39,814 nucleotides of DNA from Rhizobium sp. Q54 (GTDB lineage: Bacteria; Pseudomonadota; Alphaproteobacteria; SMXQ01): the NCBI GenBank assembly GCA_945861615.1, contig CAMAVH010000010.1:1-39814 (forward strand). Reading direction: 5' to 3'. Below the pieces are notes generated by a model. The model was not told where the DNA came from and made no database searches. It worked only from the letters and a program-made list of their open reading frames with translations. Positions 1 through 39,814 of this stretch are shown piece after piece; positions within the stretch are counted from its first letter, which is position 1, and every line of letters begins with the position of its first letter. Both the position numbers and the translations under genes were made by a program.

Positions 1-537
1 GTTGACCAGCACCATGGTGATCTGGCGGCCTTCGAGCTTGGGAAACTGCTCGACCTTGGCCTTCTCGCCCAATTCGGCCCGCACCCGGTCCAACACGACC
101 ATGCCGAGCTCCTGGTGGAGCATCTCGCGGCCCCGGAAGCGGACGGTCAGCTTCACCTTGTCGCCTTCGTCGAGGAAGCGGTGCACGGCGCGCATTTTGA
201 CGTCGTAATCGTGATCGTCGATCGTCGGGCGCATCTTGATCTCTTTGACCTCGATGACCTTCTGCTTCTTACGCGCTTCGTTTTTGCGCTTCTGCTCCTC
301 GTACTTGAACTTGCCGTAATCGAGGATCTTGCAGACCGGCGGCTCGGCGTTGGGCGACACTTCGATGAGGTCGAGCCCGGCGGCCATGGCGCGTTCGATG
401 GCTTCGGAGGTGGTTACCACGCCGATCATCTCGCCGTTTTCATCGACGAGACGGACATTCAGCGTACGGATTTGTTCATTGACGCGCGGGCCGTCGTTGG
501 CGGACTTGGCGGGGGCGTCGAAAGGCGGGCGAGCGAT
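1..537 (-). CDS. infC: Translation initiation factor IF-3, 3' end cut by window edge
   Basis: IF-3 binds the 30S subunit, keeps it apart from 50S and checks start-codon/initiator-tRNA pairing. The frame is open for 179 codons to the window edge. It shows the N-domain block [16 protein letters not shown] and the C-domain block [15 protein letters not shown], so only a few residues should be missing. Upstream in frame there is a TAA at 559-561 and no ATG, GTG or TTG before the conserved N-terminus ([11 protein letters not shown]). The only sensible start is ATC at 537-535, placed 8 bases after AGGAG (550-546). E. coli infC starts with AUU, which lets IF-3 repress its own synthesis; an AUC start would fit the same logic (inference). 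It follows thrS by about 200 bases, the usual thrS-infC order. Confidence 0.95.
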
Positions 538-736
538 GTAACAGTCTCCTGTCTCAGTTTAAAGGCGCCGCGAGCGGCGGCTCATAAAGATATGGGAACG
601 CGGGTGACAAAACGAAAGACCGGCGGGACACGCATCCCTGAAAAAACGAAACCGCCCGACTCGATCCCCGACCATGCAGGCGGGAAATCTGTCTGGACGG
701 TCGGCATTCCTTTGTCATGGGACGATCAAGCGCCGA

Positions 737-2659
737 TCAAGGGCTCGGCACCTGGGCTTCGGCGCTCAGTCTAGCCGCCGCCTCATCCAGCGCAAGGACT
801 TCTTGGTCGGTGCTGCCGAGCCGGCGAATCGCGACCTTGCGCTCCTCGGCCTCGCGTTTGCCGACCGCCAGGATGACCGGGACCTTGGCCAAGGAGTGCT
901 CGCGCACCTTGTAGCCGATCTTTTCGGCGCGCAGATCGGCCGAAACGCGCAGGCCCTTGGCCGCCAAGAGGGCGGTGACCTCGCGGGCGTAATCGTCGGC
1001 GTCGTTGGTGATCGTGGTGACGACGATCTGCTGCGGCGCCAGCCAAAGCGGGAACTTACCGGCATATTGCTCGATGAGAATGCCAATGAAGCGCTCGAAC
1101 GAGCCGAAAATCGCGCGATGCAGCATGACCGGGCGCTTTTTCGTGCCGTCTTCCGCCACGTAGGACGCGTCGAGCCGTTCGGGCAACACGAAATCGACCT
1201 GCAGCGTGCCGCATTGCCAGTCGCGGCCGATGGCGTCGCGCAGCACGAATTCCAGCTTCGGGCCGTAGAAGGCGCCCTCGCCCGGATTGAGCGTCGTCTC
1301 GAGACCGGCTTCCTTGGCGGCGGCGAGCAGCGCGCCTTCGGACTTGTCCCAGGTGGCATCCTCGCCGGCGCGCACCGGCGGCCGGTCGGAGAATTTCACG
1401 CGCACATCGACGAAGCCGAAGTCCTTGTAGATCGACTTGAGCATGTCGCAGAAGGCGACCGTCTCGGCGGTGATCTGGTCTTCCGTGCAGAAGATATGCG
1501 CGTCGTCTTGCGTAAAGGCGCGCACGCGCATGATGCCGTGCAACGCGCCCGACGGCTCGTAGCGATGGCAAGCGCCGAACTCGGCCATGCGCAACGGCAG
1601 GTCGCGATAGCTTTTCAGGCCCTGGCGGAAAATCTGCACATGGCAGGGGCAGTTCATCGGCTTGATGGCGAGATGGACGTCCTCTTCCGACGTCGTCGCC
1701 ATGAACATGTTCTTGCCGAACTTCTCCCAATGGCCCGAGGCTTCCCACAGGCTGCGCGACACCAGCTGCGGCGTCTTGACCTCGACATAGCCGTGCGATT
1801 TCAGGCGCGCGCGCATGTAGTCCTCGACGGCGCGATAGAGCGTCCAGCCGTTGGGATGCCAGAACACGCTGCCGACGGCCTCTTCCTGGATATGGAAGAG
1901 ATCCATCTCGCGACCGAGACGGCGGTGATCGCGCTTCTCGGCCTCCTCGATCATCGTCAGGTGGGCTTTGAGCTGCTTGTCGTCGGGCCATACCGTGCCG
2001 TAGATGCGCTGAAGCATCTTGTTCTTGGCGTCGCCGCGCCAATAGGCGCCCGCCACCTTCATCACCTTGAAGGCGGTCGGCAGCTTGCCGGTGGACGGCA
2101 GATGCGGACCCATGCAGAGGTCGAGCCAGTCGCCCTGGCGATAGATCGAGATCGGCTCGCCGCGCTTGGCGATCTCGCTCACCCATTCGGCCTTGTAGGT
2201 CTCGCCTTGCTCCGTGAAGTAGGCGACGGCTTTGTCCGGCGACCATTCCTCGCGGACGATCGGCAGATCGCGCCCGACGATGTCGCGCATGCGCGCTTCG
2301 ATCTTGGCGAAATCGTCCGGCGTGAAGGGCTCATCGCGCACGAAGTCGTAATAGAAGCCGTCGTCGGTCGACGGGCCGAAGGTGATCTGCGTGCCGGGGT
2401 ACAGTTCCTGCACCGCCTGGGCCATGACATGGGCGGCGTCGTGCCGCATCACCTCGACGCCTTCCGGATCGCGCGCCGTGATGATCGCGAGCTGCGCATC
2501 GGCGGTGACCGGACGCGTCAAATCCCACAGCTTGCCGTCGACCTTGGCGGCGAGCGCCGCCTTGGCGAGGCCAGGGCCGATCTTGGCGGCGACGTCGGCC
2601 GGAGTGACCGGGCCGTCGAAGCTCAGGGATTTGCCGTCGGGCAGCGTGATGGCGACCAT
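737..2659 (-). CDS. thrS: Threonyl-tRNA synthetase
   Basis: Charges tRNA-Thr with threonine in the cytoplasm and edits mischarged serine. At 640 residues it has the full family length. Domains in order: N-terminal TGS domain (about 1-60); the editing domain with the HxxxH pair at His73 and His77 and the later [10 protein letters not shown] segment; the class II catalytic core with zinc-site cysteine in KPMNCPCH, motif 2 around [17 protein letters not shown], and motif 3 in [15 protein letters not shown]; and a C-terminal anticodon-binding domain. The ATG start gives the expected N-terminus. A good promoter lies 46 bases upstream. infC follows on the same strand. Confidence 0.98.
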
Positions 2660-2704
2660 GGAAACGCTCGAAAAAGCCAGAAAAACCGCGAAATACGGGC
2701 CCGC

Positions 2705-2732
2705 ACTCTATCCGCCTCGCGCCGCCTGTCAA
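2705..2732 (-). promoter_or_regulatory. Sigma-70-type promoter of thrS
   Basis: On the minus strand a perfect -35 hexamer TTGACA (2732-2727) is followed after 16 bases by TAGAGT (2710-2705), four of six matches to the -10 consensus. Transcription would start near 2698 and leave a leader of roughly 40 bases before the thrS ATG, too short for a T-box or a large attenuator. Seen by eye, not scored. Confidence 0.55.
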
Positions 2733-2854
2733 GGAAGCGGGCGGCGCGCTACTGTCTGGCCGGCGGCCCCCCTTTTTGACAGACGGGGCCGCGCCGCCAC
2801 CTGGCGCCAACCGCCGGGGTGGAACGGCCCCTTCCTCGCGAAAGGATCACCATC

Positions 2855-4111
2855 TTGTTCGTCTCGTTCTTTCCCCGGCCCAAGCTGCTGTTCTGGTCGA
2901 TGCTGCTGTGGACCGCTGCCGCCGTCGCCTTCTGGTATGTCCTCGGCCGGGACCTCGGCGCCTTTGTCGGCCTGCCGCCCGCCGCCGAGGACGCCGAGCC
3001 CATTGTCGGCGCGTCGATCTTCTGGTCGAAGCCGTTCCTCTGGTTCTACGTCTATTACGCCGTCTGCGTCGGGCTGTTCGCCGCCGCCTGGCGCGCGATC
3101 GCGCCGCACCCCTGGGCCAATTGGTCGATTCTCGGCACCGCGCTGATCCTCTTCACCAGCTACTTCCAGGTGCAGGTCAGCGTCGCCATCAACAGCTGGT
3201 ACGGGCCGTTCTACAACCTGATCCAGGCGGCGCTGTCGAAATCGGCCCCGGTCGAGCTCGGCCAGTTCTACGGCGAGTTGGTGAGCTTCGCGGGCATCGC
3301 CTTCATCGCCGTGACCGTCGGCGTCTTCACGCGCTTCTTCGTCAGCCATTGGATTTTCCGCTGGCGCAGCGCGATGAACAATTACTACATGAGCTATTGG
3401 GACCGGCTGCGCGTCATCGAAGGCGCCTCGCAGCGCGTGCAGGAAGACACCATGCGTTTCTCCACCACTATGGAGGGACTCGGCATCAATCTGGTCGAGG
3501 CGGTCCTCACCTTGATCGCCTTCCTGCCGGTGCTGCTGGCGCTCTCGGTCAACATCACCGAGCTGCCCTTCATCGGCGAAGTCCCCTACGCGCTCGTCGT
3601 CGTCGCCATTCTTTGGTCGATCTTCGGCACGACCTTTCTCGCCCTGGTCGGCATCAAGCTGCCGGGCTTGGAGTTCCGCAACCAGCGCGTCGAGGCGGCC
3701 TACCGCAAGGAGCTGGTCTATGGCGAAGACGATGCGGCGCGCGCCCAGCCGCCGACGGCGCGGCAATTGTTCGCCAACGTGCGGACCAACTATTTCCGGC
3801 TCTATTTCCACTACATGTATTTCAACGTCGCGCGCATCTTCTACCTGCAGACCGACACGATCTTCCCTTATGTCGTGCTGGCGCCGACTATCGTCGCCGG
3901 CAAGATCACGCTCGGCGCGATGAACCAGATCCTCAACGCCTTCTTGCAGGTTCGCACGTCGTTCCAATATCTCGTCACGTCCTGGACGACGATCGTCGAG
4001 CTCTTGTCGATCTACAAACGCCTGCGCGCTTTCGAGGCCGCGATCGAAGGCGAGCCGCTGCCCGAGATCGACCGGCTTTACATGGAACGTAAGGAAGAGG
4101 CGCTGAGCTAA
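2855..4111 (+). CDS. sbmA: SbmA/BacA-family peptide transporter
   Basis: Inner-membrane, proton-driven importer of peptides (microcins, proline-rich antimicrobial peptides). In rhizobia the family member BacA is needed for bacteroid survival. The 418-residue product matches the usual length of about 400. It has several hydrophobic membrane spans and the family blocks [40 protein letters not shown] and [17 protein letters not shown]. No ATP-binding domain is attached, as expected for this family. The frame could begin at GTG 2819, but the family N-terminus (SFFPRPK) starts right after TTG at 2855, which has AAAGGA (2841-2846) 8 bases upstream, so TTG 2855 is preferred. It ends 9 bases before the convergent glycosyltransferase. 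Confidence 0.88.
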
Positions 4112-4120
4112 CGGCTCGGC

Positions 4121-5074
4121 TCACACGCTGGCGGGCAGCGCCGCCAACACCTCGTCGGGCATCAGCCCGGCGAGGTCGGGCCGGCGCAGCACACGGACGC
4201 TGTCGCCTGAAGGCATGCGGGGCGCGCACAGCGCCGGATCGGACGCGTGCGAGAACAGCACCACCGTCGGGCAGCCGACGGCGGCGATGAGATGCATCGG
4301 CCCGGTGTCGTTACCGACGCCGAAGCGCGCGCCGCGCGCCAGGGCGATGATCTCCAGAAAGGACGTCTGGCCGCAGAGATCGCGCGTGCCCGGCGCGGCG
4401 GCGGCGATCGCCGCCAATTCGGCGCGTTCGGCGGCCGCGCCGATCAAAAGCGGCACGGTGCCGATCGAGGCGAGACGGCCCGCCAATTCGGCATAATGGG
4501 TCGCCGGCCAACGTTTCTCCGGCCGGTGGGCCGAGCCGCCCGGCACCAGCAACGCGTAAGACGACGGCAGCTCGAAGCGCGCGAGATCGGCGCTCGCCCA
4601 GCTCAGATCCGGCGGCGGCACGTCGGCGATACCGATGGCCGCAAGCTGTTCCTTCTGGCGCTCCACCGTGTGGAGAAAATCGCGGTTCGGATTGGCGTGG
4701 CCGTGCGACGCGCCCTTGGCGATGCCCGACCATTCGGGCGCCCTGCCGAACGGCGGCGACATCAGGCGGAAATAGAAGCTCGAACGATCGGAGGTCTGCA
4801 GATCGTAAACCCGCGCGAACCGCGCGCCGTTCAGCTTGCGCGCCAGCGACCACCAGCCGCCGACATTCCACAACGACGGCCGCGCGTCGGTCCACACCTC
4901 GTCGAACCAGCCCGTGGCCGTTGCCATGCCGGCGAGCATCGGAATGGTGAGCAGCGTGAGATGGGCGTTCGGATGGGCGCGGCGGATCGCCTTGAACGGC
5001 CCGGTGGCGAGAACGAAATCGCCGAGCGCGCCGAGCTTGATGACGAGGATGCGCTCGCGCGAATCCGCCGCCAT
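4121..5074 (-). CDS. Glycosyltransferase family 9 (heptosyltransferase type)
   Basis: Predicted cytoplasmic-face transferase of the ADP-heptose:LPS heptosyltransferase (GT9) family, 317 residues, GT-B fold. The N-terminal motif VIKLGALGDFVLATGPFKAI (about 11-30) and the C-terminal donor-site motif GNDTGPMHLIAAVG are both typical. Its ATG lies one base after the TGA of the upstream GT4 gene, so the two are almost certainly co-translated and should act on the same glycan, most likely LPS core or another surface polysaccharide. The true acceptor and sugar cannot be read from sequence. Confidence 0.85.
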   Translation of the reverse strand: MAADSRERILVIKLGALGDFVLATGPFKAIRRAHPNAHLTLLTIPMLAGMATATGWFDEVWTDARPSLWNVGGWWSLARKLNGARFARVYDLQTSDRSSFYFRLMSPPFGRAPEWSGIAKGASHGHANPNRDFLHTVERQKEQLAAIGIADVPPPDLSWASADLARFELPSSYALLVPGGSAHRPEKRWPATHYAELAGRLASIGTVPLLIGAAAERAELAAIAAAAPGTRDLCGQTSFLEIIALARGARFGVGNDTGPMHLIAAVGCPTVVLFSHASDPALCAPRMPSGDSVRVLRRPDLAGLMPDEVLAALPASV

Positions 5075-5075
5075 G

Positions 5076-6278
5076 TCAGCCCACCAGCTCGCGATAGACG
5101 TCGAGCGTGCGTGCGCACATCACTTCGTTGGTGAAGTGGGCGCGCACATTGGCGATGGCCGCCTGCGAGATATCCTCGCGCTCGTCAGGACTGAGCGAGA
5201 TCGCATGATCGATGGCCGCCGCCCAATCGGCGGCGTCGCCCGGCGTGGCGAGCCAGCCGGTGACGCCGGGCACGACGGTTTCGCGCGCGCCGCCGTGATC
5301 GGCGGCGACGACCGGCCGGCCCATGGCCTGCGCTTCGGTCACCGTGCGGCCGAAGGCTTCCGGCTGCGTCGAGGGCGCGACGACGACGTCGGCCAGCATG
5401 TAGGCCGCCGGCATGTCGCGGCAATCGTCGATCAGGCGCACGCTGTCGCCGAGACCGAGGCGCACGATCTGGCCCTCCAATTCCTCGCGCAAGCTGTCGC
5501 TGCCCGAGCCGACGCCGACCAACAGCGCGAACAGATCGCGCCGCTTCAGCAGCGCCAGGGCATCGAGCAATAGGCTTTGGCCCTTCCAGCGCGACAGGCG
5601 CGCCGGCAACATGACGATGCGGCGGTCCTCCGGCAGGCGCCAGCCGGCGGCGAGCTGGATGACGCGCTCCTGGCTGACGCGCGCCGGATCGAAATGGCCG
5701 ATCTCGACGCCGCGATGAATGACGCGGACGCGCGATTCGTCGACCTTGTAGATCTCCCGCATATGGTCGGCGATGAAATTGGAAATGGCGATTACCCGCT
5801 CGCCGCGCGTCATCACCGCGTTGTAGAAGCGCTTGAAGGGCGAGGCCGCGCCGTAAGTGCCGTGAAAGGTCGTGACGAAATGCACGCCTTCCAGGCGCGC
5901 GGCGCGCTCGGCGCTCCAGGCCGGAGCGCGCGAGCGGGCATGGACGATATCGACGCCTTCGGCGGCGATCAGCGCGCGCAGACGGCCGACATTCTTGGCC
6001 ATCACGACGGGGTTCTTCGAGGCAAGCGGCAGGATCACATGTTTGGCGCCGACGCGGTCCAGCTCGCGCGACAGGGGCCCGCCCTCGGAGGCGACGATGG
6101 CGTTCCAGCCGGCGGCGACCAGCGCCTTGGCGATATCCACCGTGCCGCGCTCGACCCCGCCCGCCGCGCCGGTCGGGCTGCCCAGCGCCGGCAAGACTTG
6201 CAGAATGGTGGGACGGCTTTCGCGCAAGGGGGATTCGGTGCTAGCAGTGGCGCCGGAGGCCCGGCTGTCAGGGATCAT
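5076..6278 (-). CDS. Glycosyltransferase family 4
   Basis: A 400-residue GT-B glycosyltransferase. It has a Rossmann N-domain (PTILQVLPALGSPTG then GGVERGTVDIAKAL), the VHARSRAPAWSAERAA segment common in LPS-type GT4 enzymes, and the donor-site EX7E region PEAFGRTVTEAQAMGRPVVA near the C-terminus. It probably transfers a hexose during LPS core or capsule synthesis. It is the first gene of a two-gene unit with the GT9 gene. The ATG at 6278 has only a weak ribosome-binding site and sits 24 bases from the divergent hydrolase start, so its promoter must overlap that gene. No better internal start was found. Confidence 0.85.
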   Translation of the reverse strand: MIPDSRASGATASTESPLRESRPTILQVLPALGSPTGAAGGVERGTVDIAKALVAAGWNAIVASEGGPLSRELDRVGAKHVILPLASKNPVVMAKNVGRLRALIAAEGVDIVHARSRAPAWSAERAARLEGVHFVTTFHGTYGAASPFKRFYNAVMTRGERVIAISNFIADHMREIYKVDESRVRVIHRGVEIGHFDPARVSQERVIQLAAGWRLPEDRRIVMLPARLSRWKGQSLLLDALALLKRRDLFALLVGVGSGSDSLREELEGQIVRLGLGDSVRLIDDCRDMPAAYMLADVVVAPSTQPEAFGRTVTEAQAMGRPVVAADHGGARETVVPGVTGWLATPGDAADWAAAIDHAISLSPDEREDISQAAIANVRAHFTNEVMCARTLDVYRELVG

Positions 6279-6302
6279 CCGTCAGTAATTGCCTGAAAGG
6301 TC

Positions 6303-7070
6303 ATGCCGTTGCAACAGAAGCCCGCGTCCCTCGCCCGCGCCGGCCGCCCCACCCTGGCCTATCTCGCCGATCCCGGGCGCGGGCCGACGGTGGTGTTCTT
6401 TTCCGGTTTCATGTCCGATATGAGCGGCAAGAAGGTTCAGGACCTCGCCGAATTCTGCCAGGCGCGCGGCCAGGCCATGCTGCGGTTCGATTACCGGGCG
6501 CACGGCCAGTCGGAAGGGGTTTTCGCCGAAACCGGGCTGCAGGACTGGCTCGACGACGCCCTCGACGCGATCGACGCGGCGACCGCCGGACCGCTGCTGC
6601 TGGTCGGGTCCTCCATGGGCGGTTGGATCATGCTGCTGGCGGCGCTGGCCCGGCGCGAGCGCGTCGCCGGCATCGTCGGCATCGCCGCCGCGCCGGATTT
6701 CACCGAGGAGCTGGTCTGGAGCGAGTTGAGCTTCGCCGAACGCGAGCAATTGATGCGCGACGGCATGTTCGCTCAGCCTTCGGCCTACAGCGACCAGCCC
6801 TACATGATCTCGCGCAAATTGATCGAGGACGGCCGCAAACTGCAATTGCTCGGCGGGCCCATCACGCTCGATTGCCCGGTGCATCTCCTGCACGGCATGA
6901 AGGACGGCGACGTGCCTTACGGCATTAGCCTGCGCATCGCCGACAAGCTGACGAGCGGCGACGTCACCGTGACGCTGCTCAAGGACGGCGATCACCGCCT
7001 GTCGCGCGAAGAGGATCTGGCGCAGATCCGTGCCGCCGTCGCCGGGCTTAGTGCCAAAGCGGGCTTCTAG
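6303..7070 (+). CDS. Alpha/beta hydrolase
   Basis: A 255-residue single-domain serine hydrolase with no signal peptide, so cytoplasmic. The likely catalytic triad is visible: nucleophile Ser104 in GSSMGG, Asp201 in HGMKDGDVPY and His231 in KDGDHRLS. The oxyanion region is FFSGFMSDMSG. The overall pattern resembles ABHD10/BEM46-like esterases and thioesterases, but the substrate is unknown. GAAAGG just before the ATG supports the start. The stop codon lies inside the first copy of a 26-bp tandem repeat shared with the convergent neighbour. Confidence 0.85.
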   Translation: MPLQQKPASLARAGRPTLAYLADPGRGPTVVFFSGFMSDMSGKKVQDLAEFCQARGQAMLRFDYRAHGQSEGVFAETGLQDWLDDALDAIDAATAGPLLLVGSSMGGWIMLLAALARRERVAGIVGIAAAPDFTEELVWSELSFAEREQLMRDGMFAQPSAYSDQPYMISRKLIEDGRKLQLLGGPITLDCPVHLLHGMKDGDVPYGISLRIADKLTSGDVTVTLLKDGDHRLSREEDLAQIRAAVAGLSAKAGF

Positions 7071-7124
7071 CCCGACGCGCTAAAGCGGGCTTCTAGCCCG
7101 ACGCGCCAAAGCGGGCTTCTAGCC
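7056..7124. repeat. 26-bp tandem hairpin repeat, two full copies and one partial
   Basis: Three head-to-tail copies begin at 7056, 7082 and 7108 with an exact 26-base period; the third runs 17 bases before diverging. Each full copy holds the perfect inverted repeat CGGGCT-TCT-AGCCCG, and the third retains a shorter stem. Copy 1 contains the TAG of the alpha/beta hydrolase, and copy 3 contains the TAG of the convergent Rossmann-fold gene (7121-7119), so the array fills the whole gap between two convergent genes. It could work as a bidirectional terminator or RNA-end stabiliser, but there is no U-tract. Confidence 0.85.
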
Positions 7125-8000
7125 TTCGGCCTTAAGGATCGCTTGCAGCCCGGCCTTGTAGTCGGGATATGTCAAAACGACGCCGAGCTCGGTCTTGATG
7201 CGGTCGTTGCTCACCCGCTTGTTGTCGTCATAGAAGCTGCGCGCCATGGGCGAGAGCTGCGCGGCCTCGAACGGCACCAACGGCGGCGGCGTCACGCCAA
7301 GCAATTCGCAAGCGTAACGTATCACTTCCTCCGGGGCCGCCGGATTGTCGTCGCAGACATTGTAGGCCGCGCCGGGGTTGGGTTTTGCCATCGAGGCGCG
7401 CAGGACCTGCGCGATGTCGGCAACGTGAATGCGCGAGAACACCTGGCCCGGCTTGTCGACGCGCTGCGCTTTTCCGGCGCGCACAGTGGCCAGCGCGTTG
7501 CTATCCGGACCATAGATCCCCGCGAGGCGGAAGAGATGCACCGCCAATCCGTGCCGGCGCCACAACTCGAGCCAGCCGGCCTCGGCGGCGACGCGACGTT
7601 GGCCGCGCTCGCCGCTCGGTTCCAGCGGCGCGGATTCATCGACCCAGGCGCCCTGGCGATCGCCATAAACGCCGGTGGTGGAGAGATAGCCGAGCCATTG
7701 CAGGGAGGAGAGCGACGCGATATCCGCCGCATGGTGGCGCAGCACCGGATCGCCATAGGCGCCGGGCGGCGCGGAGATCAGCAGATGCGTCGTGCCGGTC
7801 AGCGCGGCGGCGACGTCGGGCATCGGCGCTTCGCCGTCGAAGCGATAGCTGTCGATGCCGCGGGCGGCCAGCGCCGCCGCTTTCTCGGCGCTGCGGCACG
7901 TGCCGGCGATGCGCCAGCCCTCGGCTTTCAGCAGGGCGCTGAGCGCCAAGGCCGAACTGCCGAGGCCGAAACAGAACAGCCGTTTATCGGATGCGATCAT
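7119..8000 (-). CDS. SDR-fold NAD(P)-binding protein, YeeZ-like
   Basis: A 293-residue atypical short-chain dehydrogenase/reductase. The N-terminal Rossmann motif is FGLGSSALALSALL rather than the classic extended-SDR GxxGxxG. STTGVYGD and later FRLAGIYGPD match extended or atypical SDRs of the E. coli YeeZ group, whose role is poorly known. A substrate cannot be assigned. Upstream of its ATG lies the divergent secreted TPR gene; its 3' end is within the tandem hairpin repeat. Confidence 0.8.
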   Translation of the reverse strand: MIASDKRLFCFGLGSSALALSALLKAEGWRIAGTCRSAEKAAALAARGIDSYRFDGEAPMPDVAAALTGTTHLLISAPPGAYGDPVLRHHAADIASLSSLQWLGYLSTTGVYGDRQGAWVDESAPLEPSGERGQRRVAAEAGWLELWRRHGLAVHLFRLAGIYGPDSNALATVRAGKAQRVDKPGQVFSRIHVADIAQVLRASMAKPNPGAAYNVCDDNPAAPEEVIRYACELLGVTPPPLVPFEAAQLSPMARSFYDDNKRVSNDRIKTELGVVLTYPDYKAGLQAILKAEG

Positions 8001-8097
8001 GGCGGCATATGAGGCCAGCCGACGACGCTATGCAAGGGTGCGGATGCGGGGCAAAGCCAGGCTGGACAAGCGCCGTCACCATGCCCATCTTGACGCC

Positions 8098-8886
8098 ATG
8101 ATCGTCTCTTCCCGCTTCGCCCCCGCCCTGCTCGCCGGCTGCCTTCTCGCCGCGCCGGCCGCCGCGCAGGTCACCTTCGACCAGCACAATGCCGACTACA
8201 GCGAATGTTTGAAGCTGGCGGCAAAGGATCCCGACGCCGCCATCGCCCGCGCCAAAGCCTGGTGGGACAAGGGCGCGAATTTCGCGGCGCGCCATTGCCT
8301 CGGCGTCGCGCTGACGCAGAAGGAACAATATGTCCAGGCCGGCAAGATCTTCGAGGATCTCGCCGCCGACGCCATGGAGGAGATTCTGCCGTTCAAGGCC
8401 GATCTCTACGGCCAGGCGGGCCAGGCCTATTATCTCGCCGGCCTCAACGAGCGCGCCATCGGCGCCTTCGACCGCGCCCTGGCGATCAAGCCGGGCAATG
8501 CCGAGCTGCTGATCGACCGCGCCGTCGCGCGCGATGATGCCGGCCATTTTTTCGAGGCGATCGACGATCTCAACGCCGCCATCGACAGCGATGCCAACCG
8601 TCCGGAAGCCTGGCTCTATCGCGCCGCCGCCTATCGCCATGTCGGCTCGTTCGATCTCGCCCTGGACGACGCCAACCGCGCCGTTGCCCTGTCGCAACGC
8701 AGCGTCGAAGCCCTGTTCGAGCGTGCGCAGATCAAGGAAGCGCGCAAGGACCTGGCCGGCGCGCGCGCGGATTTTCAGGCACTGATCAAGAGCGCGCCGA
8801 AAAGTCTCCAGGCCCAGGAAGCGGCCAAACGCCTGAAAACGCTGGGCCAAACGCCAGCGCCGCGCGCGCCGGCGAAGAAGCCCTAA
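8098..8886 (+). CDS. Secreted tetratricopeptide-repeat protein
   Basis: A 262-residue protein. The N-terminus MIVSSRFAPALLAGCLLAAP followed by AAAQ is a clear Sec signal peptide with cleavage near residue 24. The mature part is built of helix-turn-helix TPR units, for example YLAGLNERAIGAFDRALAI and AWLYRAAAYRHVGSFDLALD, with a short proline/lysine-rich tail. It should be a periplasmic scaffold, with no catalytic motif. The frame is open further upstream, but that part looks non-coding and only the ATG at 8098 gives the signal peptide; no strong ribosome-binding site precedes it. It converges on the next gene with a 16-base gap. Confidence 0.8.
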   Translation: MIVSSRFAPALLAGCLLAAPAAAQVTFDQHNADYSECLKLAAKDPDAAIARAKAWWDKGANFAARHCLGVALTQKEQYVQAGKIFEDLAADAMEEILPFKADLYGQAGQAYYLAGLNERAIGAFDRALAIKPGNAELLIDRAVARDDAGHFFEAIDDLNAAIDSDANRPEAWLYRAAAYRHVGSFDLALDDANRAVALSQRSVEALFERAQIKEARKDLAGARADFQALIKSAPKSLQAQEAAKRLKTLGQTPAPRAPAKKP

Positions 8887-8902
8887 AGCGACTGGCCGAA
8901 GC

Positions 8903-9649
8903 CTACTTGCTGGGCGCGAGCGTCACCGTCGCCTGCAAGACCAGCTTCTGCGCCACCGCCAGATCGTCGCCCGCCGCGAAGGACGCGCCGCCCGACGCGG
9001 CCATCGGCATCGCCTCCTGCTGCGCCACCATGCGCGCCATCGGCATGCCGATCTGCTGGAAATCGACGCGCGCCACGCGATAGGCGCGATCGGGCCAGGT
9101 CTTGGCCGCCTGCTCGGCTTCCGCCTTGGCCTGGGCGTAGAGCGTCGCGCGCAATTTCGCGAGAGTCGCCTCGCGCTCCGCCAACGTCGGCTGGAATTGC
9201 GTCGCGGCGATGCGCAGTTGCAGGCCGGGCTGGCTCAGGGATTTGGCGCGGTCATCGAGGCCGCCCAGGGATTTTTCCGCCAGCCGCGCTTCGGCGGTGA
9301 CGCGCCAGCGTTCGAGGCCGGCCGAATCTTGGCTGCGCGCGAATTGACTGAGGCGCCAATCGGCCTCCGGCGACAATTTCTTCAGGGCATCGAGCATGCG
9401 GTCGCGCACGCTGGCGCGGTTCTCGCCGGCGATCGCCACGTCGGCTGCGGCAACGACGCGCGCCGTCTTGGTCTCGACCCAATCCTCGGCAGACAGCTGC
9501 AGCACGATCTCGTCGCGCGGCAGGTCGGCCGCCTGCGCCTGGGCCTGGCCGATGGCGGTGACCGCGCTCAACAGCGCGCCGATCACCGGAATGACGGCCG
9601 GGCCGACGGCGAGCAAAGAACGCAACGAAGTGGTGGAGAGAACGCGCAT
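8903..9649 (-). CDS. Secreted protein of unknown function, possibly SIMPL-like
   Basis: A 248-residue protein with a long N-terminal hydrophobic segment (about residues 10-40) ending in AQAQAAD, consistent with a signal peptide or anchor. The middle has strand-like stretches, then a charged helix (LYAQAKAEAEQAAKTW) followed by YRVARVDFQQIG. That alternation recalls the SIMPL (DUF541) fold, where a late Ala/Lys-rich helix precedes a strand, but there is no decisive motif and the assignment is only a suggestion. The real start could be a few codons further in. It seems to be a stand-alone gene. Confidence 0.65.
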   Translation of the reverse strand: MRVLSTTSLRSLLAVGPAVIPVIGALLSAVTAIGQAQAQAADLPRDEIVLQLSAEDWVETKTARVVAAADVAIAGENRASVRDRMLDALKKLSPEADWRLSQFARSQDSAGLERWRVTAEARLAEKSLGGLDDRAKSLSQPGLQLRIAATQFQPTLAEREATLAKLRATLYAQAKAEAEQAAKTWPDRAYRVARVDFQQIGMPMARMVAQQEAMPMAASGGASFAAGDDLAVAQKLVLQATVTLAPSK

Positions 9650-9736
9650 GACGGGCCTCCGGTCATTGGGGAGCCCGATGATAAGCCGGCGAAGGGGGCG
9701 AAACTATGGCGCGCACGCCCCTTTGCCGGGAACCCG

Positions 9737-10192
9737 CTAGTCCTGCAGGTATTTTTCGGCGAAGACGCGCCAATCGCAGTCCGGCGAATCGCAAGCGATG
9801 TTCGGATCCTTGGCCAAACGCAGCCCGAGGCCGCCGGCGGCCCACAGCTTGTCCCAGCCGGCTTCGTCGGCGAGCGCCATGGCGAGGGCGCGGGCGCGCA
9901 CGCGCTTGGCCAGGAAGCGCGGGATGAAATAGAAGCCGAGAAAGCCGGTGATGAGCAGGCTGGCGGCGAATCCGATATAGCCGTAGTCGTAGGTATATTG
10001 CGCGACGACGGCGATGATCATCGCATAGGGAATGATGTTCTCGGGCCAGCGGAAGGCCGGCGAGCCGCGCTTATTCAGCTCGAGATATTTGAGCCCGAGA
10101 TGCATCTGGCCGTTCAGATAGGCTTGGCAGACGAGGCCATGGGGGCCTTCGAGTTCGTCCGAGCGGGCGGACGGCAGCTTCGTATCGGTCAT
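9737..10192 (-). CDS. Small membrane protein of unknown function
   Basis: A 151-residue protein not recognised as any named family. Residues about 50-90 form two hydrophobic helices (IIPYAMIIAVVAQYTYDYGY and IGFAASLLITGFLGFYFIP) followed by a basic stretch, and the C-terminus carries two cysteines in ACDSPDCDW. The ATG at 10192 has AAGGA closely upstream; a longer frame to 10249 exists but has no such support. It lies 66 bases downstream of the probable fzlA on the same strand and may be co-transcribed with it. Confidence 0.65.
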   Translation of the reverse strand: MTDTKLPSARSDELEGPHGLVCQAYLNGQMHLGLKYLELNKRGSPAFRWPENIIPYAMIIAVVAQYTYDYGYIGFAASLLITGFLGFYFIPRFLAKRVRARALAMALADEAGWDKLWAAGGLGLRLAKDPNIACDSPDCDWRVFAEKYLQD

Positions 10193-10258
10193 GACGGTCC
10201 TTGCGGGAAAAGAGACGCCGCGCGCGGAGCGCGCGGGGGATGCGTTCAAACGTCGGGC

Positions 10259-10936
10259 CTAGAAATCCGGGTCGGCGTAATGCTTCGGCGGCGGTACACC
10301 GGGAATATGGTCGGCGAGGATCGGCCGGAATGTCTTGCGCGACTTGATGCGCGCATACCAGACGCGGGCTTCCGGATGATCGTCCCACGGCACGTCGCCG
10401 ACATAATCGAGACAGGACAGATGCGCGGCGGCGGCGATGTCGGCGAGCGAGAAGTCGTCGCCGGCGAGCCAGCTGCGCCGCTCGGTCAGCCAGGCGATAT
10501 AATCGAGATGCATGTGGATGTTGGCGTGGCCGGCGCGGATCGCGCTCGAATCGGGCTGGCCGAGGCCGAGGAAGCGCTTCTGAATCTTTTCGCCGACGAG
10601 ATTGACCGTCACCTCGCGCTGGAATTTGAGATCGAACCAGGCGACCAGCCGGCGCACTTCGGCGCGGCCGGCGGGCGTCTCGCCATAGAGCGATTTGCCC
10701 TTTTCGGCGGGATGGACCTCTTCGAGATATTCGCAGATGACGCCGCTGTCGACGATGGTGGTGCCGTCGTCCTCGACCAGCACGGGCACTTGGCCGGCCG
10801 GATTCATGCCGAGAAATTCGGGACGGCGCTCCCACGTCTTCTCAACCTTCATCTCGAACTCCAGACCCTTCTCGGCCAGGACGATGCGAACTTTACGGCT
10901 GAATGGCGAAAGCCAGAGATGATAGAGGCGGCGCAT
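10259..10936 (-). CDS. fzlA: Glutathione S-transferase-fold protein, probable FzlA (FtsZ-binding division factor)
   Basis: 225 residues with an N-terminal thioredoxin-like domain (LYHLWLSPFSRKVRIVLAEK, then GQVPVLVEDDGTTIVDSGVI) and a C-terminal helical GST domain. FzlA of Caulobacter is a GST homologue that binds FtsZ and is needed for constriction. It has about 230 residues, with a functionally important Asp three residues from the C-terminus. This protein ends in HYADPDF with Asp in that position, which is the main reason for the assignment. An ordinary detoxifying GST is the alternative. The start is the first ATG, giving the conserved MRRLYH N-terminus. Confidence 0.72.
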   Translation of the reverse strand: MRRLYHLWLSPFSRKVRIVLAEKGLEFEMKVEKTWERRPEFLGMNPAGQVPVLVEDDGTTIVDSGVICEYLEEVHPAEKGKSLYGETPAGRAEVRRLVAWFDLKFQREVTVNLVGEKIQKRFLGLGQPDSSAIRAGHANIHMHLDYIAWLTERRSWLAGDDFSLADIAAAAHLSCLDYVGDVPWDDHPEARVWYARIKSRKTFRPILADHIPGVPPPKHYADPDF

Positions 10937-11004
10937 GGGCGGCTAATCTACAGGAGGAGACCGCCCCGGCCAAGTCCGCCGGAAGGTCGAATTTCCCTGT
11001 TTTT

Positions 11005-12357
11005 TCAGGCGGCTGTCTTGGACCGCAGGCGCCCCCAAACGAGCAGCGGCACGCCGAGCAGCACGATGCCGAGACCGAGCAGCGAGGGCAGCCCGGCATA
11101 GGTCATGCGGGCGAAATCGATGCCGGAATGCAGCATGTAGCCGCAGGTCAGCACGAAGATCGCCGGCGTCACCGGATAAAGCGGCACGCGGAAGGGACGC
11201 GGCGCGGCCGGATCGCGAAAGCGCAGCACGAACAGCGACAGGCCGGTCAGCAGCATGAAGAACCAAAAGACCGGCGTGACGTAATTGACCATCGCCTTGA
11301 CGCCATCGAGCGTGACGGCGCCGACAACGACCAGCACCAGAGCGATGACGCCCTGGACCAGCAGCGCCGTGCGCGGCGTGTCGCGCGCCTCGTCCCAACG
11401 GCCGAGGGCGGCGAGCGGGGCGAAATTCTGGCCGAGCGCGTAATTGGTGCGCGCGCCGGTGAAGATCGTGGCATTGGCGGTCGAGAGCGCCGCCAGGATC
11501 ACGGCGCAGGTGAGGACCAACGCGCCGGCGGTGCCGAATTCGCGTTGCATCAGTTCGGCGCCGATCGTCGTGCCCTGACGCATGCCATCGAGGCCGAGGA
11601 CGCGCAAATAGGCGACGTTGATCAGCACGTAGATCAGCGTGATCAGCAATAGGCTCGCGACCATGACGCGGACCATGTTGCGGCCGGGGTTCTTCACTTC
11701 CGCCGACAAATAGGCCGCCTCGTTCCAGCCGCCGTAGGTCAGTAAAATGAAGATCATCGCCGCGCCGATGGCGGTGGCGGGGCTGCCGCTCGCGGCCGGC
11801 GCCGGCGCAGTCGAAGGTGGCAGGCCATTGATCAGGCCGCCGACGATCGCGGCGGCGAGAATGATGATGATGCCGCTGGCCAACAGATTCTGCAGCGTCT
11901 TGCCCGGCTTCGCGCCGAGCAGGTTGGCGCCGGTCAGCACGACCACGGTGATCGCGGCATAGATCGCCGAACTGTAGGTGCCGAGGCTATAGAGGCGCGT
12001 CGCGTAGTCGCCGAGGATGAAGCAGACGAGCGCGATGGCACCGGTCTGGATCACGCCGAGACGCGCCCAGGCGAAGATGAAACCCACATCGCGGCCGAAG
12101 GCCTTGGTGATGAAATGATATTCGCCGCCGGCGCTGGGATAGGCGCTGCACAATTCGGCATAGCACAGCGCGCCGATCAGCGAGATCAATCCGCCGCCGG
12201 CCCACAGCAGCAGCACGTCCCGTTCGCTCGCGGCATTCATCGCCACCAGCGCCGGGAAGGTGAAGATGCCGATACCGACGACGATGCCGACGATCATGGC
12301 GATGGCGTCGAACTGCGACAGCGATTGCACCGGCTGCGCGGAGGAAGTCTGGGTCAT
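11005..12357 (-). CDS. APC-family amino acid permease
   Basis: A 450-residue inner-membrane transporter with about 12 hydrophobic spans. The substrate-site glycine motif in span 1 is present (VGIVVGIGIFTFPALVAM), as is the span 3 region SAGGEYHFITKAFGRDVGF typical of the amino acid-polyamine-organocation superfamily. It most resembles LAT-type or general amino acid permeases in length and pattern. Solute and direction are unknown. The gene lies between the probable fzlA and the secreted methyltransferase-fold gene, on the same strand but with separate spacing, so an operon is not implied. Confidence 0.85.
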   Translation of the reverse strand: MTQTSSAQPVQSLSQFDAIAMIVGIVVGIGIFTFPALVAMNAASERDVLLLWAGGGLISLIGALCYAELCSAYPSAGGEYHFITKAFGRDVGFIFAWARLGVIQTGAIALVCFILGDYATRLYSLGTYSSAIYAAITVVVLTGANLLGAKPGKTLQNLLASGIIIILAAAIVGGLINGLPPSTAPAPAASGSPATAIGAAMIFILLTYGGWNEAAYLSAEVKNPGRNMVRVMVASLLLITLIYVLINVAYLRVLGLDGMRQGTTIGAELMQREFGTAGALVLTCAVILAALSTANATIFTGARTNYALGQNFAPLAALGRWDEARDTPRTALLVQGVIALVLVVVGAVTLDGVKAMVNYVTPVFWFFMLLTGLSLFVLRFRDPAAPRPFRVPLYPVTPAIFVLTCGYMLHSGIDFARMTYAGLPSLLGLGIVLLGVPLLVWGRLRSKTAA

Positions 12358-12424
12358 GCAGAAACTCGCCTATGCGGGGGATGAAAGAAATGCGGTGGAA
12401 ACGACCGTCGGACGCCCTTACGCG

Positions 12425-13255
12425 TTATGGCACGCGCCGCGCCGACCAGGGAGCGTCTCCGCTCCCGCCGCGCATGACGCCCTTGAGGACATCGCCGTCG
12501 ATGCGGCCTTCATAGGCGCGTCCGTCAGCGGTGAAACTGATCTTGTCGCCGCCGAGGCGGGCCTCTGAAATGTCGAGCGGGCCTTGTGCGTTGCGCGCCT
12601 GGAGCTTGATCTGCTGGAACGTCTGCGCGATCTCGAAGCGCAGCGCATCGCCGCCCTCCGCCTGCCAGCGTCCGGCGGCATTGGCCGGCACGATCCAGAG
12701 ATAGGCATTGCTCTCGTAATGGGTGACGGCGGAGCGCATGCGCAGGCGCTCGTCCGGCACCCAATCGCCCATGTCGAAATCATGGCTGACGACGCGCGTT
12801 CCCGGCTTGAGGCCGAGCACCTTCGGGCGCAGCGCAAGATTGATGTCGGGCAGCAGATACATGGTGAGGACGGTCGCCCGCGCGAAATCCGTCTCGAACA
12901 GATCGCGCTGGAAGAACTGCGCGCGATCAGACACGCCGGCTTTCTTGGCGTTCTCGATCGATTCGGCGATGCGCTTGGGATCGAGATCGACGCCGAAGCC
13001 TTCAGCGCCGCGCTTGGCCGCCGTCACCACCAGACGGCCGTCGCCCGAGCCGAGATCGATGACGTAATCGCCGGGGCCGACCTTGGCGAGATCGAGCATG
13101 CTGTCGACGACGTCCTGCGGCGTCGCCACATAGGGCACGTCGCCGATGAAGGTGCCGTCGGTCTGCTCTTGGGAAAATGCCGGCGCGGGCGCGACGATGC
13201 CGCTGGCGAACAGGATCGCCGCAACGCGGGTAAGCGCCGTTATCGTCGGCCGCAT
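12425..13255 (-). CDS. Class I methyltransferase-fold protein with signal peptide
   Basis: 276 residues. The N-terminus (residues 1-29: basic MRPTITALTR, hydrophobic VAAILFASGIVAP, then APAFSQ) is a classic Sec signal peptide. It is followed by a seven-strand SAM-methyltransferase domain with motif I VIDLGSGDGRLV (65-76), an acidic strand-2 end GVDLDP and motif QFFQRDLFETD. The C-terminal about 90 residues form a strand-rich extension. Domain reading is firm, but the location is odd because SAM is cytoplasmic. It could be a periplasmic protein that uses the fold otherwise, or be anchored with its domain inside. No partner gene is evident. Confidence 0.8.
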   Translation of the reverse strand: MRPTITALTRVAAILFASGIVAPAPAFSQEQTDGTFIGDVPYVATPQDVVDSMLDLAKVGPGDYVIDLGSGDGRLVVTAAKRGAEGFGVDLDPKRIAESIENAKKAGVSDRAQFFQRDLFETDFARATVLTMYLLPDINLALRPKVLGLKPGTRVVSHDFDMGDWVPDERLRMRSAVTHYESNAYLWIVPANAAGRWQAEGGDALRFEIAQTFQQIKLQARNAQGPLDISEARLGGDKISFTADGRAYEGRIDGDVLKGVMRGGSGDAPWSARRVP

Positions 13256-13381
13256 GGCTGGAGTCCCCTTGTTCTCGCCCCGCCCGCGCGCCGTCTATGT
13301 GGCGGCGCTTATGGGCCGGCGAAGTCTAAGGGGAAACGAGGGCGCGGCCAAGCCATTGGCCGCAACGGACAAACCCAGCCT

Positions 13382-13418
13382 CTTCACGATCCTGTGGGTT
13401 CAAGACAGGATCGTGAAG
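13382..13418. repeat. Perfect 14-bp palindrome between gltB and the methyltransferase gene
   Basis: CTTCACGATCCTGT (13382-13395) and its exact reverse complement (13405-13418) enclose a 9-base loop. No U-tract follows on either strand, so it is not a textbook intrinsic terminator. It lies 16 bases past the gltB stop and could be a REP-like interspersed palindrome or an mRNA 3'-end stabiliser. No second copy was noticed in this window. Confidence 0.7.
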
Positions 13419-13433
13419 GGCGGGATGACAGGC

Positions 13434-16400
13434 TTAAGCGCGCTGCGCGGCCTTCTCGGCCTCTTCGCGCGCGATCAGCGCGGCCAATTCGTTCGGCACG
13501 ACATGCCAGAACTTGTCGATCTGGCGGTCCCAATCGTTGAGCAGGCGTTCCGCGAAGCGCGACTGGGTGCTGCGCACATGCTCCTCGACCAGGGCGCGCA
13601 GCTTGTCGGCCCATTGGTTGGAGCCGAGGCGCGCGATAGTCAGCGTCTCCTTGTTGACCCGCTGCATGAAGCTCTCGTCCTCGTCATAGACATAAGCCAT
13701 GCCGCCGGTCATGCCGGCGCCGAAATTATGGCCGACAGCGCCGAGAATCACCGCAGTGCCGCCGGTCATATATTCGCAACCGTTGGAACCGCAGCCCTCG
13801 ACCACCGTCTCGGCACCCGAGTTGCGCACCGCGAACCGCTCGCCAGCCTGGCCGGCAGCGAACAAGCGGCCCGCCGTCGCGCCGTAGAGCACCGTGTTGC
13901 CGATGATGGTGTTGCGATTGCTGACCAGCGACGAGGAAGACAGTGGGCGCACCACGATGATGCCGCCCGACAGGCCCTTGCCGACATAGTCGTTGGCGTC
14001 GCCGAACACCTCGATCTTGAGGCCCTGCACGGCGAAGGCGCCGAGCGACTGGCCCGCGGTGCCGCGCAGGCGCACGGTGACCTGGCCCGGCGCGAGGCCG
14101 GTCATGCCGAAGCGCCGGGTGATCTTCGACGACAGCTTGGTGCCGATGGCGCGCTGCGTGTTGCGCACGTTGTAGGCGAGCTGCATCTTCTCGCCGCCGT
14201 CGAGCGCCGGTTTGGCATCGACGATCATCTGCGCGTCGAGCGTTTCCGGCACTTCGTTGCGCTCGTTTTCGCCCATGGTGCAGAAGCGCGAATAGCCGCC
14301 CGGATCGGCCTGGGCCAAAATCGGGTTCAGGTCGAGATCGTCGAGATGCGCCGAGCCACGGCTGACCTGGGTCAAGAGGTCGGTGCGGCCGATGATTTCC
14401 TCGATCGACTTGGCGCCGAGCGAGGCGAGAATCTCACGCACTTCCTCGGCGACGAAGCTGAACAGGTTCACCACCTTCTCCGGCGTGCCGGTATATTTGG
14501 CGCGCAGCGCCTCGTCCTGGGTGCAGACGCCGACCGGGCAGGTGTTGGCATGGCACTGGCGCACCATGATGCAACCGGTGGCGACCAGCGAGATCGTACC
14601 CAGGCCGAACTCTTCGGCGCCGAGCATGGCGGCGACGACCACGTCGCGGCCGGTCTTGAAGCCGCCGTCGACGCGCAATTTGATGCGATGACGCAGACGG
14701 TTGAGCGTCAGCACCTGGTTGACTTCCGACAGACCCATTTCCCACGGCAGGCCGGCATGCTTGATCGAGCTTTGTGGGCTCGCGCCGGTACCGCCGGAAT
14801 GGCCGGAAACCAGGATGACGTCGGCTTTGGCTTTTGCCACGCCCGCCGCGATCGTGCCGATGCCGGTCTGGGCGACGAGCTTCACCGTCACCTTCGCCTC
14901 GGGATTGATCTGCTTCAGGTCATAGATGAGCTGCGCCAGATCTTCGATCGAATAGATGTCGTGGTGCGGCGGCGGCGAGATCAGCGTGATCCCGGGCGTC
15001 GCGTGGCGCAGCTTGGCGATCATGCTGCTGACCTTGATGCCGGGCAGCTGGCCGCCCTCGCCGGGCTTGGCGCCCTGGGCGACCTTGATTTCCAATTCGC
15101 GGCAGTTGGTCAGATATTCGGCGGTGACGCCGAAGCGGCCCGAGGCGACCTGCTTGATCGCCGACGAGGCGTTGTCGCCGTTCGGCTTCAGCTTGTAGCG
15201 CGCCGGATCCTCGCCGCCCTCGCCCGAGTCGGACTTGGCGCCGATGCGGTTCATGGCGATGGACAGCGTCTCGTGCGCTTCGGGGCTGAGGGCGCCGAGC
15301 GAGATGCCGGGCGCGACCAGGCGCTTGCGGATTTCGGTGATCGATTCAACCGATTCGATCGCCACGCCTTTCAAGCCCTGCTTGAAGTCGAGCAAGTCGC
15401 GCAGCGCGATCGGGCGGTCGGGATTGCGCACCGATTCGGCGAACTTCTTGTAGGTGGCGTAGGAATCGGTGGCCACCGCCTGCTGCAGCGTGTGGATCGC
15501 CGGACCTTCGAGCGCATGGCTTTCGCCCGACTTGCGGAACACGTAGAAGCCGCCGACCGGCAAGGCCGTATTGTCTTCCGAGAAGGCGCGACCGTGGGTT
15601 TCCAGCGCCTTGCGCTGAATGCCCGACATGCCGAGGCCGGAAATGCGCGAGGTCATGCCGGGGAAGAAGTCGGCGACGAGCGAACGCGACAGGCCGAGGG
15701 CCTCGAAATTGTAGCCGCCGCGATAGGAAGACAGAACCGAGATGCCCATCTTCGACATGATCTTCATCAGGCCCTGATCCATCGCCTTCTTGTAGTGCTT
15801 CACGCACTCTTCGAGGGCGAAGCCCGGGAACAGGCCGCGGCGGTGGCGGTCGGCGATGCTTTCTTCGGCGAGATAGGCGTTCACCGTGGTGGCGCCGACG
15901 CCGATCAGCACGGCGGCATAATGCACATCGAGGCATTCCCCCGAGCGCACGTTGAGCGAGGTGAAGGTGCGCAACTGCTGACGCACGAGATGGGTGTGCA
16001 CGCCGCCGGCGGCCAGGATCATCGGAATGGCGACGCGGCTCTCGCTCACCGCCTTGTCGCTGAGGATGACATGGACGCAGCCGCCGCGAATGGCGTCTTC
16101 GGCTTCGCGCTGGACGCGCGCGATCGAATCGCGCAGCGCATTGTCCCGAGATTCCACTGGGCCGTCGACCGGGAAGCTGCAGTCGATCTCGACCACGTCC
16201 TTGCCCATGTAGGCGCGCATGGCGGCGAATTCGGCGTTGCCGAGGATCGGCGATTCGAGCTGCAGCAATTTCGTCTGGCTCGAGTCCTCGTCGAGGATGT
16301 TGCCGAGGTTGCCGAGCCGGGTCTTCAGGCTCATCTGATATTGCTCGCGCAAGCTATCGATGGGCGGATTGGTGACCTGGCTGAAATTCTGGCGGAAGTA

Positions 16401-17993
16401 GTGGTGCAGACCGCGATAGCGCTTCGACAGCACGGCGAGCGGCGTGTCGTCGCCCATCGAACCGACGGCTTCCTTGCCGTCCTCGGCCATCGGATGCAGG
16501 ATCAATTCGAGATCTTCGAGCGACAGGCCAGCGGCGAGCTGACGCGTGCGCAACTCCTCGCGCGTGAATTCCGGCTTGGTGTCGCCGTGCGACTTGATCA
16601 GGCTGTCGAGCGGGGTGATGTTGTTCACCCAGTCGCCGTAAGGATGGCGCGAGGACATCATGTCCTTCAGCTCGACGTCGGAATAAAACTTCGCTTCGGC
16701 GAGGTCGAGGCCGATCATCTCGCCCGGGCCGACGCGGCCCTTCTCGATGATGTTGGCTTCCGACACCGGCACCATGCCCGATTCCGAGCCGACGATGAGC
16801 AGGCCATCGCTGGTGAAGGTGTAGCGCAGCGGACGCAGGCCGTTGCGGTCCATGCCGGCGACGACCCAGCGGCCGTCGGTCGCGGCGATGGCGGCCGGGC
16901 CGTCCCACGGCTCCATGACGCAATTGCAGTAGCTGAAGAAGTCCTTGTGCGCCTGGGGCATCTCCGTCTTGTGCGACCAACTGTCGGGAATCAGCATGCT
17001 CTTGGCCATCGGCGCCGAGCGGCCGCCGCGCACCATCACCTCGAACACGTTGTCAAGCGCCGCCGAGTCCGAGCCGCCGGCCTGCACCACCGGCTTCAGA
17101 TCGTCGCCATAGTCGCCGAAGGCGCCGGCGACCATGCGCGGCTCGTGGCTCTTCATCCAGTTGACGTTGCCGCGCAAGGTGTTGATCTCGCCGTTGTGAG
17201 CGAGCATGCGGAACGGCTGGGCCAGGCGCCAGTTGGGGAAGGTGTTGGTCGAATAGCGCTGGTGGAAGATGGCGAAGTTCGAAACGAAGCGCGGATCGAG
17301 CAGATCGGGATAGAACTCGTCGATCACCTCGGCGAGGAACAGGCCCTTGTAGATGACCGAGCGGCAGCTGAACGAGCAAATGTAGAAGTCGTTGATATGC
17401 TCGGCGAGCGCCGCGCGCTCGATGCGGCGGCGGATGATATAGAGATCGAGCTCGAACTGCTCGGCGCCGGTGCCGGGGTTCGAGGCGACCATGATCTGCT
17501 CGATCTCGGGGCGCGTCGCGTTGGCCTTCTCGCCGATCACGGCGGTGTTCACCGGCACTTGGCGCCAGCCGTAGATCGAATAACCGAAGCGGAGGATTTC
17601 CGTTTCGACGATGCAACGGCAGCGCTCCTGCGCGCCGAAGTCGTTACGCGGCAGGAAGACCATGCCGATGGCCAGGCGCCCCGGCTTCGGCTCGTGACCG
17701 GTGCGGGCGATATGTTCCTTGAAGAAATCCTGCGGGATCTGGACATGGATGCCGGCGCCGTCGCCGGTCTTGCCGTCGGCGTCGACCGCGCCGCGGTGCC
17801 ACACGGCTTTCAGCGCGGCGATGCCGGCTTCGACCACGTCGCGACGCGGCTTGCCGTCGAGCGAGGCGATCAGGCCGACGCCGCAGGCGTCATGCTCGTT
17901 GGCAGCATCGTACATGCCATGTTTCTGCAAATGGGCGGCATTGGCCGTCCATTCGTTCAGGAACTGCTGGCCGTCATTGATCTTGTCGGACAT
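13434..17993 (-). CDS. gltB: Glutamate synthase (NADPH) large subunit
   Basis: Makes glutamate from glutamine and 2-oxoglutarate together with GltD. At 1519 residues it has full family length. The class II glutamine amidotransferase nucleophile is Cys37 (HDACGVGLIA), so a 36-residue propeptide would be removed, as known for Azospirillum brasilense GltB. The FMN/synthase domain follows, with the 3Fe-4S cysteines in MVRQCHANTCPVGVCTQ, and the GXGXG structural domain closes the protein (GCGSNGCEYMTGG). The open frame extends far upstream into gltD, but ATG 17993 has a strong GGGGAGG just upstream and the family N-terminus. It lies 14 bases downstream of gltD in one operon. Confidence 0.98.
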   Translation of the reverse strand: MSDKINDGQQFLNEWTANAAHLQKHGMYDAANEHDACGVGLIASLDGKPRRDVVEAGIAALKAVWHRGAVDADGKTGDGAGIHVQIPQDFFKEHIARTGHEPKPGRLAIGMVFLPRNDFGAQERCRCIVETEILRFGYSIYGWRQVPVNTAVIGEKANATRPEIEQIMVASNPGTGAEQFELDLYIIRRRIERAALAEHINDFYICSFSCRSVIYKGLFLAEVIDEFYPDLLDPRFVSNFAIFHQRYSTNTFPNWRLAQPFRMLAHNGEINTLRGNVNWMKSHEPRMVAGAFGDYGDDLKPVVQAGGSDSAALDNVFEVMVRGGRSAPMAKSMLIPDSWSHKTEMPQAHKDFFSYCNCVMEPWDGPAAIAATDGRWVVAGMDRNGLRPLRYTFTSDGLLIVGSESGMVPVSEANIIEKGRVGPGEMIGLDLAEAKFYSDVELKDMMSSRHPYGDWVNNITPLDSLIKSHGDTKPEFTREELRTRQLAAGLSLEDLELILHPMAEDGKEAVGSMGDDTPLAVLSKRYRGLHHYFRQNFSQVTNPPIDSLREQYQMSLKTRLGNLGNILDEDSSQTKLLQLESPILGNAEFAAMRAYMGKDVVEIDCSFPVDGPVESRDNALRDSIARVQREAEDAIRGGCVHVILSDKAVSESRVAIPMILAAGGVHTHLVRQQLRTFTSLNVRSGECLDVHYAAVLIGVGATTVNAYLAEESIADRHRRGLFPGFALEECVKHYKKAMDQGLMKIMSKMGISVLSSYRGGYNFEALGLSRSLVADFFPGMTSRISGLGMSGIQRKALETHGRAFSEDNTALPVGGFYVFRKSGESHALEGPAIHTLQQAVATDSYATYKKFAESVRNPDRPIALRDLLDFKQGLKGVAIESVESITEIRKRLVAPGISLGALSPEAHETLSIAMNRIGAKSDSGEGGEDPARYKLKPNGDNASSAIKQVASGRFGVTAEYLTNCRELEIKVAQGAKPGEGGQLPGIKVSSMIAKLRHATPGITLISPPPHHDIYSIEDLAQLIYDLKQINPEAKVTVKLVAQTGIGTIAAGVAKAKADVILVSGHSGGTGASPQSSIKHAGLPWEMGLSEVNQVLTLNRLRHRIKLRVDGGFKTGRDVVVAAMLGAEEFGLGTISLVATGCIMVRQCHANTCPVGVCTQDEALRAKYTGTPEKVVNLFSFVAEEVREILASLGAKSIEEIIGRTDLLTQVSRGSAHLDDLDLNPILAQADPGGYSRFCTMGENERNEVPETLDAQMIVDAKPALDGGEKMQLAYNVRNTQRAIGTKLSSKITRRFGMTGLAPGQVTVRLRGTAGQSLGAFAVQGLKIEVFGDANDYVGKGLSGGIIVVRPLSSSSLVSNRNTIIGNTVLYGATAGRLFAAGQAGERFAVRNSGAETVVEGCGSNGCEYMTGGTAVILGAVGHNFGAGMTGGMAYVYDEDESFMQRVNKETLTIARLGSNQWADKLRALVEEHVRSTQSRFAERLLNDWDRQIDKFWHVVPNELAALIAREEAEKAAQRA

Positions 17994-18007
17994 TGCCTGT
18001 CCTCCCC

Positions 18008-19465
18008 TTACGACGCGGTCGCCATGGCGGGCGCGGCGCGGCGCGCGTCGACCTTGGCGGCGAGATAATTGTGCATGCATTCGGCGGCATCGCGGCCGTC
18101 GCGGATCGCCCAGACGACGAGCGAGGCGCCGCGCACGATGTCGCCGGCGGCGAACACGCCGTCGAGATTGGTCATCATGGTGCGGTAGTTCACCTTCAAG
18201 GTGCCCCAGCGCGTGACGCCGAGATCGGACGCACCGAACATCGTCGGCAGGTCCTCGGGATCGAAGCCGAGCGCCTTGATCACCATGTCGGCCTTCACGT
18301 TGAAATGCGAGCCGGGCAGCACCTGCGGCGTCTGGCGCCCCGTCGCGTCGGGCACGCCGAGATGGATGCGGCTGGCGCGTACGCCGGTCACCTTGCCGTC
18401 GCCGAGATAGGCTTCCGGCTGGGCGAGCCAGACGAATTCGACGCCTTCTTCCTCGGCATGCTTCACTTCGCGTTGCGAGCCCGGCATGTTGGCGCGGTCG
18501 CGGCGATAGAGGCACTTCACCGATTTGGCGCCCTGGCGTACCGCGGTGCGCACGCAGTCCATGGCGGTGTCGCCGCCGCCGATGACGACGACGTCCTTGC
18601 CGGCGGCATCGAGCGTGCCGTTGTCGAAGGCCGGCACCTTGTCGCCGAGGCCCTTGCGATTCGACGCGGTGAGATAATCCATCGCCGGGAAAATATTGGC
18701 GAGCCCGGCGCCGGGCATGGCGGCGTCGCGCGCCTTATAGACGCCGGTCGCGATCAACAGCGCGTCATGCTTCTTACGGAGAGCATCGAGGCTGGCATCG
18801 CGCCCCACTTCGAAGCCGAGATGCAGATGGATGCCCGACTGCTTCATCAGGTCGGCGCGACGCGCCACGACTTCCTTCTCCAGCTTGAAGCTGGGGATGC
18901 CATAGATCATCAGGCCGCCGACGCGGTCGTAGCGGTCGTAGATGTGAACGTCATAACCCTTGGCGCGCAGCTGCATGGCGGCCGCCATGCCGCCGGGGCC
19001 GGCGCCGATGATGGCAACGGACTGGCCGCGCTCGCGCTTCGGCTTCACCGGCTTGACCCAACCCTGCTCGAAGGCTGTATCGGTGATATATTTTTCGATC
19101 GAGCCGATGGTGACGGTCGAATGGCCAGACTGCTCGAGGACGCAATTGCCCTCGCAGAGACGGTCCTGCGGGCAGATGCGGCCGCAGATCTCCGGGAAAT
19201 TGTTGGTCGCCGAGGAGACTTCATAGGCCTCCTCAAGGCGCCCTTCAGCGGTCAGCTTGAGCCAGTCGGGAATGTTGTTGTTGACCGGGCAATGAACCTG
19301 GCAGAACGGCACGCCGCATTGCGAGCAGCGACTCGCCTGCGTCGCCGCCTCCGCATCGGCGAACTCGCCGTAGATTTCGTCGAAATCGCGTTTGCGCTCG
19401 GCGGCCACGCGCTTGTCGGGCATGTGGTTGCCGATTTTGACGAACTTCAGCATGTGCTGCGACAT
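18008..19465 (-). CDS. gltD: Glutamate synthase small subunit
   Basis: Passes electrons from NADPH through FAD and 4Fe-4S centres to GltB. 485 residues. The N-terminal ferredoxin-like domain holds two cysteine clusters (CSQCGVPFCQVHCPVNNNIP and CGRICPQDRLCEGNCVLEQ). The FAD site is IIGAGPGGMAAAMQLRAKGY, the NADPH site is VIGGGDTAMDCVRTA, and AAGDIVRGASLVVWAI is the terminal FAD contact. The open frame runs 112 codons further upstream but reads as arginine/proline-rich noise, so the start is placed at ATG 19465 (MSQHMLKFVKIGNHMPD). It is the first gene of the gltD-gltB operon, behind a long leader. Confidence 0.96.
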   Translation of the reverse strand: MSQHMLKFVKIGNHMPDKRVAAERKRDFDEIYGEFADAEAATQASRCSQCGVPFCQVHCPVNNNIPDWLKLTAEGRLEEAYEVSSATNNFPEICGRICPQDRLCEGNCVLEQSGHSTVTIGSIEKYITDTAFEQGWVKPVKPKRERGQSVAIIGAGPGGMAAAMQLRAKGYDVHIYDRYDRVGGLMIYGIPSFKLEKEVVARRADLMKQSGIHLHLGFEVGRDASLDALRKKHDALLIATGVYKARDAAMPGAGLANIFPAMDYLTASNRKGLGDKVPAFDNGTLDAAGKDVVVIGGGDTAMDCVRTAVRQGAKSVKCLYRRDRANMPGSQREVKHAEEEGVEFVWLAQPEAYLGDGKVTGVRASRIHLGVPDATGRQTPQVLPGSHFNVKADMVIKALGFDPEDLPTMFGASDLGVTRWGTLKVNYRTMMTNLDGVFAAGDIVRGASLVVWAIRDGRDAAECMHNYLAAKVDARRAAPAMATAS

Positions 19466-19794
19466 GACGCGGTCTCTCTTGTTGCTCGCGGGTGTTGCTC
19501 GCGGGCTGGGTTGCCCGGGTCGTCTGCGCCGTCCGCCGGACCTCGCGCGGGCGCGCCGGGAGCGATCCCGGGCCGACCCACGCTGCGACTGGCGGCAAGC
19601 AAAATGGGAGAAGCCGGCGGGCCCTTGCCCGACGCGCCCCTCCCTGGGTGTCGTTTGGAACGCCCCATCCTGGGTGCGGCAGTCTTGCGGGCCCTCCCTG
19701 AGGAGCCCTTCCGCAAAACGAAATGGGGGCCTGCGGCGGCCTTTCGCCCCTCTTAAGCCAGTTTCCCGGGCCAGGCGAGGAGAATCTCGAAACA

Positions 19795-19841
19795 AGGTCA
19801 ATATAGATGACCTATATGCCCCTGCAAAGCAAAATGTTCAA
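19795..19841 (-). promoter_or_regulatory. Candidate gltD promoter with overlapping palindromic operator
   Basis: On the minus strand TTGAAC (19841-19836) is followed after 17 bases by CATATA (19818-19813); TATAGG two bases on is the alternative -10. Two interlocked inverted repeats sit on and just after the -10: AGGTCA-N7-TGACCT (19795-19813) and ATATAG-N5-CTATAT (19801-19817). This AT-rich symmetry in GC-rich DNA suggests a dimeric regulator's site. The hexamers are weak, so the palindrome is the stronger evidence. Confidence 0.5.
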
Positions 19842-19928
19842 TGAATGCCCGCCTCTAGCCGGCGGTCGGGCGGCATAAATTGGTCACGCGGCGAGACTAA
19901 TTTTATGATTCGTGCCCCTCGGGCAGAG

Positions 19929-19937
19929 TGCTATAAG
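19929..19937 (+). promoter_or_regulatory. Extended -10 promoter candidate for uppP
   Basis: TGCTATAAG is an extended -10 element (TG-N-TATAAT type, five of six matches in the hexamer). The -35 region at the usual distance is poor, which extended -10 promoters tolerate. Transcription would start near 19944, about 87 bases before the uppP ATG. Confidence 0.4.
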
Positions 19938-20030
19938 CCCACCGGGCCAAGATTCGGCGCAGATTCAAGGCTGTAGGACCGCAGGGAGATCCGGCGGATC
20001 GTTCGTCCCGGAGGCTATGAGGCCTGGGGC

Positions 20031-20870
20031 ATGTCAGGAGCCATCGTGACCGTCCTCAATATTATCGTCCTCGCCCTCCTGCAGGGCCTGACCGAACTGC
20101 TGCCCATCAGCTCCTCCGCCCATCTCATTCTCGTGCCGGTGATCACCGGATGGCCCGACCAGGGCCTGATGGTGGATGCCTCGCTCCATCTCGGCACCTT
20201 CTGCGCCATCGCCCTTTATTTCTGGCGGGACTGCCTGGCCATGCTGCTCGGCCTGCTCAATCTGCTGCGCGGCAAGGTCACGCCCGGCGCCAAGCTTATG
20301 GGCTTCGTCGTCATCGCCACCATCCCGGCGGTGATCTGCGGCCTCTTGATCAAGGACTATGCCGAGACGGCGCTGCGCTCGGTCGCCATCATCGGCTGGA
20401 CGGCGACGATCTTCGGCATCCTGCTGTTCGTCGCCGACCGGTGGGGCGTGCGCCTGAAAAAGGTCGAGCACATGACCTGGCAGGGCGCGATCATCGTCGG
20501 CCTGGCGCAATGCCTCGCCTTGATCCCCGGCACCAGCCGCTCGGGCATCACCATGACGGCCGGCCGCGCCATGGGCTTCGAGCGGCGCGACGCGGCGCGC
20601 TTTTCCTTCCTCGTCTCCTTGCCGGTCACGCTTGGCGCCGGCCTGCTCGGCGTCTATGAAATTTCCAAAGGCGCCGATGGCGGCGCGCATCTGCATGACG
20701 CGGCGCTCGCGGCGGGCGGCGCGTTCCTCGCCTCACTGGCGACCGTGGCCTTCTTGATGAATTGGCTGCGCACGGCGAGCTTCACGCCGTTCGTCGTCTA
20801 TCGCGTGGCGCTCGGCATCGGCCTGCTGATCTGGGTCTACGGCTTCGGCGGGCCTGGCATGGTGCCGTAA
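20031..20870 (+). CDS. uppP: Undecaprenyl-diphosphatase
   Basis: Integral membrane phosphatase that removes one phosphate from undecaprenyl diphosphate, recycling the lipid carrier for peptidoglycan and LPS; overexpression gives bacitracin resistance. 279 residues, about eight hydrophobic spans. Both family signatures are intact: QGLTELLPISSSAHLILVP near the N-terminus (with the catalytic Glu) and IPGTSRSGITMTAGRAMGF around residue 170. TGAGG (20018-20022) lies 8 bases before the ATG. It is transcribed divergently from gltD and converges on the next gene. Confidence 0.96.
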   Translation: MSGAIVTVLNIIVLALLQGLTELLPISSSAHLILVPVITGWPDQGLMVDASLHLGTFCAIALYFWRDCLAMLLGLLNLLRGKVTPGAKLMGFVVIATIPAVICGLLIKDYAETALRSVAIIGWTATIFGILLFVADRWGVRLKKVEHMTWQGAIIVGLAQCLALIPGTSRSGITMTAGRAMGFERRDAARFSFLVSLPVTLGAGLLGVYEISKGADGGAHLHDAALAAGGAFLASLATVAFLMNWLRTASFTPFVVYRVALGIGLLIWVYGFGGPGMVP

Positions 20871-20882
20871 AGCGCCCGCGAA

Positions 20883-21845
20883 TCAGCTGGCGTAAACGCC
20901 GCCGCCCTTGCGGAATCGCGCGAGATAACTGGGCAAAATCGCTTCCGCCGCCGTCGGCAGGATGCCGAGTTGCGCGAAGCCCGCCGCGCCCTCATGCACC
21001 ACATTGTCGATGCGCAACAGCTTGGCCTGATCGCGCGTCAGCAACGGCGCGCCGAGCGGGAAGAGCGGCGCGATGGTGCCGATCACGTCGGCGGCGAAGA
21101 ACGGCAAGTTGATCAGCGCGGCGTCGCGGCCGGTTTCGGCCAGCACCAAGCGCATCAATTCCTCGAAGCTATAGACCGTCGGACCGCCCAGCTCGAAGGT
21201 GCGGCCCAGGATGTTTGAGGTGGCAGCGCTCGGCTCGCTCAGGCTTTTGACGATGGCATCGGCGACGTCGCCGACATAGACCGGCTGGAACTTCGTCTCG
21301 CCGCCGCCGAACAGCGGCATGACCGGCGACATGCGCGCCATGGCGGCGAAGCGGTTGAAGAAATCGTCCTCCGGCCCGAACAGCACGCTCGGGCGCAGGA
21401 TGGTCGCCAAAGGGAAGGCCGCGCGCACGGCGGCCTCGCCGGCCGCCTTGGAGCGCGCATAGGCCGAGGGCGATTCGGCGTCGGCGCCGATGGCGGAGAC
21501 CTGCACCAGGCGCTGCACCCCAGCGGCGGCGGCGGCCTTGGCGACGATCTCGGCGCCCTCGGCGTGAACCGCGTCGAAGGCGTAGCGGCCGCGCGCATAG
21601 AGAATACCGACGAGATTGACCACGCCGTCGGCGCCGGCCACGGCGGCAGCGACCGCCGCCGGATCGAGGATGTCGGCGGCGACCGGGACGACCTGACCGA
21701 CGTCGCCGCGCGGGCGCAGGAAATCGGCGTGGCGCGGCGAGCGCACCGCGACGGTGACGCGCACGCCGGCGCGCGCCAGGCGCTGCACCAAATGGCGGCC
21801 GATGAAGCCGGAACCGCCGAATACCGTGACGCGCTTGATCGCCAT
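20883..21845 (-). CDS. NDUFA9-like NAD(P)-binding protein (complex I assembly/atypical SDR)
   Basis: 320 residues of the atypical SDR group related to the mitochondrial complex I accessory subunit NDUFA9. The Rossmann motif VFGGSGFIGRHLVQRLARAG starts at residue 8; VNLVGILYARG, VQVSAIGAD and YARSKAAGEAAVR (YxxxK present) follow, then LRPSVLFGPEDDFFNRFA, a family hallmark. Alphaproteobacterial members may be linked to complex I or quinone metabolism, but this is not proven. The frame is open back to 21965; ATG 21845 with AAGGGA upstream gives the conserved start. Confidence 0.85.
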   Translation of the reverse strand: MAIKRVTVFGGSGFIGRHLVQRLARAGVRVTVAVRSPRHADFLRPRGDVGQVVPVAADILDPAAVAAAVAGADGVVNLVGILYARGRYAFDAVHAEGAEIVAKAAAAAGVQRLVQVSAIGADAESPSAYARSKAAGEAAVRAAFPLATILRPSVLFGPEDDFFNRFAAMARMSPVMPLFGGGETKFQPVYVGDVADAIVKSLSEPSAATSNILGRTFELGGPTVYSFEELMRLVLAETGRDAALINLPFFAADVIGTIAPLFPLGAPLLTRDQAKLLRIDNVVHEGAAGFAQLGILPTAAEAILPSYLARFRKGGGVYAS

Positions 21846-22045
21846 GACTTTATCCCTTGCCCCATGTACTGCTGCCGACGACCCGCCGGGCGCCAGGACC
21901 CGACTATAGACCGTCCTGCGGTGAATATTCGCTGGCGCGGGGGGCGTCAACTGCGCCGCGGCCACCCCTGGCCGCCGGCGGCCTTTCGCCCGCGCCGGCC
22001 AGCCGGCAGGGACGCGCGCCGAAGCCCCGCTTTCTTATGCGCCGG

Positions 22046-22074
22046 TTGACTTTCCCCCCGCCGCCGTCTATCCA
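22046..22074 (+). promoter_or_regulatory. Sigma-70-type promoter of tRNA-Leu/rnd
   Basis: TTGACT (22046-22051), 17-base C-rich spacer, TATCCA (22069-22074). Predicted start near 22081, about 43 bases before the mature tRNA end, leaving a short 5' precursor for RNase P. No separate promoter is evident for rnd, so it probably reads through from here. Confidence 0.65.
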
Positions 22075-22123
22075 AACCGGCTCGCGTCGGACCCTACCTG
22101 CCGGCGTGTGTCCGAGCCTGTGT

Positions 22124-22210
22124 GCCCAGGTGGCGGAATTGGTAGACGCACTAGCTTCAGGTGCTAGCGGGCGCAAGCTCGTGGAAGTTCGAGTCTTCTC
22201 CTGGGCACCA
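22124..22210 (+). tRNA. tRNA-Leu (anticodon CAG)
   Basis: An 87-base class II tRNA including an encoded CCA. The acceptor stem GCCCAGG pairs with CCTGGGC followed by discriminator A. The anticodon arm is CTAGC-TTCAGGT-GCTAG, giving CAG, which reads the dominant leucine codon CTG. A long variable arm follows the anticodon stem, and the T-loop is TTCGAGT. The 3' end is 39 bases before the RNase D start codon. Confidence 0.97.
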
Positions 22211-22249
22211 CTCTCTCGCCGCCGGCGGCGCGACAAAAGGACGGACGCA

Positions 22250-22873
22250 TTGGCCAATTACCTCCATCAGAATGACCTGCCCGACGGGCTCAGCTTCGGC
22301 GCCAGCGTCGCCGTCGATAGCGAGACCATGGGCCTGCGCCACCTGCGCGATCGCCTCTGCCTCGTGCAATTGTCGGCCGGCGACGGCGACTGCCATCTCG
22401 TGCAGTTCCCCGGCCCGATCGCCGAGCGGCCTTATAAAGCGCCCAATCTGGCGGCTTTGATGAGCGATCCCAAGGTCACGAAAATCTTCCATTTCGCGCG
22501 CTTCGACGTCGCCGCGATCAAATATTACCTCGGCGTCGATTGCACGCCGGTTTATTGCACCAAGATCGCCTCGCGCCTGGTGCGCACCTTCACCGACCGC
22601 CATTCGCTGAAGGATCTTTGCCGCGAACTGACTGGCACCGATCTGTCCAAGCAGCAGCAGAGCTCCGACTGGGGCGCCGCCAAACTGACCCCCGAGCAGC
22701 TCGACTATGCCGCCTCGGACGTGCTCTATCTGCATGCCATCAAGGCGAAACTCGACGCCATGCTGCTGCGCGAGGGCCGCATGGAGCTGGCCGAGGCCTG
22801 CTTCCGCTTCCTGCCGGCGCGCGCCACCCTCGATATCGGCGGCTGGGCCGAAGACGACATCTTCGCCCACTGA
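22250..22873 (+). CDS. rnd: Ribonuclease D
   Basis: DEDD-family 3'-5' exoribonuclease that helps trim tRNA and other stable RNA precursors. The 207-residue short form contains only the exonuclease domain and lacks the HRDC domains of E. coli RNase D, as is usual in alphaproteobacteria. Exo I is VAVDSETMGL (Asp23, Glu25), Exo II FHFARFDVAAI, and Exo III LDYAASDVLYLHAI (Y-x3-D). TTG at 22250 is chosen because AAGGA (22237-22241) lies 8 bases upstream and the family N-terminus begins there; no ATG fits. It is placed directly behind tRNA-Leu. Confidence 0.93.
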   Translation: MANYLHQNDLPDGLSFGASVAVDSETMGLRHLRDRLCLVQLSAGDGDCHLVQFPGPIAERPYKAPNLAALMSDPKVTKIFHFARFDVAAIKYYLGVDCTPVYCTKIASRLVRTFTDRHSLKDLCRELTGTDLSKQQQSSDWGAAKLTPEQLDYAASDVLYLHAIKAKLDAMLLREGRMELAEACFRFLPARATLDIGGWAEDDIFAH

Positions 22874-22942
22874 GCCGCCGGGCGGACGCCCGGGCCCGGC
22901 TATGCCCGTAAAGCCCAGGGATTCCGCCGATTTAGGCTGATT

Positions 22943-22978
22943 CCTTCGCCGCAAATCTTTGATTGATCCCGGCGAAGG
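22943..22978. promoter_or_regulatory. 9-bp perfect inverted repeat upstream of kdsD
   Basis: CCTTCGCCG (22943-22951) and CGGCGAAGG (22970-22978) are exact reverse complements around an AT-rich 18-base centre that includes TTGATT. The following CATATAG (about 22988-22994) could be a -10 element. This could be an operator for the kdsD-lpt-rpoN operon or a hairpin in its leader. Confidence 0.5.
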
Positions 22979-23125
22979 GAGTAAACACATATAGCTATGG
23001 GCCAGCCTCGGCATGGCCCCACCCCCATGACCGCCGCTCGGCGAGAGGACATGAAAGCTCGTACGGCCAAATCCCGCACGGCCAAGGAGACGCCCAACAA
23101 GGAACGGGGCGCCAAGGTCATCTCG

Positions 23126-24127
23126 ATGAAATCGCGCAAAGCTTTGCGGATTGCGCCCGAGCATGGCCCCAAGCATGCGGGCGACATGGCCGCCGCCCAG
23201 CGGGTGTTCAATCTCGAAGCCGAAGGCATCGCAGCCCTCGCCCGCACCCTCGACGCCGACTTCTCGCGCGCCCTGGACCTGATGATGGGCTGCCAAGGCC
23301 GCATCGTCGTCTCCGGCATGGGCAAGAGCGGCCATGTCGCGCATAAGATCGCCGCGACCCTCGCCTCCACCGGTACGCCGGCCTTCTTCGTCCATCCCGG
23401 CGAGGCGAGCCACGGCGATCTCGGCATGATCACGCGCGGCGACGTCGTGCTGGCGCTGTCCAATTCCGGCGAGACCGCTGAGCTGACCGATCTGGTCGCC
23501 CATACGCGGCGCTTTCGCATTCCGCTCATCGCCATCACCGGCCGCCGGCCCAGCTCGCTCGCCGACAATGCCGACGTGGCGCTGGTGCTGCCCGCCGCCG
23601 CCGAAGCCTGCCCGATGGGCCTGGCGCCCACCACCTCGACGACCATGACCTTGGCGCTCGGCGATGCCATCGCGGTGGCGCTGATGGAACGTCGCGGCTT
23701 CACCGCCGACGAATTCCAGATGCGCCATCCCGGCGGCCGCTTGGGGCGCAAGCTGCTCAAGGTCTCCGACATCATGCATGGCGGCGACGAGCTGCCGCTC
23801 GTGCCCGGCAAGATGACGATGGACAAGGCGCTGATCGAAATGACGGCCAAGCATTTCGGTTGCGTCGGCGTCGTCGACGCCAAGAACAAGCTGCTCGGCG
23901 TCGTCACCGACGGCGACTTGCGCCGCAATATGTCGCCGAAACTGCTCGCCAAGACCGCTGGCGAAGTGATGACGGCCTCGCCCGTGACGATCCGCCCGCA
24001 GGCGCTCGCCGACGAGGCGCTCGGCGTGATGAATGCGCGCAGCATCACCACGCTGTTCGTCGTCGATAAAGGCAAGACCGTCGGCATCATACACGTTCAC
24101 GATTGCTTGCGCTCCGGCATCGCATGA
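23126..24127 (+). CDS. kdsD: Arabinose-5-phosphate isomerase (KpsF/GutQ family)
   Basis: Converts ribulose 5-phosphate to arabinose 5-phosphate, the first step to Kdo for LPS. An SIS domain carries VVSGMGKSGHVAHKIAATLA, FFVHPGEASHGDLGM, LALSNSGET and EACPMGLAPTTSTT, followed by two CBS domains (SDIMHGGDELPLV and VMTASPVTIRP). The frame is open back to ATG 22997 with further ATGs at 23027 and 23051; those add a Lys/Arg/Thr-rich stretch not expected in the family. ATG 23126 has AAGG 8 bases upstream and gives 333 residues, close to the normal length, so it is preferred with moderate certainty. The stop overlaps the lptC start (ATGA). Confidence 0.93.
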   Translation: MKSRKALRIAPEHGPKHAGDMAAAQRVFNLEAEGIAALARTLDADFSRALDLMMGCQGRIVVSGMGKSGHVAHKIAATLASTGTPAFFVHPGEASHGDLGMITRGDVVLALSNSGETAELTDLVAHTRRFRIPLIAITGRRPSSLADNADVALVLPAAAEACPMGLAPTTSTTMTLALGDAIAVALMERRGFTADEFQMRHPGGRLGRKLLKVSDIMHGGDELPLVPGKMTMDKALIEMTAKHFGCVGVVDAKNKLLGVVTDGDLRRNMSPKLLAKTAGEVMTASPVTIRPQALADEALGVMNARSITTLFVVDKGKTVGIIHVHDCLRSGIA

Positions 24128-24867
24128 CCAGCGACGCGCATCTTCCCACCAGCACGGCGGCCGCGACCGGCGAGATCGACGAAATCGCTCGGCGTGCGCG
24201 CCGACGCCTGCGCGACACGCCGCGCGGCAGCTACTCGCGTTTCGTCACCCTCGCCAAACTGCTGCTGCCGACGGTCGCCGTGGCGCTCATCGCCGCCGTG
24301 TTCGTCTGGCCGCAACTGCAGTCGCGCGACGGCGGCTTCAATCTCGGCTTCGCCGAACTGAAAATCGGCGATGCGGAACGGCTGCGCATGATCAACCCGC
24401 GCTATACCGGCCTCGACCAAAATCAATTGCCCTACGAAGTGACGGCCGAGATCGCCAATCAGGATTCGCCCAAGGCCGACGACATCGGCCTGGAAAAACC
24501 AAAGGCCGACATGACGCTGTCGGACGGCACCTGGATCGCCATCGAGGCACCGCTCGGCAATTACGGACAGAAATCGCAGATGCTGGATCTTTCGGGCGGC
24601 GTGAATCTGTTCCACGATTCGGGCTACGAATTCAACAGCCCAACGGCGCGCATCGATCTGACCAAGGGCCTCGCCGAAGGGCATGAGCGCATCGTCGGCC
24701 ACGGCCCGTTCGGCGACGCCGAGGGCGAAGGGTTCCGTCTGCTCGACAAGGGCAAGACCATCATCTTCACCGGCAAATCGAAAGTCGTGCTCTACCCCGA
24801 GGGCGAGGATGCGGAACCGACGCCCGCTAAAAAGCCCTCGGCCAATACGGCGGAGCGACGGCCATGA
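24124..24867 (+). CDS. lptC: LPS export system protein LptC
   Basis: Bitopic inner-membrane part of the Lpt bridge, which takes LPS from the LptBFG transporter and hands it to LptA. 247 residues: a cytoplasmic basic N-terminus, one membrane helix (about 43-62, LAKLLLPTVAVALIAAVFVW), then a periplasmic beta-jellyroll. The Asp/Gly-rich strands (GKSKVVLYPEG at the end) fit the family although sequence conservation is low. The ATGA overlap with kdsD and with lptA supports the start and the assignment. Confidence 0.88.
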   Translation: MTSDAHLPTSTAAATGEIDEIARRARRRLRDTPRGSYSRFVTLAKLLLPTVAVALIAAVFVWPQLQSRDGGFNLGFAELKIGDAERLRMINPRYTGLDQNQLPYEVTAEIANQDSPKADDIGLEKPKADMTLSDGTWIAIEAPLGNYGQKSQMLDLSGGVNLFHDSGYEFNSPTARIDLTKGLAEGHERIVGHGPFGDAEGEGFRLLDKGKTIIFTGKSKVVLYPEGEDAEPTPAKKPSANTAERRP

Positions 24868-25832
24868 TGCGCGCAAAGCTTATCGCGCTGGCTCTGCTCG
24901 CCGTAGTCGTCGCTTTCGCGCCGAACGCCATCGCCCAGGGCCTCGGCCTCAGCGGCGGCGGTAACGACGACATGCCGCTCGAGGTCTATGCCGACAACGG
25001 CATCGAGTGGCGCCAGAACGACAACGTCTATATCGCGCGCGGCAACGCCAAGGCGATCAAGGGCACCACCACGGTGTATGCCGACACGCTGATGGCGCAT
25101 TATCGCAAGGCGGCCACCAGCGGCTCGGAAGTTTGGAAGATCGAGGCCGAGGGCAATGTTCGCATCGTCTCGACCCAAGAAACCGCTTATGGCGATCGCG
25201 CCGTTTACACCATCGACGACGGCGCGCTGATCATGACCGGCAAGAACCTGAAGCTGGTGACGCCGCGCGAAACCATCACGGCGCGCGACCGCCTGGAATA
25301 TTGGGACAAGAAAAACCTCGCCATCGCGCGCGGCGACGCGCTTACTGTCACCGAAGACGGTCGGCGGATTCGCGCCGACACGCTGACGGCGACCTTCAAG
25401 CCGTCCAACAGTCAGCAAGCGGGCGCCAAGCCGGCAGCGCCGGCGCCGACCCGCGTGGCGACGAACAACGCCGGCGCGACAGCGCGCAACGGTCGCCAGC
25501 CGCAAAGCAATTCGCGCCTGGATCGCATGGATGCCGTCGGCAATGTCGTCATCACGACGCCCGAGGAAGTGGCGCGCGGCGAACGCGGGGTTTATTTCGA
25601 GGATTCGGGTATCGCCACATTGACGGGATCGGTTAAAATCACGCGCGGCCAGAACCAGTTGAACGGAGACGCGGCGGAAGTGAATTTGCGCACCGGGATC
25701 AGCCGAATGCTCAACCAGCCGGGCCGCACCAGCGGGCCGGTCCGCGCCCTTCTCGTGCCGGAAAAGCGCGACGAAACCCCCGCCGCCCCGACGCCCAACA
25801 CGCGCGCGCCCGCAGCGCCGGCGCGCAATTGA
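24864..25832 (+). CDS. lptA: LPS transport periplasmic protein LptA
   Basis: Periplasmic bridge protein carrying LPS to the outer membrane. 322 residues: a signal peptide ending AIA-Q (about residue 24), an OstA domain with [20 protein letters not shown] and [20 protein letters not shown], and the second half with [20 protein letters not shown] and [19 protein letters not shown]. It is much longer than E. coli LptA (185) because of a low-complexity Ala/Asn/Arg insertion near residues 175-215 and an Ala/Pro tail, which is common in alphaproteobacteria. Start and stop overlap both neighbours by four bases. Confidence 0.93.
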
Positions 25833-25837
25833 GCGCC

Positions 25838-26626
25838 ATGGCCGCGCCCACGCCGCTCCATACCGCCCCTGCCGCCGGCACCGGTCCGCAACTGGTGCGC
25901 GACAATCAGGGCCTCTCGGCGCACAACCTCGGCAAGCGGTTCAAGAAGCGCCCGGTGCTGCGCGACGTCACCATTCACGTGCAGCGCGGCGAAGTCGTCG
26001 GCCTCCTGGGCCCCAACGGCGCCGGCAAGACGACCTGCTTCTACATCATGACCGGCCTGATCCCCGCCGAATACGGCACGATCACGCTCGATGGCGCCGA
26101 CATCACCGACCTGCCGATGTATCGCCGCGCCCGCATGGGCATCGGCTATCTGCCGCAGGAGGCCTCGATCTTCCGCGGCATGACGGTGGCCAACAACATC
26201 CGCGCCGTGCTCGAAGCCGTCGAACCCGCCGCCGACAAGCGCGAGGCCGAGCTCGAGGAGCTGCTCGCCGAATTCTCGATCAGCCATCTGGCGCGCACGC
26301 CGGCCCTCGCGCTCTCTGGCGGCGAGCGCCGCCGCGTCGAGATCGCCCGCGCCCTCGCCTCGCGCCCGCAATTCATGCTGCTCGACGAGCCGCTCGCCGG
26401 CATCGATCCGATCGCCATCGGCGACATCCGCGATTTGGTGCTGCATTTGAAGGATCGCGGCATCGGCGTGCTGATCACCGACCACAACGTCCGCGAAACG
26501 CTCGACATCGTCGATCGCGCCTACATCCTGCACGACGGGCGCGTGCTGATGGAAGGGGCCCCCTCGGAGATCGTGGCGCACGAAGACGTGCGCCGCGTTT
26601 ATCTCGGGGAACGGTTTAGCCTTTAG
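25838..26626 (+). CDS. lptB: LPS export ABC transporter ATPase LptB
   Basis: Cytoplasmic ATPase that powers LPS extraction by LptFG. Walker [14 protein letters not shown]-loop region [10 protein letters not shown], signature [16 protein letters not shown], Walker [14 protein letters not shown] and the switch histidine in [11 protein letters not shown] are all intact. About 262 residues, somewhat longer than E. coli LptB because of a 25-residue N-terminal extension. ATG 25838 is chosen; TTG 25829, which overlaps the lptA stop in the same way as the other junctions in the operon, is an alternative. lptF and lptG are not in the window. Confidence 0.96.
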
Positions 26627-26634
26627 GGCCCGCC

Positions 26635-28182
26635 ATGGCGATGGGTCCCAAACTAACCCTGCGGCAGACGACATCACTCGTCATGACGCCCCAGCTGCAG
26701 CAGGCGATCAAACTGCTGCAGCTCTCAAATCTCGAACTGTCGGCCTATGTCGAGCAGGAGCTGGAGCAAAATCCGCTGCTCGAGCGCGAGGAATCCGAAC
26801 GCGAGGAAATCGCCCGCGACACGCGCCCCGAAGGCGCCGAGGGCGAGGCCAAGACCGGCGACGAGGCTGGCGAGGCGCCCGACGTGCGCGATAGCGCCGA
26901 CATGGCTGGCAACGAATCGATGCCGAGCGAAGGCGAAAGCCCGCTCGACACCGACTTCGGCAATGTTTGGAGCGAAGACGGTGCGGCCGGCGATCCCGAG
27001 GCCTTCGCCAACTGGAGCGGCGGCAGCGGCAGCAGCAGCCGCGGCGGCGATTTCGAGGAGGGCGAATACAACCTCGAGCACACGCTGTCGAAGGACATCA
27101 GCCTGCGCGACCATCTGCTGGCGCAGATCAACATCGAACTCGACGATCCGGCCGACCGCCTGATCGGCATCGATTTGATCGAAATGCTCGACGAGGCCGG
27201 CTATCTGACCGGCGAGCTGGCCGAACTGGCCGACCGGCTCGGCTGCGACATCGCCCTCGTCGAACGCACGCTGGACAAATTGCAGAAGTTCGATCCGCCC
27301 GGCGTGTTCGCCCGCTCGCTATCGGAATGCCTCGCCCTGCAACTGCGCGAGCGCAACCGGCTCGATCCCGCGATCCAGGCGCTGCTCGACAATCTCGACC
27401 TGCTCGCCAAGCGCGATCTCGTGGCGCTGCGCAAGATCTGCGCCGTCGACAACGAGGACCTGGTGCAGATGATCGAGGAGATCCGCGCCCTCGATCCCAA
27501 GCCGGGGCTCGCCTTCGACGCCCAGGTGGCGCAGCCGGTGACGCCCGACGTGCTGGTCAAGCCGCATCCCAAGGGCGGCTGGCAGGTCGAACTGAATGCC
27601 GAGACCCTGCCGCGCGTGCTGGTCAACCAGACCTACTACGCCAAGGTCACCAAGGACGTGCGTTCCAAGCAGGACAAGGACTACATCGCCGACCGCCTGC
27701 AATCGGCCAATTGGCTGGTGCGCTCGCTGCATCAGCGCGCCACCACGATCCTGAAAGTGGCGAGCGAGATCGTCCGCCGCCAGGAGGCCTTCTTCCAGCA
27801 CGGCGTACAGCATCTGCGGCCGCTCACGCTGCGCGACATCGCCGCGGTGATCGACATGCACGAAAGCACGGTCAGCCGCGTCACCACCAACAAGTACATG
27901 GCGACTCCACGCGGCATCTACGAGATGAAGTATTTCTTTACCTCGGCGATCGCCAATTCGGTCGGCGGCGGCGACGCCCACTCGGCCGAAGCCGTGCGCT
28001 CGCGCATCAAGGAACTGATCGACGCCGAGCAAGCGACCGAGGTGCTGTCGGACGACCGCATCGTCGAGATCCTCAACGGCCAGGGAATCGATATCGCCCG
28101 GCGCACCGTGGCGAAGTACCGCGAAGCCATGCGCATCCCCTCTTCGGTTCAGCGACGGCGCGAAAAAACCTCATCTTTGTAA
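26635..28182 (+). CDS. rpoN: RNA polymerase sigma-54 factor
   Basis: Directs RNA polymerase to -24/-12 promoters that need an AAA+ activator; controls nitrogen, carbon and motility genes in many proteobacteria. 515 residues. Region I is the Gln/Leu-rich MTPQLQQAIKLLQLSNLEL at the N-terminus; an acidic region II with a Ser/Gly-rich linker follows (about 50-140); then the core-binding region, the helix-turn-helix LRDIAAVIDMHESTVSRVT, and an RpoN box ARRTVAKYREAMRIPSS close to the C-terminus. The start follows the lptB stop by 8 bases, so it is probably part of the lpt operon. Confidence 0.98.
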   Translation: MAMGPKLTLRQTTSLVMTPQLQQAIKLLQLSNLELSAYVEQELEQNPLLEREESEREEIARDTRPEGAEGEAKTGDEAGEAPDVRDSADMAGNESMPSEGESPLDTDFGNVWSEDGAAGDPEAFANWSGGSGSSSRGGDFEEGEYNLEHTLSKDISLRDHLLAQINIELDDPADRLIGIDLIEMLDEAGYLTGELAELADRLGCDIALVERTLDKLQKFDPPGVFARSLSECLALQLRERNRLDPAIQALLDNLDLLAKRDLVALRKICAVDNEDLVQMIEEIRALDPKPGLAFDAQVAQPVTPDVLVKPHPKGGWQVELNAETLPRVLVNQTYYAKVTKDVRSKQDKDYIADRLQSANWLVRSLHQRATTILKVASEIVRRQEAFFQHGVQHLRPLTLRDIAAVIDMHESTVSRVTTNKYMATPRGIYEMKYFFTSAIANSVGGGDAHSAEAVRSRIKELIDAEQATEVLSDDRIVEILNGQGIDIARRTVAKYREAMRIPSSVQRRREKTSSL

Positions 28183-28223
28183 TAACTTAGCTACGTATCA
28201 GGAACGTGCCGGACCGCTTTTCG

Positions 28224-28252
28224 TTGACTTGATAGGGGGGCGGTTTTAAGGT
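28224..28252 (+). promoter_or_regulatory. Sigma-70-type promoter candidate for hpf-ptsN
   Basis: TTGACT (28224-28229), a 17-base spacer and TAAGGT (28247-28252). It lies 42 bases past the rpoN stop in a 161-base gap and would give hpf and ptsN their own transcript with a leader of about 85 bases, besides any read-through from rpoN. Confidence 0.5.
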
Positions 28253-28343
28253 GCGGCCACTTTCAAATCCCCTCTCCTTCTCGCCCCTCTCAGAGCGTTG
28301 GCGAGAGCGCCCACAGTCAGTTCGGACTTTCATCGCGGGGACC

Positions 28344-28700
28344 ATGCAAATATCAGTTTCGGGCCAGCACATCGACATCGGCGACGCCTTGCGCAGCCAT
28401 GTCGAAGAGCATATGGCCACATCCGTCGAAAAATATTTCGGCAACGCCATCGAGGGCAAAGTCGTCTTTTCCCGCGAGGCGCATCTGTTTCGTGCCGACA
28501 TCAACGTGAATGCCGGTCACGAAATTCAATTCCAAGGCCATGGCGAAGCGGACGCCCCCTACGCCGCTTTCGACCTCGCTTTGGAACGTACGGCCAAGCA
28601 GCTCCGGCGCCATAAGCGCAAGCTGCGCGACCACCATCGCGCCGAGGGCGCGAAGGACGTTGCCGGCGTCGACGACGCCGATGACAAGGTCGAAGATTAA
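28344..28700 (+). CDS. hpf: Ribosome hibernation-promoting factor, short form
   Basis: Binds the decoding region of idle ribosomes in stationary phase. 118 residues carrying one HPF/YfiA domain: MQISVSGQHIDIGDALRSHV, then KVVFSREAHLFRADINVNAG and YAAFDLALERTAKQLRRHKR, and an acidic tail. The C-terminal dimerisation domain of long HPF is absent; the stop is 18 bases before ptsN, so no room remains for it. ATG 28344 gives the standard N-terminus, while an upstream open stretch from 28251 does not look coding. Confidence 0.93.
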   Translation: MQISVSGQHIDIGDALRSHVEEHMATSVEKYFGNAIEGKVVFSREAHLFRADINVNAGHEIQFQGHGEADAPYAAFDLALERTAKQLRRHKRKLRDHHRAEGAKDVAGVDDADDKVED

Positions 28701-28718
28701 CGAACGCCAGGGGCGGGC

Positions 28719-29183
28719 ATGGAGATCGTCGACTTGATTACACCGAAAAGCGTGATCGCCAATTTGCGGGCGACCAGCAAGAAACAGGCATTGCAAGAGC
28801 TCGCCCGTTTCGCCGCCGGTCTCACCGGCGAACAGGAGCGCGCCATCTTCGAAGTTCTGCTCGAGCGCGAGCGCCTGGGCACCACCGGCGTCGGCGCCGG
28901 CGTCGCCATCCCGCATGGCAAGCTCGCCGGTCTCAAGCATCTCTACGGCGTGTTCGCGCGCCTGGAAACGCCGATCGACTTCGAATCGGTGGATGAGCAG
29001 CCCGTCGATCTGATCTTCCTGCTGCTGGCCCCCGAATCGGCCGGCGCCGATCATCTCAAGGCGCTTGCCCGCGTCTCTCGCCTGCTGCGCGACCGCGAAA
29101 TGTGCGAGAAGCTGCGCGGCTCGGACACCGGCGATGCGATCTACGCGCTGCTGACCGACATGTCGACGAGCCACGCGGCCTGA
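28719..29183 (+). CDS. ptsN: Nitrogen PTS enzyme IIA
   Basis: Terminal phosphoryl acceptor of the regulatory PTS-Ntr chain (PtsP-NPr-PtsN), which adjusts potassium and nitrogen-related functions by protein contact rather than sugar uptake. 154 residues, full length. The phosphorylated histidine is His66 in GVGVAIPHGK-type context (GVAIPHGKLAG). LIFLLLAPESAGADHLKALA is the usual second block. It is last in the rpoN-hpf-ptsN run and followed by a strong terminator. Confidence 0.96.
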   Translation: MEIVDLITPKSVIANLRATSKKQALQELARFAAGLTGEQERAIFEVLLERERLGTTGVGAGVAIPHGKLAGLKHLYGVFARLETPIDFESVDEQPVDLIFLLLAPESAGADHLKALARVSRLLRDREMCEKLRGSDTGDAIYALLTDMSTSHAA

Positions 29184-29210
29184 CGCCGCCCATTACAGCA
29201 GTCTAACGCA

Positions 29211-29249
29211 AAACGGGCGCGCCCTTTCGAGGACGCGCCCGTTTCTTTT
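29211..29249 (+). terminator. Rho-independent terminator after ptsN
   Basis: A perfect 11-bp stem, AAACGGGCGCG (29211-29221) with CGCGCCCGTTT (29234-29244), 12-base loop, then CTTTT. It closes the lpt-rpoN-ptsN run. The A-rich 5' side gives some U-tract on the minus strand too, so it may also stop the convergent hsp20-DUF1150 transcript. Confidence 0.88.
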
Positions 29250-29319
29250 CAATCCGACTTATCGCGCGCGAGGCCGCGCGCGGATATTCAATGAACGCCC
29301 AAAGAACGCTCGGCGCTCG

Positions 29320-29538
29320 TTAGTGAACGCTGACCGGCGCGAGATCGTGCTGGCGGATCGCCGCCATGGCGATATCGCGATCGGCGAGAATGGCGATTTC
29401 GGTGCCGTCGGCCGCATAGACGCCGAAGACGCTGGCGCCTTCGACCTTCACCGGCTTCACATAAGCCACTTCCTGCAGCCCGAGCGACGCCAGATCGTGG
29501 TCCGACATGATCGGCAGAGTCTGTTCAGCGGTATTCAT
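29320..29538 (-). CDS. DUF1150 family protein
   Basis: A 72-residue protein of the alphaproteobacterial DUF1150 family, function unknown. The core DLASLGLQEVAYVKPVKVEG and FGVYAADGTEIAILADRDIA are recognisable. ATG 29538 is fixed by an excellent AAGGAGG 6-8 bases upstream; the open frame continues further but without support. It lies 149 bases downstream of hsp20 on the same strand. Repeated pairing of DUF1150 with small heat-shock genes in this class suggests a stress-related role (inference). Confidence 0.9.
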   Translation of the reverse strand: MNTAEQTLPIMSDHDLASLGLQEVAYVKPVKVEGASVFGVYAADGTEIAILADRDIAMAAIRQHDLAPVSVH

Positions 29539-29687
29539 AACTGCCTCCTTCCTGGATGCCTCCGCAGGGTACTCGCCATTGCTTAAGCGGGCCTTAAAGC
29601 GGCATCTGGCCATTAAGTTAACGACTTACGGCCGGTTAAGTTCATCAGCCCGGGGAACCCGCCAAGCGAACAGGGGGTCGGCCCGAT

Positions 29688-30167
29688 TCAGCCTTTGCGC
29701 GCGCCTTGTTCGACCGGAACGGCGCCATGATCGTTCGCGCCATTCTGGCCGCGGTTTTCGCCATTGCGGATCTCGACGCTGCGCGAGCGCGCTTCGATTT
29801 CCGGACGGACCAGTTCGACGCTGAGCAGGCCGTTGGCGAGGGCGGCGCCCGTCACCTCGATGCCTTCGGCGAGCACGAAGCGGCGCTGGAACTGCCGGGC
29901 GGCGATGCCGCGATGGAGATAGACGCGGTTCTCGTCATCGACCTGCTTGCCGCGCACGACAAGCTCGTTGTCTTCGACGCCCACCGAAAGTTCGTCGAGC
30001 GTGAACCCGGCGACCGCGAGCGTGATGCGCAGCTGGTTGGCGCCGGTTTGTTCGACATTGTAGGGCGGATAGCCGTCGGCGGCGCTGCGCGACACGCGGT
30101 CGAGCACGCGCTCGAAATGGTCGAAGCCGAGCACGAGCGGGCTGTTGAACAAAGAAAGGCGAGACAT
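29688..30167 (-). CDS. Small heat-shock protein Hsp20 (IbpA-like)
   Basis: ATP-independent chaperone that holds unfolding proteins in a refoldable state. 159 residues. The N-terminus LFNSPLVLGFDHFERVLDRV and YPPYNVEQTGANQLRITLAV match IbpA-type proteins. The alpha-crystallin domain spans about 35-130, with the GLLSVELVRPE strand closing it (equivalent of the A-x-x-x-n-GvL motif, here AALANGLL). A Gly/Asn-rich tail follows. The gene sits behind a RpoH-type promoter and a ROSE-like leader, fitting heat induction. Confidence 0.95.
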   Translation of the reverse strand: MSRLSLFNSPLVLGFDHFERVLDRVSRSAADGYPPYNVEQTGANQLRITLAVAGFTLDELSVGVEDNELVVRGKQVDDENRVYLHRGIAARQFQRRFVLAEGIEVTGAALANGLLSVELVRPEIEARSRSVEIRNGENRGQNGANDHGAVPVEQGARKG

Positions 30168-30286
30168 CGGCGACTCCTCAGCATGAGCGAGATCACAGGG
30201 ACCGCAAGATCCTGGGCGGTGGCCGGCCCGCGCGCCTTATGCGCCGCGGTTCGGCCTTGCGGCCTGACGGCCCGTTCTGGCGCCGT
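30168..30286 (-). promoter_or_regulatory. ROSE-like RNA thermometer in the hsp20 leader
   Basis: The last leader hairpin (30191-30174, minus) is CUCGCUCA-UGC-UGAGGAG. It pairs the Shine-Dalgarno UGAGGAG with CUC(G)CUCA, leaving a single bulged G. This is the ROSE hallmark U(U/C)GCU motif (here UCGCU) opposite the ribosome-binding site. The Shine-Dalgarno ends 6 bases before the ATG. Upstream the roughly 120-base leader can form other hairpins, including GGCC-GCAA-GGCC (30266-30255). Heat would melt the weak last stem and free the site. Structure was judged by eye. Confidence 0.72.
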
Positions 30287-30292
30287 CGCTTC

Positions 30293-30323
30293 CATATGTA
30301 GGAAACGGCTCCGCCATAACAAG
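30293..30323 (-). promoter_or_regulatory. RpoH (sigma-32)-type promoter of hsp20
   Basis: Minus strand CTTG (30323-30320), 17 bases, CCTACATATG (30302-30293). This fits the alphaproteobacterial heat-shock consensus CTTG-N17/18-CYTATNTNNG with one mismatch. Start predicted near 30286, giving the roughly 120-base ROSE-type leader. Upstream to the acyltransferase stop (30324-30486) I see no gene. Confidence 0.65.
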
Positions 30324-30486
30324 GGGCGAACCAGCTCGGAACCGGGCGCTTGCCGCCGCTCTGCCTCTCTCTATACGCGGGCGATCCGGCGCAAGATCAG
30401 TGGCGCAGCCTAGGCCGGCCAAGGCTTTGTTCCGACGCCTCATTTGCCTAGTCCAGGGCGGCCCGCCGAGCCAACGAACTTCCGCG

Positions 30487-31635
30487 CTAGGCGGAGACGC
30501 CGGAAGCCCTCGGCCCCTCGCTGCGCGCGCGCAGCCAGCGCGTCACCGGCCGCTCGAAGAGCAGATGCAGCGCCACGCCGGCGAGCACCGCGGCGGCGAA
30601 TTGCAGGCCGGCATAGAGCCAGGGCTGCGCCGGCGGACTGACGCCGTCGCCGGCCAGGCCGAACATCAAGAGCCGCGGCGCCGTCAGCATGAAGGGATGC
30701 AGGAGATAGATCGAGTAGGAGGCATCGCCGAGGAACGCGAAGAAGCGTGTGACGGCGTTGGGCGGGCGATCCTCGGCCGGCCGCGCCATGCCCGCCAGGC
30801 CGGCGATGATGAGCGCGGAGGGCAGGCCCCAATAGACGACGCGCGGCATGTCCCCCAGGCCATAGCGCCCGACCCAGACATAAGCCGCCAGGCCGGCGAT
30901 CACGCAGCCCCAGCCGAGCCAGGACGGCAGCCTGAGGCCTTCGCGCAAGGCCAGGGCGATTAGCATACCGAAGACGAATTCGAGGATGATCGTGTCGGCC
31001 CAGAAGGCCAGGGGATTGGGCAAGGGGGCCAGCAGCAGGCCGGCCAGCGCGATCGCCGCGAACAGCAGGCTGATGGCCGCCACCGCCAGGCAGCGCGGCA
31101 GAGCGATCGCCAGAGCGAAGATCGCGTAGAAATACATTTCGTAGTTCAGCGTCCAGCCGACGCCGTTGAGCGGCACGACATCGCCGCTGGTGCGCGGATA
31201 GGGCAGGAACATAAAGGACGCCGCGATCCAGCGGACGAATTGCGACAGGGGCTCCATGTCGCTACCGCGCTGACGCAGCAGGATGTAGGCGAGCGCCGCC
31301 AGGCTCGTCGCCCAATAGATCGGCACGATGCGGATCAGCCGGCGCGTGATGAAAATCTTCCAGCCGCCCGGCTGCGCGAACAAGCGCTCGGACGTGTAGA
31401 CCATGATGAAGCCGGAAATGACGAAGAACAGATCGACGCCGAGATCGGTCACGCCGAGCCGGGGCGGAAAGCCGGCGATGCCGAACTTCACCTGAAAATC
31501 GTACTGGATATGCTGATAGATCACGCCGAGCGCGGCGACGGCGCGCAGCACCTGGATCGACAGGAAGCGTGGCGCGGCGGCGGGCGGAAAAATCCCCGGC
31601 GAGGCGAGCGGCGGAAGGGCGGCGACGGACGTCAT
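30487..31635 (-). CDS. Acyltransferase 3 family membrane protein
   Basis: A 382-residue integral membrane acyltransferase of the OafA/ExoZ type, which O-acetylates (or succinylates) surface sugars. About ten hydrophobic spans. The catalytic histidine region VLRAVAALGVIYQHIQYDF, GVDLFFVISGFIMVYTSERL and the RRLIRIVPIYW block are all present, and the late motif is LGDASYSIYLLHPF. No SGNH domain is attached. It follows the SDR-fold gene by 37 bases on the same strand, so the pair probably modifies a polysaccharide together. Confidence 0.88.
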   Translation of the reverse strand: MTSVAALPPLASPGIFPPAAAPRFLSIQVLRAVAALGVIYQHIQYDFQVKFGIAGFPPRLGVTDLGVDLFFVISGFIMVYTSERLFAQPGGWKIFITRRLIRIVPIYWATSLAALAYILLRQRGSDMEPLSQFVRWIAASFMFLPYPRTSGDVVPLNGVGWTLNYEMYFYAIFALAIALPRCLAVAAISLLFAAIALAGLLLAPLPNPLAFWADTIILEFVFGMLIALALREGLRLPSWLGWGCVIAGLAAYVWVGRYGLGDMPRVVYWGLPSALIIAGLAGMARPAEDRPPNAVTRFFAFLGDASYSIYLLHPFMLTAPRLLMFGLAGDGVSPPAQPWLYAGLQFAAAVLAGVALHLLFERPVTRWLRARSEGPRASGVSA

Positions 31636-31672
31636 GGCTGTCTCTCAGGCCGCGGCGGCGCGGGCGCTTCAG

Positions 31673-32560
31673 TTATGACCGATGGGCCGCGTCGCGCCAA
31701 GCCTTGGCCAGGCCGTCCGCCAGCGCCGTATAGCGAAAATCGGGAAAGGCCCGCCGCGTCGCCGCCGGATCGAACGGCCGGTAGCCGTTGTGCGGCATCG
31801 CCCCCTGGCGCGGCGTGCCGCGCAGGGCGACCGGCGCCTTGGCCAGCGCGATCGTCTGCTCGGCGATGGCGCGAAAGCTGTGCACGTCGCCGGTCGCGAT
31901 ATTCAAGGTGCCGGCGCTGCGATGGAGCAGAACGCGCGCGATCAGCTCGGCGACATCGTCGATCAGCACATGATCGCGCCGCTCCTCGCCCTCGCCGAAC
32001 AGCGCGATCTCCTCGCCCGCCGCGACGAGGCGGCGGAAGCGGTTCGGCCCGTAGCCGTTGTGCGGATCGGCCGCGCCATAGAGCAGGCTCGGCCGCAGCA
32101 CGGCGAGCGGCGCCTTGACGACCGACTTCAGCATCACCTCGCGCGCCAGATGCATCGCGCCGTGCAGCGAGCCCGGCTCGGCGCAGGACTCCTCGGTCAG
32201 CGGCGCCGGCGAATCGCGATAGACCGCGTCGGAGCTGACATAGACGACATGGGCGACCGGCGCAGCCTCCAGCGCGGTGCAGACTGCCTGCATCATGCGG
32301 ATGTTATCGAGCAGCATCGCCGTATCCTTGCACGGCGCCTTGGCCGCGATGACGAGCAACGCGTCGTCCGGCTTGAGCAGGCCGCGCAGCTTGTCGGCGG
32401 CATCCGCCGCGAGCAGATCGAGATCGCCGCGGCCCAAGGGCAGCGTCGCCACGCCGCGCGCGGCGAGCCGCTCGCTCGAGGCTTTGCCGACGAAGCCCTG
32501 CGCGCCGAGAATGACGACGCGCGCGGGCGCTTGGGGCGTGGCGTGATGATGATGCAGCAT
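31673..32560 (-). CDS. NAD-dependent epimerase/dehydratase-fold protein, catalytic motif altered
   Basis: 295 residues of the extended SDR fold. The N-terminal cofactor motif VVILGAQGFVGKASSERLAA (GxxGxxG) is intact after a His-rich start (LHHHH). VVYVSSDAVYRD supplies the Ser of the active site, but the place of YxxxK reads LHGAMHLAREVML, with His in place of both Tyr and Lys. LRPSLLYGAADPHNGYGPNR and the later DHVLIDDVAELI are family-like. It may be a binding protein or use altered chemistry. Its start lies 55 bases past the tRNA-Ala terminator. Confidence 0.85.
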   Translation of the reverse strand: MLHHHHATPQAPARVVILGAQGFVGKASSERLAARGVATLPLGRGDLDLLAADAADKLRGLLKPDDALLVIAAKAPCKDTAMLLDNIRMMQAVCTALEAAPVAHVVYVSSDAVYRDSPAPLTEESCAEPGSLHGAMHLAREVMLKSVVKAPLAVLRPSLLYGAADPHNGYGPNRFRRLVAAGEEIALFGEGEERRDHVLIDDVAELIARVLLHRSAGTLNIATGDVHSFRAIAEQTIALAKAPVALRGTPRQGAMPHNGYRPFDPAATRRAFPDFRYTALADGLAKAWRDAAHRS

Positions 32561-32614
32561 GGGACCTCGGACAAAAGATGGCGCGGCCCAGTCTACTCAG
32601 CGATCAGGACCGCA

Positions 32615-32651
32615 GAAACGAAAAGGCCCGACGCAGCAGCGCCGGGCCTTT
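32615..32651 (-). terminator. Rho-independent terminator after tRNA-Ala
   Basis: Read on the minus strand, AAAGGCCCG (32651-32643) and CGGGCCTTT (32630-32622) form a perfect 9-bp stem with a 12-base loop, followed by TCGTTTC. It starts 6 bases after the tRNA end and separates the tRNA from the downstream SDR-fold gene. Confidence 0.85.
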
Positions 32652-32656
32652 CGATT

Positions 32657-32732
<76 letters not shown>

Positions 32733-32804
32733 GAAACGCGGGTGCGCAGCGCCTTGTTTTGTTTCGCCGAGCGGGATCGGCGGGCGGCTGCGCGATGGGC
32801 GGAG

Positions 32805-32834
32805 AACATAGAGGGGGCGCCGGGCGTCCGTCCA
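32805..32834 (-). promoter_or_regulatory. Candidate promoter of tRNA-Ala
   Basis: Minus strand TGGACG (32834-32829), 18 bases, TATGTT (32810-32805); each hexamer has four of six consensus matches. It would give a precursor about 65-70 bases longer than the tRNA at its 5' end. The rest of 32733-32912 holds no gene I can see. Confidence 0.35.
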
Positions 32835-32912
32835 GAGGAAAAACGGCCGCCGGCAGCGGTGGGAAAATCCTGCCCGGCCAACGGCTTGCGCCGGACCGGG
32901 CCGATTTGGCGT

Positions 32913-33263
32913 TTAGCGGTCGCCCTCGTCGTCGACCTTCTCGATGACCTCGGCCACGTCGTCGTCGTCTTCACCGAGCTCGGAGGTGTCTTCGATGACG
33001 TCCTCCTCCTCATCGTCGGTGTCGTCGGCGTCGATCACGTCCTCGGGCAGATCCGCCGCGTCCGGATCGACCACGGCGGCGATCTTCTTGGGCTTCACCG
33101 GCTTGTCCTCGACCACGGCCTTGGCGCGGCGCGGCTTGAGCGCGGCCTGCACGTCGAACACGGTGCCGCACTTGGGGCAGAGAATGGGATCGCGGTTGAG
33201 GTCGTAGAACTTGGCGCCGCAACTGCCGCAGACGCGTTTCACGCCCAACTCAGGCTTCACCAT
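32913..33263 (-). CDS. TIGR02300 family zinc-ribbon protein
   Basis: A 116-residue protein found almost only in alphaproteobacteria, function unknown. The N-terminus holds a four-cysteine zinc ribbon, VCGSCGAKFYDLNRDPILC and PKCG (Cys12, 15, 29, 32), with the FYDLN block that names the family. After a basic linker (about 45-62) the last 50 residues are extremely acidic, with long Asp/Glu runs. ATG 33263 is favoured by GGAG upstream; a TTG five codons earlier overlaps that site. It is divergent from aroA, its usual neighbour. Confidence 0.92.
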   Translation of the reverse strand: MVKPELGVKRVCGSCGAKFYDLNRDPILCPKCGTVFDVQAALKPRRAKAVVEDKPVKPKKIAAVVDPDAADLPEDVIDADDTDDEEEDVIEDTSELGEDDDDVAEVIEKVDDEGDR

Positions 33264-33525
33264 GCGCTCGATCTCCAAAATGCTCGATAGCCCGGCCGCA
33301 TGACGCCGCCGTAAGCCTTACAATGCCGTCTCAAAACGCCCGCGGACAGTTTGGCGGCAGCGGTGCCAATTGCCATGATCGCCGCTGGCTGTCAAAAGTA
33401 ATTTTCGCCGCCTAGCGGGCCGTGCGATAACCGCCTCCCGCACCCGCTTTCATCAGGGCGTAAAACGCCCGGTAAACGCAGTTCCGCGAGCTTTTGGCGG
33501 CAGTTTTCATAAAAGAGCGATTTCC

Positions 33526-34896
33526 ATGTCGACCCCCGTACAAACCGCCGCCGCGGCCTCTCATGGCAGCGGCCCCCGCCCTCTGACGGCGCACAAAGCC
33601 GGCGCGCTCGCCGGCGCCGCGCGCGTGCCGGGCGACAAATCGATCTCGCACCGCGCGCTGATGATCGGCGCGGTAGCGGTCGGCGAAACGACGATCCATG
33701 GCCTGCTCGAAGGCGAAGACGTGCTCAACACGGCGAAAGCCATGCAGGCGCTCGGCGCGACGGTGAACCGCGACGCCGACGGCGTTTGGCATGTGCAGGG
33801 CGTCGGTCTCGGCGCGCTGAAGGATCCCGACGACGTCATCGACATGGGCAATAGCGGCACCGGCGCGCGCCTGCTCTCCGGCCTCGTCGCCGGCCATCCG
33901 ATCACCGCGCAATTCACCGGCGACGCCTCGCTGCGCTCGCGTCCGATGGCGCGCGTCACCAAACCGCTCGAAGGCTTCGGCGCGCGCTTCGTCGCGCGCG
34001 AGGGCGGCCGCCTGCCGATGACGGTGATCGGCACGCGCGATCCGATGCCCGTGACCTACAAGCTGCCGGTGCCGTCGGCCCAGGTGAAATCGGCGATTCT
34101 CTTCGCCGGCCTCTGCGCGCCGGGCACCACCACGGTGATCGAGCCCGAACCGACGCGCGACCATTCCGAGCTGATGCTGCGGCATTTCGGCGCCGAATTG
34201 ACGGTCGAAGACCAGAGCGACGGCAGCCGCCGCATCGCGCTGACCGGCCAGCCCGAGCTGACGGCGCGCGAGGTGCGTGTCGCCGGCGATCCCTCGTCGG
34301 CCGCCTTCCCCGCCGTCGCCGCGCTGATCGTGCCGGGCTCGCGCGTCACGCTGCGCCATGTCGGGCTCAATCCCCTGCGCGACGGGCTCTATCGCACGCT
34401 GATGGAGATGGGCGCCGACATCAAATACGAGAATATGCGCGACGAGGCCGGCGAGCCGGTCGCCGATCTCGTCGTCTCGCACGGCCCGCTCAAGGGCGTC
34501 GATGTGCCGGCCCATCGCGCGCCGTCGATGATCGACGAATATCCCATCCTCGCCATCGCCGCCGCTTGCGCCAGCGGCACCACGGTGATGCGCGGCCTCG
34601 CCGAATTGCGCGTGAAAGAAAGCGACCGCCTGACCGCCATCGCCGAAGGGCTCGCCGCCTGCGGCGTCAAGGCCGAGGTCGATGGCGACACGCTCACCGT
34701 GCACGGCAACAGCGGCAAGATTCCCGGCGGCGGCCGCATCGCCACCCGGCTCGATCACCGCATTGCCATGGCCTTCCTGGTGCTGGGACTGGCCGCCGAG
34801 GCGCCGGTGACGGTGGACGACGGCAGCCCGATCGCCACCAGTTTCCCCGACTTCGAGGCCCTGATGGCCGGCCTCGGCGCGAAAATCTCGGCTTGA
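33526..34896 (+). CDS. aroA: 3-phosphoshikimate 1-carboxyvinyltransferase (EPSP synthase)
   Basis: Sixth step of the shikimate pathway, joining shikimate 3-phosphate and PEP. 456 residues. The sequence follows the class II (Agrobacterium CP4-like) pattern: [82 protein letters not shown] and [16 protein letters not shown]. The loop [10 protein letters not shown] has Gly111 where CP4 has its tolerance-giving Ala100. A 262-base gap to the divergent TIGR02300 gene contains a GGGCG-TAAAA-CGCCC hairpin (33456-33470) but no clear promoter. The stop overlaps the cmk start (TGATG). Confidence 0.97.
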
Positions 34897-35540
34897 TGAC
34901 AAAACCGGTCATTATCGCCATCGACGGCCCGGCCGCGTCCGGCAAGGGCACCCTGTCCGAGCGCCTGGCGGCCCATTTCGACTATGCCCATCTCGAAACC
35001 GGACGGCTCTACCGCGCGGTCGCCGCCAAGCTGCTGGCCGCCGGCCTGACCGCCCCCAGCGAGGCCCAGGCCGCCGAAGTCGCACAGCATCTGGGGGATG
35101 CCGACCTTAATAGCCCCCATTTGTACGAGGAGGCCACCGGCCTGATGGCCTCCAAGGTCTCCGCCCTGGGGCCCGTCCGCGCCGCCTTGCTGGCCTTTCA
35201 GCACGACTTCGCAGGCCATCCGCCGGGGGGCAAAGCCGGCGCCGTGATCGACGGGCGCGATATCGGAACCGTCGTCTGCCCGAATGCCGACGTTAAGTTC
35301 TTCATCACGGCGGCCCCGGAAATACGGGCCAAACGGCGCGTCGGCCAGTTGCAGAGCCGGGGCGCGGGGGCTATATATGCCGCCGTCCTGCGGGACATCC
35401 TGGAGCGCGATGCCTTGGATACCCAGCGGACGAACTCGCCGCTTCGCCCGTCGCCCGATGCCCATCTGTTGGACACGAGCGACATGACGGCGGAGCAAGT
35501 GTTCGCCGCCGCTTTATCCTGGATCAACAAGTCTCGTTGA
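34896..35540 (+). CDS. cmk: Cytidylate kinase
   Basis: Phosphorylates CMP and dCMP, feeding RNA turnover products back to nucleotides. 214 residues, typical short bacterial CMP kinase. P-loop IDGPAASGKGTLSERLA, the substrate segment YAHLETGRLYRAVA, VIDGRDIGTVVCPNADVKFF and the lid region with RDILERDALDTQR are all present. The ATG shares one base with the aroA TGA, so aroA and cmk are translationally coupled. rpsA follows after 192 bases. Confidence 0.96.
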   Translation: MTKPVIIAIDGPAASGKGTLSERLAAHFDYAHLETGRLYRAVAAKLLAAGLTAPSEAQAAEVAQHLGDADLNSPHLYEEATGLMASKVSALGPVRAALLAFQHDFAGHPPGGKAGAVIDGRDIGTVVCPNADVKFFITAAPEIRAKRRVGQLQSRGAGAIYAAVLRDILERDALDTQRTNSPLRPSPDAHLLDTSDMTAEQVFAAALSWINKSR

Positions 35541-35732
35541 TCGCCTGTTCGCGCTGATTGGAAAATCCAAGCGTAAGCCTGGTACTCGGTCCGGCCGTTC
35601 CAATGAACGGCACCGCGCCGCAAATCGCCTCCGCACTGCGGGGTCTTGCGGCCGGGATAGGAACGGAACGAGGGAGCCCCCGCCGCCGGCCTCCGAAACG
35701 GATTGCCGTCGGCAAGAAAGTGAACCAACCGA
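35541..35732 (+). promoter_or_regulatory. Leader region of rpsA with hairpins, no strong Shine-Dalgarno
   Basis: 192 bases between cmk and rpsA with no gene. Clear hairpins are GCCGTTC-CAAT-GAACGGC (35594-35611, perfect 7-bp stem) and TTGCC-GTC-GGCAA (35703-35715), the latter 17 bases before the ATG. Upstream of the ATG only AAGAAAG is seen, a poor ribosome-binding site. In E. coli rpsA also has a structured leader with a weak site through which S1 represses itself; the same is possible here. Confidence 0.5.
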
Positions 35733-37460
<1,728 letters not shown>

Positions 37461-37484
37461 TTCTTCTTCTCCTTCTTCACGCAA

Positions 37485-37524
37485 AAAACGCCGCATCGGG
37501 AAACCGGTGCGGCGTTTTTCTTTG
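37485..37524 (+). terminator. Rho-independent terminator after rpsA
   Basis: AAAAACGCCGCATCGG (37485-37500), GAAA tetraloop, then CCGGTGCGGCGTTTTT (37505-37520) and CTTT. The stem is 16 bp with one G-U pair. A second small hairpin AGAAGAA-GTAA-TTCTTCT spans the rpsA stop codon just upstream. Confidence 0.92.
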
Positions 37525-37644
37525 TCGCGCCGAAGGCGCGCACTTCAATCAAATGTTACGGCACCAACGCCTGCATGCTTTCTCATTTCGCGCATCCCGC
37601 CATTGAGCGTAGAATTTCGCGATCAACCATCTGAGGTTCCCGCC

Positions 37645-38559
37645 ATGTCGCTCGACACCGACGCGCTGATCGACCGCCGCCGCCTCAAGCGCCGCCTCAC
37701 CGTGTGGCGCATCCTCGCCGTGCTGGCGCTGCTCGCCGTGGCCCTCGTCGCCGTCGGCAAGCGCGGTGAAGCGCCCTGGGCGAAAAGCCACATCGCGCGG
37801 CTCTCGGTCGAAGGCATCATCGCCGACGACCGGGCGCGAGACGACGCGCTGAAGGCGGCGATGGACGATCCCAATGTCAAAGCGCTGATCGTCTATGTCG
37901 ACAGCCCGGGCGGCACCGTGGTCGGCGGCGAAAACCTCTATCAGCGCCTGCGCGACGTCGCCGCCAAAAAGCCGGTCGTCGCCACCATGGGCACGCTCGC
38001 CGCCTCGGGCGGCTACATGACCGCGATCGGCGCCGACTACATTCTGGCGCGCAACGGCACGATCACCGGCTCGATCGGCGTCATCATGCAGACCACCGAA
38101 TTCACCGGCCTGATGGACAAACTCGGCATCGAGGCCGAGGCGATCAAGAGCGCGCCGCTGAAAGCCGTGCCCTCGCCGTTCGAAAAGCTGACCCCGGACG
38201 GCCGCGAGGCCACCCGCGAGGTGGTCATGGACATGTACGACATGTTCGTCGGCATGGTCGCCGAACGCCGCCAGCTGCCGCGCGACATCGCCCAGAAGCT
38301 CGGCGACGGCCGGGTCTATACCGGCCGCCAGGCGGTGGAAAACAAGCTGGTGGACGCCATCGGCGGCGAGGCGGAGGCCCGCGATTGGCTGGCCGAGACC
38401 CGCGGCGTGCCGCGCAGTACCCCCGTCCGCGAGCTGAAAGTGGACCGTCCGAGCGACAATTTGCCCGGCATGTTGGGCCGGGCAGCGGGAAAAGCGCTGT
38501 TTTCTGAACGGCTTACACTTGACGGACTGGTTTCCCTTTGGCACCCTGACCTTCGGTAA
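37645..38559 (+). CDS. sppA: Signal peptide peptidase SppA, short form
   Basis: Membrane-anchored serine protease that degrades cleaved signal peptides. 304 residues: a single N-terminal membrane helix (about 21-38), then one protease domain of the S49 family. The catalytic Ser is probably Ser121 (MGTLAASGGYMTAIGADYIL), with general base Lys173 in IKSAPLKAVPSPFE; VYVDSPGGTVVGGE and GTITGSIGVIMQ are other family blocks. It is the single-domain form, unlike the double-length E. coli SppA. TGAGG upstream supports ATG 37645, and the frame before it is not coding. It lies between rpsA and ihfB. Confidence 0.93.
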   Translation: MSLDTDALIDRRRLKRRLTVWRILAVLALLAVALVAVGKRGEAPWAKSHIARLSVEGIIADDRARDDALKAAMDDPNVKALIVYVDSPGGTVVGGENLYQRLRDVAAKKPVVATMGTLAASGGYMTAIGADYILARNGTITGSIGVIMQTTEFTGLMDKLGIEAEAIKSAPLKAVPSPFEKLTPDGREATREVVMDMYDMFVGMVAERRQLPRDIAQKLGDGRVYTGRQAVENKLVDAIGGEAEARDWLAETRGVPRSTPVRELKVDRPSDNLPGMLGRAAGKALFSERLTLDGLVSLWHPDLR

Positions 38560-38613
38560 GGCCCGGGGCCGGCCATCAACCGGCGAAAAGCCCGGGAATG
38601 AACGAGGGGACCG

Positions 38614-38922
38614 ATGACCAAGTCCGAATTGATCTTGCGTCTCGCCGAGCTTAACCCGCACCTGTATCACCGCGACGTTGAGCGGATCGTGACCGCGATT
38701 TTCGACGAGATCACCACGGCCCTCGGGCGCGGCGATCGCGTCGAACTGCGCGGTTTCGGGGCCTTTTCCGTGAAAAAGCGCGATTCGCGCGTCGGTCGCA
38801 ATCCGCGCACCGGCAGCGCCGTCCAGGTTGCCGAAAAGGCCGTGCCGTTCTTCAAGACCGGCAAGCAGCTGCGCGAGCGGCTGAACGGCGAAAAGCCCAC
38901 CGGCGGCGACGACAACGAATAA
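38614..38922 (+). CDS. ihfB: Integration host factor beta subunit
   Basis: Pairs with IHF-alpha and bends DNA at specific sites, aiding sigma-54 promoters, replication and recombination. 102 residues, slightly longer than E. coli IhfB (94) due to an acidic Gly/Asp tail. [37 protein letters not shown] and the intercalating proline in GRNPRTG are clear. GAGGGGA sits just before the ATG. Adjacency to rpsA is typical in proteobacteria, here with sppA between. Confidence 0.97.
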
Positions 38923-39039
38923 GCCGCCCGCCGCCCGGGCCGCGCACGACCCAGGCCTCTCCCCGGCCGCCCTGCTAAAGGGCCCTTTCGCCATCCCGCC
39001 ACTTCGCCTTTGCCGGCGAAACGCGCTATAAGCACGGCC

Positions 39040-39423
39040 ATGAAATTCTTATTCTGGATCGTCGCCATTCCCGCGCTCGCGATCGCCATGTCGTTCGGCG
39101 TCTCCAACCCGCAAAGCGTCTCTCTGCGCCTATGGCCGCTGGTCAACAGCGTCGAGATGCCGCTCTATGCCGCCGTGACCGTCACGCTGTTCTTCGGCCT
39201 CTTGGTCGGCGGCCTGATCGCCTGGATCGACAGCCTGCGCCATCGCGCCGAGGCCCGCCGGCTGGCGCGCCGCCTGCGCGAGTTGGAAACCGAAGATGCC
39301 CGCCTGCGCCGCGAACTGGCCATGGCCAGGGGAACAGGCGTGGGCGGCGACAGCGACCCCGACTCCTCCGAGGCCGCCCAGACCGCGATTGAGCGGCGCC
39401 TCAACGTCGTCCACTACGAATAA
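39040..39423 (+). CDS. lapA: LapA-domain (DUF1049) inner-membrane protein
   Basis: 127 residues. Two membrane helices (about 4-20 and 45-65) are followed by a charged coiled-coil (LRHRAEARRLARRLRELETE). E. coli LapA and LapB sit together beside pyrF and help control LPS synthesis through LpxC turnover; here lapA lies between ihfB and pyrF with no lapB. TATAAG (39027-39032) ends only 7 bases before the ATG and there is no Shine-Dalgarno, so the mRNA may be leaderless. ATG 39040 gives the conserved MKFLFWIVAIP start. Confidence 0.88.
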   Translation: MKFLFWIVAIPALAIAMSFGVSNPQSVSLRLWPLVNSVEMPLYAAVTVTLFFGLLVGGLIAWIDSLRHRAEARRLARRLRELETEDARLRRELAMARGTGVGGDSDPDSSEAAQTAIERRLNVVHYE

Positions 39424-39445
39424 CGCTCTGCACGGATTTCCTTCG

Positions 39446-39814
39446 ATGACCGATGCCACATCCATGGCGGCGCGTCTCTACGTCGCCCTCGACACGCAAG
39501 ACCTGGCGCGCGCCGAGCAGCTCGCCGCCGCCGTCGCCCCGGCCGGCGCCAGCCTGAAGCTCGGCCTCGAATTCTTCTCGGCGCATGGCTCAGCCGGCGT
39601 CGCCAAGGTCCAAGCCAAGGCGCCGAAGTCGCAACTGTTTCTCGATTTGAAGTTCCACGACATTCCCAACACCGTCGCCTCGGCCGTGCGCGCCGCCCTC
39701 GCCGTCGCGCCCTATAGGCTCAACGTCCATGCCGCCGGCGGCCCGGCCATGCTGCGCGCCGCCAAGGACGCTGCCGACGAGGAAGCCGCCAAGCGCGGCG
39801 TCAAACGCCCCCTC
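39446..39814 (+). CDS. pyrF: Orotidine-5'-phosphate decarboxylase, 3' end cut by window edge
   Basis: Last step of UMP synthesis. 123 codons are visible to the window edge. The catalytic Asp-Lys-Asp cluster is seen in FLDLKFHDIPNTVASAVRAA, and RLYVALDTQDLARAEQLA plus LKLGLEFFSAHG match the N-terminal half of the TIM barrel. The start is ATG 39446; a downstream ATG (MAARLYVALD) is an alternative. It follows lapA by 22 bases. Confidence 0.95.
   Translation, partial: MTDATSMAARLYVALDTQDLARAEQLAAAVAPAGASLKLGLEFFSAHGSAGVAKVQAKAPKSQLFLDLKFHDIPNTVASAVRAALAVAPYRLNVHAAGGPAMLRAAKDAADEEAAKRGVKRPL

Follow-up and report, generated by a model that had tools for sequence, protein, structure and literature searches.

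The recognised signature of ROSE elements is a U(U/C)GCU motif that blocks the Shine-Dalgarno (SD) sequence by imperfect pairing in the 3' hairpin. Dual control of small heat shock protein (sHsp) genes by RpoH and ROSE is already established. In Pseudomonas putida, for instance, ibpA has an RpoH-dependent promoter and a two-hairpin ROSE element, of which hairpin II melts and hairpin I does not (PMC3669281). Hairpin variants of P. putida and P. aeruginosa lacking G39 are repressed (PMC3669281). Predictions for alpha- and gammaproteobacteria amount to more than 40 ROSE-type elements (PMC4166951), and such heat-shock genes have been noted to be under multiple control in rhizobia (PMC3989490).

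The locus described here is in itself expected biology. It lies in the draft genome (2.98 Mb, 191 contigs) of an uncultured alphaproteobacterium and was analysed within a window, i.e., the whole 39.8-kb stretch of DNA under study. Based on what can be read from the sequence, namely the promoter, the hairpins with their conservation, covariation and positional anchoring, and the presence of rpoH, hsp20 is very probably under the dual control of an RpoH (sigma-32) heat-shock promoter and, downstream of it, a ROSE-type RNA thermometer (Table 1). Upon heat, more active RpoH would increase the transcription of hsp20 and DUF1150. In the transcript, the hairpin from 30196 to 30170 would pair the SD with CUC[G]CUC, and the bulged G would weaken this helix enough for warming to open it and let the 30S subunit in. 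Hairpin I, a stable hairpin at the 5' end that also has a bulged G, would assist from the predicted transcription start site (TSS).

Table 1 Features of the hsp20 locus, listed along the direction of transcription (positions in the window)
Feature	Position	Strand	Support or remark
-35 element CTTG of the RpoH-type promoter	30320-30323	minus	kept in sister L083; ortholog-trained matrix
-10 element CCTACATATG, 17-nt spacer from CTTG	30293-30302	minus	identical in sister L083; matrix
Hairpin I, GACGGC[G]CC-AGAAC-GG-GCCGUC, bulged G30281, starting at predicted +1	30266-30287	minus	z -3.34; sister; ortholog covariation
GC-rich intervening segment, ~69 nt, predicted long hairpin(s)	30197-30265	minus	inner stem GGCCG..CGGCC kept in sister
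Hairpin with ROSE-type core masking the SD, bulged G30188 and bulged U30192	30170-30196	minus	RNAfold; identical in sister L083; best window match of model R1
Anti-SD CUC[G]CUC with U(U/C)GCU ROSE motif	30185-30191	minus	same core in E. coli ibpA
SD GAGGAG, 6 nt from ATG	30174-30179	minus	
hsp20, IbpA-like small heat shock protein, 159 aa	29688-30167	minus	PF00011, E=6e-16
DUF1150 gene, likely second gene of the hsp20 operon	29320-29538	minus	PF06620

Gene context and promoter of hsp20

The hsp20 product is a Hsp20/alpha-crystallin protein. Its nearest NCBIfam equivalog is IbpA, with a score under the equivalog cut-off. In a collection of species genomes, the best ortholog matches were found in Rhodospirillales-type alphaproteobacteria, and a search of viral contigs returned distant hsp20 relatives only (39-40% identity). 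The hsp20 protein of the sister species (L083) is 94% identical to that of the window. In 77 of the 86 loci that were searched, tblastn gave a DUF1150 match, located at the listed positions downstream of hsp20; the two genes hence probably form one operon.

The initial annotation had placed a heat-shock promoter of the form CTTG-N17 about 120 bases from the ATG. An exact match is indeed present on the minus strand (30323-30293), and the 3' end of its -10 element lies 125 nt upstream of the hsp20 ATG (30167). The -35 element (CTTGTT) and the -10 element (retained stretch TTTCCTACATATGGA) are kept in the sister species, in which the upstream DNA and most of the spacer have diverged. A promoter matrix was trained on about 80 leaders of Rhodospirillales-type orthologs, with the whole family of the window held out. 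It converged on CTTGAM, a spacer of mostly 17-18 nt, and CCCANATNN. Scores of at least 5 were reached in 76 of the 80 training leaders and of at least 12 in 82 of the 86 ortholog leaders. The window promoter scores 16.3 with the held-out matrix, a value reached at 2 of the ~79,600 positions on both strands of the window. Moreover, the genome encodes one RpoH sigma factor (TIGR02392, 377 bits; curated cut-off, 323). The sequence features expected of an RpoH promoter were thus found, i.e., a -35 CTTG, a CC-rich -10, a spacing of 16-18 nt, and a cognate RpoH. The CTTG, the spacing of 17-18 nt and the C-C-N-A-N-A-T -10 are common to alphaproteobacterial sigma-32 promoters and to the window, without notable difference.

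It could be argued that the CTTG/CCTACAT match is fortuitous and that another promoter, upstream or within the leader, drives hsp20. The spacer is 17 nt long instead of the 18 nt preferred by most orthologs, and the -35 element reads CTTGTT instead of CTTGAA/AC. This explanation is nonetheless very unlikely: both elements are kept in the sister species, hairpin I is located at the same fixed distance (12 nt) from this promoter as in other leaders, and the region between 30150 and 30500 yielded neither a sigma-70-like promoter nor a terminator-like site. From position and conservation, we infer the TSS of the promoter and its dependence on RpoH, a dependence which the initial annotation had also proposed and to which the sister species, most orthologs and the rpoH gene of the genome lend support.

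With the same matrix, position 3943 (plus strand) of the window, CTTGCAGGTTCGCACGTCGTTCCAATATC, scores 21.2, above the hsp20 promoter itself. A search by exact pattern gave no CIRCE in the window. Elsewhere in the genome, a near-consensus CIRCE (GCACTC-N9-GAGTGC) is located upstream of groES (L121), and HrcA-type control therefore likely exists in the organism besides RpoH.

The Shine-Dalgarno hairpin

RNAfold predicts the last hairpin of the leader, from 30196 to 30170, as GUGA-U-CUC-G-CUCA-UGC-UGAG-GAG-UCGC, with the SD wholly paired and UCGCU (30190-30186, minus strand) within the anti-SD. The masking of the ribosome-binding site with UCGCU by this hairpin, as described in the initial annotation, is therefore retained. 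The single bulged G described with it is not, as two bulges are predicted. Folding energy by itself is no evidence for the element, since 140 nt of the leader do not fold unusually well (z = -0.23) and the SD hairpin, with a predicted stability of -10.2 kcal/mol, reaches a z-score of -1.42.

The motif [CT]TCGCT[CT]-N2-9-GAGGAG occurs once in the window, considering both strands. In the 834 kb of loci that were fetched, every further match is in an hsp20 leader of a family member. A looser form was matched 11 times in the whole 3.0-Mb genome versus 5 times in the reversed control. The motif alone is thus not unique, and position and conservation carry the case. A model of the SD hairpin (R1, family held out) returned the hsp20 SD hairpin as the top match in the window (15.3 bits, E 0.14). 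R1 is too short a model to single it out genome-wide.

The sister species matches the window at every one of the 32 nt that end at the ATG; the middle of its leader has diverged and one block is lost. Among the ortholog leaders, which are mutually related so that counts are not independent, an anti-SD of the form Y-Y-[G]-C-U could be placed in register with the SD in 80 of 86. Outer-stem complementarity, calculated on the flanks outside the core, was 5.83 versus 3.42 (sd 0.27) when partners were swapped, and none of 2000 swaps reached the observed value. When the SD hairpin alone was first aligned, based on MAFFT, covariation was not significant, in contrast to this register-aware swapping. 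Little compensatory change was seen in the core SD pairs, as expected of pairs in which the SD is one partner. Another hallmark of ROSE elements, a structure conserved through compensatory changes, was found on the orthologs. The validated thermometer of E. coli ibpA reads UCUCGCUGAUUUCAGGAG and has the same core as the window (UCUCGCU..AGGAG).

The SD hairpin might also be a static attenuator, lowering hsp20 translation at all temperatures, in which case heat control would be wholly transcriptional via RpoH. The predicted stability of the hairpin would suit such a role, and predicted SD accessibility hardly shifts between 25 and 45 °C. With ViennaRNA, the unpaired probability of the SD was 0.010 at 25 °C, 0.019 at 37 °C and 0.026 at 42 °C. 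As the validated E. coli ibpA element, used as a control, barely moves either (0.075 at 25 °C, 0.079 at 37 °C and 0.092 at 42 °C), nearest-neighbour folding at different temperatures has little power. The SD hairpin of the window is more stable than that of E. coli ibpA in the same folding model. A static lock, however, would not need a bulge: 80 of the 86 leaders retain the bulged G, and its deletion in silico stabilises the hairpin by about 4 kcal/mol. Furthermore, this core has been proven to act as a thermometer in E. coli and Pseudomonas (PMC3669281). Static attenuation is therefore considered unlikely, and a temperature-responsive SD hairpin is the preferred reading.

Hairpin I and the architecture of the leader

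Hairpin I has a counterpart in the sister species, GACGGU[G]CCG..CGGGCCGUC, and follows a pattern common to the orthologs, N4-10-Y[G]CC-loop-GG-R-N4-10. Such an upstream bulged-G hairpin is present in 75 of the 86 leaders, compared to about 6 in shuffled leaders, and 12 leaders contain two of them (0.2 expected). Its stem co-varies in the orthologs, with frequent G-U pairs. After realignment on two hairpins, 42 double-change cells were counted over both hairpins versus 11.9 in shuffles (0 of 500 reached this number), although the alignment is model-fitted and leans toward structure. This covarying 5' hairpin, together with the bulged-G anti-SD hairpin and its co-varying outer stem, supports the ROSE-type reading with which the analysis began.

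Inverted repeats in a heat-shock leader could also be DNA operator sites of a heat-shock repressor rather than RNA structures. Hairpin I is located at the predicted +1, a true CIRCE takes its place in a paralog leader of two family members, and ROSE was itself taken for a DNA element at first (PMC4166951). The pattern of variation suits RNA and not a DNA palindrome: the letters of the stem vary while pairing is kept, and G-U is common (pair 6-52: UG 35, CG 26, UA 2). Moreover, the SD forms one arm of the 3' hairpin. Operator sites are the least probable of the explanations considered, and we regard them as highly improbable. Both hairpins are thus treated as RNA structures.

The distance of hairpin I from the promoter, measured from the end of the 9-base -10 element to the bulged G, is 12 nt in the window and in the sister species. 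It amounts to 11-16 nt in 51 of the 82 leaders with a clear promoter. In leaders of at least 90 nt, the bulged G is found at 11-16 nt in 19 of 41, compared to ~12% for random placement (binomial p ~5e-8, a value which ignores relatedness and refers to an interval picked after seeing the data). In hsp20-paralog leaders of the same family, which lay outside the definition of the rule, 9 of 12 have the bulged G at 11-13 nt. From the distances in leaders and paralogs, it follows that hairpin I keeps to the promoter and the SD hairpin to the start codon. The two are normally adjacent in short leaders, as they are in Pseudomonas, and ~69 nt apart in the genus of the window.

A two-hairpin covariance model (R2), built without the family of the window, returned the hsp20 leader as the best match in the whole genomes of four family members (G003, G004, G009 and G010). 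In the window, it matched the SD core only (10.1 bits), and no full match was obtained in the genome of the window or its sister. R2 misses the full leader of the window because the intervening segment separates hairpin I from the SD hairpin.

The most likely role of hairpin I is to aid folding or to protect the 5' end. A protective role was suggested earlier for hairpin I in Pseudomonas (PMC3669281). More tentatively, and with a probability that we place slightly below even, alphaproteobacterial sHsp leaders may consist of two separately anchored modules, a bulged-G hairpin at the RpoH TSS and a bulged-G thermometer hairpin at the start codon, with a middle free to grow, as it would have done in the genus of the window. 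In that case, the 5' module would function at the 5' end of the mRNA, e.g., as a stability cap, and would not be part of the temperature sensor. If true, the novelty would lie in the rule on position and in its occurrence in two classes of hsp20 paralogs.

Several observations were made on the hsp20 paralogs. The second hsp20 of the same genome (L002, G000:C76) and its counterpart in the sister species (L084) carry a bulged G in their SD hairpin, AUAUC[G]CU..AGGAGGGUAUAU, and have a promoter of the form CTTG-N17-CCTAAAT. Both hsp20 genes of the genome hence appear to be under RpoH and ROSE-like control. The hsp20 frame of L002 is reported with two in-frame TAA codons inside the matched stretch. 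Subthreshold matches to a SorX-type small RNA are located near this paralog (L002, 2259-2332, minus strand, 35.4 bits; L084, 1079-1152, plus strand, 33.4 bits; threshold 46.6). In two family members, the leader of an hsp20 paralog (L096 in G004 and L097 in G003) combines a perfect CIRCE, TTAGCACTC-N9-GAGTGCTAA, an RpoH-type promoter and a UUGCU/GGAGGA SD hairpin on one gene. The CIRCE occupies the region of hairpin I in other leaders, and triple heat control by HrcA, RpoH and ROSE is possible for this gene.

Comparison with known ROSE elements

A search with the Rfam ROSE models by Infernal had been proposed in the initial annotation as a check, with the absence of a hit as a refutation. Taken literally, this outcome was obtained, as the window gave no ROSE match at the gathering threshold or up to E=10. 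The weak matches to CRISPR-DR64, mir-8791 and Twister-sister (E 3-7) were attributed to chance. ROSE_3 (RF02523) gave nothing over its cut-off and nothing above chance in the whole genome, with controls scoring equally. None of the fetched ortholog leaders scanned against Rfam ROSE passed the gathering threshold, and the missing match therefore reflects model coverage. Subthreshold ROSE_3 matches were confined to three leaders (L004, L023 and L061; 30.9-35.1 bits versus a threshold of 43). The scanned leaders of the Rhodospirillales type thus escape the Rfam ROSE thresholds despite conserved, co-varying hairpins. As a consequence, the group is overlooked in annotation, and it would be feasible to build a better model.

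The short ROSE-like thermometer of Pseudomonas ibpA (ROSE_3) likewise comprises an RpoH promoter, a stable GC-rich hairpin I first, and then an SD hairpin with U(U/C)GCU and a bulged G before an sHsp gene. The three orthologs with subthreshold matches align over the whole length of this model, unlike the window. The leader of Pseudomonas measures 61-62 nt, whereas that of the window measures ~120 nt, and its hairpin I and SD hairpin are set apart by ~69 nt of additional hairpin sequence. Since the 5' hairpin is so tightly anchored to the promoter, the role of the upstream ROSE hairpins, so far unexplained, can be tested directly.

With respect to classical ROSE elements, described with three to four hairpins in rhizobia, Caulobacter and E. 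coli ibpA, the window differs in lacking an Rfam ROSE-family match and in its intervening hairpins, which are genus-specific in sequence. The locus appears to work like ROSE, in that every sequence-level feature tested was found, but the Rfam threshold was not reached. The window has an sHsp leader, an imperfect U(U/C)GCU anti-SD in the 3'-most hairpin and a number of hairpins within the 2-4 of ROSE elements, with stable ones upstream. As in the window, classical ROSE is a multi-hairpin leader in which the SD and U(U/C)GCU are in the 3' hairpin only.
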